64,000 nt of DNA from Solitalea canadensis DSM 3403 (GTDB taxonomy: Bacteria > Bacteroidota > Bacteroidia > Sphingobacteriales > Sphingobacteriaceae): assembly GCF_000242635.2 (NCBI RefSeq), contig NC_017770.1, positions 2,182,669 to 2,246,668 of the forward strand. The letters are read 5' to 3'. How positions within the stretch are numbered: the stretch's first letter is position 1; every line of letters begins with the position of its first letter. The position numbers and the translations under genes were made by a program. Of this stretch, positions 1-64,000 are shown piece by piece. Below the pieces are notes generated by a model. The model was given only the letters and a program-made list of their open reading frames with translations, was not told where the DNA came from and ran no database searches.

Positions 1-109
1 TGCTATGAACCATGAACCATGAACCATGAACCATGAACCATGAACCATGAACCATGAACCATGAACCATGAACCATGAACCATGAACCATGAACCATGAA
101 CCATGAACT
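1..109. repeat. Heptamer tandem array (ATGAACC)n
   Basis: Fourteen perfect head-to-tail copies of ATGAACC run from position 5 to 102. A fifteenth copy (ATGAACT) runs into the stop codon of the cytochrome gene on the minus strand. The window edge may truncate the array. A degenerate form of the same word recurs near 33866-33897, so this looks like a member of a dispersed heptad repeat family. It is a likely slippage-prone, length-variable locus. Confidence 0.95.
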
Positions 110-719
110 ATTTCAACTTCTTCATTTCTTCAGAAGAAACCGGAGCCGGAACCTGATTTTTCACCGGAGGTAATGAACGTAGGTAAGCATACACCGCTTT
201 TAAATCATCATCCGTCATCATTCCAATAAAATTCCAAGGCATTGGCGGTAGCACTTTGCGACCTCCCTCCTGTCCTAAATGTTTACCGGTTCTTAATGTT
301 TTTATAAAAGCTTCTTCCGTCCAAGCACCAATGCCTGTTGTGGTATCAGGGGTTAAATTGGCAGTGTAAGATATCCCCCACGGACCAGCAAAGGCAGTCA
401 TATCCAAACTCATCAATACCCAGTCGCTCTTTTTAGTTAAGGTTGAGTCTATTTTTAAGTTAATTTTAGACAAAACAGCACTTTCCGGATGGCCCGACAA
501 CAATCGGGTACTGTCGACAATAAGTCCTTCAAAAGGGGTCGATAATTTAGGAGAATGACAATAATTACAAGAACCTATAGTAACAAGATATTCGCCTCTG
601 GCAACTTGATTGGTGGCCGATTTTTCTGTATTCGCACCTTGCTCACCACCACCACATCCAATAAATACGAAAAACAAACAGGTACATAAGGCAAAAGCTA
701 TTTTTATTTTTGTTCTCAT
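108..719 (-). CDS. Lipoprotein c-type cytochrome
   Basis: This 203-residue protein is probably a membrane-anchored periplasmic electron carrier. The N-terminus is a lipoprotein signal peptide with a lipobox ending at Cys22, followed by a Gly-rich, low-complexity linker. A single haem c motif, CNYCH, sits at residues 51-55. The C-terminal PPMPW and GMMTDDDLKAVYAYLRSLPP region resembles class I cytochromes of the dehydrogenase-subunit type, with Met residues available as the distal ligand. No oxidoreductase partner is adjacent, so the redox partner is unknown. The stop codon overlaps the end of the heptamer array. The next gene upstream on the same strand is 98 bp away and of unrelated function. 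Confidence 0.85.
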   Translation of the reverse strand: MRTKIKIAFALCTCLFFVFIGCGGGEQGANTEKSATNQVARGEYLVTIGSCNYCHSPKLSTPFEGLIVDSTRLLSGHPESAVLSKINLKIDSTLTKKSDWVLMSLDMTAFAGPWGISYTANLTPDTTTGIGAWTEEAFIKTLRTGKHLGQEGGRKVLPPMPWNFIGMMTDDDLKAVYAYLRSLPPVKNQVPAPVSSEEMKKLK

Positions 720-817
720 AGCTAACAGCAGATAAGTATTGCACTTAAAGTTACATAATTAAAACACTAAACAGCAATTAACTAATTGAATAATAAATAG
801 TTATAATTATAAAATTA

Positions 818-2158
818 TTACTCAGCTTCTACTTTCAGTTTACCTTTTTTGATTTCCTTTATAAAGGCATTGTAATCTGCTTCAGTCTGATCTGCATACG
901 ATAAGGCAAATTTGCTAACGCTATCTTCCAGGATATCACTTTTGCCCATATAACCAGCTAAAACTGGAGCATCGCTGGTTTTAACATGTGCCCGCGCCAA
1001 CATCCGTCCACATAATCGTGCATAACTTTTTAAAAGCTCCTCATCAAACTTATCTATTTCAGGTGCAATTTTCCGGTCTCTCAGTTGCCTGAAATAGAAA
1101 TGGCGACCCGCTGGACCAGTTGACCAACCCAAAAATATATCGCTTGCTGCCTGCACCAGGCGTTGCCCTTGCACCACCCGTTGCCCCTGGTGAGTAAATT
1201 GCCTTTTAACATTCGAAACATAAGGAGCTAAAACACTGATTCTGGCTTCCTTTACCTGGAGAAATAATGGATCTAAATGCTGATTGATAAACAATGTCAC
1301 ATAACAACGAGTTCCCACGCTTCCCACTCCTACCACTTTCAATGCCACATCGATAATATTGAACTGCTCAAACAAATACCTTCTATCGGGAGCCAGTGTT
1401 TGAGCATATTTACCAACAAAATTCTCTATAGTTGTTTTAGCATCTTTCATATCAAAAGGATGATATACTAACGGTCGCTGCTCGGCAATTTCAAAACCAC
1501 CCAATACGCTTTGAGTTATCTTATAAAATATTCTTTCATTGGTACCCTTCTGCGCCTTTTCAATTGCGTCAGTTAATAGTTTTCTCGCTTTATTGTTTTT
1601 AGCCTCTTTCAGTATCCGTTCAACATCAAATTTCATATACCATAAATCCAGTAAATTCATTTGAGAGAATTCGATGAAGTTTTCCCGATAGGAATTTGAA
1701 AGGATGTAGGCTGTTTCCTGTGCAGTTTTTTCGGACAAATTCAAGAAACGAGCCGCTAGTATAAAACTGGTAGCCAATCGTTTGACATCCCATTCCCAAG
1801 GAGCCGGGTAAGTTTCATCAAAATCATTTATATCAAATACCAACGTCCGTTCAGGAGTTGCATAACCACCGAAATTCATTAAGTGACAGTCGCCGATTGC
1901 CTGTACTTTAAAATTGGAATGAGGCAGAAAGGAAAGATCTTGAGCCATAATGCCGGCAGTTGCTCTGTAAAACGCAAAAGGGGAAGCACTCATCCGATAA
2001 TGACGAATCGGAATGAGTTCTTCTACCCGGTCGTAATCAGAGGCTTTTATCATTTGTAATACAGACTGCCTTTTACTTGAAAGTCTGAAAACCGATTGAT
2101 CTTTTCTCTTTATTCTTTCGCGGAGTTTTTTCCCTTGATCATACTTTTTATCATACAT
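818..2158 (-). CDS. DUF2252 family protein
   Basis: I recognise this as a DUF2252 protein, a family of unknown biochemical role with a kinase-like look. Hallmarks are the RMSASPFAFYRA block, GDCHLMNFGGYATPER, VFDINDFDET and WEWDVKRLATS in the N-terminal half, which resemble nucleotide/metal-binding loops of aminoglycoside-phosphotransferase-like folds. The C-terminal part has the family's GRHFYFRQLRDRK and CGRMLARAHVK segments. No signal peptide is seen, so it is probably cytoplasmic. The frame is open 12 codons further upstream to 2194, but the ATG at 2158 (MYDKKYDQGKK) gives a more typical soluble N-terminus. It is transcribed divergently from the DAC-like gene. Function is not known. Confidence 0.8.
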   Translation of the reverse strand: MYDKKYDQGKKLRERIKRKDQSVFRLSSKRQSVLQMIKASDYDRVEELIPIRHYRMSASPFAFYRATAGIMAQDLSFLPHSNFKVQAIGDCHLMNFGGYATPERTLVFDINDFDETYPAPWEWDVKRLATSFILAARFLNLSEKTAQETAYILSNSYRENFIEFSQMNLLDLWYMKFDVERILKEAKNNKARKLLTDAIEKAQKGTNERIFYKITQSVLGGFEIAEQRPLVYHPFDMKDAKTTIENFVGKYAQTLAPDRRYLFEQFNIIDVALKVVGVGSVGTRCYVTLFINQHLDPLFLQVKEARISVLAPYVSNVKRQFTHQGQRVVQGQRLVQAASDIFLGWSTGPAGRHFYFRQLRDRKIAPEIDKFDEELLKSYARLCGRMLARAHVKTSDAPVLAGYMGKSDILEDSVSKFALSYADQTEADYNAFIKEIKKGKLKVEAE

Positions 2159-2375
2159 AGGTAAACAACTGAAAATGTTTAACTTATATATCAATATACT
2201 TAATTTTAATTGAATTTAGGCTCACACTTCAGCCAACTGCATGGTTGAATTACCATGGATTATAGCCGTTTTATTTGGGGTGATGCTATCAAAAAATGAG
2301 ACACAGAGAAACAATTTCTTCACAATTACTATTAACTTAACATAATTTTAGACTAAGACTTAGGACAGTAAATTA

Positions 2376-3518
2376 ATGTTATCGGATTCAACCTACCTGG
2401 CAGCCAAAATGGTAGCCTCGACTATAGAAACACATTTTGAGAACACAATAACCACCGCTATGCACATGGGAGTTGAGGGAATATCTGTAGCGCCCCCTGC
2501 TCATGTAATTGAGGCTATTATTGATGCGTCATTTTGGGCAAGCTTACGACATGAAGAAGGTCATTCTCCCAAGATTTCTATTGCATTACTCCCACCTGAA
2601 ATAGCAGAAAAGCCTTTAGTATTCGAACATGCAATCCGCTTAACACCAGCTAATTTAACCAAATTAGCGCCGGCAGTGGAACGTGCAGGGATTCACCTGG
2701 GAGTCTGGTTCGAAAACAATAATATTTATGTTTGGGGAACTACCGTTAATATCCAGGGGATCTGTTTTGTGCTTGAAGTTGTTGAACCTGGACTATTGGT
2801 GGTAAAGCATCGCCGTATTGATGGTTTCGGCAAATTTGTGAATGTGGCTATTCTAAAAGGCGATCAGATAAAGATTGTTGATGAACAAAGTACCAGTCTT
2901 ACCGACTGTCCGGCTTTACTCACTTCACTATTAGGAATGCCATTACCGTCATTTCTGAGTGATTCTGTAAATGTATTGGTTGAATTAGCAGCATCAATGC
3001 GTGCTCATGGCCGTGGAGGGCTTGTAGTGGTTGTACCTGGCGAATCTGAAGCTTGGAAATCGTCCATTGTTCACCCAATTTCTTATCCGGTTACCCCCTC
3101 CTTTTCCGGAATTGCAGAACTTATGGAATGTGATCCAGATGAAAGAGCAACAATTTCATGGCAAGAATCATTTCGTAAACTGATAGATATTATAGGAGGA
3201 TTTACAGCTGTTGATGGCGCAACGGTACTTAATCAGAATCATGAACTTTTAGCTTTCGGAGCAAAAATAACCCGCTCAGATTCAAATCTGCATGTTGATC
3301 AGATCATTACCACGGAACCAGTAGTGGGTGGCACTCCTGCCAAAATTCATCCTACTCAAAATGGAGGAACCCGACACCTGGCTGCGGCTCAATTTGTTTA
3401 TGATCAGCGAGATGCTATTGCATTAGTGGCTTCACAGGATGGACGGTTTACTATTTTCAGCTGGTCGCCTCAATTGCAGATGGTACACGCTCACCGTATC
3501 GATATTTTATTATTATAA
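2376..3518 (+). CDS. DACNV/DisA-like putative diadenylate cyclase
   Basis: A 380-residue protein. The C-terminal ~120 residues resemble the DisA_N (diadenylate cyclase) fold: a DGA motif at residues 280-282 (VDGATVLNQNHELLAFGA) and GTRHLAAA at 331-338, followed by DAIALVASQDGRFTIFSW. Canonical cyclases have DGA and GTRHRAA, so the third residue of the RHR motif is Leu335 here. The first ~250 residues match what is annotated in Bacteroidetes as a putative sensor domain, DACNV. I infer c-di-AMP or related nucleotide synthesis controlled by an unknown ligand, but activity is not certain given the RHL change. No signal peptide or membrane helix is seen. Neighbours give no functional hint. Confidence 0.65.
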   Translation: MLSDSTYLAAKMVASTIETHFENTITTAMHMGVEGISVAPPAHVIEAIIDASFWASLRHEEGHSPKISIALLPPEIAEKPLVFEHAIRLTPANLTKLAPAVERAGIHLGVWFENNNIYVWGTTVNIQGICFVLEVVEPGLLVVKHRRIDGFGKFVNVAILKGDQIKIVDEQSTSLTDCPALLTSLLGMPLPSFLSDSVNVLVELAASMRAHGRGGLVVVVPGESEAWKSSIVHPISYPVTPSFSGIAELMECDPDERATISWQESFRKLIDIIGGFTAVDGATVLNQNHELLAFGAKITRSDSNLHVDQIITTEPVVGGTPAKIHPTQNGGTRHLAAAQFVYDQRDAIALVASQDGRFTIFSWSPQLQMVHAHRIDILLL

Positions 3519-3715
3519 ATGGGTTGTACGATTTGTTTAAAGTAAGTTACGATAACGAAGAAAATACCCTCTGATACAATGCATTAAGAGGTTTTTAAAC
3601 TATACAACGTTATTTAAAATAAACTCAATCATTTTCGGCCCGCGTATTGATAGTTAGACCCAGTATATTTTTACTACGAGAGTTAAAAATACTGTACAAC
3701 TTATCTTACCGACGT

Positions 3716-4039
3716 ATGAAAAAGCTTGTTACCAATGACACACTCACAGAATTTACTCCTGAACTTTTAAACCATTTCAAGGCAAATGGATATAAAAGCA
3801 TACAGGAACAATTGATTTTCCATTCGAAATGGGCCAGTAGTATTCCTGATAATGATCACGAGGATAACTGCACTTATTTGCTAACTCCCTCATTAAACGA
3901 TAAAGAAGGTACTCATGGACCGAACAAAAACAGTTGGTATGGCAACTGTATAAAATTGTATTCAATCGATAGTACAGAAGTTGAACAAATGGCCCACGGT
4001 GTAAACGGGCTAGTATATCAAATCAATTACCCAGATTAA
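3716..4039 (+). CDS. Hypothetical protein, 107 aa
   Basis: Not recognised. The frame is open from a TTG at 3647, but the ATG at 3716 (MKKLVTNDTLTEFTP) is the more plausible start and gives 107 residues. The protein is polar, without signal peptide or membrane segment. The middle (HEDNCTYLLTPS, GPNKNSWYGNCIKLY) has two Cys and several aromatic residues. It follows the DAC-like gene by about 200 bp on the same strand, with no clear promoter or terminator between them, so co-transcription is possible. The sequence composition looks coding, but I cannot assign a family. Confidence 0.5.
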   Translation: MKKLVTNDTLTEFTPELLNHFKANGYKSIQEQLIFHSKWASSIPDNDHEDNCTYLLTPSLNDKEGTHGPNKNSWYGNCIKLYSIDSTEVEQMAHGVNGLVYQINYPD

Positions 4040-4085
4040 TTGTCGAATGTTCTCTTTCTAAACACATAAAAATGCAGGGATAAGA

Positions 4086-4616
4086 TTACTTAATCCCTGC
4101 ATTTTCTTTCTTAATGTTTAATTCTTTAGCCATCTCACCTGATAAAGCAATCTCTTCTTTTTCTTTATAAAGAATTAATTTGCTTCCACGCATGTTATAA
4201 ACATTTATATTATCGTTCTTAAGATCAACATATAAATCATACGCGTCGCCCGGACAATCGTGTTTTTTGCAGCCGCTGGTATGTATAATTTCGTTTTCAC
4301 TTGTAATAGGGGTTTCAACATTCCAGTTCTTAACCATTACATCATATTCAATACCAAGCAATGCCTTTAACCTGGTTGTTAACACCTCATTATCAAACAA
4401 TTTGGCTTCATAAGGAATTTTACCAACTTCATTTTTCAAGTAAGCGAGATTACTTTGAACAGCCGGGTTTTCAGCTGTTACTGCTGCTGAATCAGTAAAA
4501 GCAGTGTCTTCTGAAGTCATTATTGAATCAGCTGTTTCAGCATTTTTAGGTGTACGGCTACCACATGCACTTAACATCGTGATTAGTACTATTGTAGTTA
4601 AAATTGTTTTTCGCAT
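4086..4616 (-). CDS. Ivy-like lysozyme inhibitor candidate lipoprotein
   Basis: A 176-residue lipoprotein with a lipobox (LSAC) placing the lipidated cysteine at residue 18, then a low-complexity acidic/Ala/Thr linker. The C-terminal domain contains CKKHDC at residues 116-121 inside a stretch (HTSGCKKHDCPGDAYDLYVDL) that resembles the CKPHDC loop of Ivy, the inhibitor of vertebrate (c-type) lysozyme. In Ivy that loop inserts into the lysozyme active site. The assignment rests on this motif and the following beta-strand pattern, so it is tentative. The ATG at 4616 was chosen over the upstream frame extension to 4673 because it begins the signal peptide and avoids overlap with the upstream gene. 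The PliI-like lipoprotein gene ends 17 bp upstream, so the two are probably co-expressed. Confidence 0.5.
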   Translation of the reverse strand: MRKTILTTIVLITMLSACGSRTPKNAETADSIMTSEDTAFTDSAAVTAENPAVQSNLAYLKNEVGKIPYEAKLFDNEVLTTRLKALLGIEYDVMVKNWNVETPITSENEIIHTSGCKKHDCPGDAYDLYVDLKNDNINVYNMRGSKLILYKEKEEIALSGEMAKELNIKKENAGIK

Positions 4617-4633
4617 AAGAATAGTGTTTTGGT

Positions 4634-5287
4634 TTATTTTATTTCTATAACTGAGTCCTGTTTCAAAACCCAACTCGCTTCACCAGGCATAAGTTGATAA
4701 TTTATTTTCCTTGTACCACCACTGGGGGCCGCATTCGGATCAGTTTCTTTATAAATCGGAAAAGATCGTATCAGTCTGTTTTTCTCAATATGAAAAGAAT
4801 CATGGCCCATATAACCATCCGATAATTTTACATCATCTTGTATGTCGGGCAAATAAATGATCGACAGGCTCTTATTCTTATTAGAAGCAAAAGCATATAG
4901 TTGACCGTAAGAGCCACTTCCAGCTGAGGAACAAAAACAATAGATCTCAGAAAAACCATTATTATCGAGATCGGCAGACACTACATCGTAAATGGCTCCA
5001 TCTATATCTACATTAACCGTATCTGCGCCATTTGCTAAGCCTGTAGTAATGATTTGTAGTTTATCATTTGATGAGGTCGTTTCAAAAACAATCCCTCCCT
5101 TTCCAATAAGTTTTTTATGGAAATTAGCCCCATCATTATTTAAATCACCGGTGATACCAGTAGTGTCTACTGCGGTTGATTGTTCTTTTTTATTTTCATT
5201 CAGTCTACGCTCTTCTTGTGATCGGTTATTACAAGAAAAAAGGAACAAGAAACTATTAACTAACAAGAACAAAATCGAGCGCTTCAT
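4634..5287 (-). CDS. PliI-like lysozyme inhibitor candidate lipoprotein
   Basis: A 217-residue lipoprotein whose signal peptide begins at the ATG at 5287 (MKRSILFLLVNSFLFLFSC, lipid Cys19), followed by a charged linker. The folded domain has GDLNNDG at about 48-53, DLDNNGFSEIYCF, an SGSY motif at 124-127, and GYMGHDSFHIEKNRLIRSFPIY near 158-177. This layout matches PliI-type periplasmic inhibitors of i-type (invertebrate) lysozyme, where an SGSY loop contacts the enzyme. I infer a protective role at the cell envelope. It is followed by the Ivy-like lipoprotein gene and preceded by the NUDIX gene 49 bp away, all on one strand. Confidence 0.6.
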   Translation of the reverse strand: MKRSILFLLVNSFLFLFSCNNRSQEERRLNENKKEQSTAVDTTGITGDLNNDGANFHKKLIGKGGIVFETTSSNDKLQIITTGLANGADTVNVDIDGAIYDVVSADLDNNGFSEIYCFCSSAGSGSYGQLYAFASNKNKSLSIIYLPDIQDDVKLSDGYMGHDSFHIEKNRLIRSFPIYKETDPNAAPSGGTRKINYQLMPGEASWVLKQDSVIEIK

Positions 5288-5336
5288 AAACAAATAACGA
5301 TTAACAACATAATTTAATATCGGGAACAAAAAACGG

Positions 5337-5792
5337 TTATTTTAACAACTTATTTAACTCTTCCAATATGGGTAACTGCGATGATAGAATTTTTTCTTTA
5401 GCTGCATTAATTTTAAACCATCCTGCTTTATCAATTTCAGGAAACTGTTGTGTTTGCCGAGACTTTGGAGGCCATTCCATTTCAAACATATTACTTTTAA
5501 TTACTGCCGGATCAAGATCGCTTTCTAATGCCCAGGCATGTACTATTTTTCCGCCTTTTTGTTTTACAGTGGATAATCGGCTAAAGTTCCCTGAAATAGT
5601 CATTCCTGTTTCTTCCCAAAATTCTCTTTTAGCGGCTTCTAACGGATCTTCATTTTCAGAAAACTCTCCTTTCGGTATTGACCAGGCTCCGGAATCTTTC
5701 TTTGCCCAAAAAGGACCTCCCGGATGTACCAAAAAAAATTCAACCTCATTATTAGTAAACCTGTAAAGGAGCACCCCGGCACTTTGTTTCAT
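5337..5792 (-). CDS. NUDIX hydrolase
   Basis: A 151-residue NUDIX enzyme that hydrolyses a nucleoside diphosphate linked to another moiety. The Nudix box is complete: Gly42, Glu48, then REFWEETG at 56-63, which carries the metal-binding glutamates. The N-terminal AGVLLYRF and the HPGGPFWAKKDSGAWSIPKGE segment resemble the subgroup often annotated as NTP pyrophosphohydrolase or diadenosine tetraphosphate hydrolase. Substrate cannot be told from sequence. The start lies 6 bp after the cfa stop codon, so the two are likely in one transcript. Confidence 0.9.
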   Translation of the reverse strand: MKQSAGVLLYRFTNNEVEFFLVHPGGPFWAKKDSGAWSIPKGEFSENEDPLEAAKREFWEETGMTISGNFSRLSTVKQKGGKIVHAWALESDLDPAVIKSNMFEMEWPPKSRQTQQFPEIDKAGWFKINAAKEKILSSQLPILEELNKLLK

Positions 5793-5798
5793 GAGTTG

Positions 5799-6941
5799 TT
5801 AACGAAGAGATAAGTAACCATTCTTTATACCTTTAGAAAGAACTATTTGCCACAATTGATTTTGTCGTGCTCTAAATGCTCCGGCACAGCAGAGCAAATA
5901 ATAGCACCACATCCTGTAAAACCGATCTGAATAATTAGATTGTAACCTCGACCAATTGGATGTGAAGTTATGATACCAAGCCATTAATGTTTGGTCGTAA
6001 TCTGTTCCGAAATTATGAACATCTTCAATAACCAATAAATCTTCAACAGCTTCAGCTATCTGTTTTAAACTAGGAATCAAGCAATTGGGGAAAATATATT
6101 TTGAAATCCAAGGGTCAGAGTATTTTGATGAAACCGATGCACCAATTGTATGCAACAAAGCTAATCCGTTGGGTTTTAAACAACTGTTTATCACTTCAAA
6201 ATAAGTCCGATAGTTTTTTAATCCCACATGCTCAAACATTCCTAATGAAACAATCCGGTCATATTTACCTTCTATCAATCTGTAATCTTGTAATTTAAAC
6301 TCAACAGGCAAATCTTTACATAATTCGGAGCCCAATTTCACCTGTTCAGATGAAACGTTTATGGCAGTTACCCTAACCTTATATTTTTCAGCAGCAAATT
6401 TTGCAAAACTGCCCCATCCACATCCTATATCAAGAACACTCATTCCTGGTTCGAGATATAATTTCCGGCAGACTAAATCCAATTTAGCTTCTTGTGCCTC
6501 ATCCAAGGTTGAAGCATCTTGCCAAAATGCACAAGTATAAGTCATCCGCTTGTCCAACATTGCCTGAAATAAATCATTACCCAAATTGTAATGTGCTGAA
6601 GCGTTATTTATAGCCTTTCTTATATTTTGAAGGTTAAAAAACTTTGCTTCAAAGGCCACCCTTTTAGTTCCAGGGTCGACGTTTGCCAATTTTGCCAGAT
6701 CGGCATCAATTATTTTGGTGAAGAACTCATCTAATCGTTCACAGCTCCACCAACCATCCACGAAACTTTCACCAAGACCAACTGATCCATTAGCCAATAT
6801 CTTTGAATAAAAACGGGAATCATTAACCTGAATATCATATTTATTACTTCCATTAATGATTATACCAGCTTGAGCAAATACATCCTTTATTTTTTGCTCA
6901 TAACGCGAAACTGAAAGAGACAAAGTAGCTGCTGATTTCAT
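5799..6941 (-). CDS. cfa: Cyclopropane-fatty-acyl-phospholipid synthase
   Basis: This enzyme transfers a methylene group from S-adenosylmethionine to double bonds of membrane phospholipid acyl chains. The 380-residue length matches Cfa. The SAM-binding motif VLDIGCGWGSFA lies at about 169-180, and the upstream AHYNLGNDLFQAMLD and MTYTCAFW segments are typical of the family. Later motifs include SLGMFEHVGLKNY and the WYHNFTSNW region. No membrane helix is seen, consistent with a peripheral enzyme. It heads a run with the NUDIX gene and possibly the two lipoprotein genes. I saw no strong promoter upstream. Confidence 0.93.
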   Translation of the reverse strand: MKSAATLSLSVSRYEQKIKDVFAQAGIIINGSNKYDIQVNDSRFYSKILANGSVGLGESFVDGWWSCERLDEFFTKIIDADLAKLANVDPGTKRVAFEAKFFNLQNIRKAINNASAHYNLGNDLFQAMLDKRMTYTCAFWQDASTLDEAQEAKLDLVCRKLYLEPGMSVLDIGCGWGSFAKFAAEKYKVRVTAINVSSEQVKLGSELCKDLPVEFKLQDYRLIEGKYDRIVSLGMFEHVGLKNYRTYFEVINSCLKPNGLALLHTIGASVSSKYSDPWISKYIFPNCLIPSLKQIAEAVEDLLVIEDVHNFGTDYDQTLMAWYHNFTSNWSRLQSNYSDRFYRMWCYYLLCCAGAFRARQNQLWQIVLSKGIKNGYLSLR

Positions 6942-7043
6942 GACATTTTTTTTGCAGACGGCACTTTAACTTAATTACCTATTAATTTAGGAAATTTAGT
7001 TCTGTTTCAACAGCTTAGCTGGCTAAAATTTGGTAGAAATTAA

Positions 7044-7065
7044 AAAGCCTCCAGGTGGAGGCTTT
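7044..7065 (-). terminator. Rho-independent terminator
   Basis: A 9-bp hairpin (AAAGCCTCC / GGAGGCTTT, 4-nt loop) lies just downstream of the outer-membrane protein stop at 7071. In the minus direction it is followed by TTAATTT, which fits a terminator for that gene. Confidence 0.75.
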
Positions 7066-7070
7066 GGGAA

Positions 7071-8324
7071 TTACTTTCTGATAAGTGAATATCGAATGCT
7101 GAATTGATAATATTTAATTTTTGAAGCAGTGGTCTCATAGGGCGATATTCCATTTGACTGATCATTTCGAATTTCAAACTTAAACTTATTGTAATTAACA
7201 CCGAGAAGAAACACTAAGCTTTGTTCATAATTCCTGGTCTCTTCAAACAGTGGAACAGTGGCCGAATTTTTCTCAAAAAGTGTGTTCTGGCGGTAATAAC
7301 TAGTTTGAATGTCAATTGCTAATCCGTTACTAATTCCAATTCCTATGAACGGGCGCACCTTACCTTTAGGGTACTCATAACGAAATATATTGAGTAATTT
7401 AATATAGCTGGCTTTTAGTTTTACATCTGAATTGATTTCATAAGTGCTTGTAGGATAAGTTCCAGTTGATGTTGAACTATAAGCAGAGTAAATCAATTGA
7501 TTATCCAAAGAGAACTGCTTTCTATTTCTTGGAAGATAAGCGGTAAACCCTAATCCGAATGATGGCTGAATTGTACCATCAAATTTATAATTCGGTTTGG
7601 CAATAGCGCTTGTTCCGGAGAGTGAGGGAGATGCATAGGACGCACCGGCAATGATATCAAAATCGAAAGATAACTTTTCTTTTACCAATTGTTTATTTTC
7701 AAATCCCTTTGATTCATTGTTTTTTTGAAAAATTCTGATCATATCAGCAATTTCGTATCGAGCACTATTTATTTTTTTTTCAAGTGATTTATCGGGCTGT
7801 AGAGCTCCTATCAACTGGTTTCTGAAACTATTATCCTCTCCAATATAAGTAGACCCGCCTCTTTCTATTAGTTGTTTTTTATAAGTAAGTTCATGAATAT
7901 TTACGTTTTGAACAATGTAAAAATGGGGCAAATCACTTTTATCATTGAATATGTACAGATCATAATCACTTTTGACCAGTAGTCTTAAAAAAACTGAAGT
8001 ATCCGTTACAACCCTAGGAGCTTCATTAGGTATATGATCAGAAATATTCCTTTTATTAAGAATCATACTAACCGTAAATCTTTTATAAGTTTCATCTACG
8101 GTTCCAAAACCTGTTATTTCATTTACGGTATATTGTTGTTCGGCGTCAGTTTTAAAAGTAATCTTCGTAGGATTCATGTTCCAGTTACGGTCATCAAGTT
8201 GACCTTTTACCGTATCTCCATTCAGTTTAATGATATATCCCGGTACAAAGTTACTTTGAGCAAAGGTTTGTTGAATTGTGAAGAACGACAGTAAGGCAAG
8301 TAAAAGTGGTAAAATTCTCTTCAT
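7071..8324 (-). CDS. Secreted protein with C-terminal outer-membrane beta-barrel
   Basis: A 417-residue protein with a Sec signal peptide (MKRILPLLLALLSFFTIQQTFAQ). After an N-terminal domain starting VPGYIIKLNGDTVKGQLDDR, common in Bacteroidetes surface proteins, the second half (from about residue 220) shows alternating hydrophobic strands and ends in an aromatic-rich strand (YYQFSIRYSLIRK). This suggests an outer-membrane beta-barrel of porin-like type. The exact role is unknown. A decayed copy of its 3' part lies immediately upstream (8346-8566), so the locus was once a tandem pair. Confidence 0.65.
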   Translation of the reverse strand: MKRILPLLLALLSFFTIQQTFAQSNFVPGYIIKLNGDTVKGQLDDRNWNMNPTKITFKTDAEQQYTVNEITGFGTVDETYKRFTVSMILNKRNISDHIPNEAPRVVTDTSVFLRLLVKSDYDLYIFNDKSDLPHFYIVQNVNIHELTYKKQLIERGGSTYIGEDNSFRNQLIGALQPDKSLEKKINSARYEIADMIRIFQKNNESKGFENKQLVKEKLSFDFDIIAGASYASPSLSGTSAIAKPNYKFDGTIQPSFGLGFTAYLPRNRKQFSLDNQLIYSAYSSTSTGTYPTSTYEINSDVKLKASYIKLLNIFRYEYPKGKVRPFIGIGISNGLAIDIQTSYYRQNTLFEKNSATVPLFEETRNYEQSLVFLLGVNYNKFKFEIRNDQSNGISPYETTASKIKYYQFSIRYSLIRK

Positions 8325-8345
8325 TTTAAATTAAGAAATAATTAG

Positions 8346-8566
8346 TAGTTAATAAGTGTGTATCCATATTGAATTGGTATAAGTAGCTTTTAGTTTGGTA
8401 ACGTAAAGAAGAAAATCCATTAGAGTAATCATTTCTAACCTCAATCTAAATCCATCATAACTTACTCCTAAAAGAAACATATTAATGCTAATCTATTATT
8501 CGCAACAACGTCCAATATGGACGAACTAATCCTATAGGATACTCAATATTTCAATTTAACGACATG
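8346..8566 (-). pseudogene. Remnant of a tandem copy of the adjacent outer-membrane protein gene
   Basis: In the 370-bp space upstream of the intact gene, minus-strand translation gives fragments matching its C-terminal part across frames. EYPIGLVRPY matches EYPKGKVRPF; MFLLGVSYDGFRL matches VFLLGVNYNKFKF; and, after a +1 frameshift, EVRNDYSNG and YQF match EIRNDQSNG and YQF. About 45 residues between the first two blocks are missing. This is a frameshifted, deleted paralogue rather than a functional gene. Apart from this remnant and the bioB terminator, I see nothing else in 8325-8694. Confidence 0.8.
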
Positions 8567-8661
8567 CAAGTACAAAGTTACTTTGGTAAATATTGATTTA
8601 ATACAAGTTAAGTAGTAAAAATAGGTAATGTTCTTTCGTTTATATATAAGCTAATATAAAT

Positions 8662-8684
8662 GAAAGCCTCTTTTCGAGGCTTTC
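8662..8684 (-). terminator. Rho-independent terminator of bioB
   Basis: A 9-bp stem (GAAAGCCTC / GAGGCTTTC, 5-nt loop) lies 10 bp after the bioB stop codon, followed in the minus direction by ATTTATATT. Confidence 0.75.
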
Positions 8685-8694
8685 AACGTATTTT

Positions 8695-9687
8695 TTAATC
8701 TTGTAATTCTGCAGTTGCTTTTTTATGTTCCTTAAACGATTCGCGAGCTTTTAATCCAAGAATATCAAACATTTGCATATCCTCGTTAAATGCCGGATTC
8801 GGGGTGGTCAATAATTTATCTCCGGCGAAGATTGAATTTGCTCCCGCCATAAAACATAAAGCCTGATCTGCTAAACTCATTTCTGTACGGCCGGCCGATA
8901 AACGTACAACTGATTTAGGCATCACAATACGGGCCGTAGCAATCATCCTAACCATATCCTGAATTGGAACACGCGGCTGATTTTCCATTGGAGTACCTTT
9001 TACCGGAACCAACGCATTAATAGGAACTGATTCTGGATGCTTTGTCATGGTCGCCAATGTATGCAACATAGAGATGCGATCTGCTGTGGTTTCCCCCAAA
9101 CCTACAATTCCACCTGAACAAACAGAAATCTTCGCTTTCCGTACATTCTTAATGGTATCTAAGCGATCATCATAACTACGTGTTGTAATAATACGCTTAT
9201 AATCGTCTTCAGAAGTATCCAAGTTATGATTGTAAGCATATAAACCTGCTTCGGCCAAACGTTCAGCCTGATTTTCAGTAAGCATACCCAGTGTACAACA
9301 AACCTCCATATCAAGGGAGTTTACGGCTGTCACCATTTCTAAAACACGGTCAAAATCACGGTTATCACGTACCTCTCTCCAAGCAGCACCCATACACAGT
9401 CGTGATGCGCCTCCTTCTTTAGCTTTTTTAGCTGCAATAACCACCTGATCAACCTGCATTAATGCTTGTACTTCAAGATCAGTGTGATAACGTGCTGCTT
9501 GTGGGCAATAGGAACAATCTTCCGGGCAGCCACCGGTTTTAATTGATAACAAACTACTGATTTGAACCTCCGCATAATCATCATTTTCACGATGAATAGT
9601 TGCAGCCTGATAGATAAGGTCCATCAGAGGAGTATTGTATATCTCTTCGATCTCTGCTTTCGACCAGTTATGTCTTACTTCTGCCAT
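8695..9687 (-). CDS. bioB: Biotin synthase
   Basis: BioB is the radical SAM enzyme that inserts sulfur into dethiobiotin to make biotin. The 330-residue protein has the CxxxCxxC cluster motif at Cys54, Cys58 and Cys61 (CPEDCSYC), which binds the 4Fe-4S cluster. Family blocks [39 protein letters not shown] and AGRTEM supply SAM- and 2Fe-2S-binding residues. No other biotin genes are adjacent. I saw no biotin operator or riboswitch in the short upstream spacer. It has its own terminator. Confidence 0.97.
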
Positions 9688-9770
9688 ATTGTAAGTTGTT
9701 TAGATATTTTGGTTTATTGAATGGTTATTCTTCTGGTTAAATTTTTTAAAGTGCCAAGTATACTGAAAAT

Positions 9771-10403
9771 CTATTGACCCGTGAGCTGTGATTTTCGAAT
9801 GATATCCATTGCCCTGTTTCCATGATTGAAAAGAACATCAACAATACTCAGGTCGGCAATAAAGCCATTTGCAGTTGAGAAAACCTGATAGTATGCTTCA
9901 GTTGAATACAATGGTAATTTCTTAGGGCTAATTACTTCCCGATAGTCTTTTATCGGTTCATCGTACAATTCATATGAACTGGTAAATTCATAGTTTTTAT
10001 CAAGTTTCAGACTTTTGAACAAAAAGTTTAATAGCCCTTCGTTATAATCTAAAAGAAACTCGGTTTTCTTCTCGTAAAAAGGACGAATATCGTCTTCATA
10101 ATACTCGAAAAAAGAAGAACTTCTATATCCGCTTTCTAGCGACTTCCAGTGGATCTTTTGCCAATTTGCATCATAACTGATCTTAACATCTTTAAGTTTA
10201 GTATGATTTTTGGATCCTTTTATCACCGGAATACTCATAGAAAGCAAACCATTTGGTGAATAAATATGTGCCCGGTTACGATAGGTCTGCTTAGGAAAAT
10301 GTTCAAATTTTTCAATTTTTACAGTACCTGTATGCTGCACTAATGCTGAAAACCAGCTAATTGGTGGTAAGTAACAAGAAGGAAGTATTAGTTCGTTTTG
10401 CAT
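9771..10403 (-). CDS. WbqC-like family protein
   Basis: A 210-residue cytoplasmic protein of the WbqC-like family, whose members are found with polysaccharide genes but have no firmly known activity. Recognisable parts are the N-terminal LPSCYLPPISWFSALVQH block, the KQTYRNRAHIYSPNGLLSMSIPV segment and the central WQKIHWKSLESGYRSSSFFEYYEDDI region. No membrane segment or signal peptide. The acyltransferase and glycosyltransferase genes next door, transcribed divergently, fit a link to surface glycans or lipids but do not prove one. A perfect TAnnTTTG box lies 5 nt before the ATG. Confidence 0.8.
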   Translation of the reverse strand: MQNELILPSCYLPPISWFSALVQHTGTVKIEKFEHFPKQTYRNRAHIYSPNGLLSMSIPVIKGSKNHTKLKDVKISYDANWQKIHWKSLESGYRSSSFFEYYEDDIRPFYEKKTEFLLDYNEGLLNFLFKSLKLDKNYEFTSSYELYDEPIKDYREVISPKKLPLYSTEAYYQVFSTANGFIADLSIVDVLFNHGNRAMDIIRKSQLTGQ

Positions 10404-10408
10404 TGGGC

Positions 10409-10416
10409 CAAAAATA
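10409..10416 (-). promoter_or_regulatory. Bacteroidetes -7 box (TATTTTTG) for the WbqC-like gene
   Basis: An exact TAnnTTTG element on the minus strand ends 5 nt before the ATG at 10403. With the usual spacing, transcription would start at or within a few bases of the start codon, so the transcript may be leaderless. Confidence 0.55.
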
Positions 10417-10509
10417 ATGAAATTTTAATGTCCTGATTAACATTTACACGCAACTTCAAAATTCTTTGTAAAGAAATTATAGCTTTATAGAATAATAGTA
10501 GCATTCATC

Positions 10510-10517
10510 TATATTTG
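10510..10517 (+). promoter_or_regulatory. Bacteroidetes -7 box (TATATTTG) for the acyltransferase
   Basis: An exact TAnnTTTG element lies 23 nt before the TTG start at 10541. No convincing -33 TTG at the ideal spacing was found. Confidence 0.5.
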
Positions 10518-10540
10518 TCATAACATTAATTTTATTCAAG

Positions 10541-11398
10541 TTGAAGAAAGTTTCTTACTGGCTATCGCTCCCATTACTTTATTTAATTGCAATTCTCCCC
10601 TTTCCTGTTTTATACTTCTTATCGGATATATTTAAGATTTTAATTTTTGATATTGTTGGGTACAGAAAGCAAGTGATATTAACCAACCTCCGCAATAGCT
10701 TTCCGAATAAATCAGAAAAAGAAATCAATGAAATTTCGGTTAAATTTCAACGCAATTTTACGGATATGCTATTGGAGTGTGTCAAGATGTTGACTTTAAC
10801 CCAAACACAACTAGCAAGACGTTTTAAAATTACCAATCCTGAGTTTTTATTAAAGCTTCAGGAGAATAATCGTGGGATTATTGGAGTGGTTGGCCATGTA
10901 ATAAACTGGGAATGGGCCGGACTGATTCAAAGTCAATCCTCTCCACATGCCACCATGATCATTTACAAACCATTAGAAAATACGTTCTTCGACAAATTGG
11001 TTTTGAATATGCGCTCAAAGTTCGGAGCTGTTCTCGTGCCAATGAAACTTACACTTAGAAAACTTATTGAATATAAAAATAAGCCATATATCCTTGTTTT
11101 GGCAGGCGACCAATACCCTGGTAAAGGTGAAAATGTATATAAAACAACCTTTTTAAATCAAACAACTTATGTTTTTTTAGGAACAGAACGAACTGCCAAG
11201 ATGATGGATGCCGCTGTTGTTTTTTGTAGTATCAAAAAAGTAAAAAGAGGCCATTATGCGGTGACGTTTGAGTTACTTGAAGAACATCCTAAAGCGACAC
11301 CGGATGGGGTTATTACTGAAAAACATATCAGGTTTTTAGAGGAACAGATTATCGATCAGCCGGATACGTGGTTATGGTCGCATAAGCGCTGGAAATAA
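10541..11398 (+). CDS. LpxL/HtrB-type lysophospholipid or lipid A acyltransferase
   Basis: A 285-residue membrane-associated acyltransferase that probably adds a secondary acyl chain to lipid A or acylates a related lipid. The N-terminus has a hydrophobic segment (residues about 6-35). The catalytic HX4E motif is GHVINWEWAG, about 40% along. Other family blocks are NLRNSFPNKSEKEI near the start and GDQYPGKGEN later. The start is a TTG at 10541, the only reasonable initiator in frame, 23 nt after a good -7 box. A glycosyltransferase follows 55 bp downstream on the same strand. Confidence 0.85.
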   Translation: MKKVSYWLSLPLLYLIAILPFPVLYFLSDIFKILIFDIVGYRKQVILTNLRNSFPNKSEKEINEISVKFQRNFTDMLLECVKMLTLTQTQLARRFKITNPEFLLKLQENNRGIIGVVGHVINWEWAGLIQSQSSPHATMIIYKPLENTFFDKLVLNMRSKFGAVLVPMKLTLRKLIEYKNKPYILVLAGDQYPGKGENVYKTTFLNQTTYVFLGTERTAKMMDAAVVFCSIKKVKRGHYAVTFELLEEHPKATPDGVITEKHIRFLEEQIIDQPDTWLWSHKRWK

Positions 11399-11453
11399 TA
11401 AATAACCCTGAAATTAGAAACAATTTAAAGACATTACATCCAACATATTATTA

Positions 11454-12473
11454 ATGCAACCTAAGGTAGCTGTCGTTATATTAAACTGGAACGGTAAACA
11501 TTTCCTTGAACAATTTTTGCCTTCCGTACTTAACACCACGTATTCAAATCTCGAAATTGTTGTGGGCGACAATGCCTCAACAGATGATTCAGTAGCCTAT
11601 GTTCAGGCAAACTATCCAAGCGTTACTATTCTTCAAAATGATAATAATTATGGGTATGCTGGAGGTTACAATAAAATTCTGGAAAGTGTAAATGCAGATT
11701 ACATTGTATTACTGAACTCGGATGTTGAAGTGACACCTGACTGGATTGAGCCGGTTATCGATTTAATGGAGTCTGATGAGTTAATTGCAGTTGCCCAGCC
11801 AAAACTAAAGAGTTATCACCAAAAGAATTACTTTGAGTATGCAGGTGCTGCGGGCGGTTTTATTGACCAATTCGGTTACCCATTCTGCAGAGGGCGAATT
11901 TTTGATTCGGTTGAGGAGGATAATGGTCAGTATAATAACGTATCCGAAATTTTCTGGGCATCAGGAGCAGCAATGTTCATTAAGAAAAAACACTTTGATC
12001 TGGTTAATGGCTTAGATAGTGATCTTTTTGCCCATATGGAAGAAATAGATCTTTGCTGGCGACTAAAAAATCTGGGTTACAAAGTTGTTTATTGTCCTGA
12101 TTCGGAAGTATTTCATGTCGGAGGTGGCACATTACAAGCCGAAAGCCCATTCAAAACCTATTTAAACTTCAGAAATAACCTGATTATACTTTGTAAAAAT
12201 TTACCAACAAGCAAAGTCTTTGGAGTACTATTTGTCAGATTTTGGCTAGATCTGCTGGCTTGGTTCAAATTTCTGACTTCAGGTAAATTTAAAAACGCTT
12301 TTTCGATCAATAAAGCGCATACTCACTTTTTACTCCACTTAACTAAATGGACAAACAAACGGGTAGAGCAAAAAAATAAACCCAATACAAGCGGTTTCTG
12401 GCAAAACAGCATTGTTTGGGCTTATTTTGTTAAACGTAAAAAGTGTTTCAGTAAAATCGTAAGGGAAGTTTAA
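11454..12473 (+). CDS. Family 2 glycosyltransferase
   Basis: A 339-residue GT-A fold glycosyltransferase that transfers a sugar from a nucleotide donor, probably to a cell-surface polysaccharide or lipid. The N-terminal VAVVILNWNGKHFLEQFLPSVL and VGDNASTDDS blocks bind the nucleotide. The metal-binding region is VLLNSDVEVTPDW at about residue 85-97. The later GLDSDLFAHMEEIDLCWRLKNLGY block is the acceptor/catalytic region typical of rhamnosyltransferase-like GT2 proteins. The C-terminal 90 residues hold an amphipathic or membrane-associated stretch (VLFVRFWLDLLAWFKFL). It is likely co-transcribed with the acyltransferase. Confidence 0.88.
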   Translation: MQPKVAVVILNWNGKHFLEQFLPSVLNTTYSNLEIVVGDNASTDDSVAYVQANYPSVTILQNDNNYGYAGGYNKILESVNADYIVLLNSDVEVTPDWIEPVIDLMESDELIAVAQPKLKSYHQKNYFEYAGAAGGFIDQFGYPFCRGRIFDSVEEDNGQYNNVSEIFWASGAAMFIKKKHFDLVNGLDSDLFAHMEEIDLCWRLKNLGYKVVYCPDSEVFHVGGGTLQAESPFKTYLNFRNNLIILCKNLPTSKVFGVLFVRFWLDLLAWFKFLTSGKFKNAFSINKAHTHFLLHLTKWTNKRVEQKNKPNTSGFWQNSIVWAYFVKRKKCFSKIVREV

Positions 12474-12479
12474 CGCCCC

Positions 12480-12899
12480 CTACTCATATTGTTCCAACAA
12501 GTACTTAACGACATCTGTTGTTGTAACAATGCCTTTTAACTCTCCATTATCAACTACCGGTAATGCATGAAACTCTTCTTGCGTAAAAATTTCAGCTAAA
12601 TCACGAATAGTTGTTTCTGATGTAAGCGTTCTCGGTTTTGACGTCATAACCTGAGGAACTGTTAACATATCCAGAATTGCCTCGTCTGTGCCATCCTGGT
12701 TGTCGAATAATGCTCCAAAGGTTAATCTGTTTATATCAGACCGGCTAATTATACCCACAACTTCTTTCCCTTTAACTACAGGAATATGCCGGATCGAGTG
12801 TTGTTTCAAAAGATCAACTACCTTTCTTAAATCATCAGTATCCTCAACGGTGTACACCGTCTTAGTCATTATATGACTTACAGGTTCTCTCTTTTTCAT
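12480..12899 (-). CDS. CBS-domain protein
   Basis: A 139-residue protein made almost only of two CBS domains (about 8-62 and 80-137), a Bateman module that usually binds adenine nucleotides and senses energy state. The repeats show the usual pattern: IMTKTVYTVEDTDDLRKVVDLL and RHIPVVKGKEVVGIISRSDI, then VMTSKPRTLTSETTIRDLAEIF and HALPVVDNGELKGIVTTTDVVKYLL. No effector domain is attached, so it must act on a partner that I cannot identify. It is convergent with the glycosyltransferase, with only 6 bp between stops. A TATTTTTG box lies about 24 bp upstream. Confidence 0.9.
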   Translation of the reverse strand: MKKREPVSHIMTKTVYTVEDTDDLRKVVDLLKQHSIRHIPVVKGKEVVGIISRSDINRLTFGALFDNQDGTDEAILDMLTVPQVMTSKPRTLTSETTIRDLAEIFTQEEFHALPVVDNGELKGIVTTTDVVKYLLEQYE

Positions 12900-12922
12900 A
12901 GCACCTTTATTGTTGTTAGAAT

Positions 12923-12930
12923 CAAAAATA
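12923..12930 (-). promoter_or_regulatory. Bacteroidetes -7 box (TATTTTTG) for the CBS gene
   Basis: An exact TAnnTTTG element on the minus strand ends 23 nt upstream of the ATG at 12899. Confidence 0.5.
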
Positions 12931-13058
12931 GAACTAAATGCAATTCTAAAATATGATTTTTATCAGCCAAAAATCAATTATTTTTCACTTTATCATTGAA
13001 ATATAAGCCATTAAAATGCGATATAAATATTATCTATATAGATATAAAAACAATCGAT

Positions 13059-13089
13059 TTGAATTATAACAACAGAAGCCTCACCTTTG
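13059..13089 (+). promoter_or_regulatory. Candidate -33/-7 promoter of the peroxiredoxin gene
   Basis: TTG at 13059-13061 and CACCTTTG at 13082-13089 are separated by 20 nt, close to the Bacteroidetes TTG-N19-TAnnTTTG arrangement, with one mismatch in the -7 box. The ATG follows 36 nt later. Confidence 0.4.
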
Positions 13090-13125
13090 CGCCATCAAAA
13101 AGAAAAACAATAAATATAATAAGAC

Positions 13126-13680
13126 ATGCAAAACAGAATTTTATCAGTAGGTTCACAGTTTCCGGAGTTCAAAAAACAAGCAGTAGTATCAATTGAAAAA
13201 GGTAGCGAGTTTTTTGATATCACTTCGCAAGATCATATTAATGCAAATCAATGGATGGTAATGTTCTGGTGGCCAAAAGATTTTACCTTCGTTTGTCCTA
13301 CGGAAATTGCTGAATTCAATAATAAATTCCAGGATTTTAGAGATCGAGATGCTCAATTAATCGGAGCATCAACCGATAGTGAATTTGTTCACCTTGCCTG
13401 GAGAAAAAATCATGATGACTTACGCAACCTTAAGTTCCCGATGTTAGCTGATACTTCAAAATCATTAGCGGAAGAATTGGGAATTTTAGAAGCGGAAGAA
13501 AAAGTTGCTTACCGTGTTACTTATATCGTAGATCCTCATGGAACAATTCGTTGGGTGAGCTTAAACGATTTAAGTGTAGGCCGTAATGTTGTGGAAGTAT
13601 TACGTGTATTAGATGCATTACAAACTGATGAGCTTTGCCCTTGTAACTGGACAAAAGGTGAAGAAACCATCAAAGCATAA
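13126..13680 (+). CDS. AhpC-type peroxiredoxin
   Basis: A 184-residue thiol peroxidase that reduces hydrogen peroxide and organic hydroperoxides. The peroxidatic cysteine is Cys57 in FTFVCPTE. A C-terminal CPCNWTKGEE (Cys171, Cys173) supplies the resolving cysteine. This arrangement resembles the AhpC enzymes that pair with AhpD rather than with AhpF. Support comes from the next gene, an AhpD-like protein on the same strand 114 bp downstream. Length is normal and no signal peptide is present, so it acts in the cytoplasm. No OxyR site was recognised. Confidence 0.93.
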   Translation: MQNRILSVGSQFPEFKKQAVVSIEKGSEFFDITSQDHINANQWMVMFWWPKDFTFVCPTEIAEFNNKFQDFRDRDAQLIGASTDSEFVHLAWRKNHDDLRNLKFPMLADTSKSLAEELGILEAEEKVAYRVTYIVDPHGTIRWVSLNDLSVGRNVVEVLRVLDALQTDELCPCNWTKGEETIKA

Positions 13681-13707
13681 ATTTGAGTCTTACTTTTATT
13701 TCCTGTT

Positions 13708-13731
13708 CACGTTGGAGCAAGCTCCAACGTG
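13708..13731 (+). promoter_or_regulatory. Hairpin between peroxiredoxin and AhpD genes
   Basis: A perfect 11-bp inverted repeat, CACGTTGGAGC / GCTCCAACGTG, with a 2-nt loop, lies 27 bp after the peroxiredoxin stop. No U-tract follows, so it may stabilise the upstream message or partly attenuate read-through rather than terminate. Confidence 0.6.
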
Positions 13732-13794
13732 TTTATGAAAACACTATAAAAACTCGAGGAGGTAATTCTCTCCTTCAAATCCCATTAAATTATT

Positions 13795-14379
13795 ATGATC
13801 GCTATACAGAACGAAACACTCGTTTCTTTATTTGAACAATTAAATATTAGTGAAGATAATGTTTCAGCTGAGTTAGTAAAACTAGCGGATGCTGATAGCA
13901 AGTATCTGAAAGATTTAAAGATTAACGTACAAAATTCGCTTAATTACCCAAATCTTACCAAAAAAGAAAGTGCATTATTAGCCCTTTCAATTGCTTTAAA
14001 TGAAAAAAACAACGTTTTAATTCCTGTTTTCGAACAGATGGCAACTGAAAACGGTGCTTCTGCTGAAGAAGTAGCTGAAACGGTTGCTGTTGTTTCAATG
14101 ATGAACGTTAACAATGTTTTTTATCGTTTCCGTCATTACACCAACAAAGATTATTACAATCAAACACCGGCTGGTATTAAAATGAGTGTAATGATGAGTC
14201 CTGTTTTAGGCAAAGAATTCTTTGAATTAATGAGCCTGGCCGTGTCAGCTGTTAACGGTTGCGAAATGTGTGTAAATGCCCATGAAGATTCAGTTATCAA
14301 ACATGGCGCAACGCAAGCAAGAGTTTATGATGCTATTAGATTATCTGCCATCATTAAAGGCTTTGCAGCCATTTTATAA
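13795..14379 (+). CDS. AhpD-like carboxymuconolactone decarboxylase family protein
   Basis: A 194-residue all-alpha protein of the AhpD/CMD family. The redox motif CEMCVNAH (Cys156, Cys159, His163) matches the CxxCxxxH active site of alkylhydroperoxidase AhpD, which recycles AhpC. The order peroxiredoxin then AhpD-like protein suggests a two-component peroxide reductase that does not use AhpF. The electron source for the AhpD protein (dihydrolipoamide-linked in the mycobacterial system) cannot be told here. A strong terminator ends the pair. Confidence 0.88.
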   Translation: MIAIQNETLVSLFEQLNISEDNVSAELVKLADADSKYLKDLKINVQNSLNYPNLTKKESALLALSIALNEKNNVLIPVFEQMATENGASAEEVAETVAVVSMMNVNNVFYRFRHYTNKDYYNQTPAGIKMSVMMSPVLGKEFFELMSLAVSAVNGCEMCVNAHEDSVIKHGATQARVYDAIRLSAIIKGFAAIL

Positions 14380-14419
14380 TTAGAAAAGAGTTAGTTTTTA
14401 GTGATATAGATTGTGTAGG

Positions 14420-14445
14420 GCTTCCGGTTAACCGGAAGCTTTTTT
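14420..14445. terminator. Bidirectional terminator
   Basis: A perfect 20-bp palindrome (GCTTCCGGTTAACCGGAAGC) followed by six T on the plus strand terminates the AhpD gene. The T-run overlaps the stop codon (14444-14446) of the convergent DUF2235 gene. Confidence 0.9.
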
Positions 14446-15523
14446 ATGGTGTATGCGGTAGCCAGCTTGAAATTGAACTCGTTACATTTTTAGGTCGATA
14501 GTTATTATTTACACGTTTATACCAATCCAAAGAGGAATGTAGCATTTCATGCCGCACCTGCTTTTTCCATGCCATATCATCTATCCGCCTGTTTCTAATG
14601 TTTAGCATTATCTTATACATTAGGCTCTCTTCATTATGCAACATATAATTTTGCTGACAAGCGGCCACCACTTTAACCCATCGTTTGTAAACCGGGTTAA
14701 AGCATAATCCTGTTGCTTCTGCCTTTTCAACCAGCCATAGTAAAGAGATAAAGCTTAAACCCTTTTCAGGATATCCTCCACCTATATCACTATGCACTCC
14801 GGGAAACCATACTTGTTCTAATACCTGTTTATGATTCGGATCTTTTTTAACTGTATCACTTAACTCCCATAAGGTAGGTCTAAAAGGTGATCGCCGCTCA
14901 TCTATCGCTAATGCATGGTAGGCATACTCTACTTTACTACTGAGTTTAACATCATGAAACTGGTATTTCTTCATATTTGACTGTAATGCCAGTCTTGCGG
15001 GTATTCCTAAGGCTCCCACCGTATCCCAAACTCCAATAAACCTGATAGGCACCTCATCAGCCAAAGCAAATCGTCTCCTGTAGTCAATCATTTCAGGACT
15101 CTCAGGGTGATTTTTGCTATGTCTGTACTTACCATAGGCTTCAAGAAGATGGTTAAACTTGGTAGGCTTTAAAATGCCACAATTGCGAATCAATCCTGCC
15201 AGACTTCGGGCGGTGTAGGCACCTCGACTGAAACCAAATAGGTAAATCTGATCGCCAGGATAGTAATTACCGATTAAAAACTTGTAAGCTTCAATAATAT
15301 TATCATCAATTCCCTTACCTGTAAACCCTCCAAGATATTTATCCATCAGGCCAGCTGTTCCGACTCCCTGTATATAAAAGGAAATTTGATCGATTTCGTG
15401 TTCTACATCATCAATAACTGTTTTTCCCTTCGGGCTTATAGCTTCAAATACTCTTTGAACATTCGTAGGATGTTTGCCGGGCTCATTCCATGTTCCATCA
15501 CAGCAAATAATAATCCTTTTCAT
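14444..15523 (-). CDS. DUF2235 alpha/beta hydrolase
   Basis: A 359-residue protein of the DUF2235 family, which includes phospholipase effectors of the Tle1 type as well as stand-alone hydrolases of unknown substrate. The N-terminus MKRIIICCDGTWNEPGKHPTN is the family signature. The nucleophile elbow is GFSRGAYTARSL with Ser99. Later GVWDTVGALG and WFPGVHSDIGGGYPEKGLS supply the likely acid and base (Asp and His). No signal peptide, VgrG, PAAR or immunity gene is adjacent, so I read it as a cytoplasmic enzyme rather than a secreted toxin. It is convergent with the AhpD gene. Confidence 0.85.
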   Translation of the reverse strand: MKRIIICCDGTWNEPGKHPTNVQRVFEAISPKGKTVIDDVEHEIDQISFYIQGVGTAGLMDKYLGGFTGKGIDDNIIEAYKFLIGNYYPGDQIYLFGFSRGAYTARSLAGLIRNCGILKPTKFNHLLEAYGKYRHSKNHPESPEMIDYRRRFALADEVPIRFIGVWDTVGALGIPARLALQSNMKKYQFHDVKLSSKVEYAYHALAIDERRSPFRPTLWELSDTVKKDPNHKQVLEQVWFPGVHSDIGGGYPEKGLSFISLLWLVEKAEATGLCFNPVYKRWVKVVAACQQNYMLHNEESLMYKIMLNIRNRRIDDMAWKKQVRHEMLHSSLDWYKRVNNNYRPKNVTSSISSWLPHTP

Positions 15524-15630
15524 AGCAATGTTAATTTATAACAAACTGTGTTACAGTTAATTAATAAATTTAAAAACAATTTTACAAAAAAGAAAAGGTA
15601 TTTATTCGCTAACTAATTGAGTATAAACAC

Positions 15631-17139
15631 TTAGAAAATCTCTTTTATTCTTCCTTTTTCAAGAATAAGTTGATGTTCTATACAAGAAGGCATCTCGTTG
15701 GAATAATGAGAAACATAGATTAGGGTTTTATTAAAGTGACGGCATATATTGTCGACTATAGAGGTAAAACGTTGTGTTTGATACCTATCTAATCCCTGGC
15801 ATGGTTCATCCAACAACAGTAAAGGTGGATTTTTAACCAAAGACCTGATCAATAACAATACACGTTGTTCTCCTAATGATGCTTTATAGAATGGTTTATC
15901 CTGAAGTTTTTTCAGTTCCAATGCTTCCAGCCAATGCAACACCAATGAATGCTGGTTATAGGTAATGTTAGCAGAAGATCCCATTTGATCATTAAAGCCC
16001 GAACAAATGGCCTCATAACAACTGGTTTGCTCTTGGGAGAATCCGTCAAGGGTGTAATCATTCGCTGAAAGTGAAATTGACTCTACGTAGGAGCTTGTTC
16101 GCTGAAAAAACACATGCATTTCTGGTGATACATACCCGATTTTCTTTTTAATCTCCCAAATGCTTTCACCGCCGCCTCTTTTTTGGTCAAATAACTGCAC
16201 ATCATTCAAATACACTTGTGGGTTATCTGCATTAATCAGACTTAGCAATGTTGATTTTCCTGAACCATTATGGCCTATCAATGCCCAATGTTCACCTTTT
16301 TTAACAGTCCACGATACATCATCCAGAATAACTTTATCCTCAAAACAAATATTCACATTCGACATATGAACGGCATTTTCAAATGCGTCATTCGCTACTG
16401 GCGACAATCGTTCTATTTCCTGCCATTCAATTTCGTTTTTAATGGCATTATAATGATTTTCCTGTTTAATAATGAGTTCATTGGGAATAACAATTCCGGA
16501 TAGTTTACCTCCTTCCAACAGGAAGACCCGATCAGTACATGCCGGAATCTCTTCTGGAGAAGAAACCATGACAATTGTGATTCCCTCATTTTTAAGCCTT
16601 GTAATCAATTGATGCAGCTGCTGTCTGGTTTGTACATCCAATCCGATAAAAGGTTGATCTAAAACCATTAATTGTGGCTGTAAAAGCAAAGCCTGTGCTA
16701 ACTGCACCCTTTTCCCCTCTCCGTTAGAAAGTTCAATTACCGGTTGGTCTAACTTTTCCTGCAAATGGAGCAAGTTAACTACATGATTCAAAAGGCTTTC
16801 GTCTGTATCCTTACTTAATATTTTATGTACGGTTGGAAACTGTCCCTCGTAATTTCGATCAAATCGTTGCCCGAAGTAGGAACGGGAATGAAAGGCAAAT
16901 CTAAAGTCATGTTGCTGATGTACAAATATTTTACGTAAATCATTTGCAACAGTAATTGAACCCGAAGAAACCGGATAATGTCCCGCAATGATTTTACCCA
17001 GCGTTGTTTTTCCACTACCAGATGCTCCTGTAATAACAATACACTCTCCTTTACTGACCGTAAAGGAAGTTTCATGAAGGATCGTTTCTCCATGAACTTT
17101 AAATGAAATATCAGTTGCTTGAATTAAGGGGAGCATCAA
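15631..17139 (-). CDS. Double ATP-binding cassette protein (ModF/PhrA-like)
   Basis: A 502-residue protein with two complete ABC ATPase domains and no membrane segment. Domain 1 has Walker A GASGSGKTT (residues about 38-46), signature LSNGEGKRVQLAQ and Walker B LMVLDQP. Domain 2 has Walker A GHNGSGKST near residue 293, signature LGEQRVLLLIR and Walker B LLLLDEP. This layout resembles ModF/PhrA rather than ABC-F proteins. No permease or binding protein is next to it, so its partner and substrate are unknown. The second Met is also a possible start. It lies 25 bp downstream of aroQ on the same strand. Confidence 0.82.
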   Translation of the reverse strand: MMLPLIQATDISFKVHGETILHETSFTVSKGECIVITGASGSGKTTLGKIIAGHYPVSSGSITVANDLRKIFVHQQHDFRFAFHSRSYFGQRFDRNYEGQFPTVHKILSKDTDESLLNHVVNLLHLQEKLDQPVIELSNGEGKRVQLAQALLLQPQLMVLDQPFIGLDVQTRQQLHQLITRLKNEGITIVMVSSPEEIPACTDRVFLLEGGKLSGIVIPNELIIKQENHYNAIKNEIEWQEIERLSPVANDAFENAVHMSNVNICFEDKVILDDVSWTVKKGEHWALIGHNGSGKSTLLSLINADNPQVYLNDVQLFDQKRGGGESIWEIKKKIGYVSPEMHVFFQRTSSYVESISLSANDYTLDGFSQEQTSCYEAICSGFNDQMGSSANITYNQHSLVLHWLEALELKKLQDKPFYKASLGEQRVLLLIRSLVKNPPLLLLDEPCQGLDRYQTQRFTSIVDNICRHFNKTLIYVSHYSNEMPSCIEHQLILEKGRIKEIF

Positions 17140-17164
17140 TAAAAAATTCTAACTACAATTTAAT

Positions 17165-17581
17165 CTATTTAAGAAAGCTTTCTAAAGCCAAACGGTATCC
17201 ATCAATACCCAAACCTACAATCACACCTTTACAATTGCTTGAAAAATAGGAATGATGACGAAACGCTTCACGTGCGTAAACGTTAGAAATATGAACCTCT
17301 ACTACCGGGGTTTTAATGGCGGCTATTGCATCCGCAATGGCAATTGATGTGTGCGTATAAGCCCCTCCGTTTAAGATAATTCCATCATAGGAAAATCCTG
17401 TTTCATGGAGCTTGTCTATTAGTACACCTTCGCTATTACTTTGAAAATACGATAACTCAATAATCGGATATTTGGCTTTCAACTCCTCAAAATACTGTTC
17501 GAAAGTTTGGCTGCCATAAATCTCTGGTTCACGTTTACCAAGTAAATTCAGGTTAGGTCCGTTTATGATGAGTATTTTCAT
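17165..17581 (-). CDS. aroQ: Type II 3-dehydroquinate dehydratase
   Basis: AroQ removes water from 3-dehydroquinate in the shikimate pathway. The 138-residue length and dodecamer-type sequence are typical of type II enzymes. The N-terminal INGPNLNLLGKREPEIYG block contains Arg17 and the catalytic Tyr22. Later LNGGAYTHTSIAIADAI and VEVHISNVYAREAFRHHSY carry the other conserved substrate-binding residues. No other shikimate gene is nearby. It is divergent from xerD, with 106 bp between the two starts. Confidence 0.96.
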   Translation of the reverse strand: MKILIINGPNLNLLGKREPEIYGSQTFEQYFEELKAKYPIIELSYFQSNSEGVLIDKLHETGFSYDGIILNGGAYTHTSIAIADAIAAIKTPVVEVHISNVYAREAFRHHSYFSSNCKGVIVGLGIDGYRLALESFLK

Positions 17582-17687
17582 AAAATGTTATTATAATTAT
17601 TAATCGTAGAAATTGTCACAATAATAGCCTTTGAAGTCTAATATTTCAAACGCAAGTAGTAATATTGAACATCGTATTAATTGATCA

Positions 17688-18587
17688 ATGAATAGTGAAC
17701 ATTATATTAAAGCCTACCGATCTTATTTAAAACTGGAAAAATCGCTCTCGTCAAATTCTGTTGATGCTTATATTAATGATGTAAATAAACTATCCCAATT
17801 TATTGAATACAAACAACTAAACATTTCAATTACCCAGATAAAGCTTCAACATTTAAAAGATTTTTTAATGTGGATCTATGAATTAGGGATGGAGGCTAGC
17901 ACTCAGGCGCGTATACTGTCAGGCTTACGTTCTTTTTTTCAGTATTTAGTTTTGGAGGATGTAATAGCAGATGATCCAACCGCTTTACTAGAGGGACCTA
18001 AGCTTGCAAGAAAGCTCCCCGACACGTTAAGTATTCATGAAATCAACAAATTAATCGATACGATTGACCTTTCTACTCCTGAAGGAATTCGCAACAAGGC
18101 AATGCTGGAAATGCTATATGGCAGCGGATTACGTGTATCAGAGTTAGTTAACCTGAAACTTTCATCTATTTACGCTGATGTAGAGTTTATGAAAGTGATT
18201 GGAAAAGGAAATAAAGAGCGTTTGGTTCCAATGAGCTCTTCCTCCATTAAGCATTTAACCATTTATAAAGAATCCATTAGAAATCATCAGGTTATAAAAC
18301 AAGGTAATGAAGATATTGTATTCCTTAACCGCAGAGGCTCGCAAATGAGCCGGGTTATGGTATTCATCATTATTAAAGATTTGGCTGAAAAAGCGGGCAT
18401 CAGGAAAACGATTAGTCCGCATACATTACGACATTCATTTGCTACGCATCTTGTAGAGGGAGGTGCCGATTTACGCGCTGTACAAGAAATGCTAGGGCAC
18501 GAGTCTATTACTACCACCGAAATCTATACGCATCTCGACAGAGACTTCTTAAGACAAACCATTATCGATTTTCATCCAAGAGCCTAA
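17688..18587 (+). CDS. xerD: Site-specific tyrosine recombinase XerD
   Basis: A 299-residue tyrosine recombinase, the size of a chromosome-dimer-resolving Xer protein acting at dif with FtsK. The N-terminal SAM-like DNA-binding domain spans about 1-90. Catalytic residues are Arg149 (GSGLRVSELV), Lys173, His245 and Arg248 (HTLRHSFATHL), His271 and nucleophile Tyr280. There is no integrase-type arm domain, no attachment site or cargo gene nearby, and the neighbours are housekeeping, which argues for the cellular XerD. I did not find a convincing dif site in the window. Confidence 0.9.
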   Translation: MNSEHYIKAYRSYLKLEKSLSSNSVDAYINDVNKLSQFIEYKQLNISITQIKLQHLKDFLMWIYELGMEASTQARILSGLRSFFQYLVLEDVIADDPTALLEGPKLARKLPDTLSIHEINKLIDTIDLSTPEGIRNKAMLEMLYGSGLRVSELVNLKLSSIYADVEFMKVIGKGNKERLVPMSSSSIKHLTIYKESIRNHQVIKQGNEDIVFLNRRGSQMSRVMVFIIIKDLAEKAGIRKTISPHTLRHSFATHLVEGGADLRAVQEMLGHESITTTEIYTHLDRDFLRQTIIDFHPRA

Positions 18588-18596
18588 TTAGCTAAC

Positions 18597-18760
18597 TCAA
18601 GTTGTCAGTTATTAGTTGTCAGTTAATAAAAAATAACTACTCCTTCGGAGTATAAGATCGGTAGAAACAAAGATTATAAAAGCAGTTTTTGCGCCGATAG
18701 GTGCAAAACTCATCGCCGTCTTGGCTAAGCCAAAACGGCAATAATTCTATATCAGTAAAA
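18597..18760. repeat. Composite intergenic repeat and hairpin cluster
   Basis: The 218-bp gap after xerD holds heptad repeats of GTTGTCA/GTTATTA type (18602-18626), then a small ACTCCTTCGGAGT hairpin, a GATCGGTAGAAA stretch, a hairpin around TTGCGCCGATAGGTGCAAA, and a longer one (GCCGTCTTGGCTAAGCCAAAACGGC). No coding potential is seen. It resembles the non-coding repetitive elements found between Bacteroidetes genes. Confidence 0.6.
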
Positions 18761-18805
18761 AGTGCAATCGTAACTTAATAGCTATTATTAACAGACAATA
18801 TTAAA

Positions 18806-19507
18806 CTATAAATCATTTATATCCAATGACTTATCTATCATATATTTAAGGATTTGTTTAATAGTCGGAAAATATCCACCGGCAATAAACATTGTCTTTC
18901 CTTCAGGAGTTATAACCAGGTTGGTTGGAAAAGTTCCTAGTTCCAATTTCTCCAACATATCTCCTACTCCGGCTATGTGTTTATAATTGAACGAACGACG
19001 AGTCAGGAAACGTTCAACCGTTTGTTTATTATCTGTTGAAAAAGCAAGAAAAACAACTTTCTCATTAGACTTGTATTCTTCAACCAACTCATTCAGTTCG
19101 GGCATTTCTTTTAAACAAGGAGCGCAGGTTGTAAACCATACATTCACAACTATCACCTTCCCTTTAAGCTGTTCAAAACTCAGTTCCTGACCGTCAATTG
19201 TGGTGAATTTTTCATTGGGAACATTTTCACCATGTTTAAAAAATGGATTGGGTGTACTTAACGTTTGTAATGCAGCATCTTTTTCCTGTGGAGTAGTTTT
19301 TAAAAGTTTGATCTCCGAAAATTCTCCCTGTTCATTTTTCAACTGCTGCATTTTATAGTCGCCTGTTAATAACAAGTAACTCATTTCATCATAAGAAATA
19401 ACTTTATCGTTAATATCTTTAATAACAATATCAGATTTCTTCTGTTGCTGCTGAGCACAACTCAGCAATGGAAATAAACAGATAATAACTAGTAATCTCT
19501 TCATCAT
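18806..19507 (-). CDS. TlpA-like thiol-disulfide reductase lipoprotein
   Basis: A 233-residue lipoprotein (lipobox LLSC, Cys17) with a C-terminal thioredoxin domain. The redox motif CAPC is at Cys128-Cys131 (VWFTTCAPCLKEMPEL), and a cis-Pro loop follows (LGTFPTNLVITPEG). The first ~95 residues form an uncharacterised N-terminal region. I infer a periplasmic disulfide reductase, for example serving cytochrome c maturation or oxidative repair, but the target is not known. The start codon overlaps the stop of the upstream thioesterase gene by one base (TAATG), suggesting translational coupling. Confidence 0.85.
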   Translation of the reverse strand: MMKRLLVIICLFPLLSCAQQQQKKSDIVIKDINDKVISYDEMSYLLLTGDYKMQQLKNEQGEFSEIKLLKTTPQEKDAALQTLSTPNPFFKHGENVPNEKFTTIDGQELSFEQLKGKVIVVNVWFTTCAPCLKEMPELNELVEEYKSNEKVVFLAFSTDNKQTVERFLTRRSFNYKHIAGVGDMLEKLELGTFPTNLVITPEGKTMFIAGGYFPTIKQILKYMIDKSLDINDL

Positions 19508-20082
19508 TATAAACCCGCTTCATCTAAATTTAAAACACAACGCTGACCCGACAATAACGAAAGATTGCCTTCCAGAGTTTCTTCAGCCTTTACATTATCA
19601 AACTCATGTGCATATCGTTTCTTTAACTCCTTGCGCTTAATCGCCTCAATGAAACGTCTTGCCTCTTCCTTATCCTCCAGTATTAATCCGGGAACTTTTT
19701 TAAGCTCATTCGTCTTTTCATCCTTTGCCACCATTGTTACGTAGGAGGTATTGGTATGCTTTATCTTCCGGGTTTTAACATTTTCACTTTCCACACGAAT
19801 ACCTATCACCAATGATGTATTCCCTACGTAATTAACCGAAGCATGTAATGAAACTAATTCACCTACTTCAACAGGTGCTAAAAAATTGACTTCATCCACA
19901 GAAACGGTTACACAGTAAGATCCGGCATGACGGGATGCGCATGCATAAGCCACTTTGTCCATTAATGATAGTAAAGTACCTCCATGAATCTTGCCGCCAA
20001 AATTAGCATAAGATGGAACCATTAATTCGGTGATAGTGGTCTGAGAGTATTTTACCCGGTAATACGGCTGTTCGTCGGTCAT
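19507..20082 (-). CDS. Hotdog-fold acyl-CoA thioesterase
   Basis: A 191-residue acyl-CoA hydrolase of the YciA/BFIT-like hotdog family. Core motifs are NFGGKIHGGTLLSLMDKVAYACASRHAG (active-site helix) and TVSVDEVNFLAPVEVGELV. The C-terminal ~50 residues are charged and extend beyond the hotdog domain. The frame is open to a GTG at 20121, but the ATG at 20082 (MTDEQPYYRV) precedes the conserved region and is preferred. The TlpA-like gene overlaps its stop by one base. Substrate chain length cannot be deduced. Confidence 0.85.
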   Translation of the reverse strand: MTDEQPYYRVKYSQTTITELMVPSYANFGGKIHGGTLLSLMDKVAYACASRHAGSYCVTVSVDEVNFLAPVEVGELVSLHASVNYVGNTSLVIGIRVESENVKTRKIKHTNTSYVTMVAKDEKTNELKKVPGLILEDKEEARRFIEAIKRKELKKRYAHEFDNVKAEETLEGNLSLLSGQRCVLNLDEAGL

Positions 20083-20140
20083 AGTTGTTGGTTTATTTAT
20101 TTTTTGATGTTTGTTTTTCACCCCTAATAATCAAGCGCAA

Positions 20141-21001
20141 TTATTTTAGAATTCCCTTCGCCATCCGATCTTTATCGTAAAGATCTTTCTTAATTTCAAT
20201 ATAAGCGAAACCGGCTTGCTCCATTACTTCCTTGGTTTGCAAACCCAATGCCTCATTGATCTCGAAATAAAGCGCTCCTCCTGTTTTTAATGCCTTAGCT
20301 GCAAAATTGGCAATTGAACGATAAAACAGTAAAGGATCATTATCTTCTACAAATAAAGCTAAATGAGGTTCAAAATCCAGTACATTTTTATGCATCTTTT
20401 CTTTCTCAGAATCGCGAACATAAGGGGGATTACTAACAATAATATCAAACTCTCTTTCATTTACGGGTTGCAACTGCAAAATATCGCACTGATAAAACTT
20501 TACTTCTGTTTTATTAAGCACAGCGTTTTGCATAGCTGTTTCTAAAGCACCATAAGAAATATCAAGACCTTGAACTTTTGCTGAATGCAGGTTTTTTTTT
20601 AAGGCAATGGGTATGCATCCGCTTCCGGTACAAACATCAAGAATAGAAATATCTTCTTTACTGTTCTTTTTCTGATCTGCCAATATCCAATGTACCAGTT
20701 CTTCCGTTTCGGGGCGCGGAATAAGCACATTTTCATTGACTTTTATCCGGCAACCATAAAATTCAGTTTCACCTAATACATATTGCACCGGTTTACCTGT
20801 TAATAATTCGATGAGCACCATTTCTATTGAGGTTACTTCCTGCATAGTCAATTCCCGAATTCCATTCATGGAAAGCTGTACCTTGTTAAACTTAAGAAGA
20901 TGCATGAGCACTAACTGAGCAATACTACGAGCTTCCTGCTGATCATATAAAACGGAGAGCTTTTCCGTAAGGTGGTTTTCAAATTCTTTTACCAGTGGCA
21001 T
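20141..21001 (-). CDS. prmC: Release factor glutamine methyltransferase
   Basis: PrmC methylates the GGQ glutamine of peptide-chain release factors. From the ATG at 21001 the protein is 286 residues. An N-terminal helical domain precedes the methyltransferase domain, with SAM motif LDVCTGSGCIPIAL and the catalytic NPPY motif in IIVSNPPYVRDSE. The upstream VLIPRPETEELVHW block is diagnostic of PrmC. The longer open frame to 21043 begins with a TTG inside a repeat and is rejected as the start. A TACTTTTG promoter box ends 4 nt before the ATG. Divergent from ribD. Confidence 0.94.
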   Translation of the reverse strand: MPLVKEFENHLTEKLSVLYDQQEARSIAQLVLMHLLKFNKVQLSMNGIRELTMQEVTSIEMVLIELLTGKPVQYVLGETEFYGCRIKVNENVLIPRPETEELVHWILADQKKNSKEDISILDVCTGSGCIPIALKKNLHSAKVQGLDISYGALETAMQNAVLNKTEVKFYQCDILQLQPVNEREFDIIVSNPPYVRDSEKEKMHKNVLDFEPHLALFVEDNDPLLFYRSIANFAAKALKTGGALYFEINEALGLQTKEVMEQAGFAYIEIKKDLYDKDRMAKGILK

Positions 21002-21005
21002 ACAA

Positions 21006-21035
21006 CAAAAGTAGTGATGTAACGCCAAGCCGCAA
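21006..21035 (-). promoter_or_regulatory. -33/-7 promoter of prmC
   Basis: TACTTTTG on the minus strand (21013 to 21006) is preceded by TTG with a spacing of 19 nt, the classic Bacteroidetes -33/-7 arrangement. The TTG lies inside the GCAAAG-type repeat. Only 4 nt separate the box from the prmC ATG, so the message is probably leaderless. Confidence 0.6.
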
Positions 21036-21165
21036 AGGCGCAAAGAAATATAATATCTCTACTATTCGATATTCTTCAATAACCAGGTTGTTGATTATCA
21101 AAATTACATCCACATGCCCCTCTACATAAAGACTTTTCTTAGCGTCATTGCGTCTTTGCGGTTAT
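21015..21165. repeat. Period-8 GCAAAG-type inverted repeat between prmC and ribD
   Basis: Two inverted arms, about 21018-21043 (CGCCAAGC CGCAAAGG CGCAAAGA units) and 21139-21162 (CTTAGCGT..TTGCGTCTTTGCGG), flank an AT-rich centre. Each arm borders a promoter. A related pair of arms lies at 25697-25765. Confidence 0.7.
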
Positions 21166-21173
21166 ATTTATCT

Positions 21174-21181
21174 TACTTTTG
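21174..21181 (+). promoter_or_regulatory. Bacteroidetes -7 box (TACTTTTG) for ribD
   Basis: An exact TAnnTTTG element ends 8 nt before the ribD ATG at 21190. This also shows the true start is the ATG, since the longer open frame from 21148 would begin upstream of the promoter box. Confidence 0.55.
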
Positions 21182-21189
21182 CACTGCTC

Positions 21190-22254
21190 ATGGATAAACA
21201 TCAACTCTACATAAAACGTTGCATCGAATTAGCCCTTAACGGGCTTGGATCGGTAAGTCCGAACCCCATGGTTGGTGCGGTAATTGTATGTGACGAAAAA
21301 ATCATCGGCGAAGGTTATCATAAACAATTCGGTAAAGCCCATGCGGAAGTAAATGCGATTAACTCCATATTGGAAAATTATGCTGATGCGGAGGAGCTAT
21401 TAAAGCGCTCCACCATTTATGTTAGCTTGGAACCCTGCTCTCATCATGGAAAAACACCTCCATGTGCTGATTTAATTATCAAGCACAAAATCCCAAAAGT
21501 GGTTATTGGCTGTAAAGACCCCTATGAAAAAGTAAGCGGACGAGGCATCGAGCTATTAAAAAATGCTAGTATCGAAGTATTAACAGGCGTACTTGAAAAT
21601 GAGTGTTTGGCATTAAATAAACGATTTATCACGCTTCAGACACAACATCGTCCGTATATTATTCTAAAATGGGCACAAACTGCCAATGGGTATTTTGCTC
21701 CAACTGATCATTCACAATTCTGGATTACGGGAAAAAGAGCTAAACAACTGGTACATAAATGGAGAAGTGAAGAAGATGCTGTTCTAATTGGTTCAAGAAC
21801 TGCTTTGACTGACAATCCTCAGTTAACAGTTAGAGATTTCGCCGGAAGGAACCCAGTCAGAGTGGTTATAGACCGTCTTTTGAAGCTTCCTAAAGACTTG
21901 AACATCTTTAATAACGAAGCCAAAACGATTGTTTACAATGAATCAAAATTAGGTGTGGAAGGCAACGTTTATTATAACACCTTAGAATTCAACGAGTATT
22001 TACCTCAATTCATGATGTATCAATTGTATTTACAAGATATTCAGTCGGTTATTATTGAAGGAGGAGCAAATGTGCTTAACCAGTTTATTAACTATGGATT
22101 ATGGGACGAGGCTCGTGTATTCACAGGAGAAAAGACCCTGGAAAATGGTACTCCAGCCCCAGCAGTTTCCGGTAAAGTTATCTCATCGGAAATGATCGAC
22201 CAGGATGAATTGACAATTATTGCCAATAAAAACAATCCTTATATAGCGCTCTGA
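21190..22254 (+). CDS. ribD: Riboflavin biosynthesis deaminase/reductase
   Basis: RibD is bifunctional, deaminating and then reducing the pyrimidine intermediate of riboflavin synthesis. From the ATG at 21190 it has 354 residues. The N-terminal deaminase carries HAE (51-53) and PCSHHGKTPPC, the zinc site. The C-terminal reductase domain begins near residue 145 with RPYIILKWAQTANGYFA and includes the GGANVLNQF NADPH-site motif. No FMN riboswitch is visible; the upstream region is a repeat plus promoter. No other rib gene is adjacent. An EamA transporter follows 38 bp downstream. Confidence 0.95.
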   Translation: MDKHQLYIKRCIELALNGLGSVSPNPMVGAVIVCDEKIIGEGYHKQFGKAHAEVNAINSILENYADAEELLKRSTIYVSLEPCSHHGKTPPCADLIIKHKIPKVVIGCKDPYEKVSGRGIELLKNASIEVLTGVLENECLALNKRFITLQTQHRPYIILKWAQTANGYFAPTDHSQFWITGKRAKQLVHKWRSEEDAVLIGSRTALTDNPQLTVRDFAGRNPVRVVIDRLLKLPKDLNIFNNEAKTIVYNESKLGVEGNVYYNTLEFNEYLPQFMMYQLYLQDIQSVIIEGGANVLNQFINYGLWDEARVFTGEKTLENGTPAPAVSGKVISSEMIDQDELTIIANKNNPYIAL

Positions 22255-22292
22255 AAAGATATAAACATCTCACTAACCTTTAATTTACAACA

Positions 22293-23150
22293 ATGTTTTA
22301 CATATTTTTAAGCATTCTCTGCAGTGTTGCAGTTGCCGTTCTTTTAAAGCTTTTTAACAGATATTCTATTGACTCACTACAGGCTATTATAATTAATTAT
22401 CCTACTGCCTTAATTCTATCTTATCTTTTCTTTAAACCCGATTTACAAATTGTAGGCCAGCACAGCAACCTGCTGCCAGAGTACACTATTCTTGCACTGC
22501 TGTTGTTATCGTTGTTTTATTTCATTTCAAGATCAATCACCTATTCAGGTATGGTGATAACGGCTGTAGCACAACGCCTATCACTCTTGATACCTGTTCT
22601 GGCTGCTTTTATCTTATTTGGAGAGCAATTAAACCCCATTAAAATTGCAGGACTCTTAACAGGCTTCCTAGCCATTATTTTATCACTTCCTTATACTAAA
22701 AATGAGGACGGCAATAAAAAGGCATCTGTATTTTTTCCATTGATCGTTTTTTCAGGAACCGGGGTTATTGATGTGCTGTTTAATCGGCTTGCCCAAAACA
22801 AAGAAGTTCCATTTACCACCGCGTTGTCGACTGTATTTGGAATTGCCATGTTTTTAGGGTTCATCGTACTTGCTTATTTGTTTACAACAGGAAAATCCAA
22901 GTTTTCTCTAAAAACTGCAATTGGAGGCCTATTGTTAGGTTCTTTCAATTTCTTCTCTATCATATTTTATTTAAAAGCACTCCATTTGGAGAGTACTAAG
23001 CCCTCGGTTATTTTTTCTGCACTTGATGTTGGGGTAATTACCTTGGGTTCAATTGTAGGTTTTTTCATTTTTAGTGAAAAATTAAGTCTGAGAAATAAAC
23101 TGGGCATTTTAGTCGCTATTATTTCAATTATTATTTTTTCATTCGCTTAA
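22293..23150 (+). CDS. EamA/DMT-family transporter
   Basis: A 285-residue integral membrane protein with about ten hydrophobic helices in two internally similar halves, the layout of drug/metabolite transporters of the EamA group. The end of the first half contains LIPVLAAFILFGEQLNPIKIAGLLTGFLAIILSL, and the second half has the similar IVGFFIFSEKLSLRNKLGILVAIISIIIF. Substrate is unknown; riboflavin export or uptake is only a speculation from the ribD neighbour. The stop codon overlaps the start of the next gene by one base (TAATG). Confidence 0.85.
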   Translation: MFYIFLSILCSVAVAVLLKLFNRYSIDSLQAIIINYPTALILSYLFFKPDLQIVGQHSNLLPEYTILALLLLSLFYFISRSITYSGMVITAVAQRLSLLIPVLAAFILFGEQLNPIKIAGLLTGFLAIILSLPYTKNEDGNKKASVFFPLIVFSGTGVIDVLFNRLAQNKEVPFTTALSTVFGIAMFLGFIVLAYLFTTGKSKFSLKTAIGGLLLGSFNFFSIIFYLKALHLESTKPSVIFSALDVGVITLGSIVGFFIFSEKLSLRNKLGILVAIISIIIFSFA

Positions 23151-23761
23151 TGTTATTTGAAGATACATATCAAACTATAGCAGCTCCGGCTGAGGGTATT
23201 TTTCGAGATAAGGGAAGTAAATTCTTGGCCTATGCTTATCCGGTTAAAACGGAAGATGAGGTAAAAGAATGGTTGCAAGTATTGAAAAAAGAGCATCCTA
23301 CTGCACGGCATCATTGCTATGCATGGCGTTTCGGACTTGATCGTTCCGTTTTTAGGGCCAATGATGATGGAGAACCTTCCGGAACTGCGGGAAGACCGAT
23401 TCTGAATGTCTTACTGTCCAAAGATGTTACCAATGTGGTTGTATTTGTGGTTAGGTATTTTGGAGGAACATTATTAGGTGTACCCGGCTTGATAAATGCC
23501 TATAAAACAGCAACCATAGAAGCCTTGAATAATGCTGCAATAATTCAAAAAACTGTTAATGATGTTTATCGTGTTGATTTTGAGTATTTACAGATGAATG
23601 ATGTAATGAAGGTACTTAAGGACGATGCCATAAAAATTCTTAATCAACAGTTTGACAATGCCTGTTCAATTGAATTTGAGTTAAAGAAATCGGAGGTTAA
23701 CCGATTAATAGGCAAACTGGAAGGTTTAAAGGCAGGGATTCACTATTTAAGGACAGTATAG
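23150..23761 (+). CDS. IMPACT/YigZ family protein
   Basis: A 203-residue YigZ-type protein of the IMPACT (UPF0029) family. The N-terminal domain has the signature HHCYAWRFGLDRSVFRANDDGEPSGTAGRPIL and FVVRYFGGTLLGVPGLINAY. A smaller ferredoxin-like C-terminal domain follows. Family members are linked to translation regulation, but the biochemical role in bacteria is not settled. It starts one base before the end of the transporter gene, implying co-translation. Confidence 0.9.
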   Translation: MLFEDTYQTIAAPAEGIFRDKGSKFLAYAYPVKTEDEVKEWLQVLKKEHPTARHHCYAWRFGLDRSVFRANDDGEPSGTAGRPILNVLLSKDVTNVVVFVVRYFGGTLLGVPGLINAYKTATIEALNNAAIIQKTVNDVYRVDFEYLQMNDVMKVLKDDAIKILNQQFDNACSIEFELKKSEVNRLIGKLEGLKAGIHYLRTV

Positions 23762-23829
23762 CACCTTCCCTTTCAACTATTTCTTTTCTAAAATTGTAAA
23801 TTTAAGCACAATCAATAAATCTGTCATTA

Positions 23830-24684
23830 ATGCTAATTTCCGAAACTGATCTGATTTTAAACCCAGATGGATCTGTATACCATTTAAATCTATTTCCTGA
23901 AGATATTGCTGATACCATAATTACAGTTGGAGATCTGGAGCGTGTAGGCGAGGTTTCTAAATATTTCGACAAAATCGAGTTAAAAAAGAATAAACGAGAA
24001 TTTGTTACACATACTGGAAGTATTGGAAATAAACGAATCACAGTGATTTCTACAGGAATCGGGACAGATAATATTGATATCGTTTTCAATGAGTTAGACG
24101 CTTTGGTAAATGTAGATTTTCAAGAGCGTATAGAAAAAAAGGTACATAGATCGTTAGATATTATCCGTATCGGAACGTCTGGCAGTTTACAACCCGACAT
24201 CCCAATGGATACTTTGCTCTTTACCACTTACGGAATCGGATTTGATAATTTAATGCGCTATTACGAATATGAGAATTCCAATACTGAGTTAACTATTCTA
24301 GAAGCACTAAATGAACAATTATCTTTTAGTCCGTATGTATTTTCTGCGGATAAAACATTGAAAAGTAAATTATCAGAAGGTATGCTTGAGGGCATGACCG
24401 TTACCTGTAGTGGATTTTATGCTCCCCAGGGACGAACGATCAGAGTTCCCAACCGCCATCCCGATTTTATAACTAAATTACAGCAATTCACTTATAATGG
24501 TTCCAGAATTACTAACCTAGAGATGGAAACAGCCGGGATTTTAGGAATGGCAAAAGTGTTGGGACACAAAGCTTGTTCAATAAATGCTATTTTGGCAGCT
24601 CGACTTGAGAAAAAGTTTAGCAAGAATCCCTCTGCAATTGTTGAAAAAGCAATTAAATTAGTTTTAGAACGATTAACCGCTTAA
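23830..24684 (+). CDS. Uridine phosphorylase-like nucleoside phosphorylase
   Basis: A 284-residue member of the PNP/UDP phosphorylase family that cleaves a nucleoside with phosphate. Motifs include TVGDLERVGEVSKYF (phosphate-binding glycine region), ISTGIGTDNIDIVFNELDAL, DIIRIGTSGSL and TNLEMETAGILGMAKVLGHKA, the last carrying the catalytic ribose-binding MET/E residues. The uridine-type assignment is from overall pattern and not certain. It is larger than typical futalosine hydrolase MqnB. The oxidoreductase gene follows after 10 bp. Confidence 0.82.
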   Translation: MLISETDLILNPDGSVYHLNLFPEDIADTIITVGDLERVGEVSKYFDKIELKKNKREFVTHTGSIGNKRITVISTGIGTDNIDIVFNELDALVNVDFQERIEKKVHRSLDIIRIGTSGSLQPDIPMDTLLFTTYGIGFDNLMRYYEYENSNTELTILEALNEQLSFSPYVFSADKTLKSKLSEGMLEGMTVTCSGFYAPQGRTIRVPNRHPDFITKLQQFTYNGSRITNLEMETAGILGMAKVLGHKACSINAILAARLEKKFSKNPSAIVEKAIKLVLERLTA

Positions 24685-24694
24685 CCAAAATAAA

Positions 24695-25693
24695 ATGAAA
24701 GCATTAGTTCTTGAAGGGTTAAATCAACCTTTAACAGTAAAAGAAGTGGAAACTCCATCATTACTACCGGATGAAGTTTTGGTAAAAGTTAAAGCCGCAT
24801 CATTTAACCATAGAGATAACTGGATTCAGGTTGGATTATATGCCGGTATTAAATACCCTATTATTCTGGGTTCTGATGGCGCAGGTGTTGTAAGTGAGGT
24901 GGGTGAAGATGTTGACAAGGCCTGGCTAAACAAGGAAGTGCTTATTAACCCTGGGAATTTTTGGGGCAATACGGAAAAATACCAGGCAAAGGAGTTCAAA
25001 ATTTTAGGCTTACCAGAAGATGGCACTTTTGCTGAGTATGTAAAAACAAAAGCTATCAATCTGTACGATAAACCGGCACACTTAAGTTTTGAGGAAGCAG
25101 CTGCAATTCCATTAGGTGGAGTAACTGCATTTAGAGCGTTATTCTCAAGAGCGGGTGCTCAAGCTAAAGAGAAGGTGCTGATCAATGGTGTTGGCGGTGG
25201 TGTAGCATTATTTGCCTTGCAATATGCAGTGGCTGAAGGATGCGAAGTATATGTAACTTCTGGCTCTGATGAAAAAATTGAGAAGGCCAAATTCTTAGGT
25301 GCTTATGGAGGTGTAAACTATCGCATTTCATCATGGGTAAACGATCTGAAAGAAATGGCTGGTGGTTTTGATGTGATTGTCGATAGTGCAGCAGGTGAAG
25401 GCTTTAGGGATTTAGTGGAGCTTGCCAATCCAGGTGGACGAATTGTATTTTATGGCGCAACAAAAGGAACGATCAAAGACCTTGACCCTCGCCGGATTTT
25501 CTGGAAACAGTTAAACATTTTAGGTTCTACTATGGGGAGCAAACATGATTTTGAAAATATGCTTCGTTTTATTGAACAGCATAAATTACTCCCGGTAGTA
25601 GACAAAGTATTTGACTTTACAGAAGCAAATGAGGCTTTGGAACGAATGAAAAAATCGGAACAGTTCGGGAAGATTGTGCTGAAGATAGATTAA
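24695..25693 (+). CDS. Quinone-oxidoreductase-like MDR family enzyme
   Basis: A 332-residue medium-chain dehydrogenase/reductase. The N-terminal GroES-like part has FNHRDNWIQVGLYAGIKYPIILGSDGAGVV, where GSDGAG replaces the GHE zinc-site motif of alcohol dehydrogenases, so catalytic zinc is probably absent. The Rossmann domain carries NGVGGGVALFALQYA. Substrate unknown; quinone or enone reduction is typical of the subgroup. It sits 10 bp after the phosphorylase gene and is convergent with the DUF3050 gene across a hairpin repeat. Confidence 0.82.
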   Translation: MKALVLEGLNQPLTVKEVETPSLLPDEVLVKVKAASFNHRDNWIQVGLYAGIKYPIILGSDGAGVVSEVGEDVDKAWLNKEVLINPGNFWGNTEKYQAKEFKILGLPEDGTFAEYVKTKAINLYDKPAHLSFEEAAAIPLGGVTAFRALFSRAGAQAKEKVLINGVGGGVALFALQYAVAEGCEVYVTSGSDEKIEKAKFLGAYGGVNYRISSWVNDLKEMAGGFDVIVDSAAGEGFRDLVELANPGGRIVFYGATKGTIKDLDPRRIFWKQLNILGSTMGSKHDFENMLRFIEQHKLLPVVDKVFDFTEANEALERMKKSEQFGKIVLKID

Positions 25694-25696
25694 AAA

Positions 25697-25765
25697 TTCA
25701 CGCAAAGCCGCTAAGGCACAAAGAAATTAAGCTTAAAAACGTGCATCTTAGCGGCTTTGCGTGAA
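25697..25765. repeat. Period-8 GCAAAG-type inverted repeat
   Basis: Arms at 25697-25719 and 25741-25765 (TTCACGCAAAGCCGCTAAG and its near-exact complement) form a long hairpin between two convergent genes. It can act as a bidirectional terminator. It is related to the arms between prmC and ribD. Confidence 0.85.
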
Positions 25766-25769
25766 ACCC

Positions 25770-26543
25770 TTATTTTCTCTTTATCTCGTAAAGAATACCA
25801 TCCCAAAGTTTAATGCGGGCTTTCAAAGCACCAATTACTGCTTTTTCTGCTGCTTCCCATTTCTCTTCATCATCCCCGCAAAGTTCTTGCGTCATTTTAA
25901 GAGCAAGCTCTCCATGATGACCGCCATCAACTTCGATATGACGTTCGATATAATATTTGAATATGCTGATTTCTCCAGGATACTGCTGATCTAACTCTTT
26001 CAGAATTGACAAGAACATATCTGGAATTAAATCTTCACGACCGAATGTAAATACGGCAGCCTGTGTATATAACTTGCCTTCTGCAATGGTATCAAAGGTA
26101 AAGTTTACAAACTGCTGAATAGACTCAGCTAACTCTGCCGTACGTAAGGCGTTTTCAACTGAATAAATACCGGTAACGCATTTGAGAAAAAATTTCAGCT
26201 TTGATTTATCAGCTTTAGCCTGAAGCATCGCATCAAGATAAAGTTCAAAATGGCTTGTGCGTTTACCGTTTTGATCTACATCACTTTCTTCACCTACTAC
26301 AATCTCGTTGATCAAATAACGTGTTTCAGCAGAACCTACAGGCATCCAAGGTGCTTCTGTACAAGTTAAATTTTGCTGAAGACTCTTTAGCAACGACATA
26401 AAATCCCATACGGCATAAACATGGTGTTCCATGAAAATACGCAGATGATCAATGGTTTTAATGTGTTCGTACAGCGGATGTTTAATCAGCTGTTCACGTA
26501 AAGGTTCAATGGTAGAGCGTATTTGTTGTATAGATCTTTGCAT
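25770..26543 (-). CDS. DUF3050 haem-oxygenase-like protein
   Basis: A 257-residue all-helical protein of the DUF3050 family. Conserved acidic/His clusters include FMEHHVYAVWDFMSLLK (about residue 37-53), EEIVVGEES-type Glu residues near 85-91, and IERHIEVDGGHHGELAL near 205-221. Such spacing resembles haem-oxygenase-like di-iron proteins, but no activity is known to me. It lies 9 bp downstream of mqnA and is probably in the same transcript, so a role linked to quinone or radical-SAM metabolism is possible but unproven. Confidence 0.75.
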   Translation of the reverse strand: MQRSIQQIRSTIEPLREQLIKHPLYEHIKTIDHLRIFMEHHVYAVWDFMSLLKSLQQNLTCTEAPWMPVGSAETRYLINEIVVGEESDVDQNGKRTSHFELYLDAMLQAKADKSKLKFFLKCVTGIYSVENALRTAELAESIQQFVNFTFDTIAEGKLYTQAAVFTFGREDLIPDMFLSILKELDQQYPGEISIFKYYIERHIEVDGGHHGELALKMTQELCGDDEEKWEAAEKAVIGALKARIKLWDGILYEIKRK

Positions 26544-26552
26544 AGCACAACA

Positions 26553-27317
26553 TTAAATAGAAAATTCAGGAACCAGACTATGATCAATTTCTTTAAGATA
26601 TTCAAGGTAAAGATTTAATGCTTCATGCTTTTTCTCATCAAACACAAAATCAATACTATGCATCAGGTAATAATCAATGTCAAAATCACTGCGCTTTTCT
26701 ATGGTTTTCAATAACTCAGGGCGATGTTCAATGCCATACGCCAAAGCCGCATTTAACTCAGCTTTAATAGCTTCATCTATTGGCTTATTGGCTGCCCACA
26801 CTGCAAACACAAATGGTAAACCTGTTAGTTTTTGCCACTCTTCTGCTAAATCATATACATAATTGAATTCATCTTTTCTTCCAAAAGTTCTGTCGCCTAT
26901 CAACACTTGCGCATCAGCTTCGCCTTCATTCAAAACCACCGGATCAATTTTCCAATGTTTTTTCATTAGGATACGAGCCAAATTATTCGAAGTGCGTGAT
27001 TGAGGATCCAAACGGATTGTCTTGATATCTTCAACCGGAATATCACTAAAAACAAATACCGAATTTACTGCTCCGGTAGCTCCTATGCAGTAATCAGCCA
27101 CAATCTCGTAATAGGATAACCTAAGCAACGCGGCCACTGGAATCAATCCAATATCTACTTGATTATCAATAAGTTTTTGTGCGCAATCAGCTGGGATATC
27201 GCGAGATAACTCTACCTTATTTAAAATACCCGAATGCTCTAAACCATAAATAAAGGGCTTGGTATTGGTATAAGATACAGCAGAAATTCTCAATTTTTGG
27301 TTTCTATCATTCATCAT
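26553..27317 (-). CDS. mqnA: Chorismate dehydratase of the futalosine pathway
   Basis: MqnA converts chorismate to 3-enolpyruvylbenzoate, the first step of menaquinone synthesis by the futalosine route. The 254-residue protein has the periplasmic-binding-protein-like fold typical of MqnA, with RISAVSYTNTKPFIYGL, VDIGLIPVAALLRL, IRLDPQSRTSNNLARIL and the GEADAQVLIGDRTF block. No signal peptide, as expected. Its start overlaps the upstream phosphatase stop by one base. Together with mqnE nearby it shows the host makes menaquinone by the futalosine route. Confidence 0.93.
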   Translation of the reverse strand: MMNDRNQKLRISAVSYTNTKPFIYGLEHSGILNKVELSRDIPADCAQKLIDNQVDIGLIPVAALLRLSYYEIVADYCIGATGAVNSVFVFSDIPVEDIKTIRLDPQSRTSNNLARILMKKHWKIDPVVLNEGEADAQVLIGDRTFGRKDEFNYVYDLAEEWQKLTGLPFVFAVWAANKPIDEAIKAELNAALAYGIEHRPELLKTIEKRSDFDIDYYLMHSIDFVFDEKKHEALNLYLEYLKEIDHSLVPEFSI

Positions 27318-27994
27318 TAATCCTCCAAATGGGCCAAGGAATTAAAAGTTAACATCTCAAAGCGCTGCCCATCATATCCCAGGGTGTATAAAGATGTATT
27401 TTGGTGGATAAATGAATCCATGTGTTTAAACTCAATCTGGAGCAAACCACAAAGCAAAATACGCATAGCACGGCCATGCATACATATCAACACTTGTTTT
27501 TCATTTTCCTGTGAAAGTACATGATCAATTGCTTCCAATTGACGCTTACTAACTTCCAGCGGGCTCTCGCCACCGGTAAACCGCACATCATACTGACCGC
27601 TTGTCCACGCATCGGTTACCGCTGTAAAACTTTGAACAACCTCCGAATGATAAGGTTTGCCTTCATTTTCGCCCCAATCCAATTCATCAAATCCAGGATG
27701 CTGTTCCCACTGCAAACCTCCTTCAATAAAAGGATGCATCGTTTGATGAGTACGTTTTAATGTAGAAGTATATACTTTGTCAAACGGCACGGTTCTATAA
27801 GTTTCAAAGAAACGTTGAGCTTGTTCACGGCCTAGATCATTTAAATCAGTATTTACTCCACGACCTTGCACTACCCCACTACGATTGAAATCAGTTTCTC
27901 CATGTCTGACTATATATAGGATCTTTTGGTAATCTCGGTTTTGTAAATCTACATCCTCACCTAAAAATGCAGGGTGATTTGACAATATTTCCAT
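27317..27994 (-). CDS. Histidine phosphatase superfamily protein
   Basis: A 225-residue phosphoglycerate-mutase-like phosphatase. The active-site RHG motif is at 30-32 (LYIVRHGETDFNRSGVVQG) and the second catalytic His is in CMHGRAMRILLC. The substrate is not evident. It lies between mqnE and mqnA on the same strand and overlaps mqnA by one base, which hints at co-expression with menaquinone synthesis, although no phosphatase step is known in the early futalosine pathway. Confidence 0.88.
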   Translation of the reverse strand: MEILSNHPAFLGEDVDLQNRDYQKILYIVRHGETDFNRSGVVQGRGVNTDLNDLGREQAQRFFETYRTVPFDKVYTSTLKRTHQTMHPFIEGGLQWEQHPGFDELDWGENEGKPYHSEVVQSFTAVTDAWTSGQYDVRFTGGESPLEVSKRQLEAIDHVLSQENEKQVLICMHGRAMRILLCGLLQIEFKHMDSFIHQNTSLYTLGYDGQRFEMLTFNSLAHLED

Positions 27995-28005
27995 TCAGTT
28001 TGTTT

Positions 28006-28104
28006 TGGTTGGCTTTTGGCTGATAGCGATTAGCCTTTAGCACTATATTTTGTAAAATAACCAGACGTTAGTAGCTAATTACTAAAAGCTAATAGCTATT
28101 GAAT
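28006..28104. repeat. Heptad-repeat hairpin, TAGCNNT word
   Basis: Between mqnE and the phosphatase gene, a left arm (about 28010-28040, units such as TGGCTGA TAGCGAT TAGCCTT) pairs with a right arm (about 28070-28101, TAGCTAATTACTAAAAGCTAATAGCT). Both arms have 7-nt internal periodicity. Confidence 0.7.
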
Positions 28105-29292
28105 AACCGGCAAAGAAATAAACCCGGCTTCTTTCTGTTCAGCAGAAAAATCGTAGTTCATATAATCGGTGACAGTATTGTATAAGGTATCACGCTCAAT
28201 CGGGTGACGGTTTACATGTTTTATCAATTCAACTAATTCTTCGGTACTCATTGCCGGGTGCTGTTCTTCCGAGCCTGCCATTGAATAAATCTTTGTTGTA
28301 TCGTCAATAGTTCCATCGATATCATCCACACCAAAGGCCAACGACAATTGTGATGTAACGCGACCGATCATTGCCCAATAGGATTTGATGTGATCGAAAT
28401 TATCTAGATAGATGCGTGAAATGGCATAGTTCCTTAAATCTTCAACAACAGAGACTTCCGCCACATCAGACATCTGATTATCCTTGTTTCTGAATTTTAG
28501 TGGAATAAATGCCTGGAAACCTCCTGTTTTATCCTGAAGTTTTCTTAATTCTTCCAAATGATGAATCCGGTGCCAAAAACTTTCGATATGTCCATACAGC
28601 ATAGTTGCGTTGGACCTCATACCCAGTTTGTGCCATTCCTCGTGAATTTCCAACCATTGATCAGCAGTACATTTATCGGCAGCAATTTGATTACGAATAT
28701 CCGGATGGAATATTTCAGCCCCACCACCTGGCATTGACTCAAGTCCTGCTTCTTTCATTAAACGCATACCTTCAGCATAACTAAGTTTCGCTTTTTTGAA
28801 GATATAATGATACTCAACTGGCGTAAGTGCTTTTACATGCAGTTCCGGACGATGAGCTTTTATTTTGCTAAATAGTTCAGTATAGAATTTGAAATCATAC
28901 TGTGGTAGTACACCTCCAACAATATGAACCTCTGTAACATGCTTACCATCGTATTTTTTTACCATGTCAAACATCTCGTCCATGGTAAACTCCCACCCTT
29001 CTGAACGTTGCTTTATTAAACGCGAGTAAGAGCAGAATTTACAATCATACACACAAAGATTGGTGGGCTCAATATGAAAATTGCGATTGAAGTAGGTATA
29101 ATCGCCATTTTTTTTCTCCCTGATATAGTTAGCTAGTGTACCCAAATAGCCAAGTTCACCTTTTTCAAAAAGTAAAACACCCTCATCAAATGTTATGCGT
29201 TCGCTGTTTTTTACTTTTTGAGCTATATTTTTTAATTCAGGAGCAAGATGTGGATCTGCTAAAAGTATGTCAAGTTGTGTTTCAGATCTCAT
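28096..29292 (-). CDS. mqnE: Aminofutalosine synthase
   Basis: MqnE is the radical SAM enzyme that joins 3-enolpyruvylbenzoate and SAM to make aminofutalosine. The 398-residue protein has the CxxxCxxC motif at Cys80, Cys84 and Cys87 (CVYDCKFC). The blocks EVHIVGGVLPQYDFKFY, SMPGGGAEIFHPDIR and RSNATMLYGHIESFWHRI distinguish MqnE from MqnC. The next genes downstream are a phosphatase, mqnA and a DUF3050 gene. A TATTTTTG promoter box lies 14 nt upstream of the ATG. Confidence 0.93.
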   Translation of the reverse strand: MRSETQLDILLADPHLAPELKNIAQKVKNSERITFDEGVLLFEKGELGYLGTLANYIREKKNGDYTYFNRNFHIEPTNLCVYDCKFCSYSRLIKQRSEGWEFTMDEMFDMVKKYDGKHVTEVHIVGGVLPQYDFKFYTELFSKIKAHRPELHVKALTPVEYHYIFKKAKLSYAEGMRLMKEAGLESMPGGGAEIFHPDIRNQIAADKCTADQWLEIHEEWHKLGMRSNATMLYGHIESFWHRIHHLEELRKLQDKTGGFQAFIPLKFRNKDNQMSDVAEVSVVEDLRNYAISRIYLDNFDHIKSYWAMIGRVTSQLSLAFGVDDIDGTIDDTTKIYSMAGSEEQHPAMSTEELVELIKHVNRHPIERDTLYNTVTDYMNYDFSAEQKEAGFISLPVIQ

Positions 29293-29306
29293 GTATTAAG
29301 TTTTGA

Positions 29307-29314
29307 CAAAAATA
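29307..29314 (-). promoter_or_regulatory. Bacteroidetes -7 box (TATTTTTG) for mqnE
   Basis: An exact TAnnTTTG element on the minus strand ends 14 nt before the mqnE ATG, so it probably drives the futalosine-gene run. Confidence 0.5.
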
Positions 29315-29377
29315 ATAAAATAGTAAACAATGTTGACTATTTTATATGTAGAACGATTTTTTACTAATAACTGTTTT

Positions 29378-30181
29378 TCAAAAATGCGAAATATTAACCA
29401 ACAATGACAGCTTTTTAAGACAATCTATCCTTAATTTTTCAATCATGGTTTCTAATGCATGCAATCTTTTTTGCAGTCCATTCTCACCAATTGCATTATC
29501 GTTCAGGTTTTTATCAGCAAATTCATACAATAATTCACTATCATGCAGCGTTCCTAATTCTTCCTGCAAATGATCTATTTGCGGAATAATTTTTTTCTTA
29601 TCAATACGTATTCTTAAGAATTTATGTAACAAAAAGATTTGCTTTAGCTGACTTCTGATAAAATGAAGTTGAGTGTTATCGCATCCTTCAAACATCATTT
29701 TTTCGACAACAGCCATTTTTTCGGTAGAGAATAACCGGAAACTTTTTACCTGCTCTGCCCTATCCGAATTAAGACAAAAAGCAACTTTCACTAAAACTGC
29801 CTCTGCGTCATCAGCTGCAAACTTCTTTGCCCTATTAATAAATTTTTCTTCCAATGCATGTCTTTTACTATGTAAAGAATGTTTAAGCTGTTCTATCCAT
29901 TTCTCATCTTCAGTAAAATAATGCTTAAGTTTCTTTTCCAGCTGGTAATTATCCCGAAGCCTTCCGGCGTGCTTAAACAACTTTTTAAACGGTGAAAACA
30001 GTTCTTTGGATCTATGATGATCAGGGTGCACATTTTCGCATAAAACACAAAATGTTTTAACTGTTTTAAGCTTTAATCGTAATTCATGTAAATGTTCGTT
30101 AGAACAATCATCTTTAGCTAATTCAACGGCATTGAACAATTTCTCACTAAAAGACTGGACGGAGGCTAATTCTATTTCCAC
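29378..30181 (-). CDS. CHAD-domain protein
   Basis: A 267-residue helical protein of the CHAD family (conserved histidine alpha-helical domain), known to bind inorganic polyphosphate through basic and His residues. Conserved pieces are EHLHELRLKLKTVKTF, FSPFKKLFKHAGRLRDNYQLEKKL, LHFIRSQLKQIFLLHKFL and LQEELGTLHDSELLYEF, showing the two internally similar halves. No CYTH domain is fused or adjacent. The start codon is GTG at 30181. A role in polyphosphate granules is inferred from the family only. Confidence 0.85.
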   Translation of the reverse strand: MEIELASVQSFSEKLFNAVELAKDDCSNEHLHELRLKLKTVKTFCVLCENVHPDHHRSKELFSPFKKLFKHAGRLRDNYQLEKKLKHYFTEDEKWIEQLKHSLHSKRHALEEKFINRAKKFAADDAEAVLVKVAFCLNSDRAEQVKSFRLFSTEKMAVVEKMMFEGCDNTQLHFIRSQLKQIFLLHKFLRIRIDKKKIIPQIDHLQEELGTLHDSELLYEFADKNLNDNAIGENGLQKRLHALETMIEKLRIDCLKKLSLLVNISHF

Positions 30182-30351
30182 TACTTTAACAATTTATAAT
30201 TTTAGGATCAGCTGATTCTAAATGTTTATTACTTTCAAAATATTCTGCATTTAACTATCACACTATGTAAATTTAAGGCATACAGAAAAGCCTGATTGGC
30301 CAATTTTGTATAATGCAAACATTAAAAACTGATTATAAGCAATTTACGAAA

Positions 30352-31464
30352 ATGAAACTGGAAACAATAGCAATTCACGCCGGCAATGAACCTGATGAGT
30401 CAACAGGAGCCATTACCCCACCTATTAACCTGTCGACAACTTTTATGAGGGATGAAGACCTTGGATATTCAAAAGGTTTTATGTATACCCGTCATAATAA
30501 TCCTAACCGTAAACAATTAGAAACTTGTTTGGCAGCATTAGAGGGTGGTGAAGCGGCTTTAGCCTTTGGTTCCGGCTCTGCGGCAGCATTTGCTGTTTTT
30601 CAGGCTTTGCAACCAGGAGATCATATCATTGCTCCGGATGATATGTATCACGGTCTCAGAAGCCAGTTAAAACAGATTTTCATTGGGCTTAAAATGTGGA
30701 TCACTTTTATTGATTTCACTCAAATTGAGGAACACATTCGGCCGAACACACGTTTAATTTGGATGGAAACACCCTCTAACCCGTTAATGAAAATTACCGA
30801 TATTGAACACGTGGTAAAATTGGCAAAGGAAAACAACATTATTACTGCTGTCGACAATACCTTTGCAACCCCTTGCATTCAGCGTCCGATGGAGATGGGT
30901 GTTGATATTGTTATGCATGCTACCACCAAATACATCAATGGTCATAGTGATGTTTTAGGTGGAGCGGTTATTGCCAAAACTAACAATGAGTTTTTCCAAC
31001 GAATAAGAATGGTACAAATTCTAGGCGGAGGGGTTCCCTCTCCTTTCGATTGCTATTTAACCTTACGAGGAATTAAAACGTTACCCTATAGAATGAGAGG
31101 CCACAGTGAGAATGCGCTGACGTTGGCAAAGTTTCTTGAAGGACACCCCGCAGTTGAAAAAGTATTTTACCCTGGACTATCATCACACCCCGACCATTTA
31201 CTGGCAAGCCGACAAATGAAAAACGGGTTTGGAGGTATGTTATCATTTTTGGTAAAAGGTGGTGCTGAAGCCGCAATTAAAGTTGCCAATAAAACTACTT
31301 TATTTATTCAAGCGACCAGTTTAGGTGGTGTGGAAAGTTTAATTGAACATAGAGCATCTCAGGAAGGTCCGGATACCAAAACCCCACAAAATCTGTTAAG
31401 AGTTTCAGTAGGACTTGAACATATTGAAGACCTGATCGCAGATATGGATAAGGCGCTGAGGTAG
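30352..31464 (+). CDS. Cystathionine gamma-synthase/lyase family PLP enzyme
   Basis: A Cys/Met-metabolism PLP enzyme of 370 residues from the ATG at 30352 (MKLETIAIHAGNEPDESTGA), where family members normally start; an earlier in-frame ATG at 30313 would add 13 residues. Conserved blocks are GFMYTRHNNPNRKQLE, FGSGSAAAFAVFQAL, VDNTFATPC and HATTKYINGHSDVLGG, the last with the PLP-binding lysine. The C-terminal SLGGVESLIEHR block is typical. Whether it acts as synthase, beta/gamma-lyase or sulfhydrylase cannot be decided; no met or cys neighbour is present. Confidence 0.88.
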   Translation: MKLETIAIHAGNEPDESTGAITPPINLSTTFMRDEDLGYSKGFMYTRHNNPNRKQLETCLAALEGGEAALAFGSGSAAAFAVFQALQPGDHIIAPDDMYHGLRSQLKQIFIGLKMWITFIDFTQIEEHIRPNTRLIWMETPSNPLMKITDIEHVVKLAKENNIITAVDNTFATPCIQRPMEMGVDIVMHATTKYINGHSDVLGGAVIAKTNNEFFQRIRMVQILGGGVPSPFDCYLTLRGIKTLPYRMRGHSENALTLAKFLEGHPAVEKVFYPGLSSHPDHLLASRQMKNGFGGMLSFLVKGGAEAAIKVANKTTLFIQATSLGGVESLIEHRASQEGPDTKTPQNLLRVSVGLEHIEDLIADMDKALR

Positions 31465-31575
31465 GATTTCGAATTTACGAGTTACGAGTTTCGGATTACG
31501 AGTTATGGGTTACGAATTATGAATTAATAACCCTATTAAATTAACCCGAAACTCACAACCCGTAACCCGTAATCC
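31465..31575. repeat. Heptad-repeat hairpin, RRTTACG word
   Basis: The gap between two convergent genes is filled by a left arm of about eight 7-nt units (AGTTACG, GATTACG, GGTTACG and similar, 31465-31526) and a complementary right arm (31543-31575, AACCCGT units). It may serve as a bidirectional terminator. The same word occurs at 36307-36436, 38267-38331 and 59733-59811. Confidence 0.85.
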
Positions 31576-32205
31576 TTATTTATACTGATAAATCTTATTA
31601 ATCTGGCTGGCATCTGAAACAGAAACGTCCAGGTCATGGATAATGCCGTCTGCAACGTCGAAGATCCAGCCATGAATTGATAGTTTTTGGCCTTCGGTCC
31701 ATGCTTTTTGTGCGATGCTGGTATTGCAAACGTTCAATACTTGTTCTTTTACATTTAATTCACAAAGCAATTTAAATCGTTCGTTTTCATCTTTAACGGC
31801 ATCCAGCTCATCCTCGTGCATGCGATAAACATCCTTAATATGTCTTAGCCAGTTGTCGATCAAGCCGAACTTATCACTTCCCATAGCAGCTTTAACTCCC
31901 CCACATCCGTAATGACCCACAACTAAAATATGCTCAACCTTTAGCACTTTTACAGCATACTGAATTACTGATAAACAATTCATATCTGTATGAACTACTA
32001 CATTGGCAATGTTACGATGAACAAATACCTCTCCTGGATTTAATCCGGTAATTTCATTTGCCGGAACACGACTATCTGCACATCCAATCCATAAAAATTT
32101 CGGTGACTGCAATTTTGCCAGATTTTTAAAATAGTTTTCATCTACATTCAGCCAGTGCTCTACAAACTTTTTATTGTTCTCGAAGAGCAATTCAATATCT
32201 TTCAT
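31576..32205 (-). CDS. Beta-class carbonic anhydrase
   Basis: A 209-residue beta carbonic anhydrase interconverting carbon dioxide and bicarbonate. Zinc ligands are Cys42 and the Asp44-Arg46 dyad (GCADSRVP), with His98 and Cys101 (GHYGCGGVKAA). Length and sequence fit the Can/CynT type. No signal peptide, so it is cytoplasmic. It is one of two beta carbonic anhydrase domains in this window; the other is fused to a SulP transporter at 41380. Confidence 0.95.
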   Translation of the reverse strand: MKDIELLFENNKKFVEHWLNVDENYFKNLAKLQSPKFLWIGCADSRVPANEITGLNPGEVFVHRNIANVVVHTDMNCLSVIQYAVKVLKVEHILVVGHYGCGGVKAAMGSDKFGLIDNWLRHIKDVYRMHEDELDAVKDENERFKLLCELNVKEQVLNVCNTSIAQKAWTEGQKLSIHGWIFDVADGIIHDLDVSVSDASQINKIYQYK

Positions 32206-32250
32206 GTAATTATTTATTTAAAGTAAGACAAAAGGAAATCTCAGTGCTAA

Positions 32251-32284
32251 AAAAACCGTTCCGGTTTTAATCGGAACGGTTTTT
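32251..32284. terminator. Terminator after the E2 gene
   Basis: A perfect 13-bp stem, AAAAACCGTTCCG / CGGAACGGTTTTT, with an 8-nt loop, lies between the E2 stop and the carbonic anhydrase start. In the minus direction the 3' arm ends in a T-run. Confidence 0.9.
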
Positions 32285-32293
32285 ACAATATTA

Positions 32294-33676
32294 TTAAATG
32301 TCCCTGTTAGGGTCAAATGCTTCCAAATAATCAGCAACTTTTCTAACAAACATTCCTCCCAGCGATCCATCGACCACGCGGTGATCATATGAAAGTGATA
32401 AGAACATCATATGGCGAATAGCGATAACATCCCCAAACTCAGTTTCAATAACTGCAGGTTTCTTCTTAATAGCACCTACAGCCATAATTGCTGCCTGAGG
32501 TTGGTTAATAATAGGTGTTCCCATTACATTACCGAATGAACCTACATTCGTCAATGTAAATGTACCACCCTGTATCTCATCAGGTTGTAACTTGTTATTA
32601 CGAGCACGATTAGCTAAATCATTAACCGACTTTGTTAAGCCCACCAAGTTCATCTGATCTGCATTTTTGATAACAGGAACGATCAGGTTACCACTTGGCA
32701 ACGCCGTAGCCATACCGATATTAATATTTTTACGAACAATGATCTTAGTTCCATCTACTGAAACATTGATCATAGGAAGATCTTTAATTGCTTTGGCAAC
32801 TGCTTCAATAAATATTGGAGTAAACGTGATCTTTTCACCTTCGCGTTTTTCGAAGGTTTTCTTCACCTTATCTCTCCATAATACAATGTTAGTAACATCT
32901 GCTTCAACAAATGAAGTAACGTGCGGCGACACATGTTTACTCATCACCATATGCTCAGCGATAAGCTTACGCATTCTGTCCATCTCAATGATCTCATCAG
33001 CACCACCAACAGAAACTGCAGGAGCTTTAATTTCAATAGCAGGAGTTGCGGCTTTTTGAGGTTGAACTGGTGCAGCAGGAGTTTCTTTTACCGGAGCCAC
33101 TTGTGGAGCTGGAGCTGAAACGGAAGGAGTTGCAATAGTACCAGCTGCTTTTTGCTGAACGTATGCTAAAATATCTTGTTTGGTAACACGACCTTCTGAT
33201 CCTGTTCCTACGATTGAATCTAATTCAGTACCTGAAATACCCTCACTTTCAGCGATATTTCGCACCAAAGGAGAATAAAAACGTATACCATTTGATTTTA
33301 CAGGAGCTGGTGCTTCATCAGAACGACCTAATGTTGCATTCACCAGGTTCATATCTGGTAGTTCAGCAGATTGAGGTTCCTCAATATGTACAGCAGGTTC
33401 TGGCTGGGCATCAGAAACCGAAGAAGATACACCGCCTTCTGTTTCAATAATGGCGATAGTTGCACCTACCTGAACTACATCATCTTGTGAAAATAAGGTT
33501 TCTACTAAGGTACCCGAAACCGGAGAAGGCACTTCTGAATCTACTTTATCTGTAGCAATCTCTAAGACGTTTTCATCAGCCTCAATCCTGTCGCCGATAT
33601 TTTTCACCCATTTGATAATGGTAGCTTCCGCTACGCTCTCACCCATTTTGGGCATAATCAATTCATAACGTGCCAT
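32294..33676 (-). CDS. 2-oxoacid dehydrogenase E2 (dihydrolipoamide acyltransferase)
   Basis: A 460-residue E2 component that moves the acyl group from lipoate to CoA. One N-terminal lipoyl domain (about 1-78) has the lipoylated Lys44 in EIATDKVDSEVP. An Ala/Pro-rich linker leads to the E1/E3-binding domain (RFYSPLVRNIAESEGI, GSEGRVTKQDILAY, about 131-174), then a second linker and the catalytic domain (from about 225), ending with SLSYDHRVVDGSLGG, the catalytic His and Asp. The lipoyl sequence resembles branched-chain or 2-oxoglutarate-type E2s. E1 and E3 genes are not nearby. Confidence 0.93.
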   Translation of the reverse strand: MARYELIMPKMGESVAEATIIKWVKNIGDRIEADENVLEIATDKVDSEVPSPVSGTLVETLFSQDDVVQVGATIAIIETEGGVSSSVSDAQPEPAVHIEEPQSAELPDMNLVNATLGRSDEAPAPVKSNGIRFYSPLVRNIAESEGISGTELDSIVGTGSEGRVTKQDILAYVQQKAAGTIATPSVSAPAPQVAPVKETPAAPVQPQKAATPAIEIKAPAVSVGGADEIIEMDRMRKLIAEHMVMSKHVSPHVTSFVEADVTNIVLWRDKVKKTFEKREGEKITFTPIFIEAVAKAIKDLPMINVSVDGTKIIVRKNINIGMATALPSGNLIVPVIKNADQMNLVGLTKSVNDLANRARNNKLQPDEIQGGTFTLTNVGSFGNVMGTPIINQPQAAIMAVGAIKKKPAVIETEFGDVIAIRHMMFLSLSYDHRVVDGSLGGMFVRKVADYLEAFDPNRDI

Positions 33677-33718
33677 AGAATAGTTGAATCTATTTTTTAA
33701 AGGTTAATTAATGGTAGG

Positions 33719-33726
33719 CAAATTTA
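33719..33726 (-). promoter_or_regulatory. Bacteroidetes -7 box (TAAATTTG) for the E2 gene
   Basis: An exact TAnnTTTG element on the minus strand lies 42 nt upstream of the E2 start codon. Confidence 0.45.
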
Positions 33727-33734
33727 GAAATATT

Positions 33735-33928
33735 TAGGTGATTACACAGATTATGTTTGGATTACACAGATTAGTTTTGATGATTATATTATTGGATTAC
33801 ATAGATTAGTTTGATGATTAAACTAAATATTGGATTACACAGATTAGATATGAAACTATAAGGTAAAGACTATGAACTATGATCCATGAACTATGAACCT
33901 CAACTCCCGACTCAGGACTCAAGGACTA
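33735..33928. repeat. GATTACA-type and heptad repeats upstream of the E2 gene
   Basis: Three or four direct copies of GGATTACACAGATTAG (33752-33850, some TAGATT variants) separated by TTGATGATTA spacers are followed by heptads ACTATGA/TCCATGA (33866-33897) and CTCCCGA/CTCAGGA (33902-33922). The 255-bp gap between the rnz stop and the E2 start holds no gene. The ATGAAC word matches the array at the window start. Confidence 0.75.
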
Positions 33929-33931
33929 AAC

Positions 33932-34855
33932 CTACTGTTGTCCAACAGCAAAGGTAAAGCCTTCCCTAGCCAAATGACTATTGGCAAAGGTAGACTGGCT
34001 TTCTTCTAAATGAGGATTTAAATCGCGGTAGCGTGCTGAAAAATGACCAATTATCAGTTTTTTGGCTTCAGCCATTGTGGCTATTTCACCAGCTTGGCGT
34101 GCGGTAGTATGGAAAGTATCTGCTGCTCGCTGGTGAAGATCATGTAAAAAAGTAGCCTCATGATACAAGAGGTCCACTCCTCTTATTTGATCTACTATTT
34201 TAGTATTCATAATCGTATCCGAACAATAAGCATAAGAACGAGGCTCAGGAGGATCAACAGTAAGCACCGCATTCGGTAGCACTGATCCATCTTCCAATAC
34301 ATAATCGGCACCTTCTTTTATCATCGGAATAAGTTCAGGTGATATGTTGAATTGCTTAATATATTCTTTAATGACCCTTCGCGGACGTTTCAGCTCTCTA
34401 AAAAGAAAACCTGTACATGGAATCCGGTGATCCAGAATAATAGTTTCTACCTCAATTTCTGAGTTTCTAAAAATTACTTCAGGATGATCTGTTTGAGTCG
34501 GAATAAACTTTAATGGATAGCGAAGTAATGTTTGGGAATATTTAAGTTGAATTTCGAGAATTTCCAGTAGTTCTGGCGGACCTGCTAATGTTAGTTCATT
34601 AGCACGTCCGTTCAGATGCATACTTGAAATCAATCCCACTAATCCTAAATAATGATCGCCATGCAAATGGCTGATGAAAATATGATCGATTTTGTTATAA
34701 CCAAACCCATAACGGTTTAATTGAAACTGGGCACCTTCGCCACAGTCGATCATAAAAAATTTTTGGTTGTAATTAACGATCTGCGCAGTTGGATAGCGGT
34801 GATGAGCAGGCGTGGCAGAACTACTGCCCAAAATGGTTACTTCAAATTTGGTCAC
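33932..34855 (-). CDS. rnz: Ribonuclease Z
   Basis: RNase Z processes tRNA 3' ends. The 307-residue protein has the metallo-beta-lactamase HLHGDH motif at about residue 62-67 (FISHLHGDHYLGLVGL), FEVTILGSSSATP at the N-terminus, the YCSDT metal ligand and HFSARYRDL near the C-terminus, as in the short bacterial enzyme. It follows the STAS gene by 18 bp on the same strand, so the two are probably co-transcribed. Confidence 0.94.
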   Translation of the reverse strand: MTKFEVTILGSSSATPAHHRYPTAQIVNYNQKFFMIDCGEGAQFQLNRYGFGYNKIDHIFISHLHGDHYLGLVGLISSMHLNGRANELTLAGPPELLEILEIQLKYSQTLLRYPLKFIPTQTDHPEVIFRNSEIEVETIILDHRIPCTGFLFRELKRPRRVIKEYIKQFNISPELIPMIKEGADYVLEDGSVLPNAVLTVDPPEPRSYAYCSDTIMNTKIVDQIRGVDLLYHEATFLHDLHQRAADTFHTTARQAGEIATMAEAKKLIIGHFSARYRDLNPHLEESQSTFANSHLAREGFTFAVGQQ

Positions 34856-34873
34856 TCGCTATACTTTTAAAGA

Positions 34874-35260
34874 TTATTCTTCAGCTCCACCTTTTAAATC
34901 TCGCTCAATCTCTTCCATAAAGATGTAGTCAATAGCTTCATCAACCGTTGGAACTAAATTGAGCACATTCTCTAACTGAGAGATCTTGATTAATTTCTCA
35001 ACAGAAGGACTAATACCTGTTAAAACAAATGTACCTTCCTGTTCACCACCTTTACATAAACGGTGAGCCAAAAGAATTGCACTTAAACCTGATGAATCAG
35101 AATATTTTATCTCGGATAAATCAAGAATAATATTTCTGATGCCTTCGGCATTAAGTAGAATGAGTTCCGATTTAAGCATCGGAGTAATGATGGAGTTTAG
35201 CTTATCTTCGTTAAGCTTAAATACTACATACTTTTCGTGTTTATCAACCGAAAACTTCAT
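34874..35260 (-). CDS. STAS-domain anti-sigma-factor-antagonist-like protein
   Basis: A 128-residue single STAS domain. The phospho-acceptor region is YSDSSGLSAILLAHRL with serines at 56-57, as in SpoIIAA-type antagonists. Expected partners, an anti-sigma kinase and a PP2C phosphatase, are not in this window. The C-terminus carries a short acidic tail (EEIERDLKGGAEE). It sits between purC and rnz on one strand. The regulatory target is unknown. Confidence 0.85.
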   Translation of the reverse strand: MKFSVDKHEKYVVFKLNEDKLNSIITPMLKSELILLNAEGIRNIILDLSEIKYSDSSGLSAILLAHRLCKGGEQEGTFVLTGISPSVEKLIKISQLENVLNLVPTVDEAIDYIFMEEIERDLKGGAEE

Positions 35261-35345
35261 CGTGTTCTAATTTTTGTAATGGGTTTAATTTGGTTTTATA
35301 ATTGTAATCGCCAAAATAAACTTTATTTCTAAAAATTATTACTTG

Positions 35346-36296
35346 TTATACGTTTTTTTGAATAAAATCGTTAACGTTTCTCTCTAATCTTGATAGAATA
35401 TCAACCGAGTTATCTTTTACAAATTTTTCACCAGTGATATTCTCATAAAGTTCAATATAACGTTCTGAAATGGAATTTACAATTTCATCTGTCATTTCCG
35501 GAACCTGTTGACCGTCTTTTCCCTGAAAACCATTCTCAATTAACCATTGGCGAACGAACTCTTTCGAAAGCTGACGCTGTGGCTGATTATCTGCCTGTAA
35601 CTGCGTATAAGTATCTTTATAAAAGTAACGCGATGAGTCTGGCGTATGGATTTCGTCGATCAAATAAATCTGTCCGTCTTTTTTACCGAACTCGTATTTA
35701 GTGTCTACTAATATCAAACCACGCTCAGCGGCCATTTCAGTACCTCTTTTATATAATGCCAGTGTGTACTCTTCCAGCTGTTTGTATTCTTGTTCTGAAA
35801 CAATTCCCTGCGCAATAATTTCTTCACGAGATATATCCATATCATGGCCTTCTTTTGCTTTAGTTGTAGGCGTAATGATCGGAGTTGGCAGTTTATCGTT
35901 TTCTTTTAAACCTTCTGGTAAAGTAACGCCACATAAAACACGTTTTCCTGCTTTGTATTCGCGGGCTGCGTGCCCTGCTAAATAACCACGAACAACCATT
36001 TCAACAGGATAAGTTTCACAAACCAAACCAACGGTAACATTAGGATCTGGTACTGTAACCACCCAGTTAGGTACAATGTCTTTAGTCGCACCTAAAAATT
36101 TAGCTGCAATTTGATTAAGTACCTGACCTTTGTACGGAATTGCACGAGGTAAAACCACATCAAACGCCGAAATACGGTCAGAAACTACCATAGCAAGGTA
36201 TTTCCCGTCAATATTATAAACGTCGCGAACTTTACCACGGTAAAATGATTGCTGTTTAGGAAAATTAAAATTTGTGTCTTTTAATACGTTTGTCAT
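35346..36296 (-). CDS. purC: SAICAR synthase
   Basis: PurC (phosphoribosylaminoimidazole-succinocarboxamide synthase) joins aspartate to CAIR in purine synthesis. The 316-residue protein begins with [33 protein letters not shown] and has the conserved [19 protein letters not shown] and [29 protein letters not shown] blocks for ATP and substrate binding. The length fits the longer eukaryote- or Bacteroidetes-like form. The upstream spacer to phoH is a heptad-repeat hairpin. No other pur gene is adjacent. Confidence 0.96.
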
Positions 36297-36306
36297 TTAT
36301 AATTTA

Positions 36307-36436
36307 TTACGAGTTACGCGTTGCGGGTTACGAATTTGCTTATCAACCCGCCTAATTTTTTTAACTATGAAATATTTCTGAGTTTGGTTGCAGTTAGAGA
36401 TTTATAATTCGCAACTCGCAACACATACCCGAAATT
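36307..36436. repeat. Heptad-repeat hairpin, RRTTACG word
   Basis: Left arm (36307-36337, ATTACGA GTTACGC GTTGCGG GTTACGA) and complementary right arm (36407-36436, AATTCGCAACTCGCAACAC) lie between phoH and purC. Confidence 0.75.
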
Positions 36437-36443
36437 TAAAAAT

Positions 36444-37409
36444 CTAAATATCACCGTAGGCTTCTAAAATGCGTCTTACCAATTTATGGCGTACAACATC
36501 AGAGCCATTCAGGTAAATTACATCGATGCCACTAATATCTTTTAACACATTTAGCGCTTTAAACAAACCTGATTGTTGTTTCTTTGGTAAATCGATCTGG
36601 GTTACATCGCCGGTTACAATGAATTTTGCCGACGGTCCCATACGTGTCAGGAACATCTTTAACTGCAGTTCTGTTGCATTTTGAGCTTCATCCAAAATCA
36701 CAAACGCATTATCAAGCGTTCGGCCACGCATAAATGCTAGTGGAGCAATCTCAATTGTACGGCTTTCTAGATACGCTTTTAATTTCTCAGGAGGAATCAT
36801 GTCATCCAGTGCGTCATAAAGCGGACGTAAATAGGGATCGATCTTTTCTTTTAAATCACCAGGAAGAAAACCTAAGTTTTCACCTGCTTCAACAGCCGGA
36901 CGGGTTAAAATAATACGTTTAACCTCTTTATTTTTTAATGCCCTAACCGCCAATGCTACAGCTGTGTATGTTTTACCTGTACCAGCAGGCCCAATTGCAA
37001 AAATGATATCATTCTTTTGGGCACTGTCTACCATTTTCTTTTGGTTTTCGCTTCTTGCTTTGACCAAAATACCATTAGTACCAAATACAATTACATCTTT
37101 ATTTCCTGATCCTTCTCCATTTATCGGTTGTTGATTGATATTAATCGTTGCTGTTGGAGTTATTCCCAGAATCAATTCAAAATCTCTCGTCGATAACTGG
37201 TTATGCTTTTCGAGATGATTCGTCAGGTTATTGAACTTTTCTGTAAACAAGCCAAGTTCTTTCTCATCTCCTAAGGCTTTTACTTCTGTACCCCTTGCAA
37301 CAAGTCTTAACTTAGGAAAACTTCGTTTCAGGATCTCAAAATGCTCGTTGGCCGCTCCCCAGAAAACAACAGGGTCAACGTGTTCAAGTTTCAAAATAGC
37401 TTCACTCAA
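36444..37409 (-). CDS. PhoH-family ATPase
   Basis: A PhoH-like RNA-binding/helicase-type ATPase. Walker A is GPAGTGKTYTAVALA, followed by IILTRPAVEAGENLGFLPGDLKEKIDPYLRPLYDAL, and Walker B FVILDEAQNAT, the family hallmarks. The frame is open to a GTG at 37502, but that start overlaps the divergent SAM hydrolase gene. A TTG at 37409 gives LSEAILKLEHVDPVVFWGA, which aligns with the usual N-terminus of Bacteroidetes PhoH proteins, so I chose it. That leaves a leader of roughly 80 nt to the divergent gene's start. Cellular role is not firmly known. Confidence 0.88.
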   Translation of the reverse strand: MSEAILKLEHVDPVVFWGAANEHFEILKRSFPKLRLVARGTEVKALGDEKELGLFTEKFNNLTNHLEKHNQLSTRDFELILGITPTATININQQPINGEGSGNKDVIVFGTNGILVKARSENQKKMVDSAQKNDIIFAIGPAGTGKTYTAVALAVRALKNKEVKRIILTRPAVEAGENLGFLPGDLKEKIDPYLRPLYDALDDMIPPEKLKAYLESRTIEIAPLAFMRGRTLDNAFVILDEAQNATELQLKMFLTRMGPSAKFIVTGDVTQIDLPKKQQSGLFKALNVLKDISGIDVIYLNGSDVVRHKLVRRILEAYGDI

Positions 37410-37488
37410 GGTCGTACTTTTTAATTTTTTAATTCCAATATTTGCGGTCGGAAATTTTTGAACGGTAAAAATAACCAAATAATATCGA

Positions 37489-38265
37489 ATGGCAATCATC
37501 ACCTTAACTACAGATCTTGGGCACCGCGACTTTTATCAGGCCGCACTCAAGGGCGCCATTCTTAGTGAGCACCCTGAAGCCAGGATTGTAGATATTTCTC
37601 ATCAAATTTCTTCTTACAATATACCGCAAGCGGCATTTATTCTGAAAAATAGTTTCAAATTTTTTCCGAAAGGTACCATACACGTCATCGGAATTGACCC
37701 AGATTATGATCAAAAGCCTAATTATCTGACAGTTGAAAATGAAGGTCATTTTTTTATTGGTCCGGATAATGGTGTATTTTCCTTGCTTTTTGATCAAAAA
37801 CCTGAGCAAATAATAAATATATCCATTCAGCCAAACGCTGAATTTGGTCATTTTCCGCTACTCGATGTATTCGTTAAGGCAGCTTGCCATCTTTCAAAAG
37901 GTGGAAAAATAAGTGATATAGGTACACCTGTAAACGATTATTATCATCGTTCCCTTATTCAACCTGTTGTTGATTCAACTATCATTAGAGGTAGTGTAAT
38001 TTATATAGATTCGTTTCAGAATGTGATCACCAACATTACCCGCGAACTATATGAATCAGTCGGAAATAATCGCTCATTTGATATTTATTTCCGTAGAAAT
38101 GAATCCATCAACAAAATAAGCAAGCATTATAACGACGTACAGGAAGGTGAAAAATTAGCGTTATTCAGTATTACCAATTATTTGGAAATAGCTATTAATA
38201 AAGGTAATGCTGCAGGATTGCTTGGACTACAACTGGGAGATATTGTAAGGATAGAGTTTAAATAA
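37489..38265 (+). CDS. SAM hydrolase / SAM hydroxide adenosyltransferase (DUF62)
   Basis: A 258-residue protein of the SAM hydroxide adenosyltransferase family, related to fluorinase and chlorinase, which splits SAM into adenosine and methionine using a hydroxide. Signatures are ITLTTDLGHRDFYQAALKGAIL, VDISHQISSYNIPQAAFIL, HVIGIDPDYD, GPDNGVFSLL and the C-terminal domain with GSVIYIDSFQNVITNI. No halide-linked genes are nearby, so hydrolysis is likelier than halogenation. It is divergent from phoH with overlapping or closely spaced starts. Confidence 0.88.
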   Translation: MAIITLTTDLGHRDFYQAALKGAILSEHPEARIVDISHQISSYNIPQAAFILKNSFKFFPKGTIHVIGIDPDYDQKPNYLTVENEGHFFIGPDNGVFSLLFDQKPEQIINISIQPNAEFGHFPLLDVFVKAACHLSKGGKISDIGTPVNDYYHRSLIQPVVDSTIIRGSVIYIDSFQNVITNITRELYESVGNNRSFDIYFRRNESINKISKHYNDVQEGEKLALFSITNYLEIAINKGNAAGLLGLQLGDIVRIEFK

Positions 38266-38266
38266 T

Positions 38267-38331
38267 TACGAATTATTGGTTGCATATTTCGAGTTTGTAA
38301 ACCCGTAACCAATAACCCGAAACCCGAAATG
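38267..38331. repeat. Heptad-repeat hairpin, RRTTACG word
   Basis: Arms AATTATTGGTTGCATATTTCGAG (left) and ACCCGTAACCAATAACCCGAA (right) fold over a short loop between the SAM hydrolase and the monooxygenase gene. Confidence 0.7.
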
Positions 38332-38333
38332 AT

Positions 38334-38627
38334 ATGATAAAGAGAATAGTAAAAATGACTTTTGATCCGGATAAAGTGGATGAATTCCTAACTGTTTTTG
38401 AAGAATCAAAAGCATTGATAAGGAATTTTGACGGTTGTCATCATTTAGAACTTTTGAGAGATGCAAATGCTCCTAACCGCTTTTTTACGTTCAGTTTCTG
38501 GGATTCTGAAATCCATTTAAACACGTATCGCGATTCAGCGCTTTTTAAAAGCACCTGGGCCAAAACAAAGATTTTATTTATCGAAAAACCCGAGGCCTGG
38601 TCTGTTGAACAGCATACCTGCGCTTAA
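38334..38627 (+). CDS. Antibiotic-biosynthesis-monooxygenase-like (ABM) protein
   Basis: A 97-residue ferredoxin-like alpha+beta barrel protein of the ABM superfamily, with VKMTFDPDKVDEFLTVFEE, the central FDGCHHLELLRDANAPNRFFTFSFWDSE strand region and a final helix/strand. Members range from quinone-forming monooxygenases to haem-degrading enzymes; I cannot choose among them. It starts 68 bp after the SAM hydrolase and is followed by a tiny membrane protein gene. Confidence 0.8.
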   Translation: MIKRIVKMTFDPDKVDEFLTVFEESKALIRNFDGCHHLELLRDANAPNRFFTFSFWDSEIHLNTYRDSALFKSTWAKTKILFIEKPEAWSVEQHTCA

Positions 38628-38649
38628 TTATTATTATAAAACCAAGTAA

Positions 38650-38850
38650 ATGAATGTTTTTTTTGTTGTTACAACTATTTTAAAAGCTGTAATTGGAGTT
38701 ACCGGATTAGTTTATGTTATTTTAAACCTATTAAAATGGTTTAAAGTAAAACAAACACCTTATCCTAAGGATGCTTTAAAAGCTTTATTGATTACATGGG
38801 TAACACTGCTAGTAATTACTTTAATAGAATACTTTATCATCAAAATGTAA
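38650..38850 (+). CDS. Small two-helix membrane protein
   Basis: A 66-residue protein with two predicted transmembrane helices (about 3-27 and 45-64) joined by a basic loop (KWFKVKQTPYPKDALK). It is not recognised as a named family. Strong hydrophobicity and its place 22 bp after the ABM gene, on the same strand, support it as real. Confidence 0.65.
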   Translation: MNVFFVVTTILKAVIGVTGLVYVILNLLKWFKVKQTPYPKDALKALLITWVTLLVITLIEYFIIKM

Positions 38851-38887
38851 AATTATCCCACATAAAACCCTCTTCTCTCTATTTTGT

Positions 38888-38895
38888 TAAATTTG
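38888..38895 (+). promoter_or_regulatory. Bacteroidetes -7 box (TAAATTTG) for the ABC exporter
   Basis: An exact TAnnTTTG element ends 28 nt before the ATG at 38924. Confidence 0.5.
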
Positions 38896-38923
38896 CACAG
38901 GTTATTATATATATAGGATATAG

Positions 38924-40750
38924 ATGGCGCGTCAGCGATTGAATAGCAGTAATGCTGCAGAACAGGAACTTCCAAAGGCTAAAATTTCAAAAGAATCATT
39001 ACAGCACGCTTTTACTCTACTAAAATACATGAAACCTTACCGGGTTAAATTCGGTTTAGGCTTATTTTTCTTAGTGCTGTCTACCCTTGCATTCATGGTT
39101 ATTCCTAAAGAAATGGGTAGTCTGATTGATGCTGCAACGCATTCCATCCAACGTGGAGAATTAACTCAAATCCATGAAATTGCATTTATTCTCTTTGGAA
39201 TTCTTGCATTATCATCCGTTTTTTCATTTTTCCGTATTTTATGGTTTGTTGAAGTTGCTGAGAAAACATTAGCCAGCATTCGAAAAGACACTTATTTTAA
39301 ACTGATCACACTTCCGATGAATTTTTTCGCTCAAAACAGAGTGGGCGAGTTAAATAGTCGTATTTCATCAGATCTATCTCAAATACAAGACAGTATCACC
39401 ACTACTTTAGCAGAGTTTCTTCGTCAGCTTATCATTTTGGTGTTGGGAACTGTAATGCTAAGCTTTGTTTCCGGAAAACTTACGCTATTAATCCTTTGCG
39501 TTTTACCAGTATTAGTATTATTTGCCATTTTCTTTGGAAAGTTCATTCGTAAAATTGCCCGAAAAGCACAAGATAAGTTAGCTGAATCGAATACGGTTGT
39601 TGAAGAAACTTTGCAAGGTATTGCCAACGTAAAAGCTTTTGTAAATGAAGCTTACGAATCGGTTCGCTATTCCGGAAGTATTAATGAGGTTGTTCAATTA
39701 GCAATGCGTGGTGCACGCTACCGTGGAGCTTTTGTAATCTTTATTACATTAGGTTTATTCGGAACTATTATTGGAGTAGCTACCTATGGTGCTTACCTGG
39801 TAAGTGTTCATGAAATTACAATCGGACAACTAACTTCATTTATATTGTATGCCGGTTTTGTTGGCGGTGCAATGGGTGGCTTTGCCGAACTATATGCGCA
39901 AATACAAAAAACATTGGGAGCCACTGAGCGCGTGGTCGAATTATTAAATGAAACGAACGAGCCTATTAGTATTGATGATAAAGATAATCAAATCACTCAG
40001 CATATTAAAGGCGACCTTTCCTTCGATAATGTTTCATTCTACTACCCTTCCCGTCCTGAAATAACAGTTCTCAATGGCGTGAACTTTACGGCTAGTGCAG
40101 GTGAAAAAGTAGCGATCGTTGGACCAAGTGGTGCCGGAAAATCGACAATTGTTTCTCAGATCCTTCGCTTTTATGAGCCTCAACAAGGTCAATTGTTATT
40201 TGATGGTTTACCGGCTTCTTCCTACTCATTAGCAGATATACGTAACCAGGTCGCAATTGTACCTCAGGATGTGTTGTTATTTGGAGGAAGCATTAAGGAG
40301 AACATTGCCTATGGTAAAATTGGTTCAACCGAAGAAGAAATTATTCAGGCTGCCAAACGTGCAAATGCACATGATTTTATCATGAGTTTTCCGGAAGGTT
40401 ATGAAACAATGGTTGGCGAACGAGGTGTTAAACTTTCAGGCGGACAACGCCAGCGTATTGCGATTGCAAGAGCTTTACTGAAAAACCCTGTGATCCTGAT
40501 CCTTGATGAGGCAACCAGTTCACTCGACTCTGAATCAGAACGTTTAGTGCAGGAAGCATTAGAGGAATTAATGAAAAACCGTACATCTATTATCATTGCT
40601 CACCGCTTATCAACTATTCGTGAAGCGGATAAAATTGTGGTGATGGAAAAAGGAAAAGTAGTTGAACAAGGCACACACAACGAACTTATTTTAAAAGATA
40701 ATGGTTTATATCGCTACTTATCCGAACTTCAACTAGAAGGCACTAATTAA
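38924..40750 (+). CDS. MsbA-like ABC exporter (half transporter)
   Basis: A 608-residue half transporter with an N-terminal six-helix transmembrane domain (about 40-330) fused to an ATPase domain. Walker A is GPSGAGKSTIVSQI, signature LSGGQRQRIAIARALL, Walker B VILILDEATSSLD, and the switch His is in IIAHRL. It resembles MsbA and other lipid or multidrug exporters, probably acting as a homodimer in the inner membrane. The substrate cannot be told. The His-rich small protein gene follows about 120 bp downstream with its own promoter. Confidence 0.92.
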   Translation: MARQRLNSSNAAEQELPKAKISKESLQHAFTLLKYMKPYRVKFGLGLFFLVLSTLAFMVIPKEMGSLIDAATHSIQRGELTQIHEIAFILFGILALSSVFSFFRILWFVEVAEKTLASIRKDTYFKLITLPMNFFAQNRVGELNSRISSDLSQIQDSITTTLAEFLRQLIILVLGTVMLSFVSGKLTLLILCVLPVLVLFAIFFGKFIRKIARKAQDKLAESNTVVEETLQGIANVKAFVNEAYESVRYSGSINEVVQLAMRGARYRGAFVIFITLGLFGTIIGVATYGAYLVSVHEITIGQLTSFILYAGFVGGAMGGFAELYAQIQKTLGATERVVELLNETNEPISIDDKDNQITQHIKGDLSFDNVSFYYPSRPEITVLNGVNFTASAGEKVAIVGPSGAGKSTIVSQILRFYEPQQGQLLFDGLPASSYSLADIRNQVAIVPQDVLLFGGSIKENIAYGKIGSTEEEIIQAAKRANAHDFIMSFPEGYETMVGERGVKLSGGQRQRIAIARALLKNPVILILDEATSSLDSESERLVQEALEELMKNRTSIIIAHRLSTIREADKIVVMEKGKVVEQGTHNELILKDNGLYRYLSELQLEGTN

Positions 40751-40859
40751 TTGATTTAATGCTATTTAAATCAAATTACTTATTATTATTTAGATTCATT
40801 TAATAGTCTATTAAAGTAATAGTAATAATATTTTTACTGCTATTTTATTTCTAAACTAC

Positions 40860-40867
40860 TATTTTTG
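40860..40867 (+). promoter_or_regulatory. Bacteroidetes -7 box (TATTTTTG) for the His-rich small protein
   Basis: An exact TAnnTTTG element ends 5 nt before the ATG at 40873, again implying a leaderless or near-leaderless transcript. Confidence 0.55.
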
Positions 40868-40872
40868 CAACC

Positions 40873-41187
40873 ATGTTTAAAAAACTGGTACATATCGCGT
40901 TCGTACTGCTGCTAACAAATATCATGTTGGCAGAGGTCTGTACGCTATATAGCTGGTTAAACACAACACAACAGATTTTGGTTGAAGAAGAACATGATCA
41001 TAAAGATCATAACAACGATTTAACCAAAAAACTTAAAAAGAAATCATTTGAAGAGTACTTCAATAAAAATGCGGTATTACTTCAAAGTATTGATGCATTC
41101 TTACGTTCAAGATTTCATGATCTTGAAATGATCAAACACAAAGAGCCTCTCCGGGAAATTCTTTGTCCCCCTCCTAACTTTTGTTAA
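40873..41187 (+). CDS. His-rich small exported protein, unknown
   Basis: A 104-residue protein that I do not recognise. The N-terminus (MFKKLVHIAFVLLLTNIMLAEVC) looks like a signal peptide or anchor. A His/Asp/Glu cluster, VEEEHDHKDHNND at about 36-48, could bind metal. The remainder is charged and probably helical, ending in CPPPNFC, whose two Cys may form a disulfide. It lies about 190 bp upstream of the SulP-carbonic anhydrase gene, on the same strand, and has its own -7 box. A metal- or carbonate-related role is only a guess from this context. Confidence 0.55.
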   Translation: MFKKLVHIAFVLLLTNIMLAEVCTLYSWLNTTQQILVEEEHDHKDHNNDLTKKLKKKSFEEYFNKNAVLLQSIDAFLRSRFHDLEMIKHKEPLREILCPPPNFC

Positions 41188-41379
41188 TATCTGTTAACAG
41201 CATCTGACTTATTTCTGTAATAAGAAGTACGTCTGTTTATGTTGTTTTCTAGCAAGTTTAATTTGTTAAACGTAATGTTTAAGATAAACTTTCAGCCTTG
41301 GTATGTGCTATCGAAGTTCATTTGCCTGAGGAATTGAAAATTATCTCCATCAAATTTTTCACAACTAAATATTAACAAA

Positions 41380-43611
41380 ATGAATAAGTCTGGCTTATTT
41401 TCAAGTATAAAACACGATTTTCCGGCAAGTATTGTCGTTTTCCTGGTAGCTCTTCCGCTATGTTTAGGTGTTGCCCTGGCATCCGGAGCTCCATTATTTT
41501 CTGGTTTAATCGCCGGTATGGTAGGCGGTATTGTTGTAGCAAGTTTCAGTGGTTCACAGCTTAGTGTTAGTGGTCCTGCTGCGGGCTTAACAGCTATCGT
41601 TTTAAGTGCAATTACTCAATTAAGTACTTATGAAACCTTTTTGTTTGCAGTTGTTTTGGCAGGTGTATTACAATTAATTTTCGGTTTACTAAAAGCTGGT
41701 ACTGTTTCCAACTATATACCTTCCAATGTAATTAAAGGTATGTTGGCTGCTATTGGTATCATCCTTATTTTAAAGCAGATACCTCATGCTTTCGGTTATG
41801 ATGCAACAGCAGAAGGCCTATTTGCATTCGCACAACCTGATCAGCATAATACATTCACTGAACTGTATTTCATGCTGAATAAAATTCATCCGGGAGCTGT
41901 TATTATAGCATTAATCTCCGTGGCTATTTTATTAATCTGGGAACGCCCCTTCTTTAAGAAATTCAGGTTATTCCCGGCTCCATTAGCAGTTGTTGCGGTT
42001 GGGGTACTTTTAAATCAAATCTTCCTTTCATCAGGATCTCCACTTGGAATTCAACCATCTCACTTGGTTAGTATTCCTGTGAGTGATGGTCTTGGAGGTT
42101 TTTTCAGCAACTTTAAAACACCTGATTTCTCTGCATTTGCTAATCCACAGGTATATGTGGTGGCAGTTACATTAGCAATTGTTGCTTCTATTGAATCATT
42201 ATTAAGCTTGGAGGCTTCTGATAAAATGGATCCGGAGCGTCGTTACTCTTCTACTAATCAAGAATTAAAGGCTCAGGGTATTGGTAACATTGTTTCTGGT
42301 TTAATCGGAGGTTTGCCGGTAACTTCAGTAATTGTAAGAAGCTCTGCCAACATTCAATCTGGAGCAAAAACCAAGCTTTCAGCAATTATGCATGGTGTTT
42401 TGTTATTGCTTTCAGCTTTGTTAATTCCGGGTTTATTAAATATGATCCCATTAGCAGCTTTAGCAGCTATCCTAATCATGACGGGTTATAAATTGGCTAA
42501 AGTGAGCATCTTTAAAGAAATGTTTAAAAACGGATGGGGACAATTCCTGCCGTTTGTAATCACTATTGCAGCTATTGTATTTACCGATTTATTGATTGGT
42601 ATTGCCATTGGTATTGTTGTGTCTACGTTAAGTATTCTTAACAAAAACCTACGCAATTCTTACTTCTTCAAAAAAGAGCAATATCATGATGGTGAAGTGA
42701 TTCGTGTTGAATTATCAGAAGAAGTATCGTTCTTAAATAAAGCCTCATTAATGCTTACACTTGAGAATCTTCCGCATAACTCAAAAGTTATTTTAGATGC
42801 TACTCGCTCTGTATACATTGATTTTGATGTAATCGAAGTGATCAAGGAGTTTAAAAATGTAAAGGCCCCTGAAAGAAATATTCAACTGAATCTGCTTGGA
42901 TTCAAAAACAATTATAAAGATTATAACAATGTGAGCTTTATGAGTGCGCCTACAAAAGAGTCGCAGTCACAATTAAAGCCTTCGCAAGTGCTTCAGATTT
43001 TAAAAGATGGAAATAATCGTTTTGTGCATAACCATCGTTTAGACAGAAATCACTCACACTTGGTACACACCACCGCATCAGGACAATTTCCACATGCTGT
43101 TGTATTAAGCTGTATTGATTCAAGAACATCATCTGAAGTGATTTTTGATCAGAGTATCGGAGATATTTTCAGCGTCCGTATAGCGGGTAACGTAAGTAAT
43201 GAAGATATTTTAGGAAGTATGGAATTTGGATGTAAAGTTGCCGGCTCAAAACTAATAGTAGTGCTTGGTCACACAAATTGTGGTGCTATTAAGGGCGCAT
43301 GTGATCATGTTCAACTAGGTAACCTTACCGGATTATTATCAAAAGTGAAACCTGCTCTCGACGCTGAAGTGGTAACACTTGAGAACAGAACTTCTAAAAA
43401 TACTGACTTCGTAAATAACGTTACCCGACTAAACGTTTTTACAACAATGAAAAATATTCGCGAATCGAGCCCGATTTTGAATGAGATGATCAACTCAGGA
43501 GAGATTGCCTTGGTTGGAGCGATGTATGACGTAGAAACAGGAAAAGTTACTTTCTATGAGAAATCATTGGTTGAATCAAAATTTACACCTGTTCAGATAT
43601 TACAGGATTAA
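41380..43611 (+). CDS. SulP transporter fused to beta carbonic anhydrase
   Basis: A 743-residue fusion. Residues about 1-430 are a SulP anion transporter with about 12-14 helices (FPASIVVFLVALPLCLGVALASGAPLFSGLIAG motif region). A STAS-like stretch follows (about 450-520). The C-terminal ~190 residues form a beta carbonic anhydrase with Cys578, Asp580 and Arg582 (CIDSR), His631 and Cys634 (HTNCGAIKGA), so it appears catalytically complete. I infer bicarbonate (or other anion) transport coupled to CO2/bicarbonate interconversion at the membrane. Similar fusions occur in other bacteria. Confidence 0.9.
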   Translation: MNKSGLFSSIKHDFPASIVVFLVALPLCLGVALASGAPLFSGLIAGMVGGIVVASFSGSQLSVSGPAAGLTAIVLSAITQLSTYETFLFAVVLAGVLQLIFGLLKAGTVSNYIPSNVIKGMLAAIGIILILKQIPHAFGYDATAEGLFAFAQPDQHNTFTELYFMLNKIHPGAVIIALISVAILLIWERPFFKKFRLFPAPLAVVAVGVLLNQIFLSSGSPLGIQPSHLVSIPVSDGLGGFFSNFKTPDFSAFANPQVYVVAVTLAIVASIESLLSLEASDKMDPERRYSSTNQELKAQGIGNIVSGLIGGLPVTSVIVRSSANIQSGAKTKLSAIMHGVLLLLSALLIPGLLNMIPLAALAAILIMTGYKLAKVSIFKEMFKNGWGQFLPFVITIAAIVFTDLLIGIAIGIVVSTLSILNKNLRNSYFFKKEQYHDGEVIRVELSEEVSFLNKASLMLTLENLPHNSKVILDATRSVYIDFDVIEVIKEFKNVKAPERNIQLNLLGFKNNYKDYNNVSFMSAPTKESQSQLKPSQVLQILKDGNNRFVHNHRLDRNHSHLVHTTASGQFPHAVVLSCIDSRTSSEVIFDQSIGDIFSVRIAGNVSNEDILGSMEFGCKVAGSKLIVVLGHTNCGAIKGACDHVQLGNLTGLLSKVKPALDAEVVTLENRTSKNTDFVNNVTRLNVFTTMKNIRESSPILNEMINSGEIALVGAMYDVETGKVTFYEKSLVESKFTPVQILQD

Positions 43612-43661
43612 TGAATTGGAGAAATCGTTTATCTCCTAAAGTTTTTTAGTTGTGTTAGTTG

Positions 43662-43692
43662 GCAAAGGCACGGATTTATCCGCGCCTTTTGC
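43662..43692. terminator. Bidirectional terminator
   Basis: A hairpin GCAAAGGC..CGGAT / ATCCG..GCCTTTTGC with a 2-nt loop and one internal mismatch sits between the converging SulP fusion and cinA genes. Confidence 0.75.
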
Positions 43693-43705
43693 TTTTAATT
43701 CATTT

Positions 43706-44950
43706 TTATTCAATTCCCTTCATTAATCTCCAGAGAAAATAAAAACCATTGATTGCAGTCCGCTCAATATTTTGCATCCGCTTGTTACCAAATTGAAATT
43801 TCTTAGCCAATACTTTATGTTTATTAGCAACCGCCACCCAAACTGTTCCAACCGGTTTTTCTTCAGTTCCACCATCCGGACCTGCAATTCCCGAACACGC
43901 TATTGAATAATCAGCTCCATAATTCTTAAGGGCACCTAAAGCCATTTCTTTCACTGTTTCTTCACTTACCGCTCCAAACTGCTCAAGCGTTTGGCTTTTT
44001 ACTCCCAGCATTTGTTGTTTTAATGTGTTACTATAGGAAACAGCTCCTCCAACATAAGCAAGTGACGAACCGGGAATAGACGTGAACAAATGTGCCATAT
44101 ATCCACCCGTACAACTTTCAGCAGTTGCTAATTTCAGCCCATTTTCGGTCAGTCTTTTCAAAATAGCCTCTTGGATACTAATATCTTCTAATGCGATAAT
44201 ATGATTGGGAATGCGTGCTGTTATTTGCGAAGAGAAGTTCTCCACTTGCTCCAACAACAGGTTCTTATTAGTTCCAATTGCACTTAATCGCAACCTTACT
44301 TGCCCAAGTTTAGGCAAATACGCCAACTTAATATTAGCCGGAAGAGCATCTTCAATATCCTCAATTTCCTTTGCAAGGAACGACTCCCCTAATCCGGCAG
44401 TTATAATGGTTTTGTGAAGAATATTATCAACATCAAATCTTTTTTTTAGCGCTGGAAGTACATAATCTTCCATCATACCCATCATTTCAAAAGGTACACC
44501 CGGCATTGAAACAACAATTTTTCCGTTATATTCAAACCACATACCCGGAGCCGTGCCATTCTTATTTTGAATAACCACACAATTATCAGGGACCTCTGCT
44601 TGCTTAATATTTACATCGATCAATGGTCTGTTGAAACGGGCAAATATTTGCTTTACATTTTCAAGTGCGTCCTCATTTAACACTAATTCAGCCCCAAAAA
44701 ACTTACACAGCGTATGCTTGGTAATGTCGTCTTTTGTCGGCCCCAGCCCCCCGGTTATTAAAATAATATCTGCATGCTGAAGAGCCTCAGTCAATCCGTT
44801 CAAAATTGCTTCCTGATGATCACTAATAGAAGTAATTTGCTTAACAGCAATACCTATTTCATTTAATTTTTGTCCCATCCAGGCAGAATTGGTATCAATA
44901 ACCTGCCCAATTAGTATTTCGTCACCAATGGTAATAATCTCTGCTAACAT
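43706..44950 (-). CDS. cinA: CinA family nicotinamide-nucleotide amidohydrolase
   Basis: A 414-residue CinA protein with an N-terminal MoCF-like domain (GDEILIGQVIDTNSAWM, ITGGLGPTKDDITKHTL) and a C-terminal PncC amidohydrolase domain (KLATAESCTGGYMAHLFTSIPGSS, IACSGIAGPDGGTEEKPVGTVW). It recycles NMN to nicotinate mononucleotide and has been linked to competence and DNA damage in some bacteria. No recA or competence gene is adjacent. Length and domain order are normal. Confidence 0.93.
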   Translation of the reverse strand: MLAEIITIGDEILIGQVIDTNSAWMGQKLNEIGIAVKQITSISDHQEAILNGLTEALQHADIILITGGLGPTKDDITKHTLCKFFGAELVLNEDALENVKQIFARFNRPLIDVNIKQAEVPDNCVVIQNKNGTAPGMWFEYNGKIVVSMPGVPFEMMGMMEDYVLPALKKRFDVDNILHKTIITAGLGESFLAKEIEDIEDALPANIKLAYLPKLGQVRLRLSAIGTNKNLLLEQVENFSSQITARIPNHIIALEDISIQEAILKRLTENGLKLATAESCTGGYMAHLFTSIPGSSLAYVGGAVSYSNTLKQQMLGVKSQTLEQFGAVSEETVKEMALGALKNYGADYSIACSGIAGPDGGTEEKPVGTVWVAVANKHKVLAKKFQFGNKRMQNIERTAINGFYFLWRLMKGIE

Positions 44951-45091
44951 TTGTTAATAATTTCCTGCTAAATTGTTGAATAAACTGAAAAAACTTTAAT
45001 AAAAATTGAAACTTTAAACTATAAGTAAAAGTATAAGTACAGAAGCCAACTAGCAAAACATTGTAATTAAACCAACTAAAACCAAAAAACT

Positions 45092-45313
45092 ATGTTCGCT
45101 TTTTTCGTTTGTTTACTTGCAGGAGTTACTGTAAGTATAACAATTGTCGCGTGTATAATTATGGTTGCTGTAGATGCCTACCGTAACAAATTATCTAACA
45201 TCTTTTTTTGGGTTTTGTTATCTGTTTTTTTACCTGTGATAGGAACAATCATTTACTTTTCTTTCCGTAAAGAAAAAAATCAAGATAAAAAAGAGAAACT
45301 CCTGTTTAGCTAA
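45092..45313 (+). CDS. PLDc_N-like small membrane protein
   Basis: A 73-residue membrane protein with two hydrophobic helices (about 4-27 and 37-57) and a charged, lysine-rich tail (FRKEKNQDKKEKLLFS). The second helix, FWVLLSVFLPVIGTIIYF, resembles the PLDc_N domain found at the N-terminus of cardiolipin synthases and as free-standing small proteins. No phospholipase domain is present. Function unknown. Confidence 0.65.
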   Translation: MFAFFVCLLAGVTVSITIVACIIMVAVDAYRNKLSNIFFWVLLSVFLPVIGTIIYFSFRKEKNQDKKEKLLFS

Positions 45314-45357
45314 TTCCGGATGTTTTTGCCTGAGCAATTTACATATTCGTTCACTAT

Positions 45358-45447
45358 ATGGCCAACAACTTTAGTGAACGACCGCCGAATTGTAATGCAA
45401 CTACAAAGTGTGCTGCTGTTTCGGAATTGGCAAAGGAGCTAGTTTAA
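45358..45447 (+). CDS. Candidate 29-aa microprotein
   Basis: In the gap between the PLDc_N-like gene and ilvC there is an ATG-initiated frame encoding MANNFSERPPNCNATTKCAA followed by a short helical tail (VSELAKELV), with a stop at 45445-45447. It has two Cys spaced by five residues. A hairpin lies 12 bp after its stop and a near-match -7 box (TGTTTTTG at 45321-45328) lies upstream. The composition looks protein-like, but the ORF is short and may be chance or a gene remnant. Confidence 0.3.
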   Translation: MANNFSERPPNCNATTKCAAVSELAKELV

Positions 45448-45459
45448 GTAGGTTGAAAA

Positions 45460-45493
45460 CAAGAATCCCCCGCTAACAGCAGGGGATTTCTTG
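45460..45493. terminator. Terminator-like hairpin
   Basis: CAAGAATCCCC and GGGGATTTCTTG form a stem with one bulge around an 11-nt loop. It may end transcription from either side in this gap. Confidence 0.55.
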
Positions 45494-45545
45494 CATTGGT
45501 TGAGATTGAGAAGTTGATCTTTATATCAGGTTATTTACCTAAAAA

Positions 45546-45575
45546 TGTGTTTTATACCAATTAGTATAAAACACA
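45546..45575 (-). terminator. Terminator of the ilv operon
   Basis: A perfect 12-bp stem (TGTGTTTTATAC / GTATAAAACACA) lies 14 bp after the ilvC stop codon, followed in the minus direction by TTTTT. Confidence 0.85.
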
Positions 45576-45588
45576 CTTATATTTTTAA

Positions 45589-47127
45589 TTAAGCTACAGT
45601 AGCAATTGATTTCATGGCTGTCATCGCTTGTCTTAATACTTCACCTACAGCTTCAATCTGGTGAGTACGAATCGATTTATTAACAGCAATTAATTTTTTA
45701 TTGTCTACCCCTGCATCCTTGCCTTCATTATAATTTTTACCGATAACATTTGTATCAACAGTTTTCATGAAATCAGCTAATAATGGCTTACATGCGTGGT
45801 CGAATAAGTAACAACCATACTCGGCTGTATCAGAAATTACACGGTTCATTTCAAATAACTTTTTACGTGCAATAGTGTTTGCAATTAATGGAGTTTCATG
45901 CAATGATTCGTAATAAGCTGATTCAGCTTTGATACCTGCTTCTACCATGGTTTCAAAAGCTAATTCAACACCAGCTCTTACCATTGCAACCATTAATAAA
46001 CCATTATCGAAAAACTCTTGCTCAGTAATTTTAACGTCTGCAGGAGCAGTTTTCTCAAACGCTGTTTCTCCGGTAGCAGCTCTCCAGGTTAACAGGTTTT
46101 TATCGTCATTTGCCCAGTCAGCCATCATAGTTGCAGAGAAAACACCACTCATGATGTCATCCTGATGTTTCTGAAACAACGGACGCATAATATTTTTCAA
46201 TTCTTCCGATACATCAAAAGCTTTGATTTTAGCAGGATTTGAAAGTCTGTCCATCATCGCAGTAATACCCCCTTGCTTTAACGCCTCGGTAATAACTTCC
46301 CAGCCGTATTGGATCAATTTTGCAGCGTATCCTTTATCAATTCCTTTTTCAACCATTTTGTCGAAACAAAGGATAGAACCAGTTTGCAATAAACCACAAA
46401 GAATAGTTTGCTCACCCATTAAGTCAGATTTCACCTCTGCTACAAAAGATGATTTTAAAACACCTGCTTTATGACCTCCGGTACCTACCGCATAAGCTTT
46501 TGCTTGTGCCCAGCCTTTACCTTCCGGATCATTTTCAGGGTGAACAGCAATTAGCGTAGGAACACCGAAACCTCTTTTATATTCTTCACGTACCTCAGTA
46601 CCCGGACATTTAGGGGCAACCATAATAACAGTGATGTCTTTACGGATCTGCATGCCTTCTTCCACAATGTTAAACCCGTGAGAATAAGATAAAGTAGCTC
46701 CTTTTTTCATTAAAGGCATAACGGCAGATACCACTGCAGTATGTTGCTTATCAGGAGTAAGGTTGATTACCACATCAGCACCCGGAATTAATTCTTCGTA
46801 AGTACCAACAGTAAATCCGTTTTCAGTAGCACTTTTCCAAGATTGACGTTTTGCATCAATTGCCTCCTGACGTAATGCGTATGAAACATTTAAACCAGAA
46901 TCTCTTAAGTTTAATCCTTGGTTTAAACCTTGTGCTCCACATCCAACAATTACGAGTTTTTTGCCTTTAAGGGCATCAACACCATCTGCAAAATGGCTAT
47001 TATCAAGAAATTCACATACACCTAGTTGGTTTAATTTTTCACGCAAAGAAAGTGTATTGAAATAGTTAGTCATATTTGATTTGCTGGTTGCCAATTCAAC
47101 TGCATCAGCAAAATTTGATTGTCCCAT
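45589..47127 (-). CDS. ilvC: Ketol-acid reductoisomerase, class II
   Basis: IlvC isomerises and reduces acetolactate or acetohydroxybutyrate in Val/Leu/Ile synthesis. The protein is long (class II, E. coli type), with the NADPH site [20 protein letters not shown], and [40 protein letters not shown] carrying Mg-binding acidic residues. The frame starts at 47127, giving 512 residues; an internal ATG at 47073 ([14 protein letters not shown]) matches the E. coli start and would give 494. Last gene of the ilvAEDBNC run; it has its own terminator downstream. Confidence 0.95.
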
Positions 47128-47190
47128 TTTCTGTTTAAGTTATTTTGTTATGTGATTTGTTTAATTATTTAACTATCGATCAGCTGATTA

Positions 47191-47736
47191 TTAATTCAGA
47201 ATAGTTTCATACTCCGACAATTCCTCCGCATGATAAATCTCATGTGCCTGATGACGTTGCTTATGAATGGCAATACGACCTGAGTGCACAAACTCCAGCA
47301 AACCAAAAGGTTTAAGCATGTCATAGAACAGCATCAGTTCTTCCAGCGTACCCGTTTTTTCCAAAGCAGTAAAGCCTGGTTCCATGTAAACTACACGTGC
47401 ACTATGCTCATTTGCAAGGTTGATAATCGGAGTTACTTTAGTTGCGTCCTCAATATTGACCTTATAAATAGCCACCTCGCTAAAGATCATATTGTCAGCA
47501 TCATAAGCATAGGCAATTAATACTTCAATTACCTTGTTAATTTGCTGAACCAATTTCTTGCTCATGTCTTCTGTACACTTAACCACAATGGTAAAGCGTG
47601 AAATGCCTTTTTTTTCGGTCTCAGAAACAGTTAAACTTTCGATGTTAATACGTCGACGTGTAAATATAATTGTCAAACGATTAAGCAAACCGATATTGTT
47701 TTCAGTGAAAACCGATATTGTATATAATTTTTCCAT
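47191..47736 (-). CDS. ilvN: Acetolactate synthase small (regulatory) subunit
   Basis: The 181-residue regulatory subunit binds valine for feedback inhibition of IlvB. The N-terminal ACT domain is TISVFTENNIGLLNRLTIIFTRRRINIESLTVSETEKKGISRF, and a second C-terminal domain follows. It lies between ilvB and ilvC on the same strand with spacers of 149 and 63 bp. Length is slightly above the E. coli IlvH form. Confidence 0.92.
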   Translation of the reverse strand: MEKLYTISVFTENNIGLLNRLTIIFTRRRINIESLTVSETEKKGISRFTIVVKCTEDMSKKLVQQINKVIEVLIAYAYDADNMIFSEVAIYKVNIEDATKVTPIINLANEHSARVVYMEPGFTALEKTGTLEELMLFYDMLKPFGLLEFVHSGRIAIHKQRHQAHEIYHAEELSEYETILN

Positions 47737-47744
47737 GATTTAAA

Positions 47745-47880
47745 AGCCTCACCCCGATCCTATCTCAAAGAGATAGTGCGCAGTGCATTGGCAGTTATTA
47801 TGTTAAACCATCTATTTAACTGATTAATAACACTTTTCGCACTTCCAATTTGCAAAAAGCCTCCCTATGAAGGGGATCAG
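47745..47880. repeat. Repetitive spacer between ilvB and ilvN
   Basis: The 149-bp spacer contains AGCCTCACCCCGATCC followed by a small ATCTCAAAGAGAT hairpin near the ilvN start, and AAAAGCCTCCCTATGAAGGGGAT near the ilvB stop. It resembles a degenerate intergenic element of the kind that interrupts operons without coding capacity. Confidence 0.45.
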
Positions 47881-47885
47881 TAAGT

Positions 47886-49631
47886 TTATTCCAATCTCAC
47901 CTCATCAACACTTGCACCTGTAGCCACCATTGGGAAAACATTTACTTCTTTTTCCACTACAACTTCTAATAAGAAAGGACCGTCAAAAGCTAGCATTTCA
48001 TCAATTGCCCCATTCAGTTCAGCACGCTCAGTGATCTTTTTACCTTCAATGCCAAAACCTTTTCCAATGGTAATGAAATCAGGATTCTGCAATTCAACAA
48101 ACGAATAACGATTATCGAAAAACATTTCCTGCCATTGACGAACCATTCCTAAGAAATTATTATTCAAAATGATGATCTTAACCGGAAGTTTGCTTTGAGC
48201 AATGGTTCCTAATTCCTGAATAGTCATTTGGAAACAACCATCACCAATTATTGCTACCACCTCACGCTCAGGAGTTGCTACTTTTGCACCAAACGCTGCT
48301 GGTAACGCAAAACCCATTGTGCCTAAACCTCCCGAAGAAATGAATGAATTAGTACGAGCGAATTTGTAGTAACGAGCCGCCATCATTTGATGTTGGCCAA
48401 CATCGGCCACAATCGCTGCCTCACCTTTCGTTTTTTCCGAAAGTTTGTTGATTACCTCTCCCATCTTCATTCCGCCTTCTGTTGGATAAACTTCATGCTG
48501 AACTACCTTTTCATATTCCTGGCGATCGCAATCCTTAAATCGCTCTAACCATTCTTTATGCTCTCTTTTTGAGATCAAAGGAAGTAATACCTGTAATGCC
48601 TCTTTAGCATCCGCATTAATTGAAACAGCTGTTTTAACATTTTTATCTATTTCAGCAGGATCAACTTCTATATGGATAACTTTTGCCTGCTTTGCGTATC
48701 GGCTAAGATCGCCAGTTACACGATCATCGAAACGCATACCAATGGCAATGATAACATCTGCTTGATTTGTAAGCAGGTTTGCTCCATAATTTCCATGCAT
48801 TCCTAACATACCAACATATTGAGGATGTGCAACCGGAAACGCTGATAAACCATGTAATGTGCTTGCAACCGGAATACCCGACTTCTCTACAAACTCACGG
48901 ATTTCTTGTTCAGCTTTTGATATCAATACTCCCTGACCAATAAATAAGAAAGGCTTTTGGGATGAATTGATTAATTCTGCTGCTTTTTCTGCCTGTTCGT
49001 ATGTATAATTAGATTTTGGCCGGTAGCCACGTACACTGTTACATTTTACATTTCTAAACTCACTACTTAATAGTTCAAATTGAGCATTTTTAGTAACATC
49101 AATTAACACAGGACCCGGACGGCCGCTGCGAGCGATATAAAATGCTTTTGAAATAATCTCAGGGATTTCATCTGCAGTTGTTACCTGGTAATTCCATTTA
49201 GTAATGGGCATCGTCATACCGATAACATCGGCCTCCTGAAAAGCATCAGTACCTAAAAGTGATTTGGCAACCTGGCCAACGATACAAACCATTGGTACGC
49301 TATCCATCATGGCATCTGCAATTGGAGTGATCAGATTAGTAGCACCCGGTCCTGAGGTTACAAGGCATACGCCCACTTTGCCCGAAATACGTGCATAACC
49401 TTCAGCTGCGTGACCGGCTCCCTGCTCATGACGAACCAAAATATGATTTAGTTTTTCACGATAATCATAAAGTGCATCGTAGACCGGCATAATTGCACCG
49501 CCCGGATAACCGAAAATGGTATCCACTCCTTCTGCGACCAAAGCCATCATTAATGCTTCGGAACCATTGATCTGACGTGCAGCTGCCTTTGTTGCAACTT
49601 TTTGAGTGTCGTTTTGAACTGTTGTACTCAT
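47886..49631 (-). CDS. ilvB: Acetolactate synthase large subunit
   Basis: The catalytic subunit condenses pyruvate with pyruvate or 2-oxobutyrate. From the ATG at 49631 (MSTTVQNDTQ) it has 581 residues; the frame is open to 49694, within a repeat. The N-terminal thiamine-diphosphate region has GVDTIFGYPGGAIMPVYDAL and RHEQGAGHAAEGYAR with the activating Glu. The C-terminal TPP/Mg site is GDGCFQMTIQELGTIAQSKLPVKIIILNN. All three TPP-enzyme domains are present. Confidence 0.95.
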   Translation of the reverse strand: MSTTVQNDTQKVATKAAARQINGSEALMMALVAEGVDTIFGYPGGAIMPVYDALYDYREKLNHILVRHEQGAGHAAEGYARISGKVGVCLVTSGPGATNLITPIADAMMDSVPMVCIVGQVAKSLLGTDAFQEADVIGMTMPITKWNYQVTTADEIPEIISKAFYIARSGRPGPVLIDVTKNAQFELLSSEFRNVKCNSVRGYRPKSNYTYEQAEKAAELINSSQKPFLFIGQGVLISKAEQEIREFVEKSGIPVASTLHGLSAFPVAHPQYVGMLGMHGNYGANLLTNQADVIIAIGMRFDDRVTGDLSRYAKQAKVIHIEVDPAEIDKNVKTAVSINADAKEALQVLLPLISKREHKEWLERFKDCDRQEYEKVVQHEVYPTEGGMKMGEVINKLSEKTKGEAAIVADVGQHQMMAARYYKFARTNSFISSGGLGTMGFALPAAFGAKVATPEREVVAIIGDGCFQMTIQELGTIAQSKLPVKIIILNNNFLGMVRQWQEMFFDNRYSFVELQNPDFITIGKGFGIEGKKITERAELNGAIDEMLAFDGPFLLEVVVEKEVNVFPMVATGASVDEVRLE

Positions 49632-49636
49632 ATACT

Positions 49637-49712
49637 TTAATTTTGGGATTACACCGATTTTAGATTGATTACATTGAAAAATCGGCGTAATCATTTTAAA
49701 ATCGGTGTAATC
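49637..49712. repeat. GATTACACCGATTTT inverted repeat between ilvD and ilvB
   Basis: GATTACACCGATTTT near 49648-49662 and AAAATCGGTGTAATC near 49697-49711 are exact complements, with a further GATTACA / CGGCGTAATC pair inside. It forms a long hairpin within the operon, related to the GATTACA repeats near 33735-33850. Confidence 0.8.
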
Positions 49713-49717
49713 ATCTA

Positions 49718-51397
49718 TTATAATTCATCTGTAACGCATCCTTCAGAAGCTGATGATACGTTTTTGATATATTTAGCTAATGTTCCTTTGGTGGCTCTCC
49801 ATGCAGGTGCCTGCCATGAAGCTTTTCTTTTTGCGATCTCCTCATCGCTTAATTCAGCATTGATGACTCGTTTTTCAGCATCAATCATAATAATATCACC
49901 ATTTTTAATTAAGCCGATCAAACCTCCATTTTGAGCTTCAGGAGTGATGTGTCCCACAACGAAACCATGTGTACCACCTGAGAAGCGACCATCTGTAACC
50001 AGCGCAACACTTTTACCTAAACCAGCTCCCATGATCAACGATGTTGGCTTTAACATTTCAGGCATTCCGGGTGCTCCTTTAGGGCCTTGATAACGAATCA
50101 CCACCACATCTCCTTTGTCAATTTTACCGGTTAATACCGCGTCGCTAAACTCGAATTCGGAATCAAAAACTTTCGCCGGGCCACTAAAATGTAATCCTTC
50201 CTTACCGGTGATTTTTGCAACTGAACCTTCCTTAGCAAGGTTACCGTATAATATCTGTAAGTGACCACTAGGTTTAATTGGTGCACTTAACGGAACAATA
50301 ATTTTCTGATCTACCGATAAATCCGGAATATCTGCAAGATTCTCTGCCACTGTTTTACCAGTTACAGTTAAGCAGTCGCCATGTAAGAAACCTTCTTTCA
50401 ATAAGTATTTCATTACAGCCGGAATACCGCCAATCTTGTGCACATCTTCCATCAAATATTTACCACTTGGTTTTAAGTCGGCAATAAATGGTGTTTTATC
50501 TGATATGCGTTGAAAATCATCAATGGTTAACTTGATATCTACTGCTTTAGCCATAGCAATCAAGTGAATAACTGCATTGGTTGATCCTCCTAAAGCCATT
50601 ATAATTGTCATTGCATTTTCAAATGCCTTTTCAGTCATAATATCTTTCGGAAGAATATTTTTCTCCAGTAATACACGAATAGCTTTTCCGGCGGCTTTAC
50701 ATTCGTCCTGTTTTTCTTTACTTGTAGCAGGGTTTGAAGAACTGTAAGGCAAACTCATTCCTAAAGCTTCAATAGCCGACGACATGGTGTTTGCTGTGTA
50801 CATACCTCCACATGCGCCCGAACCCGGACAAGCATGCTTCACCACTTCTTTAAATTCTTCAGGTGTAATATCACCGCTAATTTTTTGCCCTAACGCTTCA
50901 AAAGCAGAAATAATGTCGAGGTTTTGACCATTATGATGGCCGGCGTTAATTGTTCCTCCATAAACCATAATAGAAGGGCGATTTAAACGACCCATTGCCA
51001 TTAATGCGCCAGGCATATTTTTATCACAGCCCATTACGGTAATTACACCATCGTAAAACATCGCCGAAACAACAGTTTCAATACTATCGGCAATGATATC
51101 ACGAGATTGTAATGAAAAACGCATACCCGCGGTTCCGTTTGAAATACCATCACTTACGCCAATGGTGTTAAAAACAAGACCAATCATATCATTTTCTCTA
51201 ACGCTCCCTTTAATTACCTGGGATAAATCATTCAGATGCATGTTACAAGTATTTCCATCGTAACCTGCACTGGCAATGCCTACCTGGGCTTTTTTCATGT
51301 CTTCATCAGTAAGACCAATGCCATATAACATGGCTTGAGCACCAGGAAGTGTAGTGTCTTCAGTTAATGTCGCACTATATCTGTTCAGTTTAGTCAT
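49718..51397 (-). CDS. ilvD: Dihydroxy-acid dehydratase
   Basis: IlvD dehydrates 2,3-dihydroxy acids in branched-chain amino-acid synthesis and uses an Fe-S cluster. From the ATG at 51397 ([14 protein letters not shown]) it has 559 residues. Cluster cysteines lie in the CNMHLND region, [13 protein letters not shown] and [16 protein letters not shown]. The C-terminal [20 protein letters not shown] block is typical. The upstream frame extension to 51448 is rejected in favour of the conventional start. Confidence 0.95.
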
Positions 51398-51475
51398 TTT
51401 GTAATATTTAATTCGAAAGTAGGTTTTCTTTGAAAGTTTGATAAACAATCATCGTTTTGTTTTACGACGCTCAAT

Positions 51476-52363
51476 TTATATGATATAACCTTTGTATTCT
51501 TTTAAAGTAACTCGTTTCCTGTACTTTACACTGATTTCATAACCAATGGTATCTTCCCACTTTTTACGAAAGCCTTTACCGTCAATACTTTCAATACCTG
51601 CTACTTCGGCGGCCGTTCCGGTTGAGAATGCTCCATCAATATCAATTAGGTCTTCTGGTCTTATTTTTCCTTCTACCACATCATACCCTAAGTATTTAGC
51701 TATTTCGATGACCGTAGATCGGGTTATTCCCGGAAATATATTGCCTACTTCAGGAGTGTAGATTACATTATCTCTTTCGAAGAAAAAGTTTGAAGCAGCA
51801 CATTGAGAAACAAAACCATTTTGGTCTAATAGTAATGCTTCATCAAAACCTTTTGATTTAGCCTCTCGCGTAGCCAAAATTGCATTCACATATTGCCCGG
51901 TTACTTTGGTATCAACATGGAATGACGAAGGGCTTATACGGCTATAAGACGAAGTCATTAAACGAGTTTGTTTATCTCCATAATACACCGCCCAACTCAA
52001 TGCCCCTATGAAAATATTATGACTGTTACTTGGTGTCAATGAAAGATTATCACCAGCAAAAACCAATGGACGCAGATAAGCATTTTTTAAGTGATTCTGA
52101 CGAATCAATTCGTATGAAATGTCTGTTAGTTCTTCAACAGTATAATTGAGCTTAATATGTAACTTATCGCATGAATAAAGCAATCGCTTAAAATGTTCAA
52201 TAGGCTTAAAAATTCGCGTTCCGTCATCCGTTTCATAAGCACGAATCCCTTCGAATGCACTGTTGCCATAATGAAACGACTGACTGTAAGGACTGAATCT
52301 CACATCTTTGGCTTTTACATACTTCCCATTGTAAAAAACCACGGAGTTTTCGTTAAACTGCAT
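51476..52363 (-). CDS. ilvE: Branched-chain amino-acid aminotransferase
   Basis: A 295-residue fold-type IV PLP aminotransferase making Ile, Leu and Val from their keto acids. The PLP lysine is Lys153 in DTKVTGQYVNAILA. Other motifs are FHYGNSAFEGIRAYE, CAASNFFFERDN and FSTGTAAEVAGIESIDGK. It is flanked by ilvA and ilvD on the same strand, so the BCAT assignment over D-amino-acid transaminase is well supported by context. Confidence 0.93.
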   Translation of the reverse strand: MQFNENSVVFYNGKYVKAKDVRFSPYSQSFHYGNSAFEGIRAYETDDGTRIFKPIEHFKRLLYSCDKLHIKLNYTVEELTDISYELIRQNHLKNAYLRPLVFAGDNLSLTPSNSHNIFIGALSWAVYYGDKQTRLMTSSYSRISPSSFHVDTKVTGQYVNAILATREAKSKGFDEALLLDQNGFVSQCAASNFFFERDNVIYTPEVGNIFPGITRSTVIEIAKYLGYDVVEGKIRPEDLIDIDGAFSTGTAAEVAGIESIDGKGFRKKWEDTIGYEISVKYRKRVTLKEYKGYII

Positions 52364-52434
52364 AAATCGATCTATAAGGTTAAAAGTTAAATTGGATTAA
52401 GAATTTAATGTAAACACAGTTGAACCCACTGTTA

Positions 52435-53688
52435 CTATACGAGATATTTTCTAAGCATTTCATGATCATTTACATTGATGTAATTGATATGATTTTGCCT
52501 GAAGCGAAACAACAACGGTTCCAAATCAGCTTTGGATGCTAACTCAATCCCTACCAGAGCCGGTCCAAACTCCTTATTTGTTTTCTTCAGATATTGAAAA
52601 TGCACAATGTCGTCGTTTGGCCCCAACGCATCATTTAAGAAATTACGAAGTTCACCCGGCTTCTGTGCAAATTCAACGATAAAGTAATGCTTTAGGCCTT
52701 CGTAAATCAAACTACGCTCAATTACCTCCGGGTAGCGAGCAATATCATTATTACCACCACTAATTACACAAACCACCTTTTTCCCCTTTAATTGAGGTGC
52801 TAGTTTGTCTAATGCAGCAACAGAAAGTGCTCCTGCCGGTTCGGTTATAATTCCCTCATTTTGATAAAGTTCGATCATAGTAGTACAAACCTTACCTTCA
52901 TGAACCGTTAAAAATTCATCAATATTTTCCGATGCCAAACGGAAAGTAAGATCACCAATTTGCTTAACTGCAGCACCATCAATAAATGTATCGATAGACT
53001 CTAAACGTACTGGCTTACCTTCTTTCAGCGCTGCAATCATTTTTGGTGCTCCTTCAGGGTCAATACCAATAACTTTTACATTGGGATTAATTTCTTTGAA
53101 AAACAAAGAGGCTCCTGACGCTAATCCTCCTCCACCTACAGGCACTACTAACACATCAAAATCCTGTAATTCATCGTCAATTTCTTTTGCTACTGTTGCC
53201 TGTCCATAAATGGTGTTCCAATCATCAAAAGGATGGATAAATGCTAGATTATTTTGCTCTGCAAATCTTTTAGAAGCAGCATAAGCCTCATCGTAGGTCG
53301 TTCCGGTTAACACCACATTTACCCATTCACCTCCAAAACTTCTCACTTTTTCAATCTTTTGTCTCGGCGTTACCTGAGGCATAAAGATGTGCGACTTAAT
53401 TTTCAGCTTACTGCTACTAAAAGCTACCCCTTGAGCATGATTTCCTGCACTTGCACACACAACACCTCTACTGCGCTGCTCATCACTTAGACCGATAATA
53501 TTATTGTACGCACCTCTAATTTTGTACGAACGTACAGGTTGCATGTCCTCCCTTTTGAAATACATTTTACAATCATATTTCTCCGACAAGCGGGAAATGT
53601 ATTGCAGTGGCGTTTTCAGGGCTACACCATTTAATCTCTCAGCGGCTAAGCTTATTTGTTCAGTTACGTTAGAAGTTGTTGTTTGCAT
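52435..53688 (-). CDS. ilvA: Threonine ammonia-lyase
   Basis: IlvA deaminates threonine to 2-oxobutyrate, the committed step of isoleucine synthesis. The 417-residue protein carries the PLP lysine Lys56 in RSYKIRGAYN, SAGNHAQGVAFSS, and the phosphate-binding loop VPVGGGGLASGA. The C-terminal region from about 330 (FIVEFAQKPGELRNFLNDAL) resembles a single ACT-like regulatory domain. It is the first gene of the ilv run and is preceded by a leader peptide and terminator hairpin (attenuator). Confidence 0.95.
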   Translation of the reverse strand: MQTTTSNVTEQISLAAERLNGVALKTPLQYISRLSEKYDCKMYFKREDMQPVRSYKIRGAYNNIIGLSDEQRSRGVVCASAGNHAQGVAFSSSKLKIKSHIFMPQVTPRQKIEKVRSFGGEWVNVVLTGTTYDEAYAASKRFAEQNNLAFIHPFDDWNTIYGQATVAKEIDDELQDFDVLVVPVGGGGLASGASLFFKEINPNVKVIGIDPEGAPKMIAALKEGKPVRLESIDTFIDGAAVKQIGDLTFRLASENIDEFLTVHEGKVCTTMIELYQNEGIITEPAGALSVAALDKLAPQLKGKKVVCVISGGNNDIARYPEVIERSLIYEGLKHYFIVEFAQKPGELRNFLNDALGPNDDIVHFQYLKKTNKEFGPALVGIELASKADLEPLLFRFRQNHINYINVNDHEMLRKYLV

Positions 53689-53703
53689 AAAATGGTACTT
53701 AAC

Positions 53704-53740
53704 AAAAGAGCCGCTTCCTTTTTCAGGAAGCGGCTCTTTT
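53704..53740 (-). terminator. Attenuator terminator upstream of ilvA
   Basis: A perfect 15-bp stem (AAAAGAGCCGCTTCC / GGAAGCGGCTCTTTT, 7-nt loop) lies 15 bp before the ilvA start, read in the minus direction. The 3' arm ends in TTTT followed by GTT. Its 5' arm and loop contain CTTCCTG (53730-53724), which can pair with the upstream CAGGGAAG (53784-53777). Confidence 0.85.
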
Positions 53741-53776
53741 TATGTTTGTGTTTGCTTTACATATTTGAGTGCACTA

Positions 53777-53784
53777 CTTCCCTG
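53777..53784 (-). promoter_or_regulatory. Antiterminator arm
   Basis: CAGGGAAG, immediately after the leader-peptide stop codon, is complementary (with one bulge) to CTTCCTG in the terminator's 5' arm and loop. A ribosome at the leader stop codon would cover it and allow the terminator to form. Confidence 0.6.
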
Positions 53785-53847
53785 TCATGTGTGAATAATC
53801 ACCACGATAATAATAATGACAGTAATAATAGTGCTTAGATTTCTCAT
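53785..53847 (-). CDS. ilv leader peptide (attenuation)
   Basis: A 20-residue ORF, MRNLSTIITVIIIIVVIIHT, with ATG at 53847 and TGA at 53785-53787. Eight Ile, three Val, three Thr and one Leu codon make up 15 of 20 residues, exactly the amino acids made by the downstream ilvAEDBNC genes. Its stop is followed directly by a sequence complementary to the terminator's 5' arm, then the terminator, then ilvA. This fits ribosome-mediated transcription attenuation: a shortage of Ile/Val tRNA stalls the ribosome and frees the antiterminator arm. Confidence 0.8.
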   Translation of the reverse strand: MRNLSTIITVIIIIVVIIHT

Positions 53848-53939
53848 TTGTTTATCTATAATGCTAATGTATTGCGATACTTTTAAAAAACCAAATCAAA
53901 GTTTAAAAAAATTAAATCATTCTACGATGTCTATTGCTC

Positions 53940-56582
53940 TTAATAGCTATCATCGTAATAATAAGGACGACGTTTACTTAGCTTCAAATCCTGTAAAATC
54001 GACGATTTTACCCTTAAATCGATGCTATAACTCTTATATCCTCCAAACGGAATCCAATACACAGAAAGGTCCCAACAGTGTAAATCTCTTATGATACCCA
54101 AACTGGTTGGAGAAAGCACTCCGTTAGTAATATCATAACCTGTTGTTCCATTAATCTTCCATTTAGGTGTCAAACTAAAGTCTCCACGCACGTTAACAGT
54201 TTGCGACGTAGATTTAGTTAATCCGTTATTTGAATAATTAAGGGAGTAATCTAATCCTAAATTCCATGGAATATTAAAGTCGATGAAATCATTCGGATTC
54301 GGGTCGATCATGTACAGATCTCTCCGTTGCTGATTTGTTATAGGGGTTTTTCGTTTTGATTCAGAATTAAAGTTTGCACTTAACGACACGTATGCATTTG
54401 TCATGCGAACCAAAGGTCCTCCTTCGGAAATAGAGAAGCTATTTATACGTGTTGCCTCTTTTATTCCTAGGCTATCTGTTGATATAACAATTGCATAAGG
54501 ATCAAACGTTGCTCCAAAATTCAGATTTACCTTTTGAAATAAATTGGTAAATCCGCTCATAGTAATTGGGCTAAGTTTAAATTCATCAGCTGCAAAATTA
54601 TAGCTGGTTGAAAAAGAGAGATCATTGATTAATGATATTTTCTTCTCACCATTAATACTATCCTTCTTAGAGCGCACCTTCATTTCAAGGTTGTTGCTCA
54701 AGCTGAAGTTAAGGGCACTTTGTACGCTACCATTAGGACTCGGTCCAGAATTAACCTGTCCCTCAAAGATTGAATATTGAACTGTATCTTTAGTAGCAGT
54801 ATTTATATAGCTTTTAATATAGCCATAACTTGGGTCTGAGAAATTAGGCCTATATGAATATCCTACTGAAGGCCGTACTGTATGACGAATAGCTTTTATA
54901 CCACCATTTTTGAATTGCGCCATACCATATAAAGTGGTAGATGCTGCCACATTAAAGCCATATTCCCTGTAAGATTTGAAACCATTATGCATTTGTGTTT
55001 CAACTGAGTCATTTTTAGCGTTGTAGCTTTTTGTAATGCTCTTTAAATACCAGTTTTCTGTCAATGCAACACTTGGACTAATATTGATGTATTTCAACAC
55101 ATTGAAGTTGGTTGAAATTGGCAACTGGTGTTGAATAACTGTTTTAATTTGATCACCTATACCTGGTTTAAACAATAAACTGTCATAGGTTTGCAACTGG
55201 TTATCGAAGCGTAAGTTATAAGTAAAGTTAAGTTTATGATACCAACGCTGAGGCCCGATTCGATTTTTTGAATCAAAAGGTGTAATACGGGAAACGCTAA
55301 AGTTTAAAGCGGGTAAACCGATGTACAATGAACCTGTATTTAACTCCTGGTTAGTGGTTAAAGCGGTTGATAAGTTAAACGGAGTTCCTTGCCACGTTTT
55401 TGAATAACTAATAGAAGAAGATAACGTGTTATTAAAACGGTTAGGAAGCGGCATATAGGTACTCGTATTCTGATAATAAGTAGAAGTACCAGCATTTACA
55501 GAAGCTGAAAAGTTTTCTCCGGTTCCTTGTCTGCTTTGCGAATGTGACCATAATATCCGGAAATCTTTTGTATTGGAAAACCCTGCTGTACCCTCTTCAC
55601 CAAAACGTTGGTTAGAGTAGTTAAGGCTAAAATTACCCGAATACTTATATCGAACAATGTAACGTGAACTTACACCCAAATCATAACTTCCGTTTGTAAA
55701 AATACTCCCTCTCAGGGTCATATCCATATTATCGGTTAACCCGACATAATAACCCAAATCACGTAAAAAGAAGCCTTTTTGGGCATCCTCTCCAACTGAA
55801 GGAAATACAATTCCGTTAGCTCGTTTTGATGTTTTTGGAAAAAATCCGAATGGTAATACTAAAGGCGTAGGAATATCTTCAATGAACATATAAGCAGGGC
55901 CGGTAACCACTCTGTTTTCCATCACCTTGGCTTTAGAAATTTTAATACCAAAGTGTACATGATTAGGGTCATTACATGTAGTATAAATACCACCTTTAAG
56001 GAAACCTTCTTTATTCTCATTCAGCTTCATTTGTCCGCCGCGAATAAATCCTTCTCCTTCTTTGCTCACGCCCGACCAAACTTTTGCCTTCTTTGATTTA
56101 AAGTTATAAGCTAAACTGTCTGCAATCACATCACTGCCTTCTCCGCTTAAAAATGGTCGTCCCGCATAAAAACCACTAGTATCGTTTACTCCTTTCGCAT
56201 ACACCGTCATCGTATTCTGATCGATACGGATAAAATCGGCTTTAAGCGTAACTCCTTCATAAATTACTTCTGCATCTTTGTACAGGTACAAAAACTTACC
56301 TGCAATATCAGCGAGAATAGAGTCTTTGGCACTATATTGGACTTTCGATTGCAAAGCACCGCTACTTTTTTTATTAAGGTTTACCTTTAACGTATCCTTA
56401 GCAATTGTATCAATCTTATTGCGCTGAGGTTTTATAATGGTATCTTTTAATAAACTTGAAATAGGTAGAAATGAAGTAAAATTCCTGTTGTTAGCAACTT
56501 CCGCCATCATTGACGGTCGAAGAGACAACAAGAACAGGAAAACAAAAAAAGCTTTTAAAAAATGCTTACCTGATAATTTCAA
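53940..56582 (-). CDS. lptD: LPS assembly outer-membrane protein, LptD family
   Basis: An 880-residue outer-membrane protein that likely inserts lipopolysaccharide into the outer leaflet with LptE. After a signal peptide (starting at the TTG at 56582; no ATG lies in the signal region), there is an OstA/LptA-like jelly-roll region (GKFLYLYKDAEVIYEGVTLKADFIRID and IADSLAYNFKSKKAKVWSG) at about 80-200. The rest is a long beta-barrel of alternating strands. Bacteroidetes LptD is divergent from E. coli but keeps this layout. It lies upstream of the ilv attenuator on the same strand. Confidence 0.85.
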   Translation of the reverse strand: MKLSGKHFLKAFFVFLFLLSLRPSMMAEVANNRNFTSFLPISSLLKDTIIKPQRNKIDTIAKDTLKVNLNKKSSGALQSKVQYSAKDSILADIAGKFLYLYKDAEVIYEGVTLKADFIRIDQNTMTVYAKGVNDTSGFYAGRPFLSGEGSDVIADSLAYNFKSKKAKVWSGVSKEGEGFIRGGQMKLNENKEGFLKGGIYTTCNDPNHVHFGIKISKAKVMENRVVTGPAYMFIEDIPTPLVLPFGFFPKTSKRANGIVFPSVGEDAQKGFFLRDLGYYVGLTDNMDMTLRGSIFTNGSYDLGVSSRYIVRYKYSGNFSLNYSNQRFGEEGTAGFSNTKDFRILWSHSQSRQGTGENFSASVNAGTSTYYQNTSTYMPLPNRFNNTLSSSISYSKTWQGTPFNLSTALTTNQELNTGSLYIGLPALNFSVSRITPFDSKNRIGPQRWYHKLNFTYNLRFDNQLQTYDSLLFKPGIGDQIKTVIQHQLPISTNFNVLKYINISPSVALTENWYLKSITKSYNAKNDSVETQMHNGFKSYREYGFNVAASTTLYGMAQFKNGGIKAIRHTVRPSVGYSYRPNFSDPSYGYIKSYINTATKDTVQYSIFEGQVNSGPSPNGSVQSALNFSLSNNLEMKVRSKKDSINGEKKISLINDLSFSTSYNFAADEFKLSPITMSGFTNLFQKVNLNFGATFDPYAIVISTDSLGIKEATRINSFSISEGGPLVRMTNAYVSLSANFNSESKRKTPITNQQRRDLYMIDPNPNDFIDFNIPWNLGLDYSLNYSNNGLTKSTSQTVNVRGDFSLTPKWKINGTTGYDITNGVLSPTSLGIIRDLHCWDLSVYWIPFGGYKSYSIDLRVKSSILQDLKLSKRRPYYYDDSY

Positions 56583-56599
56583 AATATTTAACTGAATGT

Positions 56600-56607
56600 T
56601 ACTTTTG
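56600..56607 (+). promoter_or_regulatory. Bacteroidetes -7 box (TACTTTTG) for the amidase
   Basis: An exact TAnnTTTG element ends 5 nt before the ATG at 56613, another near-leaderless arrangement. Confidence 0.55.
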
Positions 56608-56612
56608 CGTTT

Positions 56613-57473
56613 ATGGAAATAAATAGCACCCCAAAGTTAAAGAAATTTAGAGCAGTGCGAATACTTTTTAACATTTTGGCCCTGTCCTTTTTATTCATTA
56701 GTCTATCATCATTTAACTTACAACCTGAAAATAAGGGGTTTAGTGGTACAAAAAAATATAAATACAAATTAAAAACCATTGTAATAGATCCGGGACACGG
56801 CGGCAAAGATAACGGCGCTAACCGAGCCTGGGCCACCGAAAAACATATTGTCTTAGCAATTGGACTAAAATTAGGCAACATGATAGAAGATGCTTTTCCG
56901 GATGTAAAGGTTGTCTTCACCCGAAAAACGGATTCATTTGTTGACCTTGATGAGCGAGCTAATATAGCCAATCGAAATAAAGCAGACCTTTTTATCTCCA
57001 TACACTGCAACTCAAACAATAGTGGTTCACCTTACGGAACGGAAACTTACGCTTTCGGTACAGATTCAAGAACATCGCAAGAAAAAATGGATGTAGCCAA
57101 ACGTGAGAACTCAGTAATTATGCTGGAAGATAATTATGAGAAGCGTTACGACGGTTTTGACCCTAACTCTCCCGAAGCCTATATCATTTTCTCTTTATAT
57201 CAAAACAAAAACTTAACGCAAAGCTTAAATATTGCCTCTAAAATTGAAACGGAATTTGGTGATACAGATAATCGTTACAGCAGAGGTGTAAAACAAGAAC
57301 GTTTTCTGGTGTTAAGGTATACTAACATGCCGGCAGTTTTAGTTGAAACAGGATTTGTGTCTAACCGTGAAGAAGGAAAGTATCTTGCTAGTTCTGAAGG
57401 ACAAAGTGAAGTTGCGGCGTCTATTTTCCGCGCTTTTAAGTCTTATAAAAAGGATTTAGAGGCAGCCAATTAA
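56613..57473 (+). CDS. N-acetylmuramoyl-L-alanine amidase (Amidase_3)
   Basis: A 286-residue zinc amidase that cleaves the amide bond between MurNAc and the stem peptide. An N-terminal hydrophobic segment (about 17-33) may be a signal anchor. Zinc-site residues are His62 (VIDPGHGGKDNGA), a Glu near 76, and His131 (ISIHCNSN), with the catalytic Glu in LVETGFVSNREEG. This is the AmiC-like fold used in cell separation. It is divergent from lptD, and an MCE gene follows about 130 bp downstream. Confidence 0.9.
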   Translation: MEINSTPKLKKFRAVRILFNILALSFLFISLSSFNLQPENKGFSGTKKYKYKLKTIVIDPGHGGKDNGANRAWATEKHIVLAIGLKLGNMIEDAFPDVKVVFTRKTDSFVDLDERANIANRNKADLFISIHCNSNNSGSPYGTETYAFGTDSRTSQEKMDVAKRENSVIMLEDNYEKRYDGFDPNSPEAYIIFSLYQNKNLTQSLNIASKIETEFGDTDNRYSRGVKQERFLVLRYTNMPAVLVETGFVSNREEGKYLASSEGQSEVAASIFRAFKSYKKDLEAAN

Positions 57474-57602
57474 TTTTTTCATATTTTTGCAGACTGAAGG
57501 TTAAGGAAATTTACCCTTATTTATTGCGTTATTAATTATAAGTTAAACGTAAATTTATAAGCACAATACCTTTATCCGCACTTATTTCTATATTATTCTT
57601 AA

Positions 57603-58565
57603 ATGAAGATCGCGAACGAAACCAAAATTGGAATACTTACCGCTCTGGCAATTACATGCCTTATACTTGGTTATAATTATTTAAAAGGGAATGACGTTTT
57701 TTCTAATACACGTAAATTCTATGCAATTTACGACCGTGTTGACGGATTAACTATTTCTCGTCCTGTTTTAGTAAACGGCTTCCAGATCGGACGTGTTGCT
57801 CGCCTTGATTTACAGGAAGATCATAAAATCAGAGCACGTTTTGATATTGCATCTGATATTGAGTTACCTAAAAATACAATTGCTGAAATTCAAAGCCCTG
57901 ATTTACTGAGTGGAAAAGCTGTTGTTTTTAAACTTGGAAATTCAACAGAAATCGCTCCTGAAGGGTTTCAGTTCACTGCCGGTATTGAAAGCTCACTAAT
58001 GGAATCGCTAAGTCCGATCAAGGATAAAGCGACCATCACACTTGTGAAAATCGATTCTGTTTTAACAGCGGTGAATAACATTTTGAATCCTGAGTTTCAG
58101 AAAAGTATTCAAAATAGCTTTAAAAGCATTGAGGTTACCATGAAACACATGGAAGGAACCACAGCTAAATTAACCACAAGTGCAGATCGCCTTAATTCTA
58201 TAATGTCGAACGTTGAGTCGATCACCCAAAACCTGAAAAACAATAACGAGAAAATCAATAATGTATTAAACAATATTGATAAAATCACTGATCAGGTGGC
58301 GAAAGGTAATATTCAGGAAACACTATTAAATGCCAGCAAATCTATGGCTGAGGTAAATGCAATTATGGCCAAAATTAAGAAAGGTGAAGGTTCTATTGGA
58401 ATGTTGTTAAACGACAATCGTTTGTACGAAAATTTGAATAAAACTGCAGCTGATCTGGATAAATTAATGGTCGATTTCCGTGTGAATCCAAAACGTTACG
58501 TGCATTTCTCATTGTTCGGTAAAAAAGCAAAAGTTTATACAGAGCCCGATTCAACAAAAAAATAA
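57603..58565 (+). CDS. MlaD/MCE family lipid transport protein
   Basis: A 320-residue protein with one N-terminal membrane helix (ETKIGILTALAITCLILGYNYL) and an MCE domain at about 37-115 (FYAIYDRVDGLTISRPVLVNGFQIGRV), followed by a long helical coiled-coil region (SADRLNSIMSNVESITQNLKN). MlaD homologues form hexamers that bind phospholipid between the inner and outer membrane. MlaE and MlaF genes are not adjacent in this window. Confidence 0.88.
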   Translation: MKIANETKIGILTALAITCLILGYNYLKGNDVFSNTRKFYAIYDRVDGLTISRPVLVNGFQIGRVARLDLQEDHKIRARFDIASDIELPKNTIAEIQSPDLLSGKAVVFKLGNSTEIAPEGFQFTAGIESSLMESLSPIKDKATITLVKIDSVLTAVNNILNPEFQKSIQNSFKSIEVTMKHMEGTTAKLTTSADRLNSIMSNVESITQNLKNNNEKINNVLNNIDKITDQVAKGNIQETLLNASKSMAEVNAIMAKIKKGEGSIGMLLNDNRLYENLNKTAADLDKLMVDFRVNPKRYVHFSLFGKKAKVYTEPDSTKK

Positions 58566-58581
58566 TCAAGATACAAGTACC

Positions 58582-58618
58582 AAAAAAGGTTCATTATTTA
58601 ACGTAATGAACCTTTTTT
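58582..58618 (+). terminator. Terminator of the MCE gene
   Basis: AAAAAAGGTTCATTA and TAATGAACCTTTTTT form a long stem with a 7-nt loop ending in six T on the plus strand. Confidence 0.9.
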
Positions 58619-58677
58619 ATTTACAAACTTTTAGCAAATATTAACTAAAATTTTTAGCTTTATTAAACGTATTTTAA

Positions 58678-58685
58678 TACTTTTG
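58678..58685 (+). promoter_or_regulatory. Bacteroidetes -7 box (TACTTTTG) for ruvB
   Basis: An exact TAnnTTTG element ends 19 nt before the ruvB ATG. Confidence 0.55.
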
Positions 58686-58704
58686 AACCAATTAAAATTA
58701 CAGA

Positions 58705-59730
58705 ATGCTAAATCCCAATCTTGATCCTAACTCGGAAAGGTTAACACCAACGGAAAAAGAAATTGAACGTGTTTTACGTCCACAGGAGTTTGAAGATTTT
58801 ACCGGACAGGAAAAAATCCTTGAAAACCTTCGCATTTTCGTTAAAGCAGCCAAAAATCGCGGGGAAGCACTAGATCATGTGTTATTGCATGGCCCTCCGG
58901 GATTAGGCAAGACTACGCTTTCACATATTATAGCTAATGAGATGGGTACGGGTATTAAAATTACCTCGGGCCCGGTTTTGGATAAGCCCGGTGATTTAGC
59001 TGGCTTACTAACTAATTTATCAGATGGTGATATTCTATTCATTGATGAAATTCACCGTTTAAGTCCGTTGGTGGAAGAATACCTTTATTCAGCAATGGAA
59101 GATTACAAGATCGATATTATGTTGGAAACTGGCCCAAATGCCCGTTCCGTACAAATATCATTAAGCCCGTTTACATTGGTGGGGGCCACTACCCGATCAG
59201 GTTTATTAACAGCACCACTTCGTGCCCGATTTGGAATCAATGCACGATTAGAATATTACGATGCTAAACTATTAACGAGTATTGTAATGCGTTCAGCCGA
59301 TATCCTAAAAACCCCAACAACAGAAGAAGGTGCTTTTGAAATTGCCCGCCGTAGTCGTGGAACTCCTCGTATTGCCAATGCCCTACTTCGAAGAACCCGG
59401 GATTTTGCCCAGGTGAAAGGAAATGGGAATATTGATACCGAAATTGCACGTTATGCGCTAAATGCGTTAAATGTTGATGAACATGGCTTAGACGAAATGG
59501 ATAATAAAATCCTTCTAACCATTATCGATAAATTTAAAGGAGGTCCTGTAGGTCTAAAAACAATAGCAACAGCCGTTGGAGAAGATGAAGGAACAATTGA
59601 AGAAGTTTATGAGCCTTTCCTGATTCAGGAAGGATACTTAATGCGCACTTCCCGAGGACGAGAAGCTACCGAATTGGCATATAAACATTTGAAGAAATTA
59701 CACCACTCAAAAGGGAATACTTTATTTTAA
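58705..59730 (+). CDS. ruvB: Holliday junction branch migration helicase RuvB
   Basis: The AAA+ motor of the RuvABC complex. The 341-residue protein has Walker [10 protein letters not shown] (63-71), Walker [13 protein letters not shown], sensor region [20 protein letters not shown], arginine finger region and the C-terminal winged helix. ruvA and ruvC are not adjacent, as is usual for Bacteroidetes. A heptad-repeat hairpin separates its end from the converging lysA gene. Confidence 0.97.
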
Positions 59731-59732
59731 AA

Positions 59733-59811
59733 TTACGAGTTGCGGATTACGGATTATTAGTTATGTAATTCATTATGAACTCGTAACACGTAACCCGCAA
59801 TTCGTAATCAA
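59733..59811. repeat. Heptad-repeat hairpin, RRTTACG word
   Basis: Left arm (59733-59765, ATTACGA GTTGCGG ATTACGG ATTATTA) and right arm (59779-59809, CTCGTAACACGTAACCCGC) form a hairpin between converging ruvB and lysA, probably acting as a shared terminator. Confidence 0.8.
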
Positions 59812-59814
59812 TAT

Positions 59815-60972
59815 CTACTCTCCGTAAACTACATTCACCTTATTTCTAAGATTGTAGTTCGAAGCCATCACTTCTCCGTAAGCACCGGCTGTACGAATAG
59901 CGATTAAATCTCCTCGTTGGGTTTCCGGTAATTCTACCGCTTTCCCAAAACAATCGGTAGACTCACAAATCGGGCCTACTACATCGTAATTTTTGCTTTT
60001 AACACTGTTACCCGATTTCGAAATATTTTGAATCTTATGATAGGCCTGATACAAAGCAGGACGCATTAATTCAGTCATACCTGCATCTAAAATGGCAAAG
60101 TTTGTAACCTGACCATTTTTGACAAACAGCACTTTCGAAATTAAAGCACCTGAATTGGCTACCAATGCTCTCCCCAATTCAAAATGCACTTCTTGCTGGG
60201 CAGTGCGCTCAAGGAAGGAATCAAATATTTTGAAATAGGTTTCAAAGTCGACAATTGATTTTGAATCTGGTTCATAATAATCAACCCCTAATCCTCCTCC
60301 TACATTAATAACCTTAATGGCTACACCACGATCAGTAAACCACTTAACAATGTCATTCACTTTAACACACAGGCTTTTAAAAACATTAAAATCAGTAATT
60401 TGAGAACCAATATGAAAATGCAAGCCTACACATTTGATATTAGGAAGAGATTTTAGTGAAGTAACTACTTTGTCAAACTCCCACTGATTAATGCCAAATT
60501 TATTTTCTTCTAAACCTGTGGTAATGTATTTATGCGTATAAGCATTAACATTCGGGTTAATTCTTAATGCTACTTGTGCAGTTTTACCTTTTTTAGCAGC
60601 TAACTCATTAATTACCTCGAGTTCCTGGATTGATTCAACATTAAAACAGAAAATATCATTATCCAAACCAAAATTGATTTCCGCATCTGATTTACCTACA
60701 CCTGCAAACACAATTTGGTTCTTATTAAAACCAATCTCCAATGCACGCTTTACCTCACCTCCGCTCACACAATCCGCACCAATGTTATAGGATTTAATTG
60801 TTGCTAAAACGCGTTTATCAACATTCGCCTTTAACGCATAATGCACATGAAATCCATACTTATCAGAGGCAGTTGTACAGGCTTTCAAAGTGGCCGATAG
60901 CAACGAGAGATCGTAATAATAGAATGGCGTTTCTTCTGATTGAAACTTATTTAGTTGTTCGTTTGAAAACAT
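59815..60972 (-). CDS. lysA: Diaminopimelate decarboxylase
   Basis: LysA decarboxylates meso-diaminopimelate to lysine. The 385-residue PLP enzyme has the PLP lysine Lys48 (HYALKAN), the phosphate-binding NVGGGLGVDY loop, HFHIGSQITD and the C-terminal ICESTDCFGK with GAYGEVMASNYN. The length and sequence fit LysA rather than ornithine/arginine decarboxylases. It follows lysC on the same strand, forming a lysine-pathway pair separated by a repeat hairpin. Confidence 0.95.
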   Translation of the reverse strand: MFSNEQLNKFQSEETPFYYYDLSLLSATLKACTTASDKYGFHVHYALKANVDKRVLATIKSYNIGADCVSGGEVKRALEIGFNKNQIVFAGVGKSDAEINFGLDNDIFCFNVESIQELEVINELAAKKGKTAQVALRINPNVNAYTHKYITTGLEENKFGINQWEFDKVVTSLKSLPNIKCVGLHFHIGSQITDFNVFKSLCVKVNDIVKWFTDRGVAIKVINVGGGLGVDYYEPDSKSIVDFETYFKIFDSFLERTAQQEVHFELGRALVANSGALISKVLFVKNGQVTNFAILDAGMTELMRPALYQAYHKIQNISKSGNSVKSKNYDVVGPICESTDCFGKAVELPETQRGDLIAIRTAGAYGEVMASNYNLRNKVNVVYGE

Positions 60973-60979
60973 CTTTTAG

Positions 60980-61112
60980 TAAAGTTTGAGATATGAGATT
61001 ATGGTATTGGAACTTAGCGTTATGTCCCACATATCTATATCAGTTTTATATCGACCGGAATACTTGAATGTAAGAACTCTATTTTCTCAAATCTCCTATC
61101 CCATATCTGATA
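60980..61112. repeat. Hairpin with GAGATATGAGATT word between lysC and lysA
   Basis: The left arm (TTTGAGATATGAGATTATGG, about 60985-61004) pairs imperfectly with the right arm (CTCAAATCTCCTATCCCATATCT, about 61086-61108), with 7-nt internal spacing (TGAGATA TGAGATT). No coding sequence is seen between. Confidence 0.6.
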
Positions 61113-61113
61113 A

Positions 61114-62427
61114 CTAATTAAACAGCCCTTCGTGTAAATCTTGCAATGCTGAGTGTTTGAAACTAGAATCAACAATAATTGAAATATTGTTATTGCTACC
61201 ACCATACGAAATCATACGCATCGGAACTTCTTTCAATGAGTTGATTACACGCGCAGCATACCCAGTTTTAGAAGAAACAAAATCACCTACAATACAAATA
61301 ATAGTAAGGTCTTTATCTACCTCTACAGCTCCGTAATCGGCCAATTCTTCAATAATATCTTTAAGATTATCTGTTTTATCAATAGTTACTGAAACGGCTA
61401 CCTCTGATGTAGTAATTACATCAATTGGTGTTTTATAACGTTCAAAGATTTCAAAAACTCGTCTTAAGAAACCATAAGCCATCAACATACGACTTGATTG
61501 AATCTTAACAGCTGTGATACCATCTTTTGCTGCAACAGCTTTAATTTCACCTTCGCTACGTTGTGCATCGATTAATGTTCCCGGAGCAGTAGGATCCATT
61601 GTGTTTTTTAAACGAACTGGGATTTTATATTTCTGAGCAGGTAATACACTCTGAGGGTGTAAAATCTTAGCCCCAAAATAAGCTAACTCTGCTGCTTCTT
61701 CAAATGAGAGTCGCGCAATTGGACGCGTATTTTTAACAATGCGAGGATCGTTATTGTGCATACCGTCAATGTCTGTCCAAATTTGCACTTCTTCTGCTGT
61801 AATCCCGGCACCGATAAGTGATGCCGTATAATCACTACCTCCACGTTTCAGGTTATCAATTTCGCCAAAAGGATTACGACAAATGAAGCCTTGGGTTATG
61901 AATAATTTTGTGGTTGGATTTGCTTCTAATAATGGCGTTAATTTTTCAGTAATGAAAGGTACAATGGGCTCCGATTCTTCATCAATTTTCATGAAATCCA
62001 ATGCCGGTAACAATACCGCATCAATACCAATCTGATTTAAATAAACAGTATATAAATTGGTAGAAATTAACTCACCTTGTGCTAATATTGCCCGCTCATG
62101 TGCAGGTGTAAATGAAGCCTCATTGGCAAATGAGTAAATAGTTGCAAAGTGAGTTTCAATTATTTCATTACCTTTTGCGTAAAATTCTTGCTGCGGAAAT
62201 AAATCTTGTATAAAAACGATGTACTTCGACTTCAGATTATCAATCAATGAAACTGCCTTATTCTTATCAACCTTATATGCTTCACTGATTTCTACCAGGC
62301 TGTTAGTTGTTCCTGATACTGCTGACAATACAACGATCTGACGTTCGTTAGGATTAATTATGTCTAAAAGTCTGCGCATACGCTCAGGACTTCCGACAGA
62401 TGTTCCTCCAAATTTTAATACTTTCAT
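61114..62427 (-). CDS. lysC: Aspartate kinase
   Basis: Aspartate kinase phosphorylates aspartate at the entry to Lys/Thr/Met synthesis. The 437-residue monofunctional enzyme has KFGGTSVGSPERMRRLLDII at the N-terminus, RGGSDYTASLIGAGI, WTDIDGMHNNDPRIV and two C-terminal ACT domains (about 290-437, including SSRMLMAYGFLRRVFEIFERYKTPIDVI), which usually bind lysine or threonine for feedback. No leader peptide rich in Lys or Thr was found upstream. Confidence 0.94.
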   Translation of the reverse strand: MKVLKFGGTSVGSPERMRRLLDIINPNERQIVVLSAVSGTTNSLVEISEAYKVDKNKAVSLIDNLKSKYIVFIQDLFPQQEFYAKGNEIIETHFATIYSFANEASFTPAHERAILAQGELISTNLYTVYLNQIGIDAVLLPALDFMKIDEESEPIVPFITEKLTPLLEANPTTKLFITQGFICRNPFGEIDNLKRGGSDYTASLIGAGITAEEVQIWTDIDGMHNNDPRIVKNTRPIARLSFEEAAELAYFGAKILHPQSVLPAQKYKIPVRLKNTMDPTAPGTLIDAQRSEGEIKAVAAKDGITAVKIQSSRMLMAYGFLRRVFEIFERYKTPIDVITTSEVAVSVTIDKTDNLKDIIEELADYGAVEVDKDLTIICIVGDFVSSKTGYAARVINSLKEVPMRMISYGGSNNNISIIVDSSFKHSALQDLHEGLFN

Positions 62428-62648
62428 TTTAAGTACAATGATTAAAAAAATATATGTTTAGGTTTTATTCTCAGAAATAAACACTTTTAAGACTTGTGTT
62501 TCAACAAATTGAGAAAATTGCAACAATCTTAATTTTTTACTCAAATTTCCTGAACGGATAAGTCAAAATCTTATTTTAATTAAAATTTCGCTAAAATAAC
62601 GATATTTTTTTCATTGATTCATTAATTTAGGCACGTAATTGAAAATTT

Positions 62649-64000
62649 ATGATAAACATTAAATTCGGCACCGATGGATGGCGTGCCATTATAGCTCAGG
62701 AGTTTACAGTTGAAAATGTTATTCGTGTAGGATACGGAACTGCCTTATGGTTAAAAGAACAAAAACCTAAAGCTTCAGTAGTAATTGGCAATGACCCTCG
62801 TTTTGCAGGGAAATTATTTGCTGAAACCACAGCAAAAGTTTTCGCAAATGCCGGCATTAAAGTATTTATCTCTTCTACCGATTTTGTATCTACACCAATG
62901 GTTTCTTTAGGAACCGTATTATTAAAAGCTGATCTGGGGGTAATCATTACGGCAAGTCACAATCCACCGGCTTACAGTGGTTATAAAATCAAAGCTTCTT
63001 ATGGTGGACCTGCTACTCCGTCTATGATTGATGCTGTTGAAGAGCTAATTCCTGAGAAAATTCCTTTGGACTTACTTTCAATTGATGAATACAAAAAACA
63101 AGGATTGATTGAAGAGATTAATCTGGAAGACATGTATATTAAACACGTTGAAGAAAAATTTGACCTTGATGCTATCCGTAACTCAGGGATGAATTTTGCT
63201 TACGATGCGATGTATGGCGCCGGACAAAATGCAATGCGCCGCTTGTTCCCTGATGCAACGTTCCTTCACTGTGATCATAATCCGGGGTTTGACGGACAAG
63301 CACCTGAGCCGATCCACAAAAATCTTTCTGAATTTTCTGAATTGATCAAACTTAGTGGTGATATCGCATCAGGTTTAGCAACTGATGGAGACGCTGACCG
63401 TATTGGTTTGTATGATGAAAAAGGAAATTTCGTAGATTCTCATCATATTATCTTATTACTCATTCATTATTTACACAAATACAAAGGTTTAAGTGGCGAG
63501 GTAATCACCACTTTTTCTTGTACACAAAAAATCGCTGACCTTTGTGCGAAGTATAAACTTCCTCAAACTACCACTAAAATCGGGTTTAAATATATCTGTG
63601 ATTTAATTGTTAACGGTGGTAAGCAAGTGTTGGCAGGCGGTGAAGAATCAGGAGGAATTGCAATTACCGGTTATATTCCGGAACGTGATGGTATTTGGAT
63701 TGGTTTAACTGTTTGGGAATTTATGGCTAAAACAGGTAAATCATTAACTGAACTGATTGAAGAAGTATATGCTGAAGTTGGTTCATTTGCCGTTGAGCGC
63801 TACGATCTTCACTTAACGGAAGAGAAAAAGCAAGCCATCATTAAAGCTTGTAAAAACGGCCTGTATTCTTCGTTTGGAAGCTATAAAATTGCACAAGTTG
63901 AAGATATGGACGGTTATAAATTCCACTTAGGAAATGGAACCTGGGTAATGATTCGTCCTTCGGGAACAGAACCTGTATTAAGAGTTTATGCTGAAGCAGC
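62649..64000 (+). CDS. Phosphoglucomutase/phosphomannomutase (partial)
   Basis: The reading frame starts at the ATG at 62649 and runs off the window with no stop; about 450 residues are seen. It is an alpha-D-phosphohexomutase: N-terminal IKFGTDGWRAIIAQEF, active-site phosphoserine loop ITASHNPPAYSGYK, metal loop ATDGDADRIGLYDEKG, sugar-binding GGEESGGIAITGYIPERDG and phosphate-binding RPSGTEPVLRVY. The substrate (glucose-, mannose- or glucosamine-phosphate) is not decided, so no symbol is given. Divergent from lysC across about 220 bp, in which I see only AT-rich DNA with a weak -7-like TAATTTAG. Confidence 0.92.
   Translation, partial: MINIKFGTDGWRAIIAQEFTVENVIRVGYGTALWLKEQKPKASVVIGNDPRFAGKLFAETTAKVFANAGIKVFISSTDFVSTPMVSLGTVLLKADLGVIITASHNPPAYSGYKIKASYGGPATPSMIDAVEELIPEKIPLDLLSIDEYKKQGLIEEINLEDMYIKHVEEKFDLDAIRNSGMNFAYDAMYGAGQNAMRRLFPDATFLHCDHNPGFDGQAPEPIHKNLSEFSELIKLSGDIASGLATDGDADRIGLYDEKGNFVDSHHIILLLIHYLHKYKGLSGEVITTFSCTQKIADLCAKYKLPQTTTKIGFKYICDLIVNGGKQVLAGGEESGGIAITGYIPERDGIWIGLTVWEFMAKTGKSLTELIEEVYAEVGSFAVERYDLHLTEEKKQAIIKACKNGLYSSFGSYKIAQVEDMDGYKFHLGNGTWVMIRPSGTEPVLRVYAEA

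Follow-up and report, generated by a model that had tools for sequence, protein, structure and literature searches.

A probable leader-peptide transcription attenuator before the ilvAEDBNC operon of Solitalea canadensis and leaders of the same type with independent sequences in other Bacteroidia

The window, by which we mean the whole stretch of 64,000 nucleotides of Solitalea canadensis DSM 3403 that was analysed, carries an intact ilvAEDBNC operon on its minus strand. The gene order ilvA, ilvE, ilvD, ilvB, ilvN, ilvC given in a preliminary description of this DNA was confirmed by NCBIfam models. In the direction of transcription, the operon and the elements proposed to control it are as follows.

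53864..53895, minus strand: predicted Bacteroidota-type promoter, recognised by motif (TTTG at 53895-53892 and TACATTAG at 53871-53864; consensus TAnnTTTG)
53785..53847, minus strand: leader ORF MRNLSTIITVIIIIVVIIHT plus TGA, 20 codons from ATG at 53847 to TGA at 53785, kept in four Solitalea species
53771..53834, minus strand: protector (1:2) pairing predicted by folding, between GCACUAUU...CUGUCAU of the leader and AUGACAG...AGUAGUGC, located at the stop codon and 3' of it
53776..53784, minus strand: segment 2, CAGGGAAGU, the predicted antiterminator strand immediately 3' of the leader stop codon, pairing with the terminator 5' arm
53704..53740, minus strand: terminator-like hairpin AAAAGAGCCGCUUCC/GGAAGCGGCUCUUUU, then GUU (-28.2 kcal/mol), conserved in four Solitalea species
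52435..53688, minus strand: ilvA, threonine ammonia-lyase (NCBIfam NF006390/TIGR02079, above cut-off)
51476..52363, minus strand: ilvE, branched-chain transaminase (TIGR01122, above cut-off)
49718..51397, minus strand: ilvD, dihydroxy-acid dehydratase (TIGR00110, above cut-off)
47886..49631, minus strand: ilvB, acetolactate synthase large subunit (TIGR00118, above cut-off; start codon uncertain, the ORF opens at 49694)
47191..47736, minus strand: ilvN/ilvH, acetolactate synthase small subunit (TIGR00119, above cut-off)
45589..47127, minus strand: ilvC, ketol-acid reductoisomerase (NF003557, above cut-off)
45464..45488, minus strand: terminator-like hairpin after ilvC with the tail CTTGTTTTCA, from a consensus scan only

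The last of these hairpins likely marks the end of the operon. The gene upstream of the leader, called lptD in the preliminary description, is without an NCBIfam match at the cut-off used. Elsewhere in the window (41380-43611), a single ORF of 743 aa appears to encode a SulP-type transporter fused to a beta-carbonic anhydrase domain.

The 20-codon ORF described earlier was recovered on the minus strand, where Ile, Val, Thr or Leu make up 15 of its 20 residues (8 Ile, 3 Val, 3 Thr and 1 Leu), so that it is rich in codons for the end products of the operon. Its start lies at 53847, which corrects a region drawn from 53850. The "run of eight Ile codons" stands as to the number of codons but not as a single run, the pattern being II-T-V-IIII-VV-II. 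That such an ORF is hard to explain by chance is borne out by the 1289 window ORFs of 10-40 aa, of which no other combines 8 or more Ile with an I/L/V share of 55% or more. Between the leader and the first structural gene lies the predicted terminator, a hairpin AAAAGAGCCGCTTCC-loop-GGAAGCGGCTCTTTT of 15-16 bp (53740-53704) ending in UUUU, and the ATG of ilvA at 53688 is exactly 15 nt past its TTTT; the 15-bp stem and the spacing reported before thus agree with the present analysis. The fold of 53689-53862 has a z of -7.8, largely through the contribution of this hairpin. The U-tract of the Solitalea hairpins is short, being UUUUGUU in the window genome and UUUUACU or UUUUGCU in the siblings, and is mostly paired inside the stem. 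A gap of just 15 nt leaves no space for a promoter between the hairpin and ilvA. Directly 5' of the leader, TTTG-N20-TACATTAG occupies a position common to all four Solitalea species, and its perfect TAnnTTTG form is present in the genus g7; we take this motif to be the housekeeping promoter motif of Bacteroidota. Its relaxed form has a frequency of about 0.125 per kb and strand across the window.

The sequence immediately after the leader TGA, CAGGGAAG (53784-53777), can pair with the 5' arm of the hairpin. The pairing with CTTCCTG proposed in the preliminary description requires a 1-nt bulge, and the contiguous pairing of segment 2 is GGGAAGU:GCUUCCU with two G-U pairs. This predicted antiterminator, which lies beside the leader stop, and the terminator are mutually exclusive. 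Measured against dinucleotide shuffles, the antiterminator duplex by itself is within chance in the window genome (-11.2 kcal/mol, p = 0.13) and stands out in the three sister Solitalea species (p 0.002-0.013) and in other lineages, so it is only because of the comparison with relatives that the pairing is significant. The protector pairing, examined for Solitalea, would engage leader codons with the antiterminator strand; its fold (-21.8 kcal/mol, z -3.3) is found identically within the full leader of all four species.

Comparison of the lptD-ilvA region among relatives, as the preliminary description had proposed, revealed that all four Solitalea species, in which about 26% of the bases of ilvA differ, have retained leader, post-stop segment, protector pairing and terminator. 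Synonymous changes were found in none of the 15 leader codons with invariant amino acids (positions 5-20) vs 78 of the 91 (86%) such I/V/T/H/L codons in ilvA (p ~2e-13), indicating that the RNA itself is constrained, as the protector fold would predict. Across 53776-53834, the synonymous sites of even the unpaired leader Ile and Val codons are invariant in the four species, and the three pairings account for only part of the invariance of unpaired leader bases.

Other genera and families also have leader, antiterminator and terminator in this arrangement upstream of ilvA, ilvD or ilvE, built from unrelated sequence. For instance, the same kind of leader, MLRTQQIIRAIVIILVVVIT, precedes ilvA of genus g7 in DNA unrelated to that of Solitalea; the terminator is a different one as well, and its GGGCCAUUCU pairs over 10 bp with the post-stop GGAAUGGUUU. 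The g6 leader precedes ilvD, and here it is the last leader codons (CGAAGGUGU or CGAAGGCGU) that base-pair with GCGCCUUC or ACGCCUUC, the arm of the terminator. A leader dense in branched-chain amino acid (BCAA) codons directly before a terminator was found in 30 of 106 regions upstream of the first ilv gene vs 3 of about 324 control regions, figures that, like the complementarity values given below, are supportive rather than a pre-registered test, because the leader score cut-offs were fixed after examples had been seen, the surveyed regions are a phylogenetically unbalanced sample and the controls came from mixed loci (counted after exclusion of six BCAA leaders first included among them). 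The 30 leader-positive regions span seven genera of the family and seven other families of the class Bacteroidia. Complementarity of the leader end or downstream flank to the terminator 5' arm reached p < 0.05 in 13 of 17 genus or family representatives (combined p ~5e-16, dinucleotide shuffles).

Three hits of this survey were judged false and removed by eye, namely L106 and L205, which resemble the terminal part of a coding gene lying upstream, with the conserved GGVVEVL-NKI-VLAEG, and L235, which has a weak hairpin only. The hydrophobic ORFs of the f12 genomes (L225, L227, L228, L232) resemble an ordinary small gene and were left out of the count. Genera g14, g4 and g16 are mostly without a leader. 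In most Sphingobacteriaceae no leader ORF adjoins ilvA on its 5' side, since the gene closes a larger ilv-leu cluster, in which it comes after leuB; the leader search was therefore moved to ilvD or ilvE. Two further loci were recorded in passing. An Ile-rich ORF, MLSSTASIIIGIIIIIIMA (2775-2834), ends 166 nt before an ilvA match on contig L072, which is labelled Woesearchaeota archaeon and is of doubtful binning. In a g7 genome (G009, L214:2409-4141), the ilvD beside ilvA is split into two frames of 216 and 376 aa, and a second ilvD is present elsewhere in the genome.

The Leu content of the leaders varies with whether leu genes belong to the same cluster (one-sided p = 0.004 on genus means, two genomes of unclear arrangement being left out). 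In genera with leuA 3' of ilvD in one cluster (g6, g12, g13, g18, g21, g22 and g96), Leu makes up 35-62% of I/L/V in the leader core (genus means). In those without leuA at that place (Solitalea, g7 and six others), these means lie at 0-11%, apart from two exceptions of 30% and 50%. Solitalea has its leuA at a distance of about 2.6 Mb, and no Leu codon occurs in the leader core of the window species.

Taken together, the evidence makes it very probable that the ilvAEDBNC operon is controlled by transcription attenuation of the ribosome-mediated, leader-peptide kind. This reading, put forward in the preliminary description, gains support from the conservation in Solitalea, the recurrence with unrelated sequences and the promoter motif upstream of the leader. 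From this anatomy we infer that the promoter is used, that the leader is translated, that ribosomes stall on it and that termination or readthrough follows. Transcription would start just 5' of the leader, with a ribosome trailing the polymerase through the 20-codon ORF. When charged tRNA-Ile and tRNA-Val are plentiful, the ribosome would reach the stop codon and cover segment 2, the terminator would form and transcription would stop before ilvA. If either tRNA were uncharged, the ribosome would stall on Ile or Val codons, covering the 5' side of the protector, and segment 2 could then pair with the terminator 5' arm so that transcription continues into the operon. On a leader free of ribosomes, the protector would form and lead to termination.

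The short U-tract of Solitalea makes a translational contribution possible. It is rather improbable that the hairpin, with the same leader and alternative pairing, acts mainly on translation by blocking ribosome loading at ilvA with little termination. The window genome offers some encouragement for such a role, in that the hairpin ends 15 nt from the ATG and is followed by merely four U and GUU. Nevertheless, the hairpins of many other lineages have longer T runs and sit tens to more than 100 nt ahead of the first gene, too distant to mask its start, and the hairpin at the end of ilvC in Solitalea has an equally modest tail. That the hairpin is merely the terminator of lptD, with an accidental leader ORF, is suggested by the position of that gene, which is on the same strand and ends at 53940, about 90 nt before the leader; it is very unlikely, given that the leader ORF and its codons are conserved, that the arrangement recurs before ilv genes whichever of them is first and that leader codon content tracks the operon. 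The conservation of the frame within the genus and its strong hydrophobicity would suit a functional hydrophobic micropeptide in place of a ribosome sensor. Hardly any probability attaches to this reading, since the frame keeps its composition and not its sequence across genera, is under selection at synonymous sites and has a Leu content that follows the products of the operon.

Under the attenuation reading, leader codons change in step with the gene content of the operon. It may be, though we consider this somewhat short of an even chance, that BCAA leader attenuation is class-wide in Bacteroidia, with codon content adjusted to the gain or loss of leu genes by the operon and with the leader swapped in some lineages for a conserved 22-bp operator palindrome, ATACC-N12-GGTAT. 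Classic attenuation requires a ribosome close behind the polymerase. If true, class-wide attenuation would mean that transcription and translation are effectively coupled in a phylum largely without Shine-Dalgarno initiation, and conserved attenuation with independent sequences would provide natural, testable reporters of coupling where translation initiation is unusual.

The palindrome, of constant length, is present in 44 of 106 ilvD/ilvE upstream regions (e.g., at -269 in L095 and -417 in L111), 8 of 30 leader-positive vs 36 of 76 leader-negative ones, and is absent from the window; it is possibly the operator of a regulator. Leader-like ORFs were also observed before other amino acid genes. 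A His-rich leader ORF (MNTKQHIALHRTHHHHGHHHHCA in the window genome) lies upstream of hisG in all four Solitalea species (L123, at about 1.09 Mb of the window genome; L120, L125 and L126), and similar His-rich ORFs occur in g6 and g7; no strong intrinsic terminator was recognised with the leaders upstream of hisG. At L166 (about 4.05 Mb of the window genome), L160, L163 and L165, a Trp leader, MNKINSNNFAWWRCNN, was found together with a strong terminator, AAGCTTGTCGCACTGCGGCAAGCTTTTTTT, whose 5' arm can base-pair with the post-stop TTGCGACAAG of the leader (p 0.007-0.027).

Leader-peptide attenuation is textbook knowledge in Proteobacteria. As in the ilvGMEDA operon of E. coli with its leader ilvL, a BCAA-rich leader ORF, a protector, an antiterminator and a terminator precede an operon for Ile and Val with ilvE, ilvD and ilvA among its genes. 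Unlike there, the Solitalea operon begins with ilvA, the leader is Leu-poor, matching leu genes located elsewhere, and its start is without an obvious Shine-Dalgarno sequence; no sequence relation between the two was seen. Published leaders of other lineages likewise have a BCAA-codon-rich uORF and then an intrinsic terminator before ilv genes. Set against these, the window matches no Rfam family, T-box and riboswitches included, at gathering score, the best hit over the leader region being Thr_leader (26.1 bits vs 55), and the loci of the relatives gave no Rfam match at gathering score except tRNAs. Within Bacteroidota, a study of Flavobacterium psychrophilum speaks of 'strong clues', drawn from transcriptome and structure, that amino-acid operons are preceded by leader-peptide attenuators (PMC9723704), and Bacteroid-trp RF01692 is listed as a Bacteroidetes cis-regulatory candidate (PMC2864571). 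The latter concerns trp and matches neither the ilv leader nor the Trp leader of Solitalea. Some of these Bacteroidia leaders may already have been predicted in the comparative attenuation survey of Lopatovskaya et al. (2010), cited in PMC4833913 and PMC10272879. The candidate F. psychrophilum leaders, RF01692 and the Solitalea leader have in common that they are Bacteroidota cis-regulatory leaders before amino-acid biosynthesis operons. The Solitalea ilv leader is a well-supported further case of known leader-peptide attenuation, and BCAA leaders of this type are spread more widely in Bacteroidia than the published accounts found describe.
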